Positions 1 to 64,000 of a DNA stretch of 64,000 nucleotides are shown piece by piece. This DNA comes from Picochlorum sp. 'celeri' (Eukaryota > Chlorophyta > Trebouxiophyceae): assembly GCA_010909725.1 (NCBI GenBank), contig JAACMV010000014.1, positions 806,001 to 870,000 of the forward strand, given 5' to 3'. Both the position numbers and the translations under genes were made by a program. A model generated the notes under the pieces. The model searched no databases. It worked only from the letters and a program-made list of their open reading frames with translations, and had not been told where the DNA came from. Positions within the stretch are counted from its first letter, which is position 1; each line of letters starts with the position of its first letter.

Positions 1-3000
1 TTCGTCTGCTGTCATGGTTCCTGTCAATGGTTCCTGCATAGCCTTCTTCAATCTCTCCCGCACTGCAGCTGCTTCCCCTGGCCAATCTTCAATATCACTT
101 TGTATAACAATGTGCTCGTCATGCTGCCAAAGGCGGTGCATGCCAATTTCACCATCATCGTATGCCACAGTGTGTTCTGTGCTGACCGGATCATACCAGC
201 AAATGACGCCCTCAAAGTACTCCTCATCTCCATCCCACCACACAGCGATTCGAGCGCCAATAGCATCTTCGCCACAGATGGCTAATTGCGCTCCGGCATG
301 ACCACCAAGGGCTGATGCTGTCATTCTCTGTGTCAAACAATCATGTCTCTTTGTACCCTGCATAAGAATCAAACAAGATGTGGAGATGCATGTTGGATGT
401 ACTCAAGGTGAAGAAACACACGTACCACATAGGCATTCATACATGTTCTGCAACGACCGCATCTGCTCTTGAGGTCAACGCTGGCTGCAGCGGCGGCAGC
501 TCTAGTCTGTCGCATCTTGTCAGTGGTGAGGCTGCTCTTCTTTTGTTTGACTTTGTGTGATTCGAGAGCATCCTGTAGTGCATGGCCGAGGAGATCGCTG
601 TACTTGAATTTAGTATCTTTGATAGCAGCATGGGCCTCCTTTTCGTACTTTGTTCTGTGCTTGTCCCATGGAAGCAGGTCATCTGGGTGGTGCCACTGCC
701 ATTTCCCCGTGTTGATTGGGAAATACAAAACCAGTACCCTTCTGTGGTCAGAGCCTTCAAACTCTTTGGTGTCCCACATGCCATCGAGGGATGTGATTGA
801 CGCTTTTTTCTGCTCAGGAGTCAGTTTGCTCAATGCATCTTTTGGCAGAGTTCTGCCAAGAGGCATGTGTTGAGGGTCCAGGACTTCTCCTGGCCAATAT
901 ATACCAGATAAAGGCTCTGGAACCCATACAATCGCTCCAACCATTTCTGAATCGTCAATGATGCCCTTGAGTCTCGTAATTTCAACAGACTACAGAAAGA
1001 GAGTGTTGCATGTGAACACACAAATAGGAATACAATGATTACATCGCCATGTGCCACCACATACCTTTGACGCGATATCCATACTCGAACCAGACATTCT
1101 TCTGAGAATATCATTCGATATATCCCATCCTTTTTCTCTGAGACGATGAATGTATCCAGCCTTTTCCTCAGCAGAAGGACTCCGGCCAACTTGCTCAATG
1201 AAGTCATCCAATGCTTGATATGGGCATGTGATTGGATATTCAGAGGATCGCTTCACAGCAAAGGCACCGATGCCATTCTGCCACCACGCAGATTTTGGCC
1301 ATGTTGATTTCTCCCATGTTTGCACCTTTTCTTTCGAAGAGCTTTGAACGAGTCCTTTCTTGATCTTTTTGACCATTCTCGCCTGAAAGGCATCCTTGTA
1401 CACTTTCAAATCGCTTCCTGAATCAGAACCAGAGACTACAGGCCTCTCCCCTGTTTTCATCGGAGTAATAGCACTTGGCTCTGAGTCTGATGCGGGTCCC
1501 TTGTCTTGACTGGTATGGGACGATTTGGAAGAACTCTTCTCAGCACCTGGACTCTCAGTGTGGGTGCTTGTTTTGCCTGCAAGCTGCTCCACATCTTGAA
1601 TTTCATGCAATTTTGCTCTCTTAAACTCTCGACTCTCTTTAAAAGAAAATATTGCAGCCTCTTGAATCTCGTCAGCAGTAATAAAGCTCCAAACGTTTGG
1701 TCTCCTGCAAATCACACACATGCATCAGCGTCAGTCATCTTGATAGATGCAATGCAAATTTCACCATATTCTGCACACGTACTTTAAAACCCGTTGTTTT
1801 GGTTCAGGTACGCCTTCTTTGAGAAGATGATGTATAGCATGATTACCCTGAGCGAGCCTGTATTTATGCGCATATGGATGCATGAGACGCTCTCCAAGCC
1901 ACCGAGCAACATGTACCGTAACAGCATTCCCCAACAATTGCCACCTCCTCGACGAATGCGTTTCCAAATCCATCTCTTTGTACGGAACTCTTTTGTGAGC
2001 AGAAATACCTTCTGCAGTCACAGGGAAACACGGCTTTGTCCAACCTTCTGGGAAGCCTTGCAATCTCTCTGCATCCTCCACACGCAACATGCCAGTTCGC
2101 CCATCCGCCAGGAGCAACAAGATACGATCATTCGCCGTCGTAAAAGAAGGTATGATATCTTCACCGGGTCTACATCTGCATTGGATAGTATATTATGATA
2201 TGTCAAACGTGCATACGAGGCAGTAACAATGATGAACACATACATGGCACATCCCAGATCGATAGCAAACGATACATTCTCATTAGAATTCCGCTGCTTT
2301 AACGTCTCAAGATGACACTCGTAGCATTCATTGTCCTCAAACAATTGCTTGCAAGATCCTGGGCATGATTGCATGCCTTGAGAGAGAAGCACATCTCTGG
2401 CATCCCCATGCATTGATGCCACAATGAAAACACGCCTCCGCCTCATGGGCACACCAAACCCTGCATACACACCATGGATTTGCATGTATCAGCACTCTCT
2501 CCTTGTCTAGTATATAGTATTTCCTAGGAACGCACCTGCTGACGAAACAACCCGATATGCCCACGATGAAAACCCAAGATCCATCAACTGCTGCACCACA
2601 AAAGCAATGGCTGGAGGCTGATCATCCGCTCGATCCAACAATGCTTCCACCTACACACATCATTATCTATTTATTGTACATGATGATAGCCAGATGATAT
2701 ACTACTACTGAAGCATCTCTCTCACATGGTATATATACACACAAGGCCAACATACATTTTCCAAAAGGACCCAATTCACTGGTCTGTTTCTGTCCTTGGC
2801 AACTTGCAACAAACGAAACACATGCCTCACCAAGCCAGTACTCTGCATTATTATTGTCATCATGATTATTATCGCATGATATATATATATATATATATAT
2901 ACATCAAGTTGGGGAACAGCGTACCTGGCCATCCAATCCTCTTCGCAAACCAGCCCTGGACACATCAATACATGGAAACCCAGCCACCAACAGCTCCGTA

Positions 3001-3511
3001 TCCTGCACACATTCATCTTCGAAATCTTAGTACGAGAAAACAAAATTAAGAAAAAAAGGGTCACATACATCTGGCAAAGCTTCCACAGCACACACATCAT
3101 GAGACAACCGAACACCAGGAAAATGCTCCTTCAACACCTACACCACACAACAAACATGCAACTCGTACCAGCACATCCATCATGAACGAGTACAACCATA
3201 CCTGCCTCGCTCCTGGATCACTCTCACAGAGAAAAATCAGTTCATGACCAGCCTGCAAGACACACATACACCCGTCAATCCACAACCATGCACACAGAGC
3301 ATTCAAATCATGGTTACAGTTATACCCGACCAGCGCCGCGTGCACTCCACCACTGCGCAGTCTTTCTCCTACTATTTCCCCAACCATAAAAACCCATTTC
3401 AAATAACAGACTGTACGTGATTCATATGCAGCCAAACCACACCGTGACTCATACCTGTTCAAGCCCATAATCCAATCCTCCAGCACCAGAGAACAAACTA
3501 GCGAATTTCAT
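1..3511 (-). CDS. DNA (cytosine-5) methyltransferase with C-terminal PWWP, CXXC-like and Tudor-like modules (3' end outside window)
   Basis: Eleven exons rebuilt by eye, all in phase: 3455-3511, 3202-3252, 3069-3137, 2925-3002, 2756-2842, 2536-2650, 2244-2460, 1783-2175, 1065-1704, 426-989 and 1-357. They give at least 876 residues with no stop before the window edge. The ATG at 3511 follows an in-frame TAG. Catalytic motifs appear in canonical order: motif I FSGAGGLDYG (residues 7-16), motif IV with Cys70 in GFPCIDVS, ENV at 113-115 (split by an intron), motif VIII PMRRRRVF (~157-164), LQGFPEGW (~263) and LLGNAV (~300). After a charged linker come a PWWP-like domain (~584-680), a short CXXC-type cluster (CGRC, CRTC, ~745) and a Tudor-like fold (~775-830, IAVWWDG...YDDGE). 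It should methylate cytosine in nuclear DNA and read chromatin. PCI replaces the usual PCQ. There is no BAH or chromodomain, so it is not a MET1 or CMT type. The subfamily (possibly an algal DNMT clade) is uncertain. Confidence 0.9.
2879..2901. repeat. (AT)n microsatellite inside a methyltransferase intron
   Basis: About eleven uninterrupted AT units lie inside intron 4 (2843-2924) of the cytosine methyltransferase gene, 20-odd bases from the splice donor. Simple slippage repeat; no function is implied. Confidence 0.95.
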
Positions 3512-4155
3512 CTCAAATAGTATCGACTACACCGAAGAAAAGTATATAGATATCAGGTGATTTAGAATGTATATTCACGCATGCATGGTGACGTCACCTG
3601 AGCAAGGCAATGTTGCGTCGGAGTTCTGACGGGTCTGGAGGCGCTCTTTCTTCCCTCCGAAAGCCCTTGTTGATTGGAACCATGCCTGCCCAGGACTCCT
3701 TCTTCCTTGCCTCCACATGTGCTCATCCGATGCATGATCCAGTGTGTCTGATGGTAGTAGTCATAGAGAGAATCAGTCGTCCTTCTTCTTCTTCCTCCCG
3801 TGACAGGCACAATTAATTAGTGTGGGTTACAGCCTGGGAGTTCCCGGCACATGTACACTTGGACCAAAAGAGTGGTCTGAATGAACAACAGCCCATCTGG
3901 ATGCCAAGGCTACAAGGTTGCCATGAAGAAGGGGTATACCAATTTTAGAATTCAATTTAATCCTATACGTACGTATAACAGGGCATTCTGGGGGCTGTCA
4001 TTGCACCATTCTCGGCTCCAGGACGTGAACGAGTTTGGTCCAATTTGCTTCGGTATACATGGTCATTCGATAGATATCCTTGCACTAGATATTTTGATCT
4101 GGGTATAGGAGACGTCTGCTGTGAAATACCCCCAGGGATTGAGCACAGAAGGGCG
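3512..4155. promoter_or_regulatory. divergent intergenic region, methyltransferase / otubain
   Basis: A 644 bp spacer lies between two start codons pointing away from each other, so it must hold both promoters. Reading frames here are short and lack ATG support. The otubain reading frame stays open upstream to about 4045 but has no ATG before 4156. A possible 5' UTR splice acceptor (gagcacag) precedes the ATG. No clear TATA box was recognised. Confidence 0.4.
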
Positions 4156-5863
4156 ATGCATAGCCAGACGACGCCAGGTCGACAGGGCGAAGAGCCCTTG
4201 AGTGATGAGGCTTTGGAAGCGATGCGAGGTCCACATATTCATCATGGACCAGCGACATCGGTCCAGCAGGACGATAGCATTGCGGCTCAGGTGAATGAGC
4301 ATAACAATGCAGAGCGTTACAGCACGGTGGATGACGTTCTCGAGAGTCGACAGCGATTTTCTGCCACAAACATCAACATTCCATTCCAACAACGACATCA
4401 GCAGCAATTTTCATCGGTGTCGGTGTCTGAGGGAGTGGCTTCTGCCGGACATCCCCCAGTGGCAAGTTTGGATCGCATGGGGGAGTTTGTACCAGGTGAG
4501 GTTGGGCTGACTGGGATGTATGAGGGTGAAGCAACTGGGATGTATGACCCAGTGGGGGCGTGGCATGGGTATGTGGATGCGGATACGAATACGCCGACAG
4601 CCACGCATGGTCCACGGCCTGGGGGGCAGCAGGAGCAGCAGGATGGGTGTGGGGCGGCGAGTCCGATGGATGTGCAGGATTTTCGGAAAAGTCGGGATGG
4701 GTCTGTTTTTGGTGCCTGTAGCGATTTGGAGGGGAATGAGAGCACTGGGCAGCAGATGGATGGGGTTGGTGCGCAGCAAGTATCATCTGAAATGGCCATG
4801 GTGACTGGGTTGAGCGATGGGGAGAACGAGCAGCCGTCGTTGGCTGGGCATCGTCGAAACACAACGGAACCTACAGATAGTAACATTGGATGTATTGGTC
4901 TGGGGAATACTGGTGGGGAGGGGGAGATTCAGGCCAGTGCATCATTTAAAGATAGGCCATCAGATGCTGATATTATAGCATGGGAGAATCAGATACGCGA
5001 GGGGGAGGCGAATAAATCCCCTCTGATTGGAAACAAATGCTCAATTGATACTCTGTGGGATGAGTATGCGGCGGGGAATGAGGTTTTCAAGGCCAAGATC
5101 ACCACTCTTGCATCGACATATGGGTCAATCAGGAGGTCTCGAGGGGATGGAAACTGCTTCTTTCGATCGTTTATATTCTCATATCTGGAATACTTGGTAC
5201 AGACGAAGGATGAAGAAGAGAAGAATCGAATGACGTCTACACTGACGTCGTTGCGCACGTTACTCGTGAAGGCTGGATATGAAGAGTTGGTTCTTGAGGG
5301 GCCAATGGAGCTCCTGCTTGGCATGCTGTCTTCGATTCAAGATTCCTCGAATCCTCTTAGCATTGAAACACTGGAAAACAATATGAGGTCTGAAGAAATT
5401 TCGAACTATATTGTATTTTTATTGCGAATCATAACGAGTGCGGAAGTGAAAGACAAGGCAAACTTTTTTGCCCCATTCATCATGGTATGTTTGCTTGATG
5501 TGCCCTTGTTGTACTGGACACCCACGTCAATAGCCATATTTGTTTCGTGTGCAGGGGCTGACAGATATGGCTGTTGATGAATTTTGCTCCAAATGTATTG
5601 ATCCCATGGGCGAAGAGAGCGAACATGTTCAGGTTGTTGCTCTCACCAATGCATTACGAGTGCCCATCCGTGTGGTGTACTTGGACAGGTCCACCATGGC
5701 CGCGAGTGGCGCATCGAATACATGCGATTCATCAGACAGCCCTCTGAGTGCTGATACGCACGACTTTATCCCTGAAGGATGTTCTGTTTCGGCGGATGAC
5801 ATACGAGTGCACCTGTTGTATCGCCCAGGCCACTATGATATTTTGTACAAGAAGAATTTCTAA
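4156..5863 (+). CDS. otubain-type (peptidase C65) deubiquitinase with long N-terminal extension
   Basis: Two exons, 4156-5484 and 5555-5863, joined in phase across a 70 nt gtatg...tgcag intron, encode 545 residues. The C-terminal half carries the OTU/otubain signature: GDGNCFFRSF with the catalytic Cys334, and a C-terminal RPGHYDILY with His536. Otubains are about 270 residues and remove ubiquitin chains, preferentially Lys48-linked in OTUB1. Here residues 1 to ~290 are an extra low-complexity, Gln/Gly/Asp-rich region with no recognised domain, probably disordered. The start at 4156 is the first ATG of the frame. The catalytic residues look intact, so I expect an active cysteine protease of the nucleus or cytosol. 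OTUB1-like is more likely than OTUB2-like, but this is not resolved. Confidence 0.85.
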
Positions 5864-6025
5864 CTTTTTTATTTTTTGTTACACATGAAAATCGTGTGAG
5901 ACAAATCACTACCTACGCAAATAATATCTTTTCATTAAAACACACGTGTTTCTGTTACGCACTGCAGCATCTCGTAGAGGAGTTGTTGCAATTAATCTCC
6001 CTTTCTGCGGAATGAGCATCCTTCC

Positions 6026-6573
6026 ATGAGTCTAGCCTTTCCTCCGGTTGGCACGCACAGCACGGCGTTGCAGCTAGGGCACACTACTACAGTTTGGGAG
6101 TGGCTGAACACAGTTGTTCTGCAACAAATACATGGATATCATGGTCAGGACACGAAGACATGCATCATCGAGGGCGGCGTCCATGGTCGGGACAATAGAC
6201 TCGGACTTTATCCGTCATTGCGCAATCACATCTATTCAACGTACATAGAAAAGCATCCCTGGCATTTGACATCCATGAAGTATGAGTTTGGGGACTCTAC
6301 TAGGCGCTTCAGTTTGTGGCTGCGCTTCTCAAATTCCGCGGTAGGGTGCAACAAGTCGACATCGCAAGCGAGAACCTACAGACAGATTATAATGACCATA
6401 TTAGTATAGTATTTTATTATTCAGTCCCAGACCTTTACTATGTGGCACGGGTGCTCTATGTGAGAAGAACATGGTTCGCCGGCGAGACGGCCGACCTGGA
6501 CATTCACCCAACGACCCCAAAGGAGCACACGGATGAACATGAGGACAATAGAATAACATGTAATTCTTATTGA
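6026..6573 (+). CDS. doubtful orphan gene, ~168 residues if spliced
   Basis: A frame starting with ATG at 6026 stays open to 6409, and a second frame is open to 6573. They join in phase if a very short 41 nt GT-AG intron (6341-6381) is removed, giving about 168 residues ending at the TGA at 6573. The predicted protein is rich in His, Tyr and Trp and resembles no family I recognise. All other introns in the window are at least 60 nt, so the splice is suspect. It lies alone in the 990 bp between the convergent otubain and LRR genes. It could equally be a chance reading frame or a long 3' UTR. Confidence 0.25.
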
Positions 6574-6853
6574 CACCATGTCACAGTCCAATATGGCTCC
6601 TTCTTCGGGCACACCACGAGCAGTCTGGATGCGGCTCCACCATCACAGAACGGGGCCTCTTTCGTATAGAAGACGTACCATTTTGATCGAATCTTCTAAA
6701 TTGGCTGACTAGATTGTGTTTATCAATTGAAAAGGGGCTACGATAGCGGTTCTTGGAGCCAAAGTATGCACAATGCCGCCATCCCAGTCGTGGTACTGTG
6801 AATGCCGATTGATAGGTACTGTGAATTTCTTTACATTGTCATCCATAGTATCA

Positions 6854-7779
6854 TCATCCGGTTGTGTTTGATGTTGTCGGTGTCCTGTCCGTGATTTCCT
6901 CAAATGCTCCCTTTCCGAATAAGACGCCTGCACTGACAGCTTTGTCATACTTGGTGCGCCTCCTCTCTTCAAATTCTTTGAATCCCTTGACAGCTTCAAT
7001 TTCTTCCATACTCACCGGGTTGCCATGTAACGCCAAGGTTTGAAGCGATTCGCAATACATGAATATCGCGGAAGGAACACTTTCTATTCTGTTGTTCTCC
7101 GCTAGAATCAATCGAAGGCGTTCGAGCTTGGCAAGATCAACTGGCAGTTTACTAATTGAATTGTCAGAACACCTCAACTCTTCCAAAGTACGACATCCAG
7201 CAATACCACTCGTTATAGACCGCATCTTGTTGGAAGATATATCAATGTACTTCAATTGCTTCAGGTGGGATATACCTCTCGGCAACCTACTGAGTCTGTT
7301 GTGAGCCAAACTAAGCCTTTCCAGCTTGACAAGCTTGCATAACGACTCTGGCACATCTACCAATCTATTATGGTCCAGAAGCAACACTCGTAGACTCTGC
7401 ATCATTCCTATCTCATCTGGAATGCTCAGAATCTTGTTATGAGACAGACCTAACCGATTGCAGCTCACCATCTGCCCAATGTACGGGGGAATTTCCCGAA
7501 TCCCATTCTTACTTCCGTCCAACAAACGAACTTTCTTTGGATTTACATCTTCTATTTCGGCAGGAAACTCCTGTAACATCCATAGACACGAAAATACGTG
7601 AGGACAGAAAGTCTCAACTCCATGACCGCACCGCAACAACCACGTACCTGTAATGAGGACGATCGGAAGGCTACAGTCCCAGTCTTTTCCCATAGATCAA
7701 TTCGTTTACTAAAACTGCGCTTCCTAGTATCCACCACAAACCCGTCGGGTTGCTTCTGTCTTCCAAAACAGTTACCCAT
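6854..7779 (-). CDS. N-myristoylated leucine-rich-repeat protein (LRRC57-like)
   Basis: Exon 1 is 7648-7779 and exon 2 is 6854-7570. The 77 nt intron begins gtacgtgg and ends tgttacag. The protein is 282 residues. It starts MGNCFGRQ, a good N-myristoylation signal (Gly2) with Cys4 available for palmitoylation, so it should be held at a membrane. From ~60 to ~250 there are about eight short LRRs of the LxxLxLxxNxLxxLP plasma-membrane intracellular Ras-group type, and then a charged C-terminal helix. Architecture and length match the conserved eukaryotic LRRC57-like family, whose function is poorly known; a scaffold role is inferred. The ATG at 7779 is supported by the myristoylation motif. Confidence 0.85.
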
Positions 7780-8434
7780 TGGCGTACCCTGATTTCTCCT
7801 TTTTCACCCCACCATACGGCGTATTTGCGTATTTTTTATTACTATATCTCAAATTTTCTCATTGTATGGCAGTAGGAGCAGTTGTATGTCTCCTGAATGG
7901 CACTGCGCTGCATGCTTTGCGTAGCATCGGTCACCGATCTCATCTGACCGGCTCATATGACACTCGCAGATAAGGCGAGGACCTTTCGTCCGAGGCTGTC
8001 CTACATGTGGCAATCACGTACATCATGAGCAAGATCGACACAAGATATCAATCATCTGTAGCAGAGCATGTGCAACCTCTCATCTAGGCATCACATGTGC
8101 GTTCATGCACTCCTGCATGGGCAACTCCACAGTCCTGTCGAACTGCTGGTGCCTCGGATCTTCCGTCACCTCGGACAGATCAATCTCCCATACAAAATCC
8201 AGTATTGCCCCAGTTTGAGAGCGCATTGATAAGTATCCACTTTTATTGAGCAATACTTGTTGACAATAGCTGTGCCATTGCATGCCTAGGACGTGCCTGC
8301 GCGATTCTGGCAAATAGCACGGCGCGTTTGTTTGTCCTAGAAACTGGACAACTACAACAGTTTGTTTGTTAGTGACTGAGAAGAACGACTCATATTATTT
8401 CAATTCACGCCCAGGGTTTGCCAACGCGCGTGGT
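7780..8434. promoter_or_regulatory. divergent intergenic region, LRR / AP2
   Basis: A 655 bp spacer lies between two outward-facing starts. The AP2 reading frame stays open to 8366 without an ATG. Small minus-strand frames around 8080-8313 lack a proper start. No regulatory motif was recognised with confidence. Confidence 0.35.
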
Positions 8435-9742
8435 ATGACGGAATCTGGAATGGTGGGAGGAGCAGTCGAGCACTTGGTCGAGAGAGCCCCTCCTGTACAG
8501 GTGGATAGCGGCGCCAAGGAATCCGCTCCTGATGATCGAAGAAACAACATGCCTACAACTCTTGGGATGGGATCCTCCTTTTCAGATGCAATGCAGCAAT
8601 ATTTTGGAGGGGATGCATCCACTCAGCAGGAAATCATGTCCAAAGTGGAGTCTCTTATCCACCAACATAATGTCTCATTGGCAGCACAGCAGGAAAAAGA
8701 AAAGACTGAAAATACCGATAACCTTCCGGGTTTATCGGTCAATAATCCACTCGAGTCGACTGTGATTGCCAAGAATGGTCCGTTGCCGCAGGGTATGGTT
8801 CCAGAGTCTGTGACGACAACCATGCCTGGGCAGAAGAAAAAGAGACAGCGTGCTCGAGCCAAACCACAGGACGGTACAAGAGAACGCCAGACTTCTACAT
8901 ATCGTGGCGTGACACGCCATAGCAGAAGTGGGAGATATGAGGCTCACATTTGGGTCAAGGAATTGCGTCGCCAAGTGTACCTGGGAGGATATGAGCACGA
9001 GGAACATGCAGCTGAGGCCTATGATATTGCTGCTCTGAAGAGTAAAGGTCGCACGACGAAAATCAACTTTGATATATCAAAGTACGAAGATTTGTTGGAT
9101 TGTATCGATAGAATGACCATGGATGAATTGGTGATGGCTATCCGTCGCCAATCACAAGGATTTTCCAGGGGAACCTCTACATTCCGTGGAGTCACTCGAC
9201 ACCCAACTGGCCGTTGGGAAGCGCGAATTGGAATTCCAGGATCAAAACACGTGTATTTGGGTCTGTTCACTGAAGAAATAGGTGCCGCACGGGCGTACGA
9301 TAAATCCCTTGTTCGGCTGAGAGGAAAAGGAGCATCAACAAACTTTAGTCTTGGGGATTATCGAGAAGAACTGTGTGATTTCCACAGGCTTCAGAGTAAA
9401 ATACTTCAAGGCGATCCACGTGTGATGGAAATCACATCCAACCAGAAGCATTATGAGGCGTGGTTGAAGCATGGGTCCATGGCACACCCAGTCCTCCTCA
9501 ATGATGACGATAATGCAGCTCACACCAAAAGCCTGGTTGAAGAAGATTTGAACATGGTCAAACGCATGATTGACCAAAATGGAAGCACACCATCTCATGC
9601 GTGGTTCGATGGCAATGGTCTGCTTGCTGGTATTGAATCAAATGAAATGCTTACCCGCCAGCATCACACTAGTGATCCTTCTGTTGGTCCAGCCTTGGAA
9701 GCATTGAAAAGAGCAGCACAATCAACCCATCACGCTACGTGA
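8435..9742 (+). CDS. AP2-family transcription factor with two AP2 DNA-binding domains
   Basis: A single exon encodes 435 residues. AP2 domain 1 lies at ~154-220 (STYRGVTRH ... QVYLGGY ... AAEAYDIAAL) and AP2 domain 2 at ~246-307 (STFRGVTRH ... KHVYLGLF ... AARAYDKS). A conserved linker of about 25 residues joins them, as in the plant AP2/AINTEGUMENTA subfamily. Upstream of the domains is a basic stretch (KKKRQRARAK) that could be a nuclear localisation signal. Domain 1 lacks the ~10-residue insertion typical of land-plant AINTEGUMENTA proteins. It should bind GC-rich or TTTG-type elements as a transcription regulator, though the target specificity is unknown. The start at 8435 is the first ATG in the frame. 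I cannot exclude an upstream spliced exon. Confidence 0.9.
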   Translation: MTESGMVGGAVEHLVERAPPVQVDSGAKESAPDDRRNNMPTTLGMGSSFSDAMQQYFGGDASTQQEIMSKVESLIHQHNVSLAAQQEKEKTENTDNLPGLSVNNPLESTVIAKNGPLPQGMVPESVTTTMPGQKKKRQRARAKPQDGTRERQTSTYRGVTRHSRSGRYEAHIWVKELRRQVYLGGYEHEEHAAEAYDIAALKSKGRTTKINFDISKYEDLLDCIDRMTMDELVMAIRRQSQGFSRGTSTFRGVTRHPTGRWEARIGIPGSKHVYLGLFTEEIGAARAYDKSLVRLRGKGASTNFSLGDYREELCDFHRLQSKILQGDPRVMEITSNQKHYEAWLKHGSMAHPVLLNDDDNAAHTKSLVEEDLNMVKRMIDQNGSTPSHAWFDGNGLLAGIESNEMLTRQHHTSDPSVGPALEALKRAAQSTHHAT

Positions 9743-10226
9743 GACCGCGCATAAATATTGTTGATGTTTATAGACACCGGAACGTTCTGATGAAACATTG
9801 CTTTTGCTGTTATTTGTTTGTTTTTTCCCCACACAAGTCCATTTGCGTTTTTGCTGCATATTTTTATCCATCAAGTTGACACATCATACATGTCGGCCGA
9901 TTCCATCATTCTGTAACAATCTGCCATGTGATTCCTAAATATCGTCACATGATACATCGACACGCATGATTTCATCAATGACCTCCCAGTCATGCTCTTG
10001 ACTGCCAGTGCTGTATCTGAGATCCTGGATCTGGCATGGTAGCATGAGCGTTTAACCAGCCTCGCCTCCTCCTCACACCCGCATATCTATAGAAAATAGT
10101 TCATAGACTGTGTTTAGAAACGCAGTACTATCGCAGTTGTTGCCTTTCTTCTCTTTTCTCAGCGAGACCGTGAGAAGGGCCACTCTAGGACGACTTGTAG
10201 ACTGCGTGGACTGATTGCTGTACACA
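9743..10226. other. intergenic, AP2 to STT3
   Basis: This 484 bp stretch between two same-direction genes holds the AP2 3' UTR and the STT3 promoter. No reading frame with coding character and no recognised motif was seen. Confidence 0.4.
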
Positions 10227-12657
10227 ATGTCTACATCAGTAGCAACAGATACCACTAATGTTGCAAAAACAGTGACAAAAGCCTCATCTGTACAGAAAGA
10301 TGGAAGCCTTGCGTCATTTGCAACATTTGCCTGTATGACTGTGATTTGCGTCTTAGCTTCAAGTGTACGTGTATTTTATGATCTTACATATTTTAGAATA
10401 TCCTAAATGAAGAAAATCTGTTCTGCAGGTTCGTCTCTTCTCTGTGATCAAGTATGAGAGCGTCATTCACGAGTTTGATCCGTACTTCAACTATCGGGTC
10501 ACGCGATTCCTCTCAAAGGAAGGATTCTATAACACATGGAACTTTTTTGACTCATTTACCTGGTATCCTTTGGGGCGTGTGATTGGTGGGACCATGTATC
10601 CGGTACGTCCCTGCTGGTGCCTTTTTTCCTCCTTGCTGCTCTTGCATTGAATTATCGACAAAGACGATGGCATTATACTCTTCATGTGTTTGCAGGGGTT
10701 GATTTTCACTGCTGGCGCGGTCTGGAATCTGTTGAATTGGTTGAGGATACCAATTCATGTCCAAGAAGTGTGTGTGTTTACTGCTCCAGTGTTTGCAGCT
10801 TTTTGTGCCATTGCAACCTTTCTCTTTATGAAAGAAGTGCGGGGAACTGGAGCTGGTTTGGCATCAGCTGCCTTGATATCAGTTGTACCATCGTATATTT
10901 CTCGGTCGGTAGCTGGATCGTATGATTTGGAGGCTGTTGCCATATTTGCACTCATGTTTGTCTTCTACTTGTACGTCAAGACTTTAAATACAGGGTCGCT
11001 GGCATGGGCATCTGCATTATTCTTTGGGTATTTGTACATGGTTTCTTCATGGGGAGGATATTCGTTCATCGTGAATCTGCTCCCAATTCACTGTTTAGCT
11101 TGTATTGTGTTTGGAAGAGTCTCATATCGATTGTATGTGGCGTATGCACCATTTGTGATTCTGGGAGCCTTGGCTGCAATGAATATTCCAGTCATTGGAT
11201 TCAATGCCGTGTTAATGTCCGAGCATTTTGCATCCTTCTTGGTGTTTGGGCTGTTGCACTTGGTATTGGCAATCAAGTATACAAAGCAGGTTCTGTCGCC
11301 AAGTGCGTACAATGCAGCAAAGAGGGCTGTTGTCTCAGGTGGTGCAATCCTTGCTTCCATTCTGATTCTTCTTATTGTCAGCTACGTCGCTGCATCTCCT
11401 ACATTTGGATGGACTGGGCGAAGTTTATCGCTTTTGGATCCAACCTATGCGTCCAAGTACATCCCCATCATTGCATCGGTGTCTGAACATCAGCCTCCAA
11501 ACTGGTCCATGTTCTTCTCAGATCTCCATATTACCAGTCTACTGGCTCCTGCTGGAGTTATCATGTGTTTTATGCCTCTGACAGATGCGTCGCTCTTCCT
11601 CGTGTTGTATGGAGTCACAGCCGTGTACTTCTCTGGGGTGATGGTTCGTCTTATGCTTGTTCTTGCACCAGCTGTCAGTTGCTTGTCGGGACTTGCATTG
11701 TCTGAACTCCTTGGATATCTTGGACGATCCCTGGTTTCCACAGAAGCAGAAAATTCAGAGTCGAACAAAGAAGAAGAGGAGGTATCGTCGTCGAAATCAT
11801 CACAGAAGGCGAAAAAGCAAAAGGGAGCTGCTTCTGCTGCTGCAGTGGCCTCGACCAGAAAAAAGGTAGGCACCATGCATCTGCTGTCCAAGGATGTGGC
11901 CATCGTTGGCTGTATTGGAATCTCGCTCATGCTAGGAGTGTATTATAAACACGGAGTTTATATTAGTGGGAACATGTACAGCGCCCCTTCGATCGTTCTT
12001 CAGAGTGGAGGAAAAGTTTTTGATGATTTCCGTGAGGCATATGCATGGCTCAGACACAACACACCTGAGGATGCCAAGATTGCATCATGGTGGGATTATG
12101 GATACCAAACAACAGCCATGTCCAATCGAACAGTCCTGGTTGATAATAACACGTGGAACAATACCCATATTGCAACTGTTGGTAGGGCCATGGCGTCTCC
12201 AGAAAAGAAGGCATGGGACATTCTGGAAAGCCTAGATGCAGACTATGTCTTTGTCATTTTCGGTGGTGTGATTGGATATCCTTCGGATGATATCAATAAA
12301 TTCTTATGGATGGTGCGAATTGGTGGCGGAGTCTTCCCAGATATTCGAGAATCTGATTACCTTGATGCTGAAGGACGGTATCGTGTTGACTCTGAAATGG
12401 GCCCAGCCCTTCGAGAAAGTTTGGTGTACAAATTATCCTATTATAGATTCTGGGAGCTGTCACAAGGTCCATCACGAGGAATGGATCGTGTTAGAGGCAC
12501 AACCATTGGATACATGGACTATGAGTTGGAATACTTTGAGGAAGTCTTCACAACAACCCATTGGATGGTTCGCATTTTCAAAAGAAAGCCAGCACCAAAC
12601 GCTGATTTCGGCCTTGAAAACTCGTATGCCAAGTCATCGTTTAGGAAAAAACAATAA
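10227..12657 (+). CDS. STT3: oligosaccharyltransferase catalytic subunit STT3
   Basis: Three exons (10227-10364, 10429-10602, 10696-12657), joined in phase, encode 757 residues, normal for STT3 (~700-780). The first luminal loop carries the acidic EFDPYFNYR motif just after the first membrane helix. About 11-13 hydrophobic helices follow, and the C-terminal luminal domain carries the WWDYGYQ catalytic signature (~residue 570) followed by DNNTWNN. STT3 transfers the lipid-linked glycan to Asn in N-x-S/T sequons in the ER lumen. A Ser/Glu/Lys-rich cytoplasmic loop ([13 protein letters not shown]) sits between helices, as in plant and animal STT3. Start: the ATG at 10227 gives a short Ser/Thr-rich N-tail before helix 1. 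The stop is 39 bp from the stop of the opposing J-like gene. Confidence 0.95.
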
Positions 12658-12696
12658 TAGATGTATAACAATGTCACACGTATTCAATACCGTCAT

Positions 12697-13389
12697 TCAT
12701 TCAGGCAGAAATCCTCCTCCTGCGCCTCCTGTCAGGGCCACCTCCTCAGATGCAGCGGCTGCTTTGCGCAGCCTGTCTGCTAGCATCTCTCGAGCACGCA
12801 CCAATCTTTGCCGCCTCTCCTCCAGTGATAGGGTTGTGGAATCTTGCCATAAAGAATCCTCCCGTCTCTGTACCTCTTCCTTTAGATCATCAACACTCAG
12901 TGCTGCAAGCTCTTCTACATCGTCCTCATCGTCATGCGTCCTATTGTCACCGTCATATGGATTGTCTTTGCCATCCCAAGAATCCCACCACACATCATCA
13001 TCATCATGAATATCACTCTCAGCTACTACTACTGCTGCTGCTGATCCAAGGTGTGAAGAATGTTTCCTGCATTGCTGCAATATACGAAATGCCTTCTCGC
13101 AGTACTGCTTGGCTTCCATCCGGCACTTATCTGGATGAACAAGCTTGGCAAATGTCCCATACCGCTCCATAAAATATCTCTCGTCTCCCCCCTCCTCACC
13201 AAACTTGAGTAGTTCGGCAACTGCCTTCAACTGCCTTCTTCTCAACACTGCATCCTCCCTGCTCTCAGCATGCAATGTCTGCGTAAAATCTTCATCTGAT
13301 ACAATTTCTATTGCTTCCGAGAATGCTCCTCGATCAAAACATCCAACGACGGTGTCTTCCAGTTGGTATTTTGAACTCAATGCAGCCAT
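12697..13389 (-). CDS. J-domain-like protein with acidic centre
   Basis: A single exon encodes 230 residues. Residues 72-105 resemble helices II-III of a J domain, with the HPDK motif at 85-88 (LVHPDKCR), which in J proteins stimulates Hsp70 ATPase. The region before it could supply helix I. After it come an Asp-rich stretch containing WWDSWDGKDNPYDGD and a C-terminal helical segment with ERRQRL and a Gly-rich tail (GGAGGGFLPE). No Gly/Phe or zinc domain is present, so it would be a class III J protein. Cellular location is unknown, and no signal is evident. The gene is convergent with STT3. Confidence 0.6.
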   Translation of the reverse strand: MAALSSKYQLEDTVVGCFDRGAFSEAIEIVSDEDFTQTLHAESREDAVLRRRQLKAVAELLKFGEEGGDERYFMERYGTFAKLVHPDKCRMEAKQYCEKAFRILQQCRKHSSHLGSAAAVVVAESDIHDDDDVWWDSWDGKDNPYDGDNRTHDDEDDVEELAALSVDDLKEEVQRREDSLWQDSTTLSLEERRQRLVRAREMLADRLRKAAAASEEVALTGGAGGGFLPE

Positions 13390-14033
13390 GCCTCCAGGTC
13401 AGATACGCCATAGGGAGCGATGGATGAACTTTGTGTCTATCAATAGTAATAATTTAAGACAATATTCAGTTTTAAACAAGAATAGGGGGAATAATACAAG
13501 TGGCTGGTCTGAAGGCGATTTCACTGCCCTCTCCATGGAGACTGGCCCAGTCCGTAAGGATTGCTGAGGTATCAGCACAAAACTTGCTGCTGTATGCACG
13601 TACATTGCTTTGTGACTAGATCTCTCTCTATGTACCGCGTTATCTATCTCTCCTATCACTCTCATCTATTTTCCATGTCAATGTCCTCTTCCTCTATCAT
13701 CAGCTTTCTTCTTCACAAGAACTACACCTGCTGCTGTCCCAACCAACCTGATTCCTCCCACAAGACTTGCTGTTCTTGTCGCGAACCCAGGAATAAGGGC
13801 AAATGTATATATAGTATATGTTTTATGATTGACTGGATTTGTATTGTAGCATAGAGAGTTGTTCAAGGGCAATGAACAATTCCCACACATGCTGCTTGAA
13901 TGAAATACAACTGCAGTTCTGCTTGGAACATGTTACTCTCCCTGATTTACATGTGCATGAAGAATGAGATCATTACCGTTTTGTATTTCAAACAATCGTT
14001 ACTCATGAGAAACAAATAGCCTCTCCGTGGCTC
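13390..14033. other. intergenic with one weak minus-strand frame
   Basis: This 644 bp stretch lies between two minus-strand genes and contains the J-like gene promoter. An ATG-started minus frame at 13678-13890 (70 codons) ends in a Gly/Ala-rich hydrophobic segment followed by Lys and Arg. It could be a small membrane protein or an unrecognised last exon, since a good donor-like gtaagag directly overlaps the stop of the next gene at 14034. I could not build a convincing model. Confidence 0.25.
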
Positions 14034-14993
14034 TTACCATAAGAAAGCAAGCAGTTGCAATCCCAGGGCACCAACAGCCATGGTTGGCAAGAGCATTGGT
14101 GATCCAGACGATGGTGCAGACTCTTTAATGCCGTCTAATGTCTGAAGCTTGAACGGAATACAATCAACGTTAGCAAACAAGCCTGTGGAAACATCTTCAG
14201 GATATTCATACATATGCCATGCATTGTTGTTGCTGTCTCTGATGATGAAACTGAAGCAATCATCACCCACCAGGTATGGGACATGAGTCTCATTCGTTGT
14301 CAGTGTGACATTCTCCCATGCTGACCAACCGTCGGGAAAAACGACGGAATCCAGGTTGTTTTTCCAGTCCTCATCAGTTGCCATCTCTGATTCTGATGTC
14401 TGGAGGGCCCACTTACCTCCGTAGTTGTCTGTGACTGAGGCAAACCATGGAGGAATATAATTGTAATCTTTGCACTGTTTGGTCATGACCACCACGACAG
14501 TTCCAGGAGCGGCATCCACGTCTGATACACCACCAGATGTTCCAGAACTTCCTGAAGAAGGGTATGTACCAGAACACAGTAACTCTGCAATGATTGTCCA
14601 CTGATCAGTTTCAGAAATCTCTGGGATCACGACATTGTAGACACAATTTTCTGTGCAGTTGGCAGGAGCCATAGGAGATCTTGAGTCACAAGTTCCGTTA
14701 TTCCCAGGAGCAGAGTAATCCGTCGCTGACAATGCATATGGAGCAGGCAAAGGGTCAGGCAAATCAGAAGCTGGGGTCTTGCTGTAGTACTGTGTCGAGT
14801 TGGCCTGGTTGGTGATTTCCGTCCAGGTCGCCCCCCTGTCACCGTAACTGCAGTTCACCGCAATTGGACCACAAATGGAATCTTTGCAATTCAGCAGCTC
14901 AATAATATCAATCAACTCTTCTGATTCGGCGCGAACACCACGTCCGATATGGTACACCAGTACCACAACTGTAGCAAGATGTCGGAGGTACAT
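14034..14993 (-). CDS. secreted, probably GPI-anchored surface protein of unknown function
   Basis: A single exon encodes 319 residues. The N-terminus has a signal peptide (basic MYLRH, then hydrophobic TVVVLVY, with likely cleavage after GVRA). The mature part is Cys- and Ser/Thr-rich with several N-x-S/T sequons (NCS, NST, NGT, NCT, NVT, NET) and no recognised domain. The C-terminus is a small-residue segment (SAPSSGSP) followed by ~20 hydrophobic residues ending in FLW-stop with no cytoplasmic tail, typical of a GPI-attachment signal. I infer an extracellular, N-glycosylated surface protein. The sequence at the stop (TATGgtaagag) would also make a good splice donor, so an alternative C-terminus is possible. 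Confidence 0.65.
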   Translation of the reverse strand: MYLRHLATVVVLVYHIGRGVRAESEELIDIIELLNCKDSICGPIAVNCSYGDRGATWTEITNQANSTQYYSKTPASDLPDPLPAPYALSATDYSAPGNNGTCDSRSPMAPANCTENCVYNVVIPEISETDQWTIIAELLCSGTYPSSGSSGTSGGVSDVDAAPGTVVVVMTKQCKDYNYIPPWFASVTDNYGGKWALQTSESEMATDEDWKNNLDSVVFPDGWSAWENVTLTTNETHVPYLVGDDCFSFIIRDSNNNAWHMYEYPEDVSTGLFANVDCIPFKLQTLDGIKESAPSSGSPMLLPTMAVGALGLQLLAFLW

Positions 14994-15648
14994 CGCTTTT
15001 TTCCAGGCAAAAATGTACTAGTACTTTTTTAATGATAACAAGTTGATCTGTTCGGCGAATGCCAAATTCTATAGCCTTGGACCATTGGTCTTTTGCAGGC
15101 CTCGCGTCGCTCGCCTGTCTCGGTCGGTCGTCCGTAGGGCTCATTCGGTCGCCGTGTCGGTTGGATGGAACACGTAGCGTAATAGGTTGCTAACCGTATG
15201 GGTGCGTAGCGTAATTGAGGAACCCTAATATCTCATTAGAAGTGCATCACCTTTGATCCGGCATGGCATGGATTTGATGTGCCATGCATTGATTCTTTCA
15301 ATAGGTGCAGAATGTACATACATGCGATGCTATTACATCAACCTTATTCGGAAGTATGTAGTTGCTGGTCTCGTAGGGTAGGGGGATGTCGGTAGGAGAA
15401 GTCAACTGTCTGACACAGATCGATGGTACCACGGTGGCCACCGGTACCGGTGGTTCCGAAACCATGCATGGTTCCGGATCTGGATCGATCCGGGGATGAT
15501 GCACGGCTGGATTGTCCGTACACCCGCCGCCAGAAAAATAAGGCCAAAAGCAAGGATACAACGGTCAGAATACAATTATTTTGCTAAAGTGATCGAAAAA
15601 AGAACGCCTTTTTCTTGTTTCTTTCAATATCCACACCAATCGGCTTGT
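14994..15648. promoter_or_regulatory. divergent intergenic region with palindromes and direct repeats
   Basis: A 655 bp spacer lies between the GPI-protein and PLAC8-DNase II starts. It holds CGGT-rich sequence near 15118-15160, a direct repeat CGTAGCGTAAT at 15173-15183 and 15204-15214, a hairpin (GCATGGCA / TGCCATGC, 15261-15287), and the palindrome cluster listed separately. It also includes 153 bp that stay open in frame upstream of the chosen PLAC8-DNase II start. Confidence 0.5.
15433..15493. repeat. cluster of overlapping perfect palindromes
   Basis: Within 61 bp there are GGTGGCCACC (15433-15442), CCACCGGTACCGGTGG (15438-15453), AACCATGCATGGTT (15460-15473) and GGATCGATCC (15482-15491). 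An inverted repeat CCGGATC...GATCCGG spans 15474-15493. It lies just upstream of the first ATG of the PLAC8-DNase II frame, so in a promoter or 5' UTR. It could be a set of dimeric factor sites or a cruciform/hairpin element. Confidence 0.8.
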
Positions 15649-17436
15649 ATGGAACCTCACGTTGTGGACCCCCAAAGTGGTCAGCTTGTCCGCCTCAATT
15701 CTGGCAGGGGACAGCAGATATATCAAATTTCCCTCTCTCAAAATTCACAAGCATCAACACCATCACGCGCAGCATCGCTTCAGTGGGGAGCCGGAGCTGC
15801 GGAATGGTCCTCTTCCTGTGGTGATTGCTGTGACGATTGTGGGATCTGCTGCAAAGGGTTCTGGTGCCCGTGTTGTCTGCACGGTGATATCAAAGAGCAT
15901 GTGGATGGTGTAAGGCCTGAAAGTGGAACGTATACTGTGCTCTGCTGCATTCAGAGCTGGTGCTGTCTGCCATGCTTCAACTGCACAACATGCTGCTCTG
16001 GCAAGCCTCTTCGGTCCAAACTGAGGAGAATGTATGGGCTTTCAAAATCAGGCGGATGCTGTGGAAGTGACTGCTGCACTCATTATTGTTGTCACGCATG
16101 TGGTCAGTGCCAGGAAGCAAGGGAGATTTGGTTCAGGGGTGAGGCATTGAAAACAACTTTGGCTTCTACAACACCTGCAGCAACAACTCCACCTCCCGTT
16201 ATCATGATGGAATCGTCACAAAAAAAAGAAGAGAAAAAAGAAGAAAAACTATCAGTAGGATACGAAGTTGCATTTAAGAATGGGACAGGAGAAGGAAAAG
16301 ACGGAAGCACTGGTCTGGAAAGTCAAATCTTCATCAATGGTTCACCAGGTTGGCAATTCGAACAGGATATCAACGACTGGATCAAATCAAAACTTGCAAA
16401 TAATACTTGGGATGGAGTTTTGGCATATAATGATCAGAGTGATAAAACGTGTAAGGGCCATGCAAAAGGAATTGTTGTTTGGAACAAGCAGTATGTTGGC
16501 TGGCTTATTCACTCAGTTCCTCATTGGCCTTCGTTTTTCATCAGAAAGGCAGAAGACAACTCAATTTACTCCTCCAAGGGTACAAGTACAAAGATAGAGG
16601 GAACTGTGAACGTATTACCAAGCCTTCCAGAGAGCTGCAAGAGAGAAGGCCAATCCTTCATATGGACATTACTTGACAGGAGAAAAAGCTATCGCAAAGG
16701 GAGCATTAAAAACGGACATGGTATTGTGGACGAAGATACACCAGTTTCTGATGTGCTTGAAGAAATTTACAAGGTTGTCAATGCCATTGGAGCATGTGTC
16801 GTGACAGAATTTTTCAGTGAGAATGCAGAGAAGGAATTGAATTTGTACCATCATGATGCTCAGTTGAATCCTTCCACTGATATGACTCTGCTGTCGCTGT
16901 CCCCTGATACAATCCCTTCAGAAAGTCATCTGGTGCATGTGTTTAAGACGGGACACTGGGTTCCAGAAATCGATCCCTCATTGATCGATAAACACGTTGA
17001 GAAGAAGAGCATCACAAATGCTCCCGACTTTTACAGGCATGGGCTGCTTGAAGGATTTGGCCCAATGGTGACGAAAACACACATTGCCAAAACAAATGAC
17101 GAAAGGCGTGATGATCCAAAAATATGCAACGGAAAGGATCATCTATACTATTGTGACGCTTTTGTCCAGAAGGCTGACACATCCTGTTTTCAGGTGGTCC
17201 AAAACCAAGGAAAACAACACGAGTTGCATGGGGAAAACGACCATTCGAAAATCGCCTACTCATCTCAAACAAATGACGGACTTAAGTGGGTATTTGTCGG
17301 AGATTTGAACAGAAACACCTCCCAGGGATTGCGAGCTGGTGGTGGCATCCTGGTCAAGGATCAAATGTTGTGGACCCTGTTTCAGAAGAGACTTGCCAAC
17401 ATACAGCCCAAACCTGGTCTTGAGTATGACTTCTAA
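15649..17436 (+). CDS. fusion protein: PLAC8 Cys-rich domain plus DNase II
   Basis: A single exon encodes 595 residues from the ATG at 15649. The frame is open to an earlier ATG at 15496, but the extra 51 residues look like translated UTR. Residues ~55-165 form a PLAC8/cell-number-regulator domain (CCLHGDI, CCLPC, LRSKLRRMYGL, CQEAREIW). A Lys/Glu-rich linker follows (~195-205). The rest (~205-595) is a DNase II domain with both HxK motifs of the PLD-like active site, GHAKG (His271, Lys273) and DHSKI (His532, Lys534). It also has HSVPHWPSF and VGDLNRNTSQG...GGG. DNase II is an acid endonuclease of lysosomes or phagosomes. PLAC8 proteins associate with membranes and affect metal transport or growth. 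No signal peptide is seen, so how the nuclease reaches an acidic compartment is unclear. Confidence 0.9.
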   Translation: MEPHVVDPQSGQLVRLNSGRGQQIYQISLSQNSQASTPSRAASLQWGAGAAEWSSSCGDCCDDCGICCKGFWCPCCLHGDIKEHVDGVRPESGTYTVLCCIQSWCCLPCFNCTTCCSGKPLRSKLRRMYGLSKSGGCCGSDCCTHYCCHACGQCQEAREIWFRGEALKTTLASTTPAATTPPPVIMMESSQKKEEKKEEKLSVGYEVAFKNGTGEGKDGSTGLESQIFINGSPGWQFEQDINDWIKSKLANNTWDGVLAYNDQSDKTCKGHAKGIVVWNKQYVGWLIHSVPHWPSFFIRKAEDNSIYSSKGTSTKIEGTVNVLPSLPESCKREGQSFIWTLLDRRKSYRKGSIKNGHGIVDEDTPVSDVLEEIYKVVNAIGACVVTEFFSENAEKELNLYHHDAQLNPSTDMTLLSLSPDTIPSESHLVHVFKTGHWVPEIDPSLIDKHVEKKSITNAPDFYRHGLLEGFGPMVTKTHIAKTNDERRDDPKICNGKDHLYYCDAFVQKADTSCFQVVQNQGKQHELHGENDHSKIAYSSQTNDGLKWVFVGDLNRNTSQGLRAGGGILVKDQMLWTLFQKRLANIQPKPGLEYDF

Positions 17437-17807
17437 TCAGATCAGCAGAAAATACTATCAAAAACTTACAGACAATCAGAGGCCCAGATGTATTGCTCAC
17501 TGTATATGCACATAAGCATTTGTTGTCCTACCAAGGCAGAATTTTTCAAAAATTTTCAAAATTTCAAAATGTAAAACTCCGTATTACAATACTTTTAGTT
17601 TAGATGTCCCGACTCTAATCCCCCCATCAACCCCGTCACGTGACGGATCATTCGAATGAATTCATTTACGTCGACTCAGGTATCAACATCTCCATCACCA
17701 TACGCGTTGAGGACAAAATTGAACACATCCAGTATCTTTTCAATTTACTTTAATCGATCGTTGCATCGAGTTCTTCCCATTCCCATCAGAAGACAGCAAC
17801 GTCGATC
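17437..17807. other. intergenic, PLAC8-DNase II to SMT1
   Basis: A 371 bp spacer between same-direction genes. It contains an A/T-rich run of aaaatttt-like repeats near 17548-17572 and the palindrome CGTCACGTGACG (17635-17646), a G-box core (CACGTG) about 165 bp before the sterol methyltransferase ATG. Confidence 0.4.
17635..17646. promoter_or_regulatory. G-box-like palindrome upstream of SMT1
   Basis: CGTCACGTGACG is a perfect 12 bp palindrome with a CACGTG core, the bZIP/bHLH binding site of plants. It lies ~162 bp upstream of the SMT1 ATG. A regulatory role is inferred. Confidence 0.4.
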
Positions 17808-19054
17808 ATGCCCAGCCTCGGTGGACTCAGCGACTTGGTCGCTGACGCCGGCGCATACGCAGAAAACAACAAAACAACAGTTGCAATTGTCGGTGGAGTA
17901 ACAGTATTTGCTGGAATCAGTCTCTATATGAAGCGATCGTCGAAAAGGACCAAACCGGGAACCTTTGAGATTGGAAGTGGTTCTGTAGATCGCTCCAAAG
18001 TGCAGGATGAGGTAAACGATTATTATGACGAATTCAATACTCTGGAACGTGGAAAAGGAGCGGTTATTGACAGAAAGGAAAAGGTTGCCAACCTTGTTGA
18101 CAAATTTTATTCCCTGGTGACTGATTTGTACGAGTGGGGGTGGGGAACATCCTTCCACTTCTCTCCTCTTCTTCCAGGAAAGGATTGGCCTGCATGCGAG
18201 TCTGCGCATGAGGGTAGAATTGCTGCATTGATTGGTCTGGAACCAGGGAAGACTGCGTTGGATGTTGGATGTGGGGTTGGGGGACCTATGCGTACAATTG
18301 CTGCAACCAGTCAAGGAAAGGTGACTGGAATTACCATCAACCAATACCAGGTGGATAGAGCTGCCTATCATAATTCAAGACTTGGACTTTCTCACCTCTG
18401 TAACCCAGTTCGAGGTGATTTCTTGAATATGCCTTTTGAGGACGAGTCGTTTGACGGAGCCTATGCTATTGAGGCTACATGCCATGCTCCAACTGTACGT
18501 GCATCTATATTGAATAATAATCATCGGTTCTTCTTCCTGCTGCATATGAATAATAATTATGAATACTTATGCAGTTGGAACAAGTGTACAGTGAAGTGTA
18601 CAGATGCCTGAAACCAGGAAGTGTGTTTGTTGCATATGAATGGGTCACGACACCAAACTATGACGAGAAGAACGAAGCACACGTGGCCATCGCAGATGAA
18701 ATTATTATCGGTAACGGCCTTCCAAACCTTCGATCATGGAAGGTGGCCGAGGACGCAGGAAAGAATGTCGGGTTCAAATTACTCAAGAGTAGAGACCTTG
18801 CTGTCAAGGCAGATGGATCCCTCACACCCTGGTGGCACAGGCTCTCCACCAGTCTAAAAATCTTCAAGTTGAAAGCGAAATTCAACCATTCCCTCGTCAC
18901 AATCGCCGAGTACCTCGGCGTCGCTCCCAAGGGAATGATCCAGGTGCATCAAATGCTCGTGGACACGGGCATTGCCCTGATTGAGGGTGGTGAGCAAGGC
19001 CTCTTCACCCCAATGCACATGTTGGTCTTCCAAAAGGAATCGGAATCGAATTAA
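17808..19054 (+). CDS. SMT1: sterol C24-methyltransferase
   Basis: Exons 17808-18494 and 18575-19054, joined across an 80 nt intron, encode 388 residues. After a short N-terminal membrane helix (~22-42, TTVAIVGGVTVFAGISLY) comes the sterol methyltransferase signature YEWGWGTSFHFSP. It is followed by the SAM-binding motif LDVGCGVGGPM, the ATCHAP motif (interrupted by the intron just after Pro-Thr) and YEWVTTPNYD. The C-terminal sterol-MT domain is complete. The enzyme adds a methyl from S-adenosylmethionine to C24 of cycloartenol (SMT1) or of 24-methylene sterol (SMT2) in the ER, in phytosterol or ergosterol synthesis. SMT1 is the likely assignment, but algae often use one SMT for both steps. 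The stop is 26 bp from that of UEV. Confidence 0.95.
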
Positions 19055-19080
19055 ACATTGTAAACATATATATTTGATCA

Positions 19081-19688
19081 TCACACATCATATGTCGACC
19101 CCTCCGGCGGCTGTGGCAACTTTCTATTATGCGGTTGGGCCATGTCCCTTCGAATAGCAGTCAACAAGCTCTCCAGTGTACTGGATGATGTCCAATTCTT
19201 GATGGGTTCAAAATGCTTGTAATCTAACCGACCCCGCTTGTCTACCCCATTCATATGAATACACGTCACAAACCTCACCTTTGGAGGCTCGTTTGGATAC
19301 GCAGCACCACACTCAATATCCAGCGTGTAAATACGGCAGTCATGCACTGTCCCAGGAGGACCAATAATCGTCCCAGTCCAATGCGTCATGAGCATATCAT
19401 CAGAATTATTCAGCCCATAGCTCACCGTCCCATCTCCAATACCCTTCTCCCCTCGTTCCAATTCTTCCAACAACCTAAAATTCCGCGGCACTGTATACAT
19501 GGAGAATACTACTCATAAGAATGATGGAAAAGAAAAAGAGAGGTCCCTCTTGACAAGAAGAAGAAGACCAACAACAACAAACTCCACGTATGCCATGCCC
19601 TCGTCGCAGCATGATGTGATTTTTATTGGAAATAAATACAGAAATACACACCTACAACATTCTGTCCCTGCCCAGGAACTCGAAACAT
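19081..19688 (-). CDS. UEV1: ubiquitin-conjugating enzyme E2 variant (UEV1/MMS2)
   Basis: Exon 1 is 19652-19688 ([12 protein letters not shown]) and exon 2 is 19081-19490. The 161 nt intron splits a Val codon. The protein is 148 residues, the normal UEV length. Signature: [19 protein letters not shown] followed by [22 protein letters not shown] and [12 protein letters not shown]. The catalytic Cys of active E2s is absent, as in all UEVs. With UBC13 it builds Lys63-linked ubiquitin chains in DNA damage tolerance and signalling. The exon 1 start is chosen because splicing restores the conserved VVVPRNF; an ATG at 19500 inside the intron end is a chance start. Confidence 0.95.
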
Positions 19689-19985
19689 GGCTGATTACCG
19701 ACAGACAAGACGAACCCCGTCGATCGCTGGATGACTGAATGTGATTACCGAATACGACTACGCTGTAGTAATAAATACTAAATATGTTACATACATTACA
19801 CACACGTTTGAGTCATTTGTACCTACAACAATGAAGTCCATTCCTCGTTGAGAATCTCACAGATCTGAGAGATCTCTAGAGATCTGCCTCTCTCTAATAA
19901 ATAGATTAAAAATGCATTCCTTGGTGCATGGACACCAGCCACGTATGCCATTATATAAACAAAAATAATCAAAGTATGAAGCATC
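19689..19985. promoter_or_regulatory. divergent promoter, UEV1 / BRF1
   Basis: A 297 bp spacer. It contains TTATATAAAC (19951-19960), a TATA-like element ~30 bp upstream of the BRF1 ATG, and the 16 bp palindrome AGATCTCTAGAGATCT (19870-19885) beside further AGATCT copies. Confidence 0.55.
19870..19885. repeat. 16 bp perfect palindrome in BRF1 promoter
   Basis: AGATCTCTAGAGATCT is fully self-complementary. It sits ~65 bp upstream of the TATA-like sequence of BRF1, with one more AGATCT immediately upstream at 19861. Possible dimeric factor site. Confidence 0.7.
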
Positions 19986-22280
19986 ATGGTGTATTGTAAG
20001 CATTGCCGAAAGGAGACGGACGTCGATGTGGACGACGCCAAGGGAATTTCATGCTGTGTCGATTGTGGAAGCGTTCTGGAGGACGTTGCATTTTCTGTGG
20101 ATGTGACATTTCAGAAGGATGCTGCTGGAGAATCTACTGTAGTAGGTCAATTTGTGAATGAAAGTGGTGTTGCGAGGGGTATCGGTCGAATTCATGGAGG
20201 TCGAGTGTATGCGTACCAAGCAGAGTCTCATGAGCGAGCGCAACAGCGTGGGAGACAGCATATAGCACACTTGGTTGATCAGTTAAAGGTGAAGCCGCGA
20301 GAGGAGAGTATAGATTCGGCGCACCGGGTGTACAAGCTTGCATTGCAAAAGGGGTTTACGAGGGGTCGAAGGACGAGTCACGTGGCTGCAGCGTGCTTGT
20401 ATCTGTTATGTCGGCAGGATGATAAGCCATTTTTTTTGATTGATTTTTCAGATATACTTCAAGTGAGTGTGTTTTCCTTGGGGGCGGTGTTTCTTCAGTT
20501 GGCCAAGTTGCTGCGGTTGGAAAACCAGCCTCAGTTTACAAAGCCGGTGGATCCGTCTCTGTATATTCATAGGTTTGCGGATAAGATGGGGTATGCTGAT
20601 GATGTGCTGAAATCTGTGTCTCAGACGGCGATGCGGCTTGTGGCGTCGATGAAGCGGGATTGGATTCAGACTGGGAGGAGGCCGAGTGGGGTGTGTGGGG
20701 CAGCATTGTATATTGCGACGCATTTGCATGGGGAGCCTCGAACGAAGCGGGATATTGTGAATGTAGTGCATATAGGGGAGTTTACATTGTCGAAGCGGTT
20801 GAATGAGTTTGCGACCACACCGGCAGGAGAGATGAATAAGAAGGAGTTTTTGAAGCATTCTGAGATGATGGAGAAGCAGGAGAAGATGGCTATTGAGAAT
20901 GCGCGGGGGGAAGAGGCGCCGAAGAATTTGATTGGTGGTTGTATGCATTTGTCGAGTGGCGTGGAGCATTTTAGGAATGGGTTGTGTCGAGAGTGTTATT
21001 TGACATATGTTGGATGCTCTGGAGGGTATGAGGGAGCCAATCCACCGTCATTTTCAAAGAATAGGGAGCGGGAGAAGGTGAAGCAATTGCAGCTGCTTGA
21101 AGATTCTAGTGCACACGGGGATGATGATGATGGTGATGGTGAAGAAGGACAGGAAGAAAAGGAAAACGGTGAACAGGAAGACAATGAAGAAGAGCGTCCT
21201 CGCTTGAGGAGGAGTAGCAGGAGAACACGGGGTGTGGAAGGCCATGCTACACTGATGTCAGCTGATGGTAAGATTGATTCTGCCACTGTTTTGGCAGCGG
21301 AACAGTGCGTGGAAGGGTTTGATGTTGCTATAGCGCATGCAGAAAAGGCGGATGCCAAGAGACGGAGAGGGGGCATGTCTACTGCAGCTGCTGTGGCTGC
21401 TGCATCTGCGTTTGCGGTGGAAGAAGCGGCTGTTGCTGTCGGAGAGTCAAGAGATATGATCATTGCTGCTCAAGGCAACTCTCTTCCACTCTCTGTGGTT
21501 GGAGATTTTGCAACAGAGGATGGGACACAGGCTGATGCGCGGGATGATGACAGCCTGTCGGATATCAGCGATTCTGAGATTCTCATGTATATTGCAGAAG
21601 AGGAGGAAGTCAAATGTAAGGAGGAGATATGGAATATGATGAATCAAGATTGGATGGAGAAGCAGGCGGCAAAGGCAGCTGCACAGGAGGCTGCCCTACA
21701 GGCTCAAGAAGAGCAGAGAAAGGCCATGGAACAGGCAGCTGCAGCTGGTGTACAATATAAAAGAGGTCGAGGGCGACCTCTTGGGTCCAAATCAAAACCA
21801 AAAGCAATAGCAACAATGCCACCTGCAGAGACACCTCAGGAGGCTGCGATGAGAATAATAGATGATAAGAAGCTGTCCAGTAAAATTAATTACTCTGTCT
21901 TGGCGGAGCTGTTTTCCAGCGATGCACCTGAGCAACCTGGTGAGGACACAGGAAAGAAAAAGGAGGCACCGAAGGCTCGAACAGTTGCGTCAGAGAAGAA
22001 GGCGGTCAAGGGAGATGTGGCAGTGGACAAGACCAGTCCACCAGGACTGTCACCACGAAAGCCTAGGAAGAATGCATCAGCGATGCTACCGCCTGGTCCT
22101 AGTAAAAGGATAAAATCAACTGGTAAAACATATCAGCGCCTAGAATCGCTGACTGGAACGCACGCATCGCCTTTGTCAGCGCTATCAAACATTTCATCAC
22201 TGAAATCAGCCAGAAAACCCATGGGTATTGGAGGCATTGGGGCCATCAGGCCAAAATCTTCTGCGAAGAAGAACACTTGA
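19986..22280 (+). CDS. BRF1: TFIIIB subunit BRF1 (TFIIB-related factor)
   Basis: A single exon encodes 764 residues. An N-terminal TFIIB zinc ribbon uses Cys4, Cys7, Cys24 and Cys27. Two cyclin-fold repeats cover ~85-280 (e.g. TSHVAAACLYLLCR and RPSGVCGAALYIATHL). The C-terminal half has the BRF homology II block (~515-560, SDSEILMYIAEEEEVKCKEEIW), which binds TBP, amid long acidic and Ala-rich low-complexity stretches and a GRGRPLGSK AT-hook-like motif (~595). With TBP and BDP1 it recruits RNA polymerase III to tRNA and 5S genes. Yeast BRF1 is 596 residues; the excess here is the disordered C-terminal region. Its stop lies 58 bp from that of the next gene. Confidence 0.95.
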   Translation: MVYCKHCRKETDVDVDDAKGISCCVDCGSVLEDVAFSVDVTFQKDAAGESTVVGQFVNESGVARGIGRIHGGRVYAYQAESHERAQQRGRQHIAHLVDQLKVKPREESIDSAHRVYKLALQKGFTRGRRTSHVAAACLYLLCRQDDKPFFLIDFSDILQVSVFSLGAVFLQLAKLLRLENQPQFTKPVDPSLYIHRFADKMGYADDVLKSVSQTAMRLVASMKRDWIQTGRRPSGVCGAALYIATHLHGEPRTKRDIVNVVHIGEFTLSKRLNEFATTPAGEMNKKEFLKHSEMMEKQEKMAIENARGEEAPKNLIGGCMHLSSGVEHFRNGLCRECYLTYVGCSGGYEGANPPSFSKNREREKVKQLQLLEDSSAHGDDDDGDGEEGQEEKENGEQEDNEEERPRLRRSSRRTRGVEGHATLMSADGKIDSATVLAAEQCVEGFDVAIAHAEKADAKRRRGGMSTAAAVAAASAFAVEEAAVAVGESRDMIIAAQGNSLPLSVVGDFATEDGTQADARDDDSLSDISDSEILMYIAEEEEVKCKEEIWNMMNQDWMEKQAAKAAAQEAALQAQEEQRKAMEQAAAAGVQYKRGRGRPLGSKSKPKAIATMPPAETPQEAAMRIIDDKKLSSKINYSVLAELFSSDAPEQPGEDTGKKKEAPKARTVASEKKAVKGDVAVDKTSPPGLSPRKPRKNASAMLPPGPSKRIKSTGKTYQRLESLTGTHASPLSALSNISSLKSARKPMGIGGIGAIRPKSSAKKNT

Positions 22281-22338
22281 AATGCATGCATAGAGATTTA
22301 TTTAAATATTGTTTCGCAATGTAGAAAATCATATTGTC

Positions 22339-25300
22339 TTAGAAATCAACATCCGAGTCACTCTCCGAGAAATATGGAAAGTCGTCAAATTCGTCATCCA
22401 CGTCCTCGTCGTCTTCATCCTCTTCCTCACTGCCTGCCGGCTGGAATCCTTCGAATCCGTACTGATACCCATCTTCTACCTTCAGGTAAGGGTCTCCAAA
22501 GTAGTTTTGAGTTGGGTTTGGTGCATCTGGTGCGTCTAGAACGCCTCCCATTGATGCAGAGAATTCATCTGCAGAGTACATGGATGCTTGCTCGCCTGCA
22601 TCTCCATCAAAGGCATCTTCTCCTCTGCTCATTGCTTCCTTTAGCAATTCCCTCATAACCTCAACGTGTGACATAGGAGGAGACTGTTGTGCTGCTTGAC
22701 GCATCAAAAGGCCATTTGCACTAATATCAGGATGAACGTCAACTTCGGTGATGACTATTTCACCAGTTTCTGCGTTGATCAGAAGAGAAATCTCTGCAGC
22801 GCCACTAAGGCCCAATCTGTCTGATACGAGCTGCAGTCTCAGCATTGTATCGCTCGTCATCTCTTCAGATAAAATAGATGGCGGAGGTGGGGTCAAGTCA
22901 AAGAAAGGCCCGGCCAGCTCGTCATCTGTGACTTGGACAACACTCGTGCTCAATCCAAGGCAACGCATTGTTCCTGCTCCACCAAGAAGGCACCCTTTGG
23001 CTTCGAGCCAATTATCTTGTGTTGGCCAGCGAATTGGACCACATAATTTGTCTTGGATTGTTGTTTGATCGTGAGAGCCACCTCGTAAAATTTGCACAGG
23101 CTCTGCCTCAAGGAAAGGCTCTATGACAAACTGCGTTGGTGGGGGAAGTGGCATACGAATGTCTACCGCCTCAGCAGTTGTATCATCAGCATCGATTGTT
23201 TCCAGCCAATTTTGTACAGCATGGTTGTACAGCATCAGATCTTTTCCACTCTTCATTCTCAACATTCCTAGTCCATAGTCAGTTGCAGGTCGAATGACCA
23301 TCATCTTGTCATCCCATGCACCGAATAACCTGTTGAAGAATTCGTTCGCAGACTCTTCAGTCTGACAAGTTGCCCTGAGTTCTAAGGCTGAAATCGAATG
23401 GGCTGGAGGAGCCGAGATAATCGATCCATCATAGTTGACTGCATCTGTCAAGGAGCGGAGTAGCTCTGGGCGGTCCAGACAGAGTCCAGCAGCTACATTA
23501 GACGGGCCAGTGTATGGTACGCCAACTTCATCCATCAATTCTTGGATAGGTCCATATGCTGAGGGATGGCCAGGCAAGACCATGAGAATCACGGCACATT
23601 TCTCGGAGGCTGCTACGACCCAATCCTTGAGGGACAAGTACCGAGGAACTCCTGGATTCCCTTCAACTGCGAGAGAACCACCCCATGGAGCTCTATATCC
23701 TTCAATAGAGATTTCAGTATCCTGAAAAGAGGATTTCGTGGCATCAAGGATTTGCTCTATTTTGTGAAGATCATCTCCAGGCTTTCTTGAAACCGTGGTG
23801 AGTCTAGAAGAGTCGGCTATACGATCAATGGAGCAGCGCATGTCTTCCACGGAATCCCTCACAATATTGGACCCGGCCAATCTCCATACACCTCTACCAT
23901 TCAGATCTTGTGGGGGCAATGGATCAGGGTGCTTGATGCGAGCTGGGTGAAGATAGGGCATCTCAGCAAATAGGAAATCGTCAGTTGCACCACTCTTAAG
24001 CACATCTTCTCTGAGAGAGACAAGCTTTTTTAATCTCTCGTCATTTCTCAGGCCTGCATTTGGTGGATCAAGCATGAAAGCTTCCAAGAGCAAATCTGGT
24101 GCACCTTGCAGTGCCCTCATTGCTGCAGCAGCTGTGTTCAAGGATTCCTTTCTCTGGGGCCCTTCACCCCCACAGAGAATCCAGACCCTTTGACGACATG
24201 GATGGAGACCAGGGAATTGTTGCGACAAGATACTAGACATATCTGAGAATGTCTCCTGATCAGAACTCATTTCATCCTTCTCATTCAGAGTCGCGACGGT
24301 TTGTTCCAATGCAGCCTCGATCTCATCCTCTCTAGGAGCACTGGTTGCATCATCATCTACTATTGTCTCAGGCTCGTCCAGGTGTGCAAATATTGGCTCT
24401 TTGTCCCATATTTCGACGATGTCCTTAATCGCCTCGAAAGATATTTCTTCATCTGAATTGCTGAGTTCTGTGCAAGAGATGCCAACCCAATCCTCATCAG
24501 CATCCTTGACCTCATCCTGAGATATAAGCTGCCCTTCCAGCTCTGGAAGATCGAGGCGTCCTGCAACCATGGATACAAGCTGTCTTGGGAGCCAGTTCCA
24601 AGAAAGTCCAGAAGCAAACAGCTGCTGAGCTAGTGTACCCAATTTACTTTCAAACGATGGGATCAGACCAATTTCCCCAATCACTACTCTGTATGATGTT
24701 CCATCATCACTGAGAAACGTGTTGACCTTGTCCACGTCTAAAGATTCTGCATCATTAAGTCCAGAGTACTTGCCTTGAGGGGGCTCTGGTAAAATTGGAC
24801 GAGCTTTGCTCTGCACCATCTCTTTCTGTATATCTAGTCGTGTCCTGTCATCAATTGGCACCCCAAAAACTTCACCATATCTGACCTTTGGTTCAGCTTT
24901 ATAAAAATCAACCACAGTCATGGACCCTAGATCTTTGTCAACAAGGTTTCGTTCAGCTGTGGCTCGCTCTTTCAATGCATCTTGCTCCTTTTGTAATAGC
25001 GAGGCCATCGACTCGACCTTGAGGCTGGAGTAATTCTCATCATCAATTTCTGCAACAACCTTTTCGCCCGACTCAAAAGCTACCAGGGCATTTTTATCAT
25101 TTTCCATTTCAGTTGGATCAATTTCAGGGCAAACGACAAGCGATATTCTTGCAAAATCCTTGAGACCCATATCTTTGAAAATACGCACGGCTGAGAGCCT
25201 TGCATGGTTTGACAACTCTACCGGAATGGACCTTGGTGGTGTATGGTGGCGAATCTTCCTACTATCAGATAAATCACCATCCTGACTTTCAGCATGAGGT

Positions 25301-27875
25301 GGCACTACTATATCCTCTGTTTTAAGCTTGATGACTCTTTCCAGCATGTCCACATCATACTCACCATTCTGATACACAACCTTGGACACTTCAATATCTG
25401 AAATGCTGATGCAATCATTGATATCAAAATAATCTATCTCTGTTGGTACAAGAGCTACAGGACCTTCTTTTGTATCCACAACATGCACCTGGAGATGGAC
25501 GGCGTCCTTATAAATTGGCTCAATCCGAATGACTACATCCTTGAACCCATCTGTGTCTGTTTTCAGTGCATCAATCACTTCTATGCATGCATGTAGCCCT
25601 CGGCAAACAATTGACAAAAGTTTCTCTTGCCCTTGAATTACCTCAATGCTGAATCTTCCAATGATTGAATCATTGGGGCCGTCATGGATCCACTTGGCAA
25701 GGAGATCTTCAGCTTCAGATGCATGATCATGTTCCAGCTCTAAAACTGGCATGGATTGATAGCCTTTGGACATTGTCTTCTCTAAAAGATCTATTCTGCC
25801 ATCTTTCTTCGAGACAAACTCTGGATCGAAAGCATTTAGTGCACTATATTGTGCAAGAGAAGGATCTGACACAGAGGGTGTTCCCAAGGGAAGAAGAATC
25901 CTGCTGCTTCCTGCAATTTCACTCATTGCCTGCATACTTCTATTTCTCTGGCCAGGCAACAGTGCATCAAGCGCAGCTGCATCATATCCATATAGTTCCT
26001 CCCATGACAATGCAGTGTATCCACAAGCTGTATCATCATTGGATCCAGTTCTAATTGGATACAGCACCGTTACACTCACTCCTTGTCTCAAAAGGGTAGC
26101 TGCATGGTATGGCTCACTTCGGGGTCCCTCTCCCATTTTATTCACAACAGCAATGGTAAATTCATATGCTGTACCAGGCTTTAATCCTTTGACAACAATA
26201 TATTGCGACAAGCCTGTAGCAACAACCTCTTCTCCAGCTTCCTCTGCTGGCTTTGCATACACCTTGAACAAGGTTCCCAGTGGTGCCATCGGAGCTGAGA
26301 CTGTTGCAACAACGCCATTCACAGCAGGGGTAAGATACAATATATCAATCATATCAGTTGGACGCTCTTCGCAATCAAAAGAATCCAAATCCTCCTCCAA
26401 ATTCTCCTGACCATCTGAGGAGGTGAAAGGCATTAGTGTTCCCCAAATCTGATCAGATTGCAAGTCTGGCAGAATTTCTCTTGCCGACTGGATCGATTTC
26501 TCTCTTTCTTCAACCGTCAATCCATCACAAATCAAGGTCACATCCAACGTTGGGTCAATCGTTTGTGTCACTGCATCTTCACCTTCAGGTCCCTGCTCAT
26601 CAGATTGGGTACCACTCTCTTCCCATTCTGAATCATTTGGCATCATTGCTGCATGAATCCACTCCTCGACCAGCGCATTTGCAAGCCTCGAATCAGAATC
26701 TTCTCCAACCGAAAAGCTCGCAAGTCCACGTGCAGCCAGCGCCTCATACGTTTCCTCATCATCCAACTTGGACACAGCAGCCTCAGCATACTTGACCAAC
26801 CTTCCCAATCCCGCATGAGCATCTATCACATCTCTTCTCAATACATTTGTCAGCCGCTCCACAAGAACCTCAGAAGTCCCATACACTGGCAAATTCCTTG
26901 CCAGCAACGCAGCTCGAAGATAAGGCAAATCCATCTCACTCACAGATGCCATTGTTTTCTGTGCCTCCCGCAAATCAGCAGCCATTGCTCTATTAGGAGG
27001 CCTTGGTGGCACATCAATCGTTGCCTCCTCCAACTCTCTACGAGCTGCCTCTTCCGCCTTATCAGCGAGTATCTTTCTCTCCCTCTGGGCATCATATTCC
27101 ACCAAACGAGCCAACAATTCTGCCTTGTTGCCCTTGGTAGGAAGATTCCTCTTCTGACACAACTGAATCAGTCGCTTTGTATTCAACTTATCATATGCTG
27201 ATGTCGTTGGAACAACATCCTGAGATATGGCTCCATCTACCACAAGCATGGCAAATGCCAAACCAATAGCATCATCCTTATCATCAGGCATCACCACCTC
27301 TCGCTGCTTATAAAACTTTGCAAGCTCTCCCTCACTCATCGCTGTCGGCAGTTTCACCCTCCTTCCATACGATCGTTTATCCCAAACTGGCTTCCCTAAC
27401 ATTTCTCTCACCTTTCGTATCAACTTTGCCCTCAAATTATACTTCATATCTTTACCTCCCAGTCCATTTAGTTTGCACATAGACTTGAGATCATGATACT
27501 CGACATCATTCTCACACAACCGCATATGAAAGTCATGCAATTGATCCATCGTCATATCCTCCAATATGAAGATCCTTCTACCATCATCAACACTTCCCCC
27601 AGACATGCCACCTTCTCCCCCTAAAGCAGCAGCACTGCCAACATGCACCCTTGCACCAGGGCGACCCTTGATACCAGGCAATGACGCCCCAACTCCCCTT
27701 CCACACAACCTCACCATGTGCGATCGTGACCCGAGAGACCTGCAGACAAACGACATGATGATACAGTGGTGCCTTGTCTCCCATACACACAGCACAACGA
27801 GACAGTCCAAATAGCCCAAACAACTCACCTGTACCGATATCCACTCGTAAAACGACCCAATGTCATAGAAGACAT
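22339..27875 (-). CDS. giant plastid-targeted protein: two SAP motifs, FN3-like and D-Ala-D-Ala-ligase-like ATP-grasp domain
   Basis: Exon 1 is 27829-27875 and exon 2 is 22339-27739, joined across an 89 nt gtgag...tgcag intron; 1815 residues. The N-terminus (MSSMTLGRFTSGYRYRS...) is basic and Ser/Gly-rich, like a chloroplast transit peptide. Two SAP-like helix-extended-helix motifs lie at ~190-225 and ~282-316, and an FN3-like domain at ~480-570 (GLKPGTAYEFTIAVVN). Residues 570-1200 are unrecognised. A Ddl-like region covers ~1200-1720 (WILCGGEGPQRKESLN, VPYTGPSNVAAGLCLDRPELL, EVDVHPDISANGLL), followed by a very acidic tail. Ddl joins two D-Ala for peptidoglycan. Plant plastids keep a fused Ddl protein, but the motifs here are diverged (e.g. 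EVDVHP for EVNTLPG), so activity is doubtful. The SAP motifs suggest nucleoid DNA or RNA binding. Confidence 0.8.
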
Positions 27876-28498
27876 CAGAGAATCAACACCGATGCGTCCA
27901 TTGCAACCCAAGGCACTCGTACGCCAAGGCACCACTGTTGGCGCAGCATGACCACCACGCAGCAGCAACATCCTCTAAATCACCCGTTTCTACCACCAGA
28001 TCTCTACTAAATACGTCAATAATCGGTTTCAGTTATCAAAAATACGAAAATATCTATATATCCAGAGCAAGACCGTCGTTGAATGCAGCTTCCATAGTCA
28101 TGCAATACAATACAGTCGATTTTCGATATTATCAGATGACAGGAGCACTATAATGAAAGATGAATGATTTACAATTGAAATTTGGCATCCATGACTGCCC
28201 ATAGGTTCAGATAGCAATCCTCCGATTGAGTGGAGGTTTTGTATGAAATGTTCTAAGTAAGAAACTTTAGGTGTTTCCAGATCCTTTTGGAAATCATCAT
28301 CATCATCATCATCAAGCATGAAAATTCTCCAATCAATGAATTCTCTAGTAGTACCAACTGTAACTAATCTACTTTATACGTGGAAAATCAGGCCATTGTG
28401 AGGGCAGACCGAGAGTAGAGGTTTTGTAAGAAGAGAGCAAGAATCTTCGATACTCTGTAGGTCCTATACGGGCGTAGAATATTTACTATATTGATAAA
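27876..28498. promoter_or_regulatory. divergent intergenic region, SAP-Ddl / uL11m
   Basis: A 623 bp spacer between outward-facing genes. It contains a short ATC trinucleotide run (~28297-28315) and otherwise A/T-rich sequence. A 73-codon minus frame at 28098-28319 is read through that repeat and does not look coding. No TATA box was recognised with confidence. Confidence 0.4.
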
Positions 28499-28930
28499 AT
28501 GTCAAAAAAAGCGTTAGCAGCAAAGATTCGATTAGTTATCGAGGCTGGACAGGCCAAGCCTGCTCCACCTGTGGGTCCAGCTCTAGGTCAAGCTGGTCTC
28601 AAAATTATGGATTTTTGCAAAGATTTTAATGCAAAAACGGCTGATATGAAGCCTGATGTGCCCGTGTCAGTCTTAATTAACGCGTATGAGGACAAGACGT
28701 TTGATTATGTTATGAAAACACCGCCAGCAACATATTTTATTAAAAAGGCTGCTGGGATATCAAGTGGGGCTCAAAAGCCTGGTCATCAAGTAGCGGGAAA
28801 GATATCAATCAAGCATTTGTATGCTATTGCGGAGGTGAAGCAAAAGGATACACCTCATATTGGGATGGAGTCCATGGTGAAGAATTTAATGGGGACATGC
28901 AAGTCTATGGGGGTGCAGGTTGTGCGATGA
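28499..28930 (+). CDS. MRPL11: mitochondrial 50S ribosomal protein L11 (uL11m)
   Basis: A single exon encodes 143 residues, the standard bacterial-type L11 length. The N-terminal domain has the hallmark PPVGPALGQ, followed by FCKDFNAKT as in mitochondrial L11 of plants and animals. The C-terminal RNA-binding domain has KKAAGISSG...PG and ends GTCKSMGVQVV. It binds the GTPase-associated region of 23S-type rRNA. There is no long presequence; MSKKALAAKIR is basic and may serve as an internal signal, as in other mL11 proteins. A plastid origin is less likely because plastid L11 usually carries a long transit peptide. Confidence 0.92.
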   Translation: MSKKALAAKIRLVIEAGQAKPAPPVGPALGQAGLKIMDFCKDFNAKTADMKPDVPVSVLINAYEDKTFDYVMKTPPATYFIKKAAGISSGAQKPGHQVAGKISIKHLYAIAEVKQKDTPHIGMESMVKNLMGTCKSMGVQVVR

Positions 28931-28980
28931 ATGATAATTAAATATGTAATGTAATACTGCTATTGTCATTGTTATTATTA

Positions 28981-30279
28981 TTATGAAGGCATGTGCTGCT
29001 GTGGTGCTTTCCATCGCCATATTTTGACCTTGCCAAATTCATCCCCAGAAATCATGAGGTTTCCTTGAGGGAATCCTGTCAGAGCGCGTGCATTCTGAAC
29101 ATGACTGAGGGACCCTCTGTCCACGAATGTCGGGAGTTCAAACAGTCTAATTGCATTTTCTGAATTATAGGAAACCATCAACACTGCTTTCCCTTCCAAA
29201 TCAGCGACACCGCACAGGCATAGAACACCATTCAACTGCGGGCCTCTGCTTGAATATGATCTGCCACGTCCTCTTCCCTGCTGCTGTGATTCTTCTTGTT
29301 CCGGGTATACATAGATGGAGGAGGGATTCACCACATTACCTGTTGCAGGATCTGCAGGCTCCCAAATCTTAATCTCTCCATCTAAACTTCCACTCATCAG
29401 ATGTCCTTCCCAAATTAACAAGGACATGATGGCTGGGTGCTGAGACTTCCGATGCGCTTTTATCAATGTCTGTTTGACAACACCTGCTTCCAAATCCCAC
29501 ACTTTAATGGTTCCTGCTGTATCCCCGGAGAACAGAAAGGGACCAGAGGTGCACATGCATGATACTGATGCGCGGTGTCCATCTTGCCCAGCAGCCTCAA
29601 GCACAGCTGCGCATTCAAATGCTCCCGATGCAGGATTCATCTTCCACACGCGAATACTTTTATCTTGACCGCCACTAAACAGCATTCCATTCGCCGCCGC
29701 CAAAGCAGACACCTGCCCAACATGCCCATCTAGAATAATATCTTGCATAGTACTCATATTCCAAATTCTAATCTGCCCTTGCGCTCGAACAGTTTTCAAA
29801 CCAACAAACAAAAAGCCTCCTTCTATTAATATACTGTCCACTTCTCCACCCACTTGCACAGTACTCTGACACTCTCCACTCTGACAATTCCACACCCTCA
29901 CAGTCTGGTCATGACTTCCTGTAAACAACTGTCCGCTCCCCGGATCCAAGCACATACACGTCACCTTTTTCCGATGTCCTTTCAAGTCAGATACAAATTC
30001 AACATCCTGTGGAAGCACATGAGACCTATTCCCAGAAGGATATCCACCTCTCCCACCTCTCCCCCGCCTCCCTCGTCCACCCCAATATCCACCCCCTCGC
30101 CCGGCAGATGCATTTTGCTGATAATAATTTGGATTAAATTGATTTCCTCCATATCCACCCCTATTTGATGACGAATACCCTCCACCTCGCCCTCTGTTGG
30201 ACGAGTAATATCCACCTCCACCTCTGTTCGAGGTTGAATACCCTCGTCCTCGACCTTCTCCGGTATCCATATGCACCAT
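28981..30279 (-). CDS. WD40 protein with N-terminal RGG/YG-rich region (ZFWD-related)
   Basis: A single exon encodes 432 residues. Residues 1-~88 are a Gly/Arg/Tyr/Ser-rich low-complexity region (repeats of SSNRGGG and GRGRRGRGGRGG), typical of RNA-binding or phase-separating tails. Residues ~95-425 form six or seven WD40 repeats (TGSHDQTVRVW, SGGQDKSIRVW, SGDTAGTIKVW, SGSLDGEIKIW). The C-terminal blades (NGVLCLCGV...LFELPTF...SGDEFGKVKIW) match plant zinc-finger WD40 (ZFWD) proteins closely. Those carry CCCH zinc fingers at the N-terminus; none is present here. A role in RNA or mRNP biology is inferred. An ATG at 30270 would remove three residues. Confidence 0.88.
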   Translation of the reverse strand: MVHMDTGEGRGRGYSTSNRGGGGYYSSNRGRGGGYSSSNRGGYGGNQFNPNYYQQNASAGRGGGYWGGRGRRGRGGRGGYPSGNRSHVLPQDVEFVSDLKGHRKKVTCMCLDPGSGQLFTGSHDQTVRVWNCQSGECQSTVQVGGEVDSILIEGGFLFVGLKTVRAQGQIRIWNMSTMQDIILDGHVGQVSALAAANGMLFSGGQDKSIRVWKMNPASGAFECAAVLEAAGQDGHRASVSCMCTSGPFLFSGDTAGTIKVWDLEAGVVKQTLIKAHRKSQHPAIMSLLIWEGHLMSGSLDGEIKIWEPADPATGNVVNPSSIYVYPEQEESQQQGRGRGRSYSSRGPQLNGVLCLCGVADLEGKAVLMVSYNSENAIRLFELPTFVDRGSLSHVQNARALTGFPQGNLMISGDEFGKVKIWRWKAPQQHMPS

Positions 30280-31048
30280 TGTGTTGATATAAATACTATG
30301 TCACTGTAGAAATACCTATTGCGCAATGTGTCGTTGTTTAATAGGTCGTATGCAGCGAAACTCCATGAACTCGATTAGAAATGACTGCGACGATCATCGG
30401 CCAGTATCACAGAGAACACATAACCAGCTCTATGAATTACTAAAATATGGTTCAATTAGGCAATCATATTGGAGAGTATGAATGAATGGGAGCAGATACT
30501 CCGTATTTTAGAATTTCATGGCGATGGGTATCCACATAATGGGATCGCATGCATTTGATGAAGGCGTTTTGAATACAATTTCTACAACATAAAGGGTAAA
30601 AGAATTTCAAATTGTTGCCATTGTGCGCTTCTTTTGTGGTTCGAGAGGACTCTCATTCCATTGGCGTGGGTCAAGCACATGCACAAGCGTTTCTGCCTTA
30701 TTGGACAGTTTTACCCATTAAATAGTACATTTGGTTTGAATAAAAATTTTTAGTATTATGTGTGGTATGTATTTGTGTTGGAATTGGAGTCGGAGGTGTC
30801 GGAGTCACGTTGAGCAGCTTTTTGAGTTGAGCGAGCTCTGATGGGTGTATATGGCGTTGATTGTGAATATTGTCCATGTGTAGTGGATGCGTGTTTGTTT
30901 GCTGAGTTGCTGTGAGTGCATGGTGCATCCAAGAATAGGAGGACACGAAGGGCTTTGTTTGTGTGGTGAAGAATTGAGCGCGAAAGTACAACGATACGAC
31001 TAGAAGTGACGAGTTGACATTGTATAAAAGAGAATAGTGTGTGTTGAG
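30280..31048. promoter_or_regulatory. divergent intergenic region, RGG-WD40 / NTT
   Basis: A 769 bp spacer with no convincing gene. The last 30 bp contain TATAAAAG (31023-31030), a strong TATA-like element unusually close to the NTT ATG (31049). The rest is A/T-rich with no repeat of note. Confidence 0.5.
31023..31030 (+). promoter_or_regulatory. TATA-like box of NTT gene
   Basis: TATAAAAG begins 26 bp before the annotated ATG. If it sets initiation ~25-30 bp downstream, transcription would begin at or after the first ATG, so the true start codon may be a later one such as Met35 (31151). Confidence 0.4.
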
Positions 31049-32959
31049 ATGGATGCGGTCGCCTTGGGAGGTCCTTGCTCAGCTCGGGTGCACAGGGTGC
31101 CACTGGTGCAGCGAGTGAGAGTGCAGAATGCGGTGGTCTGTCGTCCAGGTATGCGACGAGGGTTACCAAGGATGCCTTTGGTGCAGTGTAATAGTTCACC
31201 GGAGCGGCGTGAGAAGAAGAGGCAGATGATTCCAGAGCCACAGGCTCATGGGATTGTAGAGGCTGTTGAACACCAGGTGAAAAAATTGGACGGTTTGTGG
31301 GGGCAGTTGGTGCCGATGACGTTTTTATTCTTTATGATGGCGTTTGTTAATACAATAATTGATAGTTTGAAGGATTCTTTAGTGATCACAGCAGTAGGAG
31401 GAGGGACAGAGGTGCTACCATATTTGTCCTTGTATGGTGTTTTGCCCAGCTCTGTGCTGTTTTTAGTAGTGTATTCGTGGGCTACTCGGAAAATGTCCCG
31501 TGAGAAGATTTTCAATGTGACCATGGGTGGATTTTTAATGTTTTATGCATCGTTTGCTTTGGTGTATCCTCACCATGAAGCTCTACATATATCATCACTT
31601 GCGGATTCTTTGCAGCAGGTGCTTCCAGCAGGGTTTTCTGGTCTTGTTGGAATGGTTAGGAATTGGCTTTTCACAGCATTTTACTGTGTTTCAGAGCTAT
31701 GGGGAGATGTCGTGCTGAGCTTGTTGTTTTGGGGACTAGCGAATGAGACCACGTCCATTGAGGATGCACCTTTGTTGTATCCCCTGTTTGGTATCGGTGC
31801 AAACATTGCTCAAACCTGTGCTGGGCGATCCTTGCGTTTGATATCTCAAGTGAGCGATTCAGTTCTAACGTATACACAGCAGGTTCAGCTGACTGTTACT
31901 GTGTGCGTCCTCATTGGTGTTGTCATTGCAGCAACGCATACCATGATTACGAGGACATTTGTGAAGAATCCCAGAGGATCAGCTGCTGATAGACTGCGTC
32001 ATTCCAAAACAGGGCATAGTAGTAATGGAAGCGTGCAACATAATGCAGATGTTGTGATAGATAATGAATCCAGCGTGCCAGGATTGAATTACTGCAATAT
32101 TCAGGATCGGTCTGCGACCGAGGCAGTAGGTGAGCCATCCACGAGTGCTGAGGTGCAAGAGGCGAAGAAGGAAGCGATGGGCCTGAAAGAGGCTTGGTTG
32201 TTCCTCGTAAAATCACCCCAAATTAGGTGTCTAGCAATTATGGCGCTTGCTCAGGGTCTGACAAATCGCATTTTAGAAGTCTCGTGGAAGCACTATTTGC
32301 ATGTTTTGCACCCCAGTCCTGTAGCGTACGCAGCTTTCTTGGGTGATACGGCGATGTGGACAGGTGCCGCAACAGGATTGCTGATGATTTTATCTCCACT
32401 TCTATTTGATCTCATGGGCTGGAGGGGTGTTGCGTCGGCTACGCCGAACATCATGCTGTTGGGAGGCATACCATTTTTCTGTTGTTGCATTATTTTTTCC
32501 TTCTTCTCATCAACCGCGCTGGGATCTGGTCTAATATCATTACGAGGTTTGGTTCTCACAGGAGCATTGTTGCAAGTCTTCTCTCGTGGATCAAAGTTCA
32601 GTCTTTTCAAACCAGCTGAAGAAATGGTGTATATTGGACTAGATGATGAAAGTAGAACAAAGGGCAAGGCTGCTATTGACGTTGTTGGTGCCCAGTCTGG
32701 GAAATCTGTTGGGTCAGTTTTACAACAAATGATGCTCATTATTACTGGAGGTTCCGTTTCCGGAATCATTCCTGTGTTAGCGATATTCTATGTCACCATG
32801 TTGTACCAATGGAAGGCGTCAGTGAATGACTTGGCAGAGCATGCAGATCCCAGCCATGTACACAGGGCATCTGTCATGGCTTCCCTAGATGACGAGGACG
32901 ACGATTCCTCATTGCCTGTAGATAACATTTCAAAACTTACATCTGGTGCAAATGCATAG
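31049..32959 (+). CDS. NTT: plastid ATP/ADP translocase (NTT family)
   Basis: A single exon encodes 636 residues. Residues 1-~65 are Arg/Val-rich and resemble a chloroplast transit peptide. The mature part has about 11-12 hydrophobic helices with the NTT signatures FNTIIDSLKDSLVIT-like (here VNTIIDSLKDSLVIT) and ELWGDVVLSLLFWGLAN. Late in the sequence come GKAAIDVVGAQSGKSVGS and RNA-free hydrophilic loops. NTT proteins exchange ATP for ADP across the inner plastid envelope to fuel dark metabolism; they are shared with Chlamydiae and Rickettsiae and were inherited early in the plant lineage. A central hydrophilic loop of ~65 residues (~310-375) is Ser/Asn-rich. The stop is only 20 bp from the RCC1 stop. 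Confidence 0.95.
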   Translation: MDAVALGGPCSARVHRVPLVQRVRVQNAVVCRPGMRRGLPRMPLVQCNSSPERREKKRQMIPEPQAHGIVEAVEHQVKKLDGLWGQLVPMTFLFFMMAFVNTIIDSLKDSLVITAVGGGTEVLPYLSLYGVLPSSVLFLVVYSWATRKMSREKIFNVTMGGFLMFYASFALVYPHHEALHISSLADSLQQVLPAGFSGLVGMVRNWLFTAFYCVSELWGDVVLSLLFWGLANETTSIEDAPLLYPLFGIGANIAQTCAGRSLRLISQVSDSVLTYTQQVQLTVTVCVLIGVVIAATHTMITRTFVKNPRGSAADRLRHSKTGHSSNGSVQHNADVVIDNESSVPGLNYCNIQDRSATEAVGEPSTSAEVQEAKKEAMGLKEAWLFLVKSPQIRCLAIMALAQGLTNRILEVSWKHYLHVLHPSPVAYAAFLGDTAMWTGAATGLLMILSPLLFDLMGWRGVASATPNIMLLGGIPFFCCCIIFSFFSSTALGSGLISLRGLVLTGALLQVFSRGSKFSLFKPAEEMVYIGLDDESRTKGKAAIDVVGAQSGKSVGSVLQQMMLIITGGSVSGIIPVLAIFYVTMLYQWKASVNDLAEHADPSHVHRASVMASLDDEDDDSSLPVDNISKLTSGANA

Positions 32960-32979
32960 GTGGAAAAGAATCATGTAAA

Positions 32980-34590
32980 TTAGTCATCATCATCTTCAGC
33001 TGCTTCACTATCAAGAGCATCCAGGACCAACTTTTTTGATATCAAATCCATGTACTCTTTATCTGCGTCGGATGATGTCCGACCTTGGATGTCATCGGTA
33101 TCTTGCTGTAATTCTCCATCTTCATCTTCCTCATCGTCCGCATCTGCATCATCTGCATGTGCACTATTGCTCCATGCATTCTTATTCTTGCTCGTGCTCC
33201 CTTGTGCAGACCCTGGTACACTTACGCTCCCCATCTTATCTAGATCGATAGACGTCTTTGCGCTTAAACTTTGCTGTGATTCTAGCCTTCTACTCCAGAT
33301 AGAATTGGTATTGTCTAAATCCCCATTGTCAGGCACAGCAAGCGCCATTGTATGCCTTCCTCCTGCAGCAGCACAAACCACCCACCATCGATCAGTACCC
33401 CCTGGAAGCTTCACTTCAACAGGGCTCACATAATCCTTTTCTGTACCCGTTCCCAGTCTTCCAAATGATCCCCTTCCCCATATCAGTATTCTCCCTTCAT
33501 CTGTCACCACAACAGTGTGAGTCCCACCACAGCTTGCTTCCACAATTCTCAGTCCCTCCAATCCCTCAACCTTGGTAGGTCTTAATCGACTTGCACCAGC
33601 AGGATCCCCTAATCCGAGTCTTCCATGCTCACCCCGTCCCCATACATACACTTCTCCATCCTCTGTAATGGCCAATGAATGCCACCCACCTGCTGCTATA
33701 TCTGACACCTTGACTCCAAAAAATCCCTCCTGTATCAAGGTAGGAACAGTCATATTAGATGTTGTTCCATTTCCAAGCTGACCGTAATCATTGATTCCCC
33801 ACGAATACACCTCACCATTAGAGGTGAGGGCGAGGTTATGAAAAGCACCACAGACTACTCGAACAAAATTCCCTGTGCTATCAATCCTCTTTGGTGCCCG
33901 GTTGACAGTCATCGAAAAATCCCCCCACTGCTCACCCCACATCCAAATCTGCCCATTATCTGTCAATGCTACAGAATGCATACCACCCGCATCAACCTGA
34001 ACAACCTTTAAATTTGTTACACACTTTTGTGGCTGCAACAAATCCCTCGTCCCTGGCTCTGCATCACATTGATTATACTCATTACCACCCCATGCCCAGC
34101 ATTGACCATCAACATCTACAGCAAGCGCATGCCACCCGCCAACGGCAACCTGAACAACATGTACACCCTGCAATCCCATAATCTTGCGTGGCTTTGGCAT
34201 GCACTCCTGATGTCCTTGTCCAAGAGTCGCGCGATCATTCCAACCCCATGAATACACCTGACCATCAGCTGTCACTGCCATGGTATTTCGACTTCCCGCC
34301 ACGATCGGAGACGCCCCAAACCGTCTCCCTCGAAATCGAGTCCCCAAAAGTCCCTCAATAACTTTGGGAGTCAGCACATCATCGAATGAATCGTTCACCA
34401 GACCCAATTGCCCATCTTCATTCACCCCCCATCCAAAACATACAGTCTCCACTGGAGGAGAGTACACAAAGCCAGGCAAACCTTTGCAAATAACCCCAAC
34501 GTCAGATTCTTCTCCACTACATGCAAACTCCTCTTCCTGTTCTTCCTCCTCCTCGTCTTCCAGGACGTTGGAGTACCTATATTCATCCAT
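32980..34590 (-). CDS. RCC1-repeat (seven-bladed propeller) protein, conserved plant type
   Basis: A single exon encodes 536 residues. An acidic N-terminus (EDEEEEEQEEE) is followed by about seven RCC1 repeats at ~48-405, each with W-G-x-N/G and GG-x-H-S/T motifs (GGWHALA, GGMHSVA, GAFHNLA, GGWHSLA, GGTHTVV, GGRHTMA). A Ser/Asp-rich disordered tail follows. Repeat sequence and spacing (FGWGVNEDGQLGL, WAWGGNEYNQC, VYVWGRGEHGRLGLGD) fit the Arabidopsis RCC1 family represented by AT5G16040/AT3G02510 rather than the Ran exchange factor itself. The UVR8 GWRHT photoreceptor motifs are not seen, so a UV-B receptor is unlikely. Function unknown; a binding scaffold is likely. Confidence 0.85.
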   Translation of the reverse strand: MDEYRYSNVLEDEEEEEQEEEFACSGEESDVGVICKGLPGFVYSPPVETVCFGWGVNEDGQLGLVNDSFDDVLTPKVIEGLLGTRFRGRRFGASPIVAGSRNTMAVTADGQVYSWGWNDRATLGQGHQECMPKPRKIMGLQGVHVVQVAVGGWHALAVDVDGQCWAWGGNEYNQCDAEPGTRDLLQPQKCVTNLKVVQVDAGGMHSVALTDNGQIWMWGEQWGDFSMTVNRAPKRIDSTGNFVRVVCGAFHNLALTSNGEVYSWGINDYGQLGNGTTSNMTVPTLIQEGFFGVKVSDIAAGGWHSLAITEDGEVYVWGRGEHGRLGLGDPAGASRLRPTKVEGLEGLRIVEASCGGTHTVVVTDEGRILIWGRGSFGRLGTGTEKDYVSPVEVKLPGGTDRWWVVCAAAGGRHTMALAVPDNGDLDNTNSIWSRRLESQQSLSAKTSIDLDKMGSVSVPGSAQGSTSKNKNAWSNSAHADDADADDEEDEDGELQQDTDDIQGRTSSDADKEYMDLISKKLVLDALDSEAAEDDDD

Positions 34591-35315
34591 TATATTGCTT
34601 ATTGTAGTACCACGGGTGAACTAGAGCGACAATTGAGGCCAAGCAAACCCGAGAGTGAATTGTATTCTCTACTAATGCAGACAAAGAAAACACAGCCCTC
34701 CAGTCGTTAATTGTATCCACTCAAGTCCTCAATTCCATCATCTAGATTTCAAGTTTATTTAGAAACAATCTTGGGCTGCAATTCGATGCCAACAAAAGAA
34801 GGCAGATTCTTCCTTAAAAAAATAGGACAGAACCACTCCAGGCTGCTTTCGCGGATATTCAACTCTGATGTGATACCGGAGACTGTTTCACATTATTAAA
34901 ATAGAAAAGTACATGTCCAGTATACCAACTTTGCATCGGTGAAGTAGAATACGGGCTAACAACAGTCATCGAGCGCTGAGAAATTTAACAACAACGGTGC
35001 GGTGTTTTACATGCGGGTTTTGGGGGATTGATAGAGATAAAACGGTATTATTTTACTAACAGTAGTGTTGGTTGGTGTCTGCACGGCCTGGTGTGTTTAT
35101 TTGATCAGGTCGTTCCGTCAAGCATTCGACACGGGCGGGTTTGCCTTTATTTGTGGGTGTACCGATTGGGATGCATGACATCATTTTTTACTGAATACTG
35201 GATAACGTTTTTACGCAGGTGTTGTGACCACCACACGCGTGGTCAACGAGAAGAATAGACGAGAGACATCCAAACAGGAAAAGGGTTGGTTGCCTCGTAG
35301 AGAACATCAATTAGG
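34591..35315. promoter_or_regulatory. divergent intergenic region, RCC1 / MLK kinase
   Basis: A 725 bp spacer between outward-facing starts. Small open frames (e.g. 35028-35258) have no coding character. A T/G-rich segment precedes the kinase start. Nothing more specific was recognised. Confidence 0.35.
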
Positions 35316-37106
35316 ATGCCTGCGGATGACGATCATATGAAGAAGAAGGACGATGGGGATGCGATGCCGGTACCTGAAAAGGTTCAGGTGGGCGGGAGTC
35401 CCGTGTATTTGATGGATAAGAAGCTTGGTAAGGGTGGATTTGGTCAAGTGTATCTTGGGAAAAGGGCACAGGCGACAAAGGATACGGAAGGACCGAATGC
35501 GAATCAAGTGGCGCTGAAATTAGAGCATAGGACGAGTAAAGGCTGCAACTATGGGCCTCCGTATGAGTGGTCTGTGTATGGGGCACTGGGAAATGTGCAT
35601 GGGATCCCCAAGGTTCACTACAAGGGCAGACAGGGAGATTACTACATTATTGTCATGGATATGCTTGGTCCTAGTCTTTGGGATGTATGGAATACGCAAG
35701 GACAACAAATGTCTCAAGAAATGGTGGCGTGTATCGCTGTGGAAGCGATTGCTATTTTGGAACGGCTTCATCAAAAGGGCTTTGTGCATGGAGATGTCAA
35801 GCCGGAGAATTTTTTGCTTGGTGCTCCTGGAACAACGAATGAGAAAAAGTTATGGCTAGTTGATTTGGGACTGGCAACGCGCTGGAGGGATTTGCTGTGC
35901 GGAACGCATGTGGAATACGATCAGAGGCCAGATGTGTTTCGTGGAACAGTCAGGTATGCATCTGTTCATGCACACCTGGGAAGAACAGCGTCGCGAAGAG
36001 ATGATTTGGAATCATTAGCATATACTCTTTTATTCTTACTCCGTGGAAGGCTTCCATGGCAGGGATACCAAGGTGACAATAAAGGATTTTTAGTGTGCAA
36101 AAAGAAGATGGCAACATCGCCTGATGTTCTGTGTCGATACAGCCCGCCACCATTTAGAAGGTTTACTGAGGCTGTTATTAATCTGAAGTTTGACGATGAT
36201 CCAAAATATAGTTCATATATGGCATTGTTTGAGCCTTTATGTGGACCTCCTGGACCTTCTAGGCCGCTGATGATAGACTTGGAGAATCGTGTTGGTCAAA
36301 AGAGAGCACGGGATGGTCAAGCTCCAACAGATGATGAACTCGATCTCCCAGCTTCGAAGAAGCGCGTCCGTCTGGGTCTTCCAGCGACACAATGGATAAC
36401 GGTGTATAATGCACATAGACCAATGAAGCAACGGTATCATTACAATGTGGCGAATAACAGAGTATCCCAGCATGTGGAGAAGGGCAATGATGATGGGCTA
36501 TTTGTCTCCTCTGTGGCATGCTGCCAGGATCTCTGGGGCTTGATCATGGATGCAGGAACTGGGTTCTCACAGCAAGTGTATTCATTAAACCCACACTTTT
36601 TGCCAAAAGACTGGATCATGGAGCGATGGGAAGATGGATTCTATATCACAGCCATGGCTGGATCTGCTGGTGGATCATCGCTGGTGGTCATGTCCAAAGG
36701 GACTCCATATACACAGCAAAGTTATAAAGTATCCGAATCTTTCCCATTCAAATGGATTAATAAGAAGTGGAAGGAAGGGTTTTATGTCACATCCATGGCA
36801 ACATCCCACTCCAGATGGGCAGTTGTCATGTCTAGAAATGCAGGATTTGTGGACCAATGCGTAGAATTAGATTTCCAATACCCATCAGAGGGTATTCATA
36901 GGCGATGGGATGCTGGATATAGAATTACATCGTGTGCTGCAACGCCTGACCAAGCTGCCTTTGTTCTCTCAGTTCCAAAGAGGCGTCCAGGAGATGAAAC
37001 CCAAGAAACGCTCAGAACAAGCGCCTTCCCATCGAGTCACGTCAAAGATAAATGGGCGAAGAATTTATATATCGCCGGTGTCGCGTATGGTAGAACTGTC
37101 AGTTAA
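35316..37106 (+). CDS. casein kinase I-like kinase of the plant MUT9/PPK (MLK) family
   Basis: A single exon encodes 596 residues. The kinase domain covers ~30-310: [11 protein letters not shown] glycine loop, ALKLEH with catalytic Lys, [11 protein letters not shown] catalytic loop (HGD in place of HRD, as is typical of this family), DLGLA metal-binding motif, and [15 protein letters not shown] (the CK1-type substitute for APE). A basic segment follows (KKRVRLG, ~345-355). Then comes the family-specific C-terminal domain of repeated WxxGFYxTxMA blocks (~360-590), the same arrangement as plant MLK/PPK kinases. Chlamydomonas MUT9 phosphorylates histone H3 Thr3 and H2A; Arabidopsis PPKs act on light-signalling factors. 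Nuclear function is inferred. Its stop is 5 bp from the TsaE stop. Confidence 0.92.
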
Positions 37107-37111
37107 TTATT

Positions 37112-37865
37112 TTACACGGATAGATACTGTAACCCTAGTGCGTCACCCCGTTGCTCAATGTGCTCACTTAGTGTCTCCACGACACGCGTCCACTGAGGTC
37201 CAAATCCTCGTATATCAATGATGCGTTCATCCTTCTCATCTGGTGGAGACGACGATGACGTCAACCGAAATGACAGCTCGACCCGTTCATCTGGCACCAG
37301 CCCCAAAGGCTCCAGTACTTGAGGCCATTCAACAAGACACACACCAGACCGCACCGTATTCTCAAAATCTAATCGCTCAACACCACTATAATTTTCATCT
37401 AAAAGCCTATATAAATCGTAATGATGAATCATTGGTGGGCCATCATTCATACCAGAGTACATGTTGTGCAACAGAAATGTAGGAGATGGAACCTCCATCT
37501 CCTCATCATCCAACGCAAAACGAATAAATTCTCGACTGCAGCAACAACAATGTTCATAGTAGTACTCATAATATTTGAAACGCGTCGCATGCATTACCAT
37601 ACCTAAAATAACTCTTTCCAGCTCCAACATCACCAAACAGCAGGTAACAGTCCCCAGGCATGCACTTTTGCCTCGCAAAATACGCCGCCAGAACAGCTGT
37701 CGCGTCTTGTGATGTCGATAAAACCTGTACTCGTGCACACAAGGGCCCTTGATCTCCACCACGTGATCCTAGACAGCGACAACCAAGAAACTCCTGCCCT
37801 CTCCTTGGTGGGTGTCTCTGCAGACACCTTGAATACTGCAACACGGATCGAACGGCTCTATTCAT
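37112..37865 (-). CDS. TSAE: TsaE-type ATPase of tRNA threonylcarbamoyladenosine synthesis, organelle-targeted
   Basis: Exons 37603-37865 and 37112-37535, joined across a 67 nt intron that splits a Ser codon right after the P-loop, encode 228 residues. Walker A is GDVGAGKS (78-85). It is followed by VPSPTF (TsaE signature PSPTF) and YDLYRL (Walker B-like). Then comes VEWPQVL. The first ~50 residues are Arg/Cys/Gly-rich and resemble an organelle presequence; bacterial TsaE is ~155 residues. With TsaB/TsaD-type partners it supports t6A37 modification of tRNAs in organelles. Mitochondrial or plastid location cannot be decided from the sequence. Confidence 0.9.
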
Positions 37866-38204
37866 CCCCTCTTGAATTCATTGTATGAAACAATTTTATA
37901 TCGTCATTTAATGAAATATCAACAATCGACAAAATACTCTCAATCATCCGAAATATTCCTAATTTGAGAGATTTTTCAAACATCTAAAATACAGCAGTTG
38001 AATGGCCCATTGTTGATTCGATATCAATCTGACAGAATACTTGGCAAAATCAATTCTGAGTGTACCATTATAATGGATCACCTCTGACTATCGTATCGGG
38101 AGAAGGACCGTGTCGTGCATTGTCGCCTTGTTTTGCAGCCAATTGTTCCAAAGACCCAAGCATGTGGTCTTCTTTTTCTTCTTCGTAATCCTTGAAGAAG
38201 AATC
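37866..38204. promoter_or_regulatory. divergent promoter, TsaE / PEX10
   Basis: A 339 bp spacer with no open frame of note. A/T-rich in the middle, with a pyrimidine-rich CTTCTTTTTCTTCTTC run just before the PEX10 start. Confidence 0.4.
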
Positions 38205-39369
38205 ATGGATAAAAACAAAGAAATTCCTGTGTTTCCAGGTGCCACGCACGCGAGTGTGGTGAGGGCCCATGAAAAGGACCAGGGATACTTGGGAGAGTTC
38301 AATTCTCGTTGCTATGATCTTGTTCGACGGATTCTCGGTTCTCATACTGCCCTTTTGTGGCGACGGTATGTCATCATGTGTGTCGTGGTATTGGCATTGG
38401 CCTATACATGAAGGGTCGTATGGGTGCAGGGAAATCAAGCTCATGTCTGATATGGTGTATTACCATCAGACAATTGGCTGTGGTACGAGTACCTTGGGGG
38501 AAGAGTACTGCTCCATCATGAGGGTGGATTCTAGAACAAGCCATTCTATTGGAAAATTGAGAAATACCATGCTGGCCATGCTTCAGGCTCTTAGTCCATA
38601 TGTTGATGATGCTGCCGAGGCATGGCGTGAGAGGCAGCGAGGGGGCATGCCAGATATGTCTGTTGATGCGCAGTTACTGCGGGTATCGAGAAGTATGAAT
38701 CGATCGAGTCAAGAGCAAACTTCTAGATATATTGCATGGATGGAGCGCTTGTATACGCGTGCTTGCGAGAAGGCGACGCAGATGGTCTCTGGACTTCCAG
38801 GGAGGGACACTGGTGCATCCATTCTTCTGTGGATTGTCGAGCATAAAAGCACTCTATTACGGATGCATCTCGCTCTTTTTTATTTATTTAGAGTATATTA
38901 TCACATACCCAAACGAATCCTGGGCATACGGTACCGAGGATATGGGAGACATGGGAATGCCAGTGAGCCTGTGACACTGTATACAATTCTGGGGATTTTG
39001 TTACTCTCTCAGGCGTCATCTACCGCGTTGATGTGGGCTATAGGTATGGTACATAGAAATAATAAAAGAGATGGGCGTATTGCCGAGCAGCAGACCAGTG
39101 ACGGTGTTGCGTTGTATGATTACCAAGGGAATGTGGTTGTCAGGGATCTGATGGCAGACCAAGACCACATGGACCATCCATCGACGAGTCACGGACACAA
39201 ATGCCCATTATGCCTATCACAGAGGCAAGTGCCGACTGCAACTCCATGTGGACACGTGTTCTGTTGGACCTGTATTGGCGAATGGTGCAGCAAGAAACCA
39301 GAGTGTCCCCTCTGCCGATCCATGGCATTGCCGTCACAACTCGTTGTGGTCAGGCATGCTGACTTTTAA
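38205..39369 (+). CDS. PEX10: peroxisome biogenesis RING ubiquitin ligase PEX10
   Basis: Exons 38205-38365 and 38430-39369 (64 nt intron, splitting an Arg codon) encode 366 residues, typical for PEX10. The N-terminus contains VVRAHEKDQGY and TLGEEYCSI, both characteristic of PEX10. Hydrophobic helices in the middle form the Pex2/Pex12-type membrane domain. The C-terminal RING (~318-355) is CPLC...CGHVFCWTCIGEWC...CPLC, with the usual C3HC4 ligands. With PEX2 and PEX12 it ubiquitinates the PEX5 receptor for recycling at the peroxisome membrane. The start is the first ATG of a leader that splices in frame. Confidence 0.95.
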
Positions 39370-39456
39370 TTTGGTGCAATGATGGTTTAAAAGATATGGA
39401 CAAAAAAATGTATGCAAAGAAGTCAGAAAAATACAAAATAAGGCAGTATGGCACAC

Positions 39457-39957
39457 TCATATTGACAAATTCAGCAACAGAATGGCCAACCCAAGGAAGG
39501 ACACCATCATGTATTGGACAGAACTGATGCTCTGCAGCTTCTTTTCGTCCTGCTCCAATGATAACCATCCCGGTGTCATTTGTTCTCGAGAAGAAACTCT
39601 CCGCGGTGTTGTATCGCATGATGATGGTCCACCATCATTATCATCTTGGCTATCCTCACGATGCGTACGCATCGTACGAGCACGTGGAGTTGCCACGTGA
39701 GCCGAACTATGCTGCTTCAGAGTCTCTTCCACCCACTGGGACACAAACTCGTCTTTTCTCACACGCTGTGCATTTGCAGAGCGTTCTACTCTTCCATATA
39801 TATCGTGTGAAGAATACTCGCCTGCCTGATCGTCCGAATGTATCCACAGAGAGTCAATAATATCCCTACGCCTCTCGCAGTTCATCGCATCGTGTTTGTC
39901 CTGGACTTGGGTCAAAAACACCTCCCGGCTGGGTGTCGTATGACACTGATATGACAT
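39457..39957 (-). CDS. tail-anchored membrane protein of unknown function
   Basis: A single exon encodes 166 residues. The body is hydrophilic, rich in Arg, Asp, Ser and Gln. The last ~20 residues (VQYMMVSFLGLAILLLNLSI) form a single hydrophobic segment at the extreme C-terminus with no positive residues after it, the layout of a tail-anchored protein inserted by the GET pathway. No family is recognised; the region around DEFVSQWVEETLKQ could be a helix. Nothing identifies it as a SNARE or peroxin. It is convergent with PEX10 (87 bp between stops). Confidence 0.55.
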   Translation of the reverse strand: MSYQCHTTPSREVFLTQVQDKHDAMNCERRRDIIDSLWIHSDDQAGEYSSHDIYGRVERSANAQRVRKDEFVSQWVEETLKQHSSAHVATPRARTMRTHREDSQDDNDGGPSSCDTTPRRVSSREQMTPGWLSLEQDEKKLQSISSVQYMMVSFLGLAILLLNLSI

Positions 39958-40731
39958 GCCTATATATAATTGTTGATACTTCTTCTCAGATGAATCAAAT
40001 ACGCAGAGAACGCATCGCAGAAAGCCTCAGTCGTAGAAAATCCTTTCCCGTACAACCAAGATAGCCTCTGTGACACGACTAGACCGGATCGGACAGCAGT
40101 TTTTGATCTTTTACTTTATAATTGATGTATTGTATACATCTGCTTGAGGTTTATTGCCGGTCTAACTAGTACACAGTCGTGGAACATGAGACCTACGTGT
40201 ACTTACTTGGACATCCCATCGAGCCCTACCCTTGATGGGACACTATTCCATTTCACGACAAGTCCTCTCCTATTGCATAATATTGGGCCCGTTCTTCTGC
40301 AGATTTCCCTGTTGCTTTGTCTGTACCAAGGTTTTGAGACTTTATATGCTGTACCCAAGGTTCTGCGCCCACTATGTGTGCATGACCATGGCCATGCATT
40401 CGCAGAATGATGCTCATGCATGCATGCATGCATGGGTATATTCGCCCGCCACGCGTTATTCATCGTCGAACCATCCAAGAGCGTCATTGTCAACACGCGG
40501 ACTTCCACGAGGGCGTACACAAAGATGAGGAACCTGCGTCACGTACACGTCACAAGTTTTTTGAATACATTCATTCACGACGTGCATTGTGCATTGTTCA
40601 CGTTGAGCATTCTTTCCACTTCGTTCCTTATTGTTTTGGTGCAGTGAAGCGCTGACTCGTGAAACCACTTACGCGTCCAGAAACATCCATCTATACGAGT
40701 TCATACATTCCGCATTTTTTGTCTATATTGA
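39958..40731. promoter_or_regulatory. divergent intergenic region, tail-anchored protein / SRPBCC
   Basis: A 774 bp spacer. It contains five tandem CATG units (40415-40434) and several short frames in both directions (e.g. 40203-40520 minus) without a coding appearance. No promoter motif identified. Confidence 0.35.
40415..40434. repeat. (CATG)5 self-complementary tandem repeat
   Basis: Five consecutive CATG tetramers form a 20 bp perfect palindrome in the intergenic region before the SRPBCC gene. A plain simple repeat is the default reading. Confidence 0.9.
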
Positions 40732-41427
40732 ATGCTCTTGACCACAATGAGGCCTGATACCGGTGTACTTGGCATAGGAAGGAATACCAAACAGAAACGC
40801 TTGCTCCATGCGGGCATTTCACCTTCAAGTGGATTGGATTCCTCGCAATCAAAAGCTTTTGCTGGATATACGTGTGTGGGATTGGTGGGCGCTAAACCTC
40901 ATGAGGTGTGGGACATGATTAGTGAACCCTCGAGGACGTGGGCAAGTTGGCTGACCTCGGTGAGCTCCGTGCAAGAGGTGGACAGTAGACCGCTGTCTGA
41001 GGATACACAAGAGTATGAAGTGATTCAAAAAGCCATCATGAGCTTGTGTGGATACAGCATGCAGGCAGACATGCATTTGGTGGTGCATTCGAATGCCTCT
41101 AACAAACAAGTGACCTTCACACTCAAGAAGAAGAACAAACTCATGCGTTCAATTCAGGGGAGGTTTCAAGTGTGGTCATTGGGAGATGGAAAAGTGATTA
41201 AGGAGCAGCTTGGGCACTTGAACGCGGACGAGTTGCACGATTTGTTGGAGAAGCATGGGGTTGATGAGCATCAGCTTCAGGATGTCTCTGTGGTTCTTTT
41301 GGAACAAACAGTGAATCCATACATGTCTCCTCCTCCCGGTTTCAGGGGAATGTTGAAGCGTCATCTTGGCAACCACTTTGAATCTATGATTGCCGACTTG
41401 CAAAATGCTCCATTTGCAATGTCATGA
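40732..41427 (+). CDS. SRPBCC/START-like ligand-binding protein (tentative)
   Basis: A single exon encodes 231 residues. From ~45 the sequence has the pattern of a polyketide-cyclase/START fold: a beta strand (YTCVGLVGA) followed by KPHEVWDMISEPSRTWASWL, then alternating strands (QADMHLVVHS, KQVTFTLKKK, IQGRFQVWSL) and a long C-terminal helix ending LGNHFESMIADL. Such proteins bind lipids, sterols or polyketides in a cavity. The first ~40 residues are Arg/Lys/Ser-rich and could be an organelle transit peptide. The family assignment rests on pattern only. Confidence 0.55.
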   Translation: MLLTTMRPDTGVLGIGRNTKQKRLLHAGISPSSGLDSSQSKAFAGYTCVGLVGAKPHEVWDMISEPSRTWASWLTSVSSVQEVDSRPLSEDTQEYEVIQKAIMSLCGYSMQADMHLVVHSNASNKQVTFTLKKKNKLMRSIQGRFQVWSLGDGKVIKEQLGHLNADELHDLLEKHGVDEHQLQDVSVVLLEQTVNPYMSPPPGFRGMLKRHLGNHFESMIADLQNAPFAMS

Positions 41428-41569
41428 GCATCACACTATGTACACATATTCCCTATAGGGTGCTTTTTGAATTGGATACTGTCGCCTTATTTCTCATATT
41501 AAGTATCGTCTATTTGATGTATCACAAAATATCAACAAAATAAAATATATTCCGATGGAGCATGAAAAT

Positions 41570-42529
41570 CTAGGTTGATGACCTCTCGAGCAACCAGTCT
41601 ATAATGTCTTGACAGACTTTGTCATTCCCAGGCTCTTTTACCAACACATGCCACATCGAATTCACCAGTCTCAGCGTCTTGTCCTTCGATATACTCTTTG
41701 TGTATAATAATTTCGACCCGTCTGGATCGCACATCGTATCAACCTCTGAATGGAACACCAAGAATGGCCAGTCAACTCTGTCCAACTGTGTCATCACCTG
41801 CGCCGTCACACGTAAGTATTCATCTGCATTTCTCACTCTCGTATTTATATGCGACACCAAAGGATCCGCGTCCCATAATTTCTGAATTTCTGGATGCACA
41901 GTATTCTTGTCCGTCGCCAACAAGGCCAGCGTGGGTGCACACCATGACAAAAACCTCCCAACAGGCCTCAAATATGGATTCAGACCCTTCCTCGAGACCC
42001 TCTCCAGCGACAGCATGGGTGCTAAGAGCACCATACCATTAAATAAATCTTTGCGCTTCATGACGCAGTGCAGTGCAATGCAACCTCCAAGTGATATACC
42101 AGCAATATACATGTTTTCTGTGGGATGGGACAAGGCAACAGTCTCTGCATACTGAATCACATCATCCACATAATCATCAAAAGATTCTACATAAAATCGT
42201 AACCCATCTCTTCCCTGAGACAGACCACACCCTTGAAGATCAATCCCGCATACTGTTATGCCTTTATTGTTCATAGCCTGAACCCATGAATTCTCATACC
42301 GAGGTGCCTGCCCAGGCTCATCAACAGCCAGCACTTCAAATTGCAAATGAGCACCATGTCCATGAACAAATAGTAAAATAGGATCGTTTGCTGATGGATC
42401 AGAGGAAGCAGAAGGCCAATAATACGTTTTCAATTCGAGGCCTTGCCTGTTGACAAGCACATCCGTCTTCCCTCCATGGGGACCCATGTTGAAAGCATCG
42501 CACGTATCATAGACAGAATCATCCATCAT
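41570..42529 (-). CDS. monoacylglycerol lipase-like alpha/beta hydrolase
   Basis: A single exon encodes 319 residues, starting at tandem ATGs. It is a Hydrolase_4 (serine aminopeptidase S33/monoglyceride lipase) protein. The oxyanion region is LLFVHGHGAH (~52-61); the nucleophile elbow is GISLGG with Ser146. The acid is probably Asp in HSEVDTMCDPDG (~265-270) and the base His in NSMWHVLV (~295). It should cleave monoacylglycerols or lysophospholipids in the cytosol or at membranes. An unusual segment after the first motif (FEVLAVDEPGQAPRYENSWVQ) carries a short insertion compared with the common fold. Plants have many paralogues, so the exact substrate is open. Confidence 0.88.
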   Translation of the reverse strand: MMDDSVYDTCDAFNMGPHGGKTDVLVNRQGLELKTYYWPSASSDPSANDPILLFVHGHGAHLQFEVLAVDEPGQAPRYENSWVQAMNNKGITVCGIDLQGCGLSQGRDGLRFYVESFDDYVDDVIQYAETVALSHPTENMYIAGISLGGCIALHCVMKRKDLFNGMVLLAPMLSLERVSRKGLNPYLRPVGRFLSWCAPTLALLATDKNTVHPEIQKLWDADPLVSHINTRVRNADEYLRVTAQVMTQLDRVDWPFLVFHSEVDTMCDPDGSKLLYTKSISKDKTLRLVNSMWHVLVKEPGNDKVCQDIIDWLLERSST

Positions 42530-42749
42530 TGCAATGTATGCATCTATCTACAAATCAAATGTCTACCCGTTCCTGACTTGATGGAACAACCATGTAGAAG
42601 AGGAAATACTTTTTCTTAAATGTCTTTATTACAGACTCTTGCACGAGCCAATTGGCTGAGATTCCCCCGACAAGAGAAATCCTTGATTGTTAGACATCAT
42701 GCCGCTTCCTCTAGACGTGATTTCCAGTTGATAATATATTTTTGTAATC

Positions 42750-44401
42750 ATGCTGACCACGGTTGGCCGTAAATCGGTGTCTTGGCTGAGCCAACGCCGA
42801 GGGTTTGTGGCGAGTGCAGCTGCTGCGGTAGACGCTGTTGTCGACAAGGCAAACTCTCCATTTCTGAGATTTGGAAACCCTGTTCCTACAGATGTTGGTA
42901 TGAACCAGTTTTTGCCCCATCTGCCAGAGACCAAGGTGCGTGTAGATTGTGTTCGTGCTTTGATGGTCGAATTGACTCACGTCCGTGTATTGACTCGGGT
43001 TGGGATTGATGGTAAATATAGGTGACACATCTGTCGAATGGAATGCGGGTGGTGAGCGAACAGGTCCCAGGGGCAACCACATCGACTGTGGGAGTTTGGA
43101 TTGATGCTGGAAGTCGATATGAGACTGATACGACGAATGGTACTGCTCACTTCTTGGAGCATATGGCATTCAAGGGGACTGAAAAGAGAAGTGTGAAGGA
43201 TTTGGAGGTTGAGATCGAGAATATTGGCGGGCATTTGAATGCGTATACATCCAGGGAGCAGACCTGTTATTTTGCCAAAGTGCAGAATGGGCATGTCGGG
43301 CAAGCTGTGGATATCCTTTCTGATATCCTTCAGAATTCAAAATTAGAAGAAAGGGCTATCGAAAGGGAACGAGAGGTGATTTTGAGAGAGATGCAGGAAA
43401 TTGAGGGTATGCCTGAAGAGGTGGTGTTTGATCACTTGCATGCCACTGCATTCCAACACAGTCCTCTGGGACGCACGATTCTTGGTCCAGCTGAGAATGT
43501 GAGGGGTATTACACGTGAGAATTTGGTGGATTACATCTCAAAGAATTACACAGCTGACCGAATGGTGATCGCTGCTGCTGGAGGGGTGGATCATGATACT
43601 CTTGTCAAGGCAGCAGAAAAGCACTTTTCAAAATTACCAGAAAAGGGTGTATCTACAGCCGAGTTGGTGAAGAATGAGCCAGCAGTGTTTACAGGAAGTG
43701 AAGTGAGATTGAGGGATCCAGATCAGCCTCTTGTGCATCTTGCCATTGCTTTCCAAGGAGCATCATGGAGTGATCCTGACTCCATCCCGCTCATGGTGAT
43801 GCAGACAATGCTGGGCACCTGGGACAAGCATTCCGCTGCTGGGAGACACACTGGGTCCAAACTTGCCGAATTGATCGCGACAAACAATTTGGCAAATTCC
43901 ATGATGGCATTCAATACAAACTATCATGACACTGGGCTCTTTGGTGTGTATGCCACAGCTGACCCAAAGACGAGCAATTTGGAGGATTTATGCTGGGGTA
44001 TTATGCGTCATACGTCTGGAATGTGCTACAATGTATCAGAGTCGGACGTGGCAAGGGCTAAAAATCAGCTCAAGGCATCCATTTTGTACTCCCAGGATGG
44101 AACCACGGGTGCTGCAGAAGATTTGGGCAGAAGTATGCTTGTATACAACCGTCGTATCCCTCGTGCTGAATTGTTTGCTCGTATTGATGCCGTGGACGCA
44201 ACAACAATCAAGGAAATTGCACAGAGGTTTATCCTGGACCAAGACATTGCAGTAGCAACTCTAGGAAACACACAATGTACGAGTCATTTCAATAGTCGAA
44301 TCAATGAACCCATGTGCTAACATTCATGTATTCTTTTTGCTAATGCAGTTATGCCTGACTACACGTGGCTTCGAAGAAGAACATACTGGCTGCGATACTA
44401 G
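42750..44401 (+). CDS. PMPCB: mitochondrial processing peptidase beta subunit
   Basis: Exons 42750-42935, 43022-44276 and 44349-44401 encode 497 residues. The third exon is needed to reach the conserved C-terminus MPDYTWLRRRTYWLRY. The N-terminal ~50 residues are an amphipathic, Arg/Ser/Ala-rich mitochondrial presequence. The zinc-binding inverzincin motif HFLEH is at 105-109 (His105, Glu108, His109), and the distal Glu lies ~75 residues later in the EREREVILREMQEIE helix, so this is the catalytic beta subunit, not alpha. It removes matrix-targeting presequences; in plants it is part of complex III. The second intron (72 nt) was found from the conserved tail. Confidence 0.95.
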
Positions 44402-44749
44402 GGTGGTACTCGTATTGGTGCTCCTTTCCCATGATGGCTCAGGAGTACACTGTAGCAGAAAATGGGGTGGACGTGTCATGAAATCTGATTTGTTTCTTTT
44501 CTAACGATGTGTAATAACAATTTGTCCACTCCGTGGAATTGACATGTCGCTCTGGCCTTCCATGTCATGGAAGCAATATGTTGCAGGAGCAGAGATGTGC
44601 CTGCAGTGACTCGAATCCCACAAAACAAAAAGACATTTTCAGGCTGCTCGCACATACTCTGAATTTCAAAAAAGATTTTCAAATATGGATTCATCGAAGC
44701 TAGAATAATTCAAGCTCCTCGTGGTTAGAAAGAAAGGGTCGATTTGGAA
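44402..44749. other. intergenic, MPP beta to APC4
   Basis: A 348 bp spacer between same-direction genes. No open frame of note and no recognised motif; it must contain the APC4 promoter. Confidence 0.35.
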
Positions 44750-47017
44750 ATGAGCGATGTTGAAGAAGAGCCCCAAGGCGGGTCTTTCGGGGTTTTAGAT
44801 GAAAAGAGTTTATCATCAAAAGTGATAATAAGCCAATGGTGCACCACGATGGATATTGTGGTGCTCGTAACGGAGAATGGCCAGTTGCAGTTATTCAGAC
44901 TCAACTGGGAACGGTTGTGGAGTAAACAGCCAGAGTCTCCTATTACGTGTGTTCAATGGAGACCTGATGGGAAACAACTCGCGTATGGTGACGAAAATGG
45001 TGATGTATTTATCTTGTCTGCTGAGGACGGATCGGTCGTGGAGCATCGGAAAGTGATTGGCGATGGGAGGAAGGCATCTGCTCTGTGTTGGGTTCAGTAT
45101 GACATCTCACCGCACTATTCACATGTTGGTGCCCCGCTCGGGTATCGGGCTCCGCAACTTTTACATTCAAAGAGTATTGAAGAGGAGTTTAATAAATCCT
45201 CTGAAGAATCCCGATACTCGAATCCAATTTTATTGGATGGGAATGGACAATCTATCAGATCAAGCATGCTCACCCTTGTGTGTGCTGTTGATAATGTGGG
45301 GAATGTTGTTTTGTGTGGAGAAGGACTGCTTCCGTTACTTACGTTTCACATTGACGGGTTTGATGAGAAGGCGACGCATGTGTCGATGGCCATGTCATCC
45401 AATGCAGAACAAATTTCCGTCTCATGGAGAGATGCACATGGCAGTCTGTGTCTGTCTACATTTGATATCTCTGCCGTGCCTCGCCAGGCAGTCACACTAC
45501 ACACTGTAGGACTCATATTTTCAGATACGTTGAGGGATATTGAGATGCTATACAAAATTATCCAAAATATCAAGGATGATGTGGCTTCTGTTGACGAGAG
45601 TAGGGACAGTCATATGAGTGTTCTTCGGGATATGATTGGAGGGTTTCGAGACGGTGAAAAAGACATTTATGATTTAATGATACGGGGATATTATTCTTTG
45701 GAACTGAAGAATTTTGTTGCCAAGGAGTCAGACCTGAAAGAGGCCGCGAAAGGAGTCGATGTTGCAATATCAAGAGTATGTAATGACATTGTACGGTATC
45801 TGCAGCCTTGCCTGGAGAGGATATCGTTTCGATTAGGTGAGCTCAGGGGATATGCTTCGAGTCCAATGTCCAAGCCATATTTAGGTCTAAAAGCGTGGGA
45901 GGTTGGAAAATGTGAAAAAAGAATTCTCAACCTTTTATTGCTGTCAGAGCACCTGAGAGAAGTTGCCCTGAAATCTGCCCGGTCGCATAGGAAATTGTAC
46001 ACATATTTCGCGATGCTGAGTGCTCGTGATTCGGGTGACAAATACCCAAGTCTATCAAAGGCTTCCATGAGTGAGATTGAAGATTTAATCACGTCTGGAT
46101 ATTTCAAGGAGGATTTGCAATCGATGCTTGGTGCCATGGTAGGGGAGCATGACAAGGATGACCAGGAGCTTTTGGCGTGCATTTTTAAGTCACAATGTGA
46201 AATGAAAGAAGCTTCTATGAATAGCATGGGAAATATTCATTCTTCACTGCAAGAGAGCGATGCCAATGAGCAAGAGGAGGATGCCATGTTTGAGCGTGTG
46301 TTGCATGACCTTGAGAAATGGCTTGATGGGGATGAGTCTCTCAATTACGTGGATAGGCTTATCCAGGAGTCAACAGAGGAATCTGTGCCTTATGGGATAT
46401 ATGGTGTAGACTGCTTCAAAGCCATGTTTCTTCACATAATATCCAGGCCATGTGACCAGCTCTCCTCCTTTGTGAAAATGATTCATCAGTGGACATTGAT
46501 GCCTACTATCGGCTCCAAAGATTGTCTTTCTATATTATACGATCAAGAAGATAAGATTTTGGTGACATTCACGTGTTTCGAGTCATCATCTTTCTGCGAG
46601 ATACAGATCAGGGATCCTACTCACATGACCATTATTGGTGGCAGTCTTCCAGGGGAATCCATCACCGAATGTTTGGACTATAAAGGCGATTCTTTACTCA
46701 TTGCGGCGGTTGTAGATGGGGGCTCTAACCTCTATATGATTCCGAAAACCCATTGTCCATATTCTCGTACAGCTAGCACATGGACGGATGAAATAGCACA
46801 TGCCCTCCAGCAGGAGATTGAACAGTCCCCCATTGACCATACAGTGTGCAGGACACTGCATGATCCTTCCAAACAGATGATACGACCATTTGCTTCCAGT
46901 TCCTCGAGAGGAGTTGCCCTGGCAATATTCAAACCTAATCATGCTGTGATATATGACCTGGAGGACGATGGCCTCGAAGAAGATGAGATGGAGGAGAGTT
47001 ACGAAGATGACGAATGA
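44750..47017 (+). CDS. APC4: anaphase-promoting complex subunit 4
   Basis: A single exon encodes 755 residues, similar to plant and human APC4 (~760-810). The N-terminus has the Apc4 WD40-like blades, including ISQWCTTMDIVVLVTENGQLQLFRLNWERLW and ITCVQWRPDGKQLAYGDENG. The middle helical APC4-long domain (~260-470) follows (FRDGEKDIYDLMIRGYYSLELKNF). The C-terminal propeller part and a very acidic tail (EDDGLEEDEMEESYEDDE) close the protein. APC4 is a scaffold of the APC/C ubiquitin ligase that drives mitotic exit. The stop is 41 bp from the NIPA-like stop. Confidence 0.9.
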   Translation: MSDVEEEPQGGSFGVLDEKSLSSKVIISQWCTTMDIVVLVTENGQLQLFRLNWERLWSKQPESPITCVQWRPDGKQLAYGDENGDVFILSAEDGSVVEHRKVIGDGRKASALCWVQYDISPHYSHVGAPLGYRAPQLLHSKSIEEEFNKSSEESRYSNPILLDGNGQSIRSSMLTLVCAVDNVGNVVLCGEGLLPLLTFHIDGFDEKATHVSMAMSSNAEQISVSWRDAHGSLCLSTFDISAVPRQAVTLHTVGLIFSDTLRDIEMLYKIIQNIKDDVASVDESRDSHMSVLRDMIGGFRDGEKDIYDLMIRGYYSLELKNFVAKESDLKEAAKGVDVAISRVCNDIVRYLQPCLERISFRLGELRGYASSPMSKPYLGLKAWEVGKCEKRILNLLLLSEHLREVALKSARSHRKLYTYFAMLSARDSGDKYPSLSKASMSEIEDLITSGYFKEDLQSMLGAMVGEHDKDDQELLACIFKSQCEMKEASMNSMGNIHSSLQESDANEQEEDAMFERVLHDLEKWLDGDESLNYVDRLIQESTEESVPYGIYGVDCFKAMFLHIISRPCDQLSSFVKMIHQWTLMPTIGSKDCLSILYDQEDKILVTFTCFESSSFCEIQIRDPTHMTIIGGSLPGESITECLDYKGDSLLIAAVVDGGSNLYMIPKTHCPYSRTASTWTDEIAHALQQEIEQSPIDHTVCRTLHDPSKQMIRPFASSSSRGVALAIFKPNHAVIYDLEDDGLEEDEMEESYEDDE

Positions 47018-47058
47018 CAATATGTACATGAGCAAATAAATAAATAATTGTGCAACCA

Positions 47059-48513
47059 TTAGCCCATCAGTGTATTTGAGTTTTTCCGTGATGACAACAA
47101 ACTCACTTCCTGCTGCAGTAAATCTGACAAAGAGTTTGGCTTTGTTACCTCCCGTAATGCTGGACTATTCAACCGGTCTATTGACGATACTTTTTGAAGA
47201 GTCTCTTGCATCTCTAGATCAAGATCGCCGCTATTCTTAGGCTGAATCGAGGACTGCTGCTGCATTCGATGTTCATTGAAATACCCAGACAGCCCCATGG
47301 CCACTGCCCCAAATATTGCTAAAACCAGCCCCAACGTCAGAAGAACGAGCGATCGATGTGGTAAATTCTTCATTTCATCAAAATAAATCATCCCTTGCAG
47401 CACACTCATTCCCAACCAAAACGCCTGCATCAACGGCATGATCAACGTTGCTGGATACAACTTCAATCCTTTATCACTCTGTCGAATCCAGAAACCCGCA
47501 GATATGATGAATGACATCACGATCAACCATGTATACCAATCATACAAAGAATATGGCATGGCTCCAGCTATATACGTCAGAGACTTGCTAAAAAGCACAG
47601 ACCATGCCCCAACAAAAGAAGACACAGCAGAGAACAGCAGTGCAGCTGTAAACATTCTAAGCGTGCTAGGATCCCCAGGATCTTCAATCAAATCAGTCTC
47701 ATTCGACCCAGGAATATCCCAAATTGCAGTACCTCCTGGGAACAACTCCTTCCCATCCACAAAGAATTGCTCTCGACTCTTCCTCCGAAGCCTCTGCGCA
47801 GCACTCCTCTGCGCTGCTTCGGCAACCCGCCGTCTATGATGGATCCATCTCCAAAGAATATGAAGCATGGCCATTGTACATCCTAGTCCTAACAAAAATT
47901 TCTTCATTTCTGGTGTCGACCACTGCCCTCTCAATTCCAGCGGGGTAAACCCAACCTCTGGCGGCCCATTCATCAATATAAATACATTTCCCACCAACAC
48001 AACTCCCACCCCAATAGCAGTAGAAATCTCTGGCTGAATACCAAGCAGCTGCTTCGAAGCAACTGGAATCACCACAAACTGCAATGATCCCAACCCAGAC
48101 AACACAGTCTGTGACGCAAATCTCATGCTCACAAACCTCATCAAATTCCCAATACCAAACAAGGTCCATCCCAACAGAGAATACATCTTGGCACCCATGT
48201 ACTGTCTCTTCCATCTCCCATCAGGCCTCTTCCATCGAGGCCCATTCACACTGTGACTCCCATGGAATCCATTCATCCCACCTGGTCCTCCCCCAGACAC
48301 TGGCGGGGACACAAGACTACCACTCAAACTCCTTCCATGGTGATACTGACCACCACCATGCCCCTGAAGAGTCCATGAATTTCCAGCCATGGACGATTCC
48401 ACAATGCAGTGAGACACTTTGACCACCGTCTGCCCATACACAATGAGCAACGACCCAGCCACGTGCATCATCGCCCCCACACCATTCATATTAATATGCA
48501 TTGGCCCAAACAT
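47059..48513 (-). CDS. NIPA/DUF803-like membrane transporter (probable magnesium transporter)
   Basis: A single exon encodes 484 residues. About eight or nine hydrophobic helices are spread over ~8-30, 110-195 and 285-415 (e.g. GWTLFGIGNLMRFVSMRF, TALLFSAVSSFVGAWSVLFSKSL, LIMPLMQAFWLGMSVLQGM). The order and spacing resemble the NIPA (DUF803) family. A Gly/His/Ser-rich loop lies at ~35-95 and an Arg-rich one (RRRVAEAAQRSAAQRLRRKSRE) at ~230-250. C-terminal residues from ~430 are hydrophilic. NIPA proteins move Mg2+ at plasma and endosomal membranes. The closer NIPA-like/DUF803 subfamily is uncertain. Confidence 0.8.
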   Translation of the reverse strand: MFGPMHINMNGVGAMMHVAGSLLIVYGQTVVKVSHCIVESSMAGNSWTLQGHGGGQYHHGRSLSGSLVSPPVSGGGPGGMNGFHGSHSVNGPRWKRPDGRWKRQYMGAKMYSLLGWTLFGIGNLMRFVSMRFASQTVLSGLGSLQFVVIPVASKQLLGIQPEISTAIGVGVVLVGNVFILMNGPPEVGFTPLELRGQWSTPEMKKFLLGLGCTMAMLHILWRWIHHRRRVAEAAQRSAAQRLRRKSREQFFVDGKELFPGGTAIWDIPGSNETDLIEDPGDPSTLRMFTAALLFSAVSSFVGAWSVLFSKSLTYIAGAMPYSLYDWYTWLIVMSFIISAGFWIRQSDKGLKLYPATLIMPLMQAFWLGMSVLQGMIYFDEMKNLPHRSLVLLTLGLVLAIFGAVAMGLSGYFNEHRMQQQSSIQPKNSGDLDLEMQETLQKVSSIDRLNSPALREVTKPNSLSDLLQQEVSLLSSRKNSNTLMG

Positions 48514-49309
48514 GATTCACATCCATCTATCGACCTCAATCCTCACATATCAATGCAGTCAACACGCATGGGACTTTTTAAAGCGATTTCAGGGTCCTCT
48601 TGTAGCATCCCTGGAGATCGAAATCGTATACTATGTATCCTTTGAATTTTGTATGGCGATGATTCATGAATAGAACAGCATGAACATGTCGATGCAAAAA
48701 TATTCCAATTCAGGAGATACGGAATTAAAGATATGTTCTAAATCCGTATATCCCGAATTAAAGAATATTCTGTGCATGACTCTGTCGCTGTTGCCGTTAC
48801 TACCAACGACGACTGCGTCCCTTCATTGCGTTTTTAATCAACAAAAATAAACTAGAATACCTTTTGCATATTTGTGTGTTGTGAGACGAAGAGGCCTCCC
48901 CGTTGGATTTGTCTTTCGGGGTTTCAAGTTTCATCTCTCGGACGACCTCTGACTCGGGTACCTCTGCGAGTCGGACAGAAATACGGTGCACTAAAAGCTC
49001 GATATCTTGTATTCAGGAGGTATGTGTTGTGTTTGGTGGGAAGGTGTGCGTGGCGACGTCTCGGGCGTCTCTGACACGTTGGCGACGGTCGAGTGTTTTG
49101 GGTCATCATGTGACGATATTGGTTGATGTTGTCGTATTGTTGAACGTTTGATGTTGTTTTCTGGGAAGACATGCGTGTACTAATGTTCAAATATCGTCTT
49201 TGCAGGATATGACCTTGGTCTTCTTGGAGGCGAGTGTTTGAAGGAGACGAGCTGGTTGCTTTTTGATCAAGTCGACTAACGAGAACAAAGAGGAAATACG
49301 GTGATAGTA
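48514..49309. promoter_or_regulatory. divergent intergenic region, NIPA / STY kinase, with 5' UTR intron
   Basis: A 796 bp spacer. CTTTTTAAAG near 48572 is a TATA-like sequence (read on the minus strand) ~60 bp upstream of the NIPA ATG. The kinase side contains a likely 5' UTR intron (49020-49205) and a short upstream ORF (see separate entry). Confidence 0.45.
49020..49205 (+). other. probable 5' UTR intron of STY kinase, followed by a short uORF
   Basis: Donor ggag|gtatgtg and acceptor ctttgcag|gatatg frame a 186 nt intron ahead of the kinase ATG at 49310. The first ATG after the acceptor (49209) opens an upstream ORF of ten codons ending TGA near 49241, which could lower kinase translation. 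Confidence 0.5.
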
Positions 49310-51172
49310 ATGGCGACGCAGCCGCCGCTGCCCAGGACGCAGAGCAATGCGAGTGGAGAAGCTGGGTCTTTGGGTACAAACGGGAGTGGTAGTTTTGGTG
49401 CACATGGGATGTCGTTGTCTCAAGGGGGGAGTTCGCTTCCAATATCTCAAGGACTGAGCAAATCGTTCACACGAAGAGAGAGTTCGCGAGGGAGTATGTT
49501 GATGAGGAGGCAGAATGCACGGCAGGATGCGCTTGACAGTTTTTTGTCAACACTTCGCTCAAGGGGTACGATTGATGTCGACCAGGACGGTTTTATCGAC
49601 AGTATGAGAGAGCATTTTGAACTTTTACCATCGAGATATGCGACGAATGTCAACACGAATTCTTTGGATGTATTGAATCACAAGAGATTGTTGGATAGTG
49701 CAAGGTCAGATCCTACTGCAGTGTCATTTCAAGTTCGTTCTGTCGATGTGATGGGCTTGCATAGTACCAAGTCGTACGGTAGTTTTGGATCTCAAGCGAA
49801 TTCGTATCAGCATTTGAGGGCCATTGGTGAGATGTCGCCACAAAAGTCGTCACTCCCTCGCCCAGCGTTTGGGTCCTCTCCCAATCTGCAGGCTCTTGTG
49901 TTTGAAGTGGAGGATAAGCAGGATGGTGATAGTTCGTTGCTCAATTTTTATGAAGTGACAATTGCGTCTGTGGATCAGTCAAAGTTATTAAGTAGGCTGT
50001 CTGAGTGCCTTAGTGATATTGGCTTGAACATTTGCGAGGCACATGCATTTAATACAAAAGATAGGTTTGTCCTGGATGTTTTCCTGGTGAATGGTTGGCA
50101 AGATGAAGGTGGTGTGGATGCGCTGGAAGATGTGCTGAGTGCAAGATTGCAGGAACTGCCTCCGCCAGGATTGGATGGGAGGACAGATTCTGATCTTGTA
50201 AGCATGCCGACACGGGATAGGTTGGCATATCAGGAATTGGAAATGCGTGTTCCAAAGGAGGAGTTAGAGCTCATGAAGAGGAGCACGCAAGATGATGATT
50301 GGGAAATAGATCCGGGGGATATTGCATTTCATGATAGAATTGCGAGTGGAGCATTTGGAGACTTGTTCAAGGGAACATATTGTGGCCAAGAGGTGGCCAT
50401 TAAGATTTTGAGGGGAGTGCAGAATGATTCGGTTCAATATCAGGAATTTTTACAAGAAGTTGCAATTATGCGAAAAGTTAGACATAAAAATGTGGTGCAA
50501 TTTATCGGTGCCTGTACTAAGAAACCACATTTGTGCATCGTTTTTGAATTTATGAAGGGAGGGTCGGTGTATGACCATTTGAGAATATCAGGCTTGTATT
50601 CCACGACTCATGTGTTAAGGATAGGTTTGGAGGTGTGTCGTGGCATGGATTATCTGCACAGGAGAAAGATTGTTCATAGGGATTTGAAAGCAGCAAATTT
50701 GCTATTGGATGAATATGGAACAGTAAAGATTGCAGATTTTGGTGTTGCACGAGTCATGGATTCTCCAGGCATCATGACGGCAGAAACTGGAACCTATCGA
50801 TGGATGGCGCCAGAAGTTATAGAACATAAGCCATATGGGCAAAAAGCTGATGTATTCTCGTTTGGTATTGTGCTGTGGGAGCTTCTCACAGGCAAAGTCC
50901 CATACAGTGAGATGACACCATTGCAAGCAGCAGTAGGTGTTGTGCAAAGTGGACTTCGACCTGAAATACCCCCACAGTGCCCAGCTCAACTTGCAGATAT
51001 TATGAGGCTTTGTTGGCAGCGGGATCCGTCTGTGCGTCCTACGTTTGAGGTACTGAAGAACAAATTCGAAGCCATGTACGAAAAGTCAAAAGAGGCGCCC
51101 AGTGATTCAAATGCAACACCACTCAAGGACAAGAAGGGGTTTCTCGGGCGCCTGAGACAGCCCAGAACATAG
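49310..51172 (+). CDS. ACT-domain Raf-like serine/threonine/tyrosine kinase (STY8/17/46 type)
   Basis: A single exon encodes 620 residues. An ACT domain at ~213-285 (YEVTIASVDQSKLLSRLSECLSDIGLNI) precedes a Raf-like kinase domain at ~338-600: ASGAFGDLFKGT glycine loop, VAIKIL, HRDLKAANLL (~455), DFGVAR, APE, and WELLTGKVPYSE. The combination matches plant STY8/STY17/STY46, which phosphorylate chloroplast transit peptides in the cytosol. The Ser/Gly-rich N-terminus (residues 1-65) is likely disordered. In this genome the kinase could act on its own plastid-import precursors, but that is inference. The gene converges with AzgA (56 bp between stops). Confidence 0.92.
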   Translation: MATQPPLPRTQSNASGEAGSLGTNGSGSFGAHGMSLSQGGSSLPISQGLSKSFTRRESSRGSMLMRRQNARQDALDSFLSTLRSRGTIDVDQDGFIDSMREHFELLPSRYATNVNTNSLDVLNHKRLLDSARSDPTAVSFQVRSVDVMGLHSTKSYGSFGSQANSYQHLRAIGEMSPQKSSLPRPAFGSSPNLQALVFEVEDKQDGDSSLLNFYEVTIASVDQSKLLSRLSECLSDIGLNICEAHAFNTKDRFVLDVFLVNGWQDEGGVDALEDVLSARLQELPPPGLDGRTDSDLVSMPTRDRLAYQELEMRVPKEELELMKRSTQDDDWEIDPGDIAFHDRIASGAFGDLFKGTYCGQEVAIKILRGVQNDSVQYQEFLQEVAIMRKVRHKNVVQFIGACTKKPHLCIVFEFMKGGSVYDHLRISGLYSTTHVLRIGLEVCRGMDYLHRRKIVHRDLKAANLLLDEYGTVKIADFGVARVMDSPGIMTAETGTYRWMAPEVIEHKPYGQKADVFSFGIVLWELLTGKVPYSEMTPLQAAVGVVQSGLRPEIPPQCPAQLADIMRLCWQRDPSVRPTFEVLKNKFEAMYEKSKEAPSDSNATPLKDKKGFLGRLRQPRT

Positions 51173-51228
51173 ATATTATATACAAGTCTGTTTTCACATT
51201 CGTTATGTAAATAAATAAATCGCTACGT

Positions 51229-54162
51229 CTATGTGGAAGGCGAGTCCTGATCGTCTTCCTGATCAGGGAAGAGCATTTTGAGTCGCAAGGCAGCTTCTGA
51301 TTGAATACGTGTCAAGTTTCTCGGTCCTGAGGGTGAGGCATGAATATCTGGTACCTTATCTAGACTCTGCTCTTTGATTTCTTCTCTGATCTCAGGGGCA
51401 GCCGTGTCCTCAGGAATCGCCATGTCCTGATCATGCATATTGTACGCTAGCGAAATGCCTCTGTCTATAATAGATGAGTCGGAAGTCTCCCCCTCACTAT
51501 TACTTCTATGATCATCATCAGGCTTCAAATCCTTGGCATCTGATACCTCTTTATCGTCATCTTTCGAAATACTCGGACGAGTTGCAACAAGATTTAAGGA
51601 ACCGTCATGTTGCAATTCAATTTGCTCATCACAAGAGCTTTCGCTCCCGCCGAGATCCAAATCAAGAAGCTGGAAGTTTCCAAACAGCTGCACATCCTCC
51701 TCCTGTGGCTTGTCCTCCACATTTACAAAGTTCATCGACTGTGATTTTTTCATCGTGGTGTTCAGGCTCGGGAAATGTGGTTCTGGGAATGCATGGGCTC
51801 GCTCCAAAACCACCTCATCGTCTGGCGAAGAACCATCTGCCATGTATCTTTCTGGCATATAAGGATCAGGACTCGCTCCGGAGAGTGGCGCTCTATTTGG
51901 ACTTCGATTTCCATACCAACCATGGTGACTCTTGGAATGCTGCATCCTCCTGTGCATGGGAATAGGCTTGGTATCTTCAACTGCATTTCCCAAGTTCTTT
52001 GTTGTTGTCGGATTAGATTGTACTGAATCCATATCGCTCATGTCTCTCACAGATGTATTACCAAATACTTTTCTAGCAACAGCACGCTTACGGAGCACAC
52101 TTTTCGATACAGAACTATCATCAGCTCCGTCATCATTTCCTTCCTTTGGAGGAGAAAACCTCTCCCTAGCCTTTTGCACAAGGACTCCAATCCATCGAGG
52201 TAGATGCAAGATAGCATACATCATAAGACCCGCAATGACTCCATATGCAATTGAAAATGTGAATGGCATAATGATGATGGTCAGAAAGGCAGGTATGGAT
52301 TCATACACATCATCCCACTGAATGTGGTCCACATGGGCAATCAGCATAATGCCCACAAGGATCAAAGCAGCACCAGTCGCGTATGGCGGAATGGAAGAAA
52401 ATATTGGACTGAAGAAGAGAGAAACAAAAAAGAACATCGAGATGACAATGGGCACGATACCTGTGCGCCCACCCTCTTCAATCCCCGCAGCCGATTCTAG
52501 ATACACATTGACTGGGCTGATCCCCATCATACTGCATACAATAATACCGAGACCGTCGGATAAAAAGGCCCATTGCTGTCCTTTAAATTCCTTCTTCTCA
52601 GATACAAAATGAGGATATGGGTTTGGTTCCACTCCACCATTCATTTCAGCCAGATTAGCTTTAATGTTCTTCACCTCCTCCAAATCATGCACATCATAAT
52701 AGTCCATCTTCATGTAATCATCCAACAGGTATGCCATGGATAACAATATCCCCGTGCAATCCAAAATATCAATATATAATAGAGTGAACAGCACGAGCCA
52801 AAAGTGACCATTCCCAACAGCAGACCAATCCCACTGGAGCCCTGTCCCTGCAAGGGTCGGGGCAGCAACAACCTGTTTGAATGTTTCCATTCGTATGGCT
52901 CCACCAGGTATTGACGATCCAGCTCCAAGATACGATGCTGCATGTCCTGGAATCCACGATATAATCGTCACAAACGCGACACCGATGAACAAGGCACCTT
53001 TCACGCGCCACGCTGTCAACAAGGCCATGATGACTCCTCCTGCAATCCCCAACCACATTGTGGCTGATCGCATTTCATTCGAGGCACATGCATACACAGT
53101 CGCAGAAGCTTCATCAACATCCGAAGGCGTTATATTACTCAGCACTGACAACGTGCTCCGTTCCAAATCGCTCAGTCCTGTGTAATTCCCTGGCAAAAAG
53201 TTGGTCGAGGCTACATAAATGTACAACCGATCTTCCGGCGGGCAGCCCCCAAGCGTCGTCAATGTCGTCCCATCAAACACAATAACACCCAAATTTCTCA
53301 ATCCTGTATACGCAAGCAGCAAACCCATCCCCACTGATCCAGCAAATGCAATATTCGCTGGCATGTATCGCATAATCCCTCCTCGTATACCCGACACAGA
53401 GAGTGCAATGAATATGAACCCTTCTATAAACACTGCAACCAACGCTTGCTGATACGTCAACGTCTCTTGACCGACAACCTGGTACGCAAAGTAAATATTA
53501 ATACCAATACCAGGGGCCAAGCCGAGAGGCAAATTTGCAAAGAACCCAATGATGAAACATGATATTAATGATGCAGCTGCTGTCGCCGTCGTCAGACTCA
53601 ATCTCAACTCTCCCATACAATCAACAGCTTTTGGATTCGCACTCGTAAACAAACACGCATACCCTCTCAAATCATACTCTTCTTTGTAGCACATGGTGGC
53701 TGGATCACAGGTACCAGCCGTTGTTTCCAATATCTGAGGGTTCAATGCCAACACATACGCAATCATCAAGAATGAAATCGTCCCAGCCCGAAACTCCGTC
53801 GTAAACTTGGCCTTTCGAGCCTTGAATGCAAAAAACCGTCCAATCTACACGAAAAACACTGTCACAATCACCACGGATTGTATGAAAAGACAGCCTGTAC
53901 AATACAGAACACATACCCAATTCCTTCGAGCCCATTCGTTCATCCTATGAAACATCCTATCAAATTTCGACATTGCATCTTCCACACCATCCTTCAAGAA
54001 CGACACGCTCCCTCGAGCATACGACGCACTGCCATTACTGGCCCGTCTGAGAAACCCAAAGTGCTGTCCACCGAAAAGCTTCTCTGGCGATAATCCTTCA
54101 TCCGCCCCATTCATACCCCGGCTTGAATTCCCCTTTTCAACTTCTGAAAATGTATCCCCCAT
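51229..54162 (-). CDS. AZG: AzgA-type purine permease with long C-terminal cytoplasmic tail
   Basis: Exon 1 is 53917-54162 and exon 2 is 51229-53844, with a 72 nt intron; 953 residues. The transport domain (~95-570) shows AzgA/NCS2 features: KFTTEFRAGTISFLMIAYVLALNPQIL, NLPLGLAPGIGINIYFAY, TGLRNLGVIVFDG, SAAGIEEGGRTGIVPIVISM and PFTFSIAYGVIAGLMMY. It imports adenine, guanine or hypoxanthine by proton symport at the plasma membrane. A ~60-residue N-terminal region is Ser/Gly-rich. The ~370 residues after the last helix are Asp/Ser/Pro-rich, disordered-looking and not present in Arabidopsis AZG1/AZG2 (~530-580 aa). A large luminal/extracellular loop with N-x-S/T sites follows the second half of helix pairs. 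Confidence 0.9.
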
Positions 54163-54445
54163 ACCTCCCGTCGATTCAACACACAAACGCTAGTTGCTTC
54201 CAAAAGTAGCGATTGAATCCTTGGTCGTTACACAAAGACCCGTTCAGACGGATTTCCACCCCTCACCTGTTCCTAATGAACTAAATAAATTCGATAATTC
54301 AGTCAACAAGGCAGGATGCTGGATGCACAGTCACCATGAGGGAATTCCCCAAACGTAGGGTTGTTCTTCTACCACCGTCAAAGACAGGTATACGCCTGGA
54401 GGAATACTACTCGTATATATATATTAACAAATTAAAACTATGAAA

Positions 54446-55744
54446 TCAACTGTGAGAAGCTGTGCAAAAATGTCTCAATGTATCGTCCAAAACCGAATCA
54501 TCATAGTCCCCAGTAATGACACAATTGCCCAGGTCACCCTTGAGCAAAATAAGTCTGATGGTTCCGTCTTGGACTTTTTTATCCACTGCCATGTATGACT
54601 TGAATTCATCCACAGTCATTCCTTCAGGTGGGGTGGTAGGAAGTCTTGCTTTGATGATGAGTTTTTTAATTCTCTCATCCAGTTCACTGCTGATCCACCC
54701 CAATCGCTTTGACATGTCAGATGCCATGATTATACCAGTACCGACGGCTTCTCCGTGAAGCCACGTACCGTATCCTGCCGCTGCTTCAATCGCATGACCG
54801 AATGTATGTCCCAAATTCAAGGTCGCTCGGACACCACCCTCTTTCTCATCCTCTGCCACCACCTCTGCCTTGTTGGCACAGCTCCTCTGGATGGCATAGG
54901 TGAATGCCTCTGGGTCTCTCGCAAGCAACCTATCCATATTCTCTTCCAACCATACAAACAATTCTGCATCTCGAATAAGACCATATTTGATAATTTCCGA
55001 AATACCGGATGCTAATTCACGGTCTGGAAGGGTATCTAAAGATGCAGTATCAATCAACACACACTGAGGCTGATAAAATGCACCAATCATGTTTTTACCC
55101 AAAGGATGATTCACACCAGTCTTTCCCCCTACAGAAGAGTCCACCTGAGCCATAACCGTCGTCGGTACTTGTATGAAATTCACCCCACGCTGATATGATG
55201 CAGCAGCAAAACCAGTCATATCTCCAACAACCCCTCCCCCAAGGGCCACAAACGTCGTCCTTCTATCAAGTCGACACTCCAACGCCTTGTCCCAAATTTG
55301 TGAAAGAACATGCACTGATTTATACTCCTCTCCATCCGGCAGGATGACCACATCAGCCTTGATCCTACCATCTTCTGTAATAGCTTTGACACACCTATCC
55401 AAGTACAGAGGCGCAATCGTCTCATTCGTCACAATGAGCGCCGTCTTCCCAGGAATATGTTTACGAAGAAGCTCTCCTTGATCCAAAATATCCTTTCCGA
55501 TGTAGATTGGATACGAACGTTCCCCAAAATCGACATGTTCAATTTCCATGGCTGCTGAGCCCGCTGCCGATGCGTGACAGATACTCATTCCATTGATATT
55601 GCTTCTGGATGAGAATGTGGCTGTTCGTCGTTCCTCACCACCTCGTGGGTGGTGGGAATGATATCGAGCTCTCTGTGCTGCTCCAGAGTGGAAAAGTCTC
55701 TGAACAACTCCTCCTACCTTGACTGGTAACGTCGAGATTGCCAT
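54446..55744 (-). CDS. AROB: 3-dehydroquinate synthase, plastid-targeted
   Basis: A single exon encodes 432 residues. The first ~65 residues are Arg/His/Ser-rich with no acidic run, a chloroplast transit peptide. The catalytic domain then begins [19 protein letters not shown]-binding and active-site signatures: [43 protein letters not shown], and the metal ligands in [12 protein letters not shown] and WLHGEAV. The enzyme converts DAHP to 3-dehydroquinate, the second step of the shikimate pathway for aromatic amino acids. Length after cleavage (~365) fits the family. The start is shared in a divergent 199 bp spacer with the LQY1-like gene. Confidence 0.95.
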
Positions 55745-55943
55745 GTCTATTCGCTTTTCCTTGTATTCTAATGCATGGTATCCAGAAGGAGGAGGGCGTA
55801 TCTATGATACAAACCTCGGATCAGATGGATGGATGGAGTGTTCTCTTCCTTGAAAGGAACAAAAAGAAAGAATTGGTCTTTCTTTTTTTAGGAGACACGG
55901 GTGACGATGCATCCCCCCTTGGTTCCTGTATTTTTTCAGAATA

Positions 55944-56390
55944 ATGAAGATACAATGTCATCGGTCGTCTAGGTACCACACTGCTACGGCATTGGCATGG
56001 CGATGTCCACATGGGGAAGCAAGAGGAGAGGGACTCTGTAGAAGAAGATGTACTAGGCATGGCCGAGAATGTACTCGAATCAATGCGGTGGATCCTAGTG
56101 TGACTCAAGATGTGATTATTGGTGGAGCGGTGGCTGTGTCTGTGGGGGCGACGCTGTATTTTGCCTTGTCAAAGGAGCCAGAGGTGTGTCCTTCGTGTGC
56201 TGGGTCGGGCGGTGTCGTGTGTTTTGCGTGTCAGGGGAGTGGGATAATGGATGGTACTGTGCCAGAGGAGATTGAGGCAGAAGCTCGGCGTGGGTCTCTG
56301 GGAAGGAATAGGTCCAAGAATGAATGTAGAGTGTGTCAGGGTGTGGGAAGACTGCTGTGTAAAAAATGTGGTGGAACAGGATATAGATGA
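55944..56390 (+). CDS. thylakoid-type DnaJ-like CxxCxGxG zinc-finger protein (LQY1/BSD2-related)
   Basis: A single exon encodes 148 residues. The first ~48 residues are Arg/His-rich, like a transit peptide. A membrane helix (~58-75, VIIGGAVAVSVGATLYFAL) follows. Four CxxCxGxG motifs in two pairs come last: CPSCAGSG, CFACQGSG, CRVCQGVG and CKKCGGTG, ending GTGYR. A plastid-targeted, single-helix protein with a DnaJ-type zinc finger but no J domain is the layout of LQY1, a disulfide isomerase aiding photosystem II repair. BSD2-type Rubisco chaperones are soluble, so LQY1-like is the better fit. Confidence 0.8.
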   Translation: MKIQCHRSSRYHTATALAWRCPHGEARGEGLCRRRCTRHGRECTRINAVDPSVTQDVIIGGAVAVSVGATLYFALSKEPEVCPSCAGSGGVVCFACQGSGIMDGTVPEEIEAEARRGSLGRNRSKNECRVCQGVGRLLCKKCGGTGYR

Positions 56391-56505
56391 ATCTATATAT
56401 ACGATGTAATATATATATCTATGCATTTGTGCTCGCAAGCTTGTTCTTTCTTCTTATGTTGTTGGTGTTCGTGTCATGATGGTCAGCAAGAGTCTGTGTG
56501 TATGT

Positions 56506-58646
56506 CTAGTATCCAGGGGGGCCATAGCCTCCAGGGGGTCCTCGTTGTCCAAAGTGGCGTCCGCGGCCTCGTTGACCACCTGGTGCGCGAGAGTCGCTTG
56601 TTCGTCTTCGTGATGGATCTGACGCGTTTCGTAGACAACCTATCAAGTATCCCCCGGGATTACGTACCCTTTCAGGGTCGGATCCACCAAAATCAGCGAG
56701 TATACTCATTGCTTGGGAGTGTGGCATGGCTTCGAGCATACCGATCGCGCGATCATCGAACTGATCTAATACAAGTCTTCCTTGCCACTTTGGATCGCCA
56801 AGAATTTCATCGATTTTCGTTTGAAGTGCAGGAGACAACCTCCCTGCTGGACCTGGGAGTTGGACAGTTCGTGCACTAGGGATTGGTGCAGCGGCTGGAT
56901 CATATACTGCGCTTGAATACATACTTCCATATCCATGGGACGCTGCTTGTGGCACAGGGGCGGCTAATGGCGGGGCAACATGGGTCGAAAGGGGTGGTGC
57001 ATCCTCTCGCCTTGGGTACTTTGATGCAACTTCGATAAAGACTCTGTTGATGGTTGCCAAGTCATCTGGGGCTGATTTCATTCTTTCGGAAGTTTCGTTC
57101 ACTGCCTTGACACTGTTCGGTGCGTCCAAACCTGCCAGAAGAAGCCAAGAATGGTCATCCAAGACGCTCACAAGTTTGTTTTGCTCGACATCCCATAATT
57201 GTTGCAGGCGCAGAGCGGCAGCAGGGTGGACATACTTTGCATGTGGTGAGAGAGCTTGGAATTCGTCGACGCGAACTCCCCATTGAACTTGTTCCAAAGC
57301 ATAGTGTTTTGCTTGGGTGTCAGGGAGAGGACTTGGGCTTGGGCCAGCCAGAGATGACAAAACTCCTTGGGCATGGTCATATGGTGTGCCCGTTATTCCT
57401 GTGCCGACTGTCGGCTGTCTCTGAGATGTAGGGACATAGTTGTACGATTTTTGTCGCGGCGAAGAGGGAGCAGCATGCTCTCGTCTGTCACTTGTATGCC
57501 TAGGTTTCAACTTGCCTGACCTCCATCCTTGCTCAGTTGTACCTATTTGCGCCATGAAATATGCTGCACAGACATTGTATATATATTCGGTAAGTCTTTA
57601 ATCTCAAAAACGCGAGTATCATTCACGGACGTACCAGTCATGTTGCGCACTGCCCGGAGATTACGTGAGGAAAACATCTCCATGATCAAAATTTGCAGCT
57701 CCTCTGGCTTCTCAGCCAGAGTCTTCAATGCTTTTCCATCCAATTCGCCTTCTCTCAGAAGATGAGAATCCTGCAAGTCTTGCAGAATAGCTCGTGCTCG
57801 CGGGGCAATATCCCGAACCGTGCCATGAGCTTTCGTAGAGGCAGCACCGTCATTGCTGCCTTTCGATAAACGCCTCAGCATACTCGACAAATAGGCCGAA
57901 AAATTCCGAATTTTCGATGTCCGCACGGAATGATCCAACATTTTCATCGCTTCCAGCGATTCCTTCTTGGGCATCTTTGACAACTGCTGTATCACCCTGC
58001 TATCAATAACCTTGGGCTGCATCTTGGAGTACTCGAGAATCACGGCAAGCCGCTTCCTTGTACCGGGATCAATTTGACTATATCGTGGATTCGTTTCCAA
58101 TTCTTTTTCAATCCGAATGAGCTCATCCTCATCCCCCTCTCCTCCTGCAGCGCTGTTCTTCTCATACGAGGCAGGAGGAGCAACCTCACCCCTCACAACT
58201 CCCTCCTCCTCCGACGATGATGGATGTTGAACCTCATCTCCATTTTCTTCCTTCTGGGGTTTGACGTCCTCTTCCTTCTGGGGTTTGTCGTTCGGCGTGT
58301 CATCCGTCACAGGAAGAAGTTCTTCCTCCTGTTCTTCTTCCTTTGTCTCACCATTCGCAGCATCGTGTTCTTCCTTTTTCTTTTCTTCTTCATTACCCGC
58401 ATCAGGATTGGTTATTTCAACGTCTCCGTCGTCTTCCACGTGAACATCATCTGCTTCCTGATCGACGACAACCTCGGCTTCTTCCTTCTTCTTCCTGCCC
58501 TTTTTAGGCTGAGTTTTGGCTTTTTTACGACCCTTTGCGGCAACAGGAGCTTTCTGTTGTTGAGTATCCTCGTCTTTGACGACATCAGGAGTCTCTTGCT
58601 TCTCCGGTTCCACCGCAGCGGCACTCCTCTTCCTCGTGGTCACCAT
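56506..58646 (-). CDS. nuclear protein with four tandem hnRNP-Q acidic-domain-like repeats
   Basis: Exons 57635-58646 and 56506-57563, joined across a 71 nt intron in phase, encode 689 residues. An ATG inside exon 2 (57555) would mimic a separate gene, but the splice completes repeat 2. The N-terminus (1-~165) is Lys/Glu-rich (KGRKKAKTQPKKGRKKK, then acidic). Four ~65-residue helical repeats follow: R1 ~192-260 (IRNFSAYLSSML), R2 ~277-345 (VRNMTAYFMAQI, crossing the splice), R3 ~450-520 (diverged; LDDHSWLLLAGLDAP) and R4 ~580-650 (FDDRAIGMLEAMP...VRNPGGYLIGCLR). The C-terminus is RGG/GY-rich (GQRGRGRHFGQRG). Similar domains precede the RRMs of hnRNP Q/R and APOBEC1 complementation factor. No RRM is present here. 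A role in RNA processing is inferred. Confidence 0.75.
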
Positions 58647-58944
58647 AGAGTTGTTCTACCACACTACTAGCATATATTCATACAATATAATACTATTACA
58701 ACGATGAGAAGGCCTTGTCGATTAATGAAATCCCCGTATCTCGCCGATTTCTCGGTCAATCGATGGGTGATGGAAGTAAACCATCAACGATAGTCTTTCA
58801 TGGGATGATGGATATGTATCAAATGTATCGAATCAAGGAATCAAGGACGCAACGCTGTCGTATGGTCTGTGGATGTCCATGACGGCGTGACAATAGTATC
58901 GCATTATACTTCATTTATAGAATCAATATACTATTATTGATACA

Positions 58945-61184
58945 ATGTCAGCGTCAATGGCTACCCAATCCATGACTGGTGCGTTTGCATGGTTCTAGAA
59001 TGTCGTCTTGTCTGAGATGCGCATTCACGCGTGTATTCGGTGTTGATGGGGGTGGGATGGGGTACATTTTGGATCTAGAGAGATATCAAGAGACGTCATG
59101 TGTGGGGGGATGGGTGCGATACCGGTGTAGTCGGGGGCGACGTGCCTGGGGTAGTGGGGTTGTGCTGTGGTTGACAGCCTGCGTGTTGCGATGGGGTCAT
59201 GCATTGATTGGAGAGATAGTACATTGTACATGATGTAATTTTTTGGTTGTTTTTTGGGGAAGGTTGATCGGAATGGGTGGGTTTAGCGTGGTGGTAGAGT
59301 TTGGGGGTCCACCGCCGGGAGGAGGAGGACGGGGTGCTTCTGGAAGCATGGTGGATGGATCCATCAAACCACCAATGTGGTGCTGTGGAAAGGCTCCGAG
59401 TGCTGTATCTGTTGTTGGAGAAGATTGTTACATATTTTTGACATCATCTGGTGTGCGTGTGTGTAGGTTTGAACAGCGTACGCAAGCTGTCACAGCAGCA
59501 GCGACGTGCTGCCTCCATGGGCAGAGGGCGCTCCATGGTTGTGACCCGCGCCGCCAAGGAACTTCATTTCAATGCCAATGGAGAGGCTTTGAAGAAGATG
59601 CAGAGTGGTGTGGACAAGTTGGCATCCGTTGTGGGTGTCACCTTGGGACCAAAGGGACGTAATGTTGTGCTCGAGTCCAAGTATGGATCTCCAAAGATTG
59701 TCAATGATGGAGTGACTGTGGCAAAGGAGGTTGAGTTGGAAGATCAGGTTGAGAATATTGGAGCCATGTTGGTGAGACAGGCTGCATCGAAGACGAATGA
59801 TTTGGCTGGAGATGGAACAACAACAGCCACCATCTTGTCTGCTGCTATGATTGCCGAGGGAATGAAGATTGTCATGTCTGGAGTCAATCCAGTGCAGTTG
59901 ATTAGAGGTATGGAGAAGACTGTTGATTTCCTTGTGGGTGAGTTGCAGAAGATTTCCACGGATGTGTCTGATGAGGCTCTCAAGGATGTGGCCACTGTGT
60001 CTGCTGGAGGAAATGAAAAGGTTGGTGAGCTCATTCAGAGTGCTATGGCTCGAGTTGGACGCCAAGGAGTTGTGACAATGGAGGAGTCCAAGACTGCTGA
60101 GGATACATTGACTGTTGTGGAGGGAATGCAGTTTGACAGGGGCTACATCTCACCATACTTTGTGACTGACCCAGAGAGGATGGTTGCCGAGTACGAGAAC
60201 TGCAAGATTTTGATGGTAGACAAGAAGATTTCTACTGCCCGTGATATGATTGGAATCTTGGAAGGTGCTATTCGTTCCGGAAGCCCTCTTTTGATTATGG
60301 CAGAAGACATTGAGCAGGAGGCTTTGGCAACCCTTGTTGTCAACAAGCTTCGTGGAACTCTTAAAGTGTGCGCTGTCAAGGCTCCAGGATTCGGAGAGAG
60401 AAAGACATCCTATCTTGAAGATATTGCTATTTTGACCGGTGGGCAGATGGTCAAGGAAGAGCTTGGCATCAACTTGGAGACCTGTGATGAGAGCGTTCTC
60501 GGAACTGCTGCCAAGGTGGTGGTGAGCAAGGAATCCATCACTATTGTTGGTGATGGCTCCTCTCAGGCTGATGTAGAGGCTCGTGTTAAGCAGATCAAGA
60601 ATATTGTAGCCAACACAGAGCAGGAGTATGAGAAGGAGAAGTTGAATGAGCGTATTGCTCGTCTCTCTGGAGGTGTTGCTGTTATTCAGGTTGGTGCTCA
60701 GACAGAGACAGAGCTGAAGGAAAAGAAACTTCGAGTGGAGGATGCCCTTAATGCCACCAAGGCTGCTGTTGAGGAGGGTATTGTCACTGGAGGAGGATGC
60801 ACTCTCCTTCGTTTGTCAGGAAAGGTTGACTCCTTCAAGGACACATTGGTGAATGATGAGCAGAAGATGGGTGCAGATGTGGTGAAGCGTGCTCTGCCAT
60901 ACTCTTTGAAGCTTATTGCTTCTAATGCAGGAGATAACGGATCTGTAGTCATGCAGAAGATTTTGGAGAACTCATCTGATAGCTTTGGATATAATGCTGC
61001 CAATGGTGAGTTCTGTGACCTCCTGGAAGCTGGAATCATTGACCCAACAAAGGTCGTTAGATGTGCTTTGGAGAACTCTGCATCAGTTGCTCGTACATTC
61101 TTGATGTCTGATGTTGTGGTCACTGCTATCCCAGAGCCAGAGGCTGCTCAGCAGGCAGGAATGGACGCCATGGGAGGATACTAA
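58945..61184 (+). CDS. CPN60B: chloroplast chaperonin 60 subunit beta
   Basis: Exon 1 is 58945-58978 ([12 protein letters not shown]) and exon 2 is 59467-61184. The 488 nt intron starts gtgcgt and ends gtgtgtag; 583 residues. The transit peptide is Ser/Arg/Gln-rich up to ~40. The mature chain begins [18 protein letters not shown] and contains GroEL signatures [34 protein letters not shown] and [13 protein letters not shown] sequence (here [13 protein letters not shown]). It ends with a family-typical short tail (MGGY). Sequence details ([42 protein letters not shown]) place it with plant CPN60 beta, not alpha or mitochondrial HSP60. It folds Rubisco and other plastid proteins. Confidence 0.97.
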
Positions 61185-61268
61185 ACACTCTTTTTAACAT
61201 ATCATTTAGCTCAAATCAGAATGCAGCACCATTACATTCGTATATCCATGTAAAACATTTTTATACAA

Positions 61269-64000
61269 CTAGTAATCAAGGTCAAGATCAAATTCAGGAA
61301 GATCATCTTGCTCAGGAGGGGCCGATGCGACAGGGATTGGTGCAGTGGTTGGCAGACCAAGGCTCTCAATACCAGATCGCATGTAGTCGACAAGGCCAAT
61401 TCCTAGTTCCACAACGATAGGAACCTTCTTCGCTCCATGAGAATGGTAGATCGATGCATTTTCACTAATCTGCTCGATATCAGCCATGAATTCTTCGACT
61501 GATTTATATCTCCCTGCATTGGCTTTTTTTCTAATGTCCTGCAGACAAATCTCCTTTGACCTGGGTACAAAATCATTGTAGTCTTTGTAATGAGACTTCA
61601 ACACGGGGCTGACAAAAGTGAAATAGTATGTAGTAAGGCCTTTTTTATAAAGTGGCTCCCCTTCTTTCTTGGCTTTATCAAGAAGAGATATAATGCCCTT
61701 GTTGAGCTCATCCATGGGACCAGAGCCTCTCTTTTTGGTCTTTGCCTTCCGTGCCTCAGCCTCATCATATTCCTCATCACCATCCAAATCGAGTGATACA
61801 TCGTACTCCGTGTACTTTTGCGACGTGCGGGGCGCTCTTCTGCTACTTGACCTTCTCGGTGCGATTCCAAATCCTTCATCCATGGAATCTTCATCATCCT
61901 CCAAATCACCATATTGCTCTCTTCGTTTTGTCGGTCGTGTCCGCTTCGATTTTCTCTTACTACTTCTTGATGGCTTACTGCCTTCATAGTACTCTTGATC
62001 ATCCTCGTAAATATCAGCAGTAAAATCCTCATCCTGGCCCTCATTGTCCTCATACCCAGTTAAGAACTCAGTGTACTGGGCAAATTTTGCCCTTGACTTT
62101 CTGCTGCCAAGTTCGGCTGGCTCAGGCTCGAGTTCTTCCAGACTAAAATCAGGTACGTCTATTACTGGTTCAACAGGTTCTTGCTTCTTCTTTGGTTTGG
62201 GCTGGCTCTTCTTGACGGGTTTGGGTTTGGACGGCTTTGGCTTTTTTGGCTCCTTCTTCCCATGCAAGGCTTCAAGCTCTTCTGGAGCTGCTTGGAACGC
62301 TCCTTCCTTTAATTCCATCTCAGGAGCATATTCCTCCTCCTCCTCTTCTTCTTCAATCAGTTCCTCAGAGGCCATATCACTCCATTCGTCCTCCCCAAGT
62401 TCATCATCTCCATAAGCTTTTACTTTCCTTGCTCTGCGTGATGGCCGACTGGCTGATATTGTTTGCTCCATAAAGACATCATCTCGGAGTTCTTCATACT
62501 CATACGATTTTCTTCCACGACCTCTACCTCTGCCTGGCTTCTTCAGAGCTCCACCTCTGCTCCCTCTGCCACCCCGGCTGCCTCTGCCGCCTCGACTACC
62601 TCTGCCACCTCTGCTCCCTCGTCCTCTTGAAAATCCCTTACTTTTTGCGGCGGCATATCCAAGTTTCTTGATCCTACCTTCTATATGCGGCTTCCATTGA
62701 ACACTTCGAGTGTGAAATCCGAACGCGCTCATCGACCCATCTTCTTTGGGATACAAGGAAGCAAGCATGTGTGGGCGATCCCTCCCACCATATGTAACCT
62801 CCTTGATTTTCACAAATGATCCATCTGCCTGCAGCTCAAATATTTCTCTACGAATCCTTCGTGTTTTACCTGGAACCAGTTTGACTCCTTCGAGCCCAGT
62901 TGTCTGGTCTGCCGCTGCTTCAGCTGCCTTATCAGGTTCAGCTTCATTTTGGGCAGGTCCATCTATCAGACCGGCTGCTCTCATTTCCTCTAGATGTTTC
63001 GCCTCATCTTGCGCCGAAGGAGAATCTTCTCTCTTACTCTTGCTCTTCTTCTTGTCAGCTTCATCCTCGCTTTCATCTTCGAGTTCAGCTTGTAATTCGG
63101 CTTCCAGATCATCCTGTGCGCCTAAATCATCACCTACTGTATCATTCAAAAAGTTAACTTGCTTTTTAAATATTTCTTGAGCTCTCTCCCTGTAACGCTT
63201 CTGTAGCTCCAGTAAAGTCGTTTTTTGTTGTCGAACAAATTTACCCACGCCTAAAACAGCCCCATCTGCAGCAGAGGCATTCGCAAGCTGCCTTACAAGG
63301 TCAATCCTGGTCCAGCGAGCAAGGGGATCAATCTCTGATTCGTCAAGCCCGAATTCCATCAACTTTTTCTTTGCCTGCTGTGTTGTCATCCTACGAAGAT
63401 CTGCATCTGTACCTTGGACTTTACTAGCTTTTGTTTTGCTAGTTTGTTTTGAGTCGTCAAACCCAGAACTTTTGTGCCTCACGTCCCTGATAAAAGAGTA
63501 TCCAGTGCCTCTTCCAGTCGGATCACCTGGTCCATGAAGTCTCATTGTTGCTCTTCCTTCCCTAAAGGATGTCACAAATGCATCTGATAAAGACCAAGCC
63601 GCAGTTTGTAGAGCATGCTCCACAGCCTTGGCTGCCATCTGGATATCAGGGTCATCAGGGAGCATCTCTGCCGCCAATCTAAGTTTCTCAGGCACCACCC
63701 CGCCGAACGCATCATTGTTGTAGATTCCGCGCTGTTTCAGTCGGATCTGAGCCGCAAATGTCGCTTCTGTGACACAAGCATCTTCCGGAGATACCATCTT
63801 TTTCAACTCTGCCTCTGTTGGAATTCGTGCACCATGTGCAAGGGTATAAAATTCATCATGCCCATTCTTGGATACATACTTCAGATTGCACTCCTTGAAA
63901 AACATCCTGATCATATTGATTGGACGTCCTTTAAACATTTGAGAAGTTTTCAACAGGCTCACACATGGGATCTCCTCCGTGAATCCTCTGCGTTCCAACG
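61269..64000 (-). CDS. TAF1: TFIID subunit TAF1, C-terminal part (5' end outside window)
   Basis: The frame is open from the right edge to the TAG at 61269, so about 910 residues are visible and the N-terminus is missing. The beginning belongs to the DUF3591/histone-acetyltransferase-like core of TAF1 (CVSLLKTSQMFKGRPINMIRMFF, DEFYTLAHGARIPTEAEL). Next are an acidic middle and an Arg/Gly-rich tandem block (GSRGGR repeats, ~455-480 of the visible part). Long basic-acidic stretches follow, and a C-terminal bromodomain (last ~130 residues, LYKKGLTTYYFTFVSPVLK ... SVEEFMADIEQISENASIYH). TAF1 organises TFIID at core promoters. The bromodomain has His where Asn is expected. Confidence 0.93.
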   Translation of the reverse strand, partial: LERRGFTEEIPCVSLLKTSQMFKGRPINMIRMFFKECNLKYVSKNGHDEFYTLAHGARIPTEAELKKMVSPEDACVTEATFAAQIRLKQRGIYNNDAFGGVVPEKLRLAAEMLPDDPDIQMAAKAVEHALQTAAWSLSDAFVTSFREGRATMRLHGPGDPTGRGTGYSFIRDVRHKSSGFDDSKQTSKTKASKVQGTDADLRRMTTQQAKKKLMEFGLDESEIDPLARWTRIDLVRQLANASAADGAVLGVGKFVRQQKTTLLELQKRYRERAQEIFKKQVNFLNDTVGDDLGAQDDLEAELQAELEDESEDEADKKKSKSKREDSPSAQDEAKHLEEMRAAGLIDGPAQNEAEPDKAAEAAADQTTGLEGVKLVPGKTRRIRREIFELQADGSFVKIKEVTYGGRDRPHMLASLYPKEDGSMSAFGFHTRSVQWKPHIEGRIKKLGYAAAKSKGFSRGRGSRGGRGSRGGRGSRGGRGSRGGALKKPGRGRGRGRKSYEYEELRDDVFMEQTISASRPSRRARKVKAYGDDELGEDEWSDMASEELIEEEEEEEEYAPEMELKEGAFQAAPEELEALHGKKEPKKPKPSKPKPVKKSQPKPKKKQEPVEPVIDVPDFSLEELEPEPAELGSRKSRAKFAQYTEFLTGYEDNEGQDEDFTADIYEDDQEYYEGSKPSRSSKRKSKRTRPTKRREQYGDLEDDEDSMDEGFGIAPRRSSSRRAPRTSQKYTEYDVSLDLDGDEEYDEAEARKAKTKKRGSGPMDELNKGIISLLDKAKKEGEPLYKKGLTTYYFTFVSPVLKSHYKDYNDFVPRSKEICLQDIRKKANAGRYKSVEEFMADIEQISENASIYHSHGAKKVPIVVELGIGLVDYMRSGIESLGLPTTAPIPVASAPPEQDDLPEFDLDLDY
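62551..62630. repeat. minisatellite-like coding repeat (GSRGGR units) in TAF1
   Basis: Roughly four tandem 18 bp units encode GSRGGR within the TAF1 gene. The bases vary between units at wobble positions, so the repeat has had time to diverge or is under protein-level selection. Confidence 0.8.

Follow-up and report, generated by a model that had tools for sequence, protein, structure and literature searches.

A single-frame PLAC8-DNase II fusion in the green alga Picochlorum celeri, a candidate membrane-tethered, cytosol-facing nuclease

DNase II is usually seen as a lysosomal clean-up enzyme, and the animal DNase II enzymes favour acid pH. Members of the PLD superfamily, whose fold DNase II resembles, cut through a covalent phosphohistidine and independently of metal. 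Sjda, a DNase II, is reported to be active over a broad pH range and most active at acid pH (PMC4349608). The PLAC8 family has been defined by the motif CLXXXXCPC or CCXXXXCPC, and tomato FW2.2 and its kin are reported to be anchored in the outer leaflet (PMC12794220). None of the papers listed in our literature searches dealt with a PLAC8-DNase II fusion or an acylated DNase II, and the architecture described here is a new variant built from known parts. The genome of Picochlorum celeri is described as a phased diploid of 27.43 Mbp, in two sets of 15 scaffolds with 46% G+C (PMC7225527). Cas9 editing is reported as already established in P. celeri (PMC10808502, PMC12301381), which makes the topology and role of the fusion directly testable.

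The window, i.e. the whole stretch of 64,000 nucleotides that was analysed, is C14:806001-870000 in an assembly of 27,412,692 bases and 30 contigs, in which contigs look paired (C14/C18, C2/C22, C10/C16, C11/C19); its G+C is 0.43-0.50 in 2-kb bins. The host, which is tiny and marine, is a green alga, as the initial annotation had said. The fusion gene consists of 595 codons and a stop in one open frame at 15649-17436 of the forward strand, equal to C14:821649-823436, and no intron is required for the 595-residue product. The open frame that holds it begins at 15382 and has an additional in-frame ATG at 15496. The extension from this ATG is probably a 5' leader (Table 1), because P0003, as listed, begins at the Met of residue 1 and P0002 and P0004 begin at residue 6; P0001 as listed contains the equivalent extension. 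The reading of this frame as a PLAC8-DNase II fusion was borne out, with both Pfam domains above their cut-offs: PLAC8 (PF04749) scored 60.0 bits against a curated cut-off of 34.4 over the whole profile (positions 1-101 of 101), and DNase_II (PF03265) scored 75.8 bits against a cut-off of 23, in two stretches.

Table 1. Features of the fusion gene and its surroundings, in positions of the window.
Feature	Position	Strand	Details
Upstream in-frame ATG extension	15496..15648	+	51 codons; probably 5' leader
PLAC8 domain, Cys-rich	15805..16125	+	residues 53-159; Pfam PF04749, 60.0 bits
CCKGFWCPC, the CCXXXXCPC motif of plant FWL/CNR and PCR proteins	15847..15873	+	residues 67-75; sequence
Linker with conserved PPPVxMME	16144..16248	+	residues 166-200; alignment
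DNase II domain, PLD-like fold	16252..17433	+	residues 202-595
First HxK motif, H271-A-K273 (GHAKG)	16459..16467	+	H and K in 128/128 aligned relatives
Second HxK motif, H532-S-K534 (DHSK)	17242..17250	+	H in 127/128 aligned relatives, K in 128/128
C14-C18 divergence peak, 3' half of DNase II domain and 3' flank	16751..17750		59 substitutions in this kb

The N-terminal part holds 25 cysteines in residues 46-165. It resembles the plant FWL/CNR and PCR proteins in its match to the whole of PF04749, its CCXXXXCPC motif, its richness in cysteine and, by eye, a Q..RE close to the end of the domain. It differs from them in three respects: (i) its centre is less hydrophobic, the most hydrophobic 19-residue window of the whole protein (residues 97-115, within PLAC8) reaching a KD value of 1.31, (ii) its second motif runs on as IW rather than LK, and (iii) it bears a C-terminal enzyme. 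Most of the PLAC8 domain has a pLDDT below 50 in the structure prediction, and the membrane tether is therefore absent from the structure model. The linker that follows is short and rich in Lys and Glu; P0003 retains its TPPPVxMMES, and the other homologues retain parts of it. Profile search of the contigs found a single DNase II locus, once per haplotype, and four more PLAC8 loci, each apparently a haplotype pair. One of these pairs (L014 on C19, with its C11 copy L013) has long extra N- and C-terminal parts in frames of 409 and 410 codons.

The DNase II part is full-length, as the initial annotation had it, and contains insertions; it has 395 residues, whereas complete proteins of the environmental family described below, which is related to it, span 259-406 residues (median 297). 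Both HxK motifs lie at exactly the residues which that annotation gave, and both are complete in 127 of the 128 aligned relatives. The C-terminal domain is predicted to adopt the DNase II fold, in which both HxK motifs together would make up a single active site; DNA cleavage there would proceed via a covalent phosphohistidine and need no metal. Set against PF03265 and the Burkholderia thailandensis structures 5i3e/5unb, the fusion differs in sitting behind a PLAC8 domain, in its insertions, in lacking a visible signal peptide and in its cysteines, of which only one of the six in the domain (residue 502) is kept in all seven rows of the fusion group. Among the 128 relatives, P0119 is the sole case in which the second catalytic His is replaced, by Asn, and this protein is possibly inactive.

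The frame is not a product of chance, because the fusion recurs on the other haplotype, C18, where it has 599 residues when read from the corresponding Met and 650 codons when read from the upstream ATG. A full-length search of about 5.8 billion proteins returned six matches, five of which have both Pfam domains, at 55-92% identity. The fusion is the same in P0001-P0004 and is present in part in P0005, which is without its first ~115 residues, i.e. without the first part of PLAC8. Identity to P0003 is 101/120 in PLAC8, 20/34 in the linker and 211/385 in the DNase II part. As far as DNA can tell, we are confident that the PLAC8-DNase II fusion is real.

The initial annotation had compared the enzyme with animal DNase II. 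Among relatives obtained by searches that reach only proteins sharing exact words, the closest found for the DNase II part were instead a little-studied environmental family (P0006 and most of P0008-P0133), mostly without signal-peptide-like starts; the only other DNase II rows in this comparison were one from an animal and one from a bacterial bin. A profile built from the fusion-type domains only gave the environmental family 57.7-103.8 bits, fish DNase II 36.1 bits and the DNase II from a bacterial bin 32.4 bits. The last of these, L024, was the one relative found in a prokaryote scan and served as a distant row. Its contig was binned as Akkermansia, and L024:1489-4317 encodes 942 residues; besides the DNase II-like region these include a long N-terminal part and a tail, rich in Lys, Ala and Pro, that by eye is histone H1-like.

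We refer to the environmental DNase II-like proteins as 'MGxC', a label coined here, after a motif near their N-terminus. In a first domain search MG(x0-2)C was found near the N-terminus in 26 of the 34 non-fusion matches. That all 18 rows of a second query carry the motif is counted as a caveat on such figures. In a larger set of 125 proteins, 102 start with MG(x0-3)C and 111 have it within 45 residues (raw counts); P0039, which is without the motif, still scores 59.9 bits with the fusion-type profile. Myristoylation sites include Ser at position 6 in their consensus, and this residue is present in 43 of the 102 starters. Signal-peptide-like starts are rare in the family, with 10 of the 125 reaching an N-terminal KD value of 1.5 and only P0008 and P0032 reaching the level of the fish protein (1.92). 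A conserved disulfide pattern is absent, since in the catalytic domain a Cys share of 30% or more is reached in a single column, the one that separates H from K in the motif. The MGxC proteins differ from the fusion at the N-terminus: most of them bear a Gly/Cys acylation-type motif, and the members scanned have no PLAC8. The fusion begins with MEPHVV (with MMHGW if the upstream ATG is used) and has no MG.C. In a quick-method tree calculated without P0007 the seven fusion rows form one clade with support 100, on a very long branch (3.12) and with no resolved position; long branches meet. The MGxC group may be a larger finding than the fusion itself.

By hydropathy the fusion protein has no hydrophobic N-terminus (the best 12-residue mean KD in the first 40 residues is 0.2), and the signal peptide expected of an animal-type lysosomal DNase II is thus not seen. 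This agrees with the initial annotation, which saw no signal peptide and called the topology an open question; three layouts are possible. The acylation-type motifs of the relatives, the rarity of signal-peptide-like starts among them and their lack of conserved cysteines argue for a cytosol-facing, membrane-tethered enzyme. Going by these sequence features, we lean slightly towards such a layout for the fusion. PLAC8 would fix the protein to a membrane in such a way that its catalytic domain lies on the cytosolic side, a layout that the environmental relatives appear to reach through an N-terminal Met-Gly-Cys acylation motif. The role of the enzyme, which is the weakest step, would be to clear cytosolic DNA, above all that of incoming large DNA viruses. 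These are plausible targets, because PMC11633385 puts forward the hypothesis that Phycodnaviridae infect Picochlorum and reports signatures of Nucleocytoviricota in the genomes of this genus. We put forward the complete chain, i.e. a tethered, cytosol-facing DNase II that clears foreign and above all viral DNA, as a tentative proposal that is possible but somewhat doubtful as a whole. Counted for it are also the broad pH range of Sjda and the haplotype divergence of the nuclease part described below. Counted against it are the preference of DNase II enzymes for acid pH, which by analogy would suit a near-neutral cytosol poorly, and a gene model of a related alga without PLAC8 (see below). If the proposal is true, a tethered DNase II in a primary alga and an environmental group that seems to be tethered by acylation would together represent a second life of the family at cytosolic membranes, and DNase II may thus also serve the cell away from the lysosome.

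Anchoring of the FW2.2 type would place the nuclease outside the cell, with PLAC8 in the outer leaflet and DNase II digesting extracellular DNA for phosphate or nucleosides, or for protection. PMC12794220 reports outer-leaflet anchoring for FW2.2 and gives it as a prediction for three tomato FWL proteins that lack TM helices, and FW2.2-type proteins may not need a signal peptide, which is not seen here. Four NxS/T sequons in the DNase part also fit an extracellular enzyme. DNA serves as a phosphorus source in sea water, which likewise counts for a surface nuclease. However, none of the four sequons is kept in all seven fusion rows, the cysteines fare little better (one of six, as above) and the related environmental family looks cytosol-facing, and we consider a surface nuclease unlikely. 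The initial annotation had suggested an acid nuclease at the membrane of a vacuole or food vacuole, for example in a phagotrophic alga. In that case the enzyme, anchored by PLAC8, would serve digestion or turnover inside a lytic compartment. We found no indication of an acidic lumen, and Picochlorum, whose cells are coccoid and walled, lives as an autotroph and is not known to show signs of phagotrophy. Neither a signal peptide nor a lumenal signature is seen, and the nearest relatives found are not of the secreted animal type. The acid preference of the characterised enzymes, i.e. of Sjda as reported (PMC4349608) and of animal DNase II as generally known, is the one point found in favour of a vacuole lumen, and a vacuolar acid DNase appears quite improbable. 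It is very doubtful that the protein is not a DNase at all and that its PLD-like fold acts on membrane lipid phosphates, an activity known or supposed for vaccinia F13 and phospholipases D; in sequence F13 is far from DNase II (5% identity). Separate transcripts or an annotation-type artefact, with a free DNase II made from internal starts at Met186/187, are highly improbable, because, although the MM is conserved and the EukProt Picre1 entry P0007 (256 residues, cut at its 3' end, from what we take to be P. renovo) starts at the linker Met without PLAC8, the frame is open on both haplotypes and in homologues, the linker is conserved and its 35 codons leave little space for a promoter and UTRs.

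The proposal of a tethered, cytosol-facing enzyme can be extended to its origin. An acylated, cytosol-facing DNase II could have come to Picochlorum from large DNA viruses, or from a lineage that the alga has in common with them. Picochlorum would then have replaced the acyl anchor with a PLAC8 domain of its own and turned the enzyme against viral DNA, the nuclease part diversifying in an arms race while the anchor stayed fixed; we regard this as a long shot. Counted for a viral source are two MGxC UniRef members named 'viral metagenome' (P0033 and P0073), the MGxC-group contigs, some of which are 100-457 kb and the longest 456,861 bases (P0012, P0024, P0033 and P0053 are encoded on the longest, of 248-457 kb), and the near-absence of EukProt sources, P0007 being the only one among the matches listed (40 rows and 120 rows). 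No relative of the environmental group was found in viral_contigs, a set whose giant-virus content is uncalibrated, and none of P0033 in phage records. In BFVD only fowlpox FPV032, a 232-residue DNase II without PLAC8, fell below E 0.001. Base composition gave little guidance. GC3 is 0.435 in the DNase II part and averages 0.442 over 18 neighbouring frames, which is uninformative on transfer; the total G+C of that part, 0.435, lies under the neighbours' range of 0.448-0.497.

The two halves of the fusion differ sharply in their divergence between haplotypes. Over the 64 kb, C14 and C18 differ on average by 9.8 substitutions per kb; the peak in Table 1 is made up of 14, 21, 13 and 11 substitutions in successive 250-base bins, and the 600-base maximum at 17001-17600, with 41 substitutions against a mean of 5.9, is the highest of 634 windows of that length. 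Residues 1-165 have a dN of 0 with one synonymous change, i.e. the PLAC8 protein is identical, whereas linker and DNase II have a dN of 0.040 and a dS of 0.047 (dN/dS near 0.9). A high mutation rate alone does not explain this dN, because 18 neighbouring frames (ATG to stop, three of them without any difference) have dS values of up to 0.081 and keep dN at or below 0.0064. The peak extends into the 3' flank, and an old or introgressed haplotype is therefore part of the story. The high dN/dS fits diversifying selection, relaxed constraint or introgression, the first two of which two sequences cannot separate. At the 33 residues that differ between haplotypes, P0001 matches the window in 21 and C18 in 8, and P0002 matches them in 12 and 10; this is no more than a hint of trans-species alleles at the locus. 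Among the neighbours, the reverse-strand frame at 14034-14993, a 319-residue protein that by eye looks secreted and has a hydrophobic C-terminus, combines a dS of 0.081 with a single amino acid change. Five frames in 43043-48513 and 59517-63938 are nearly identical between haplotypes (three with no difference, two with two differences each), which looks like loss of heterozygosity.
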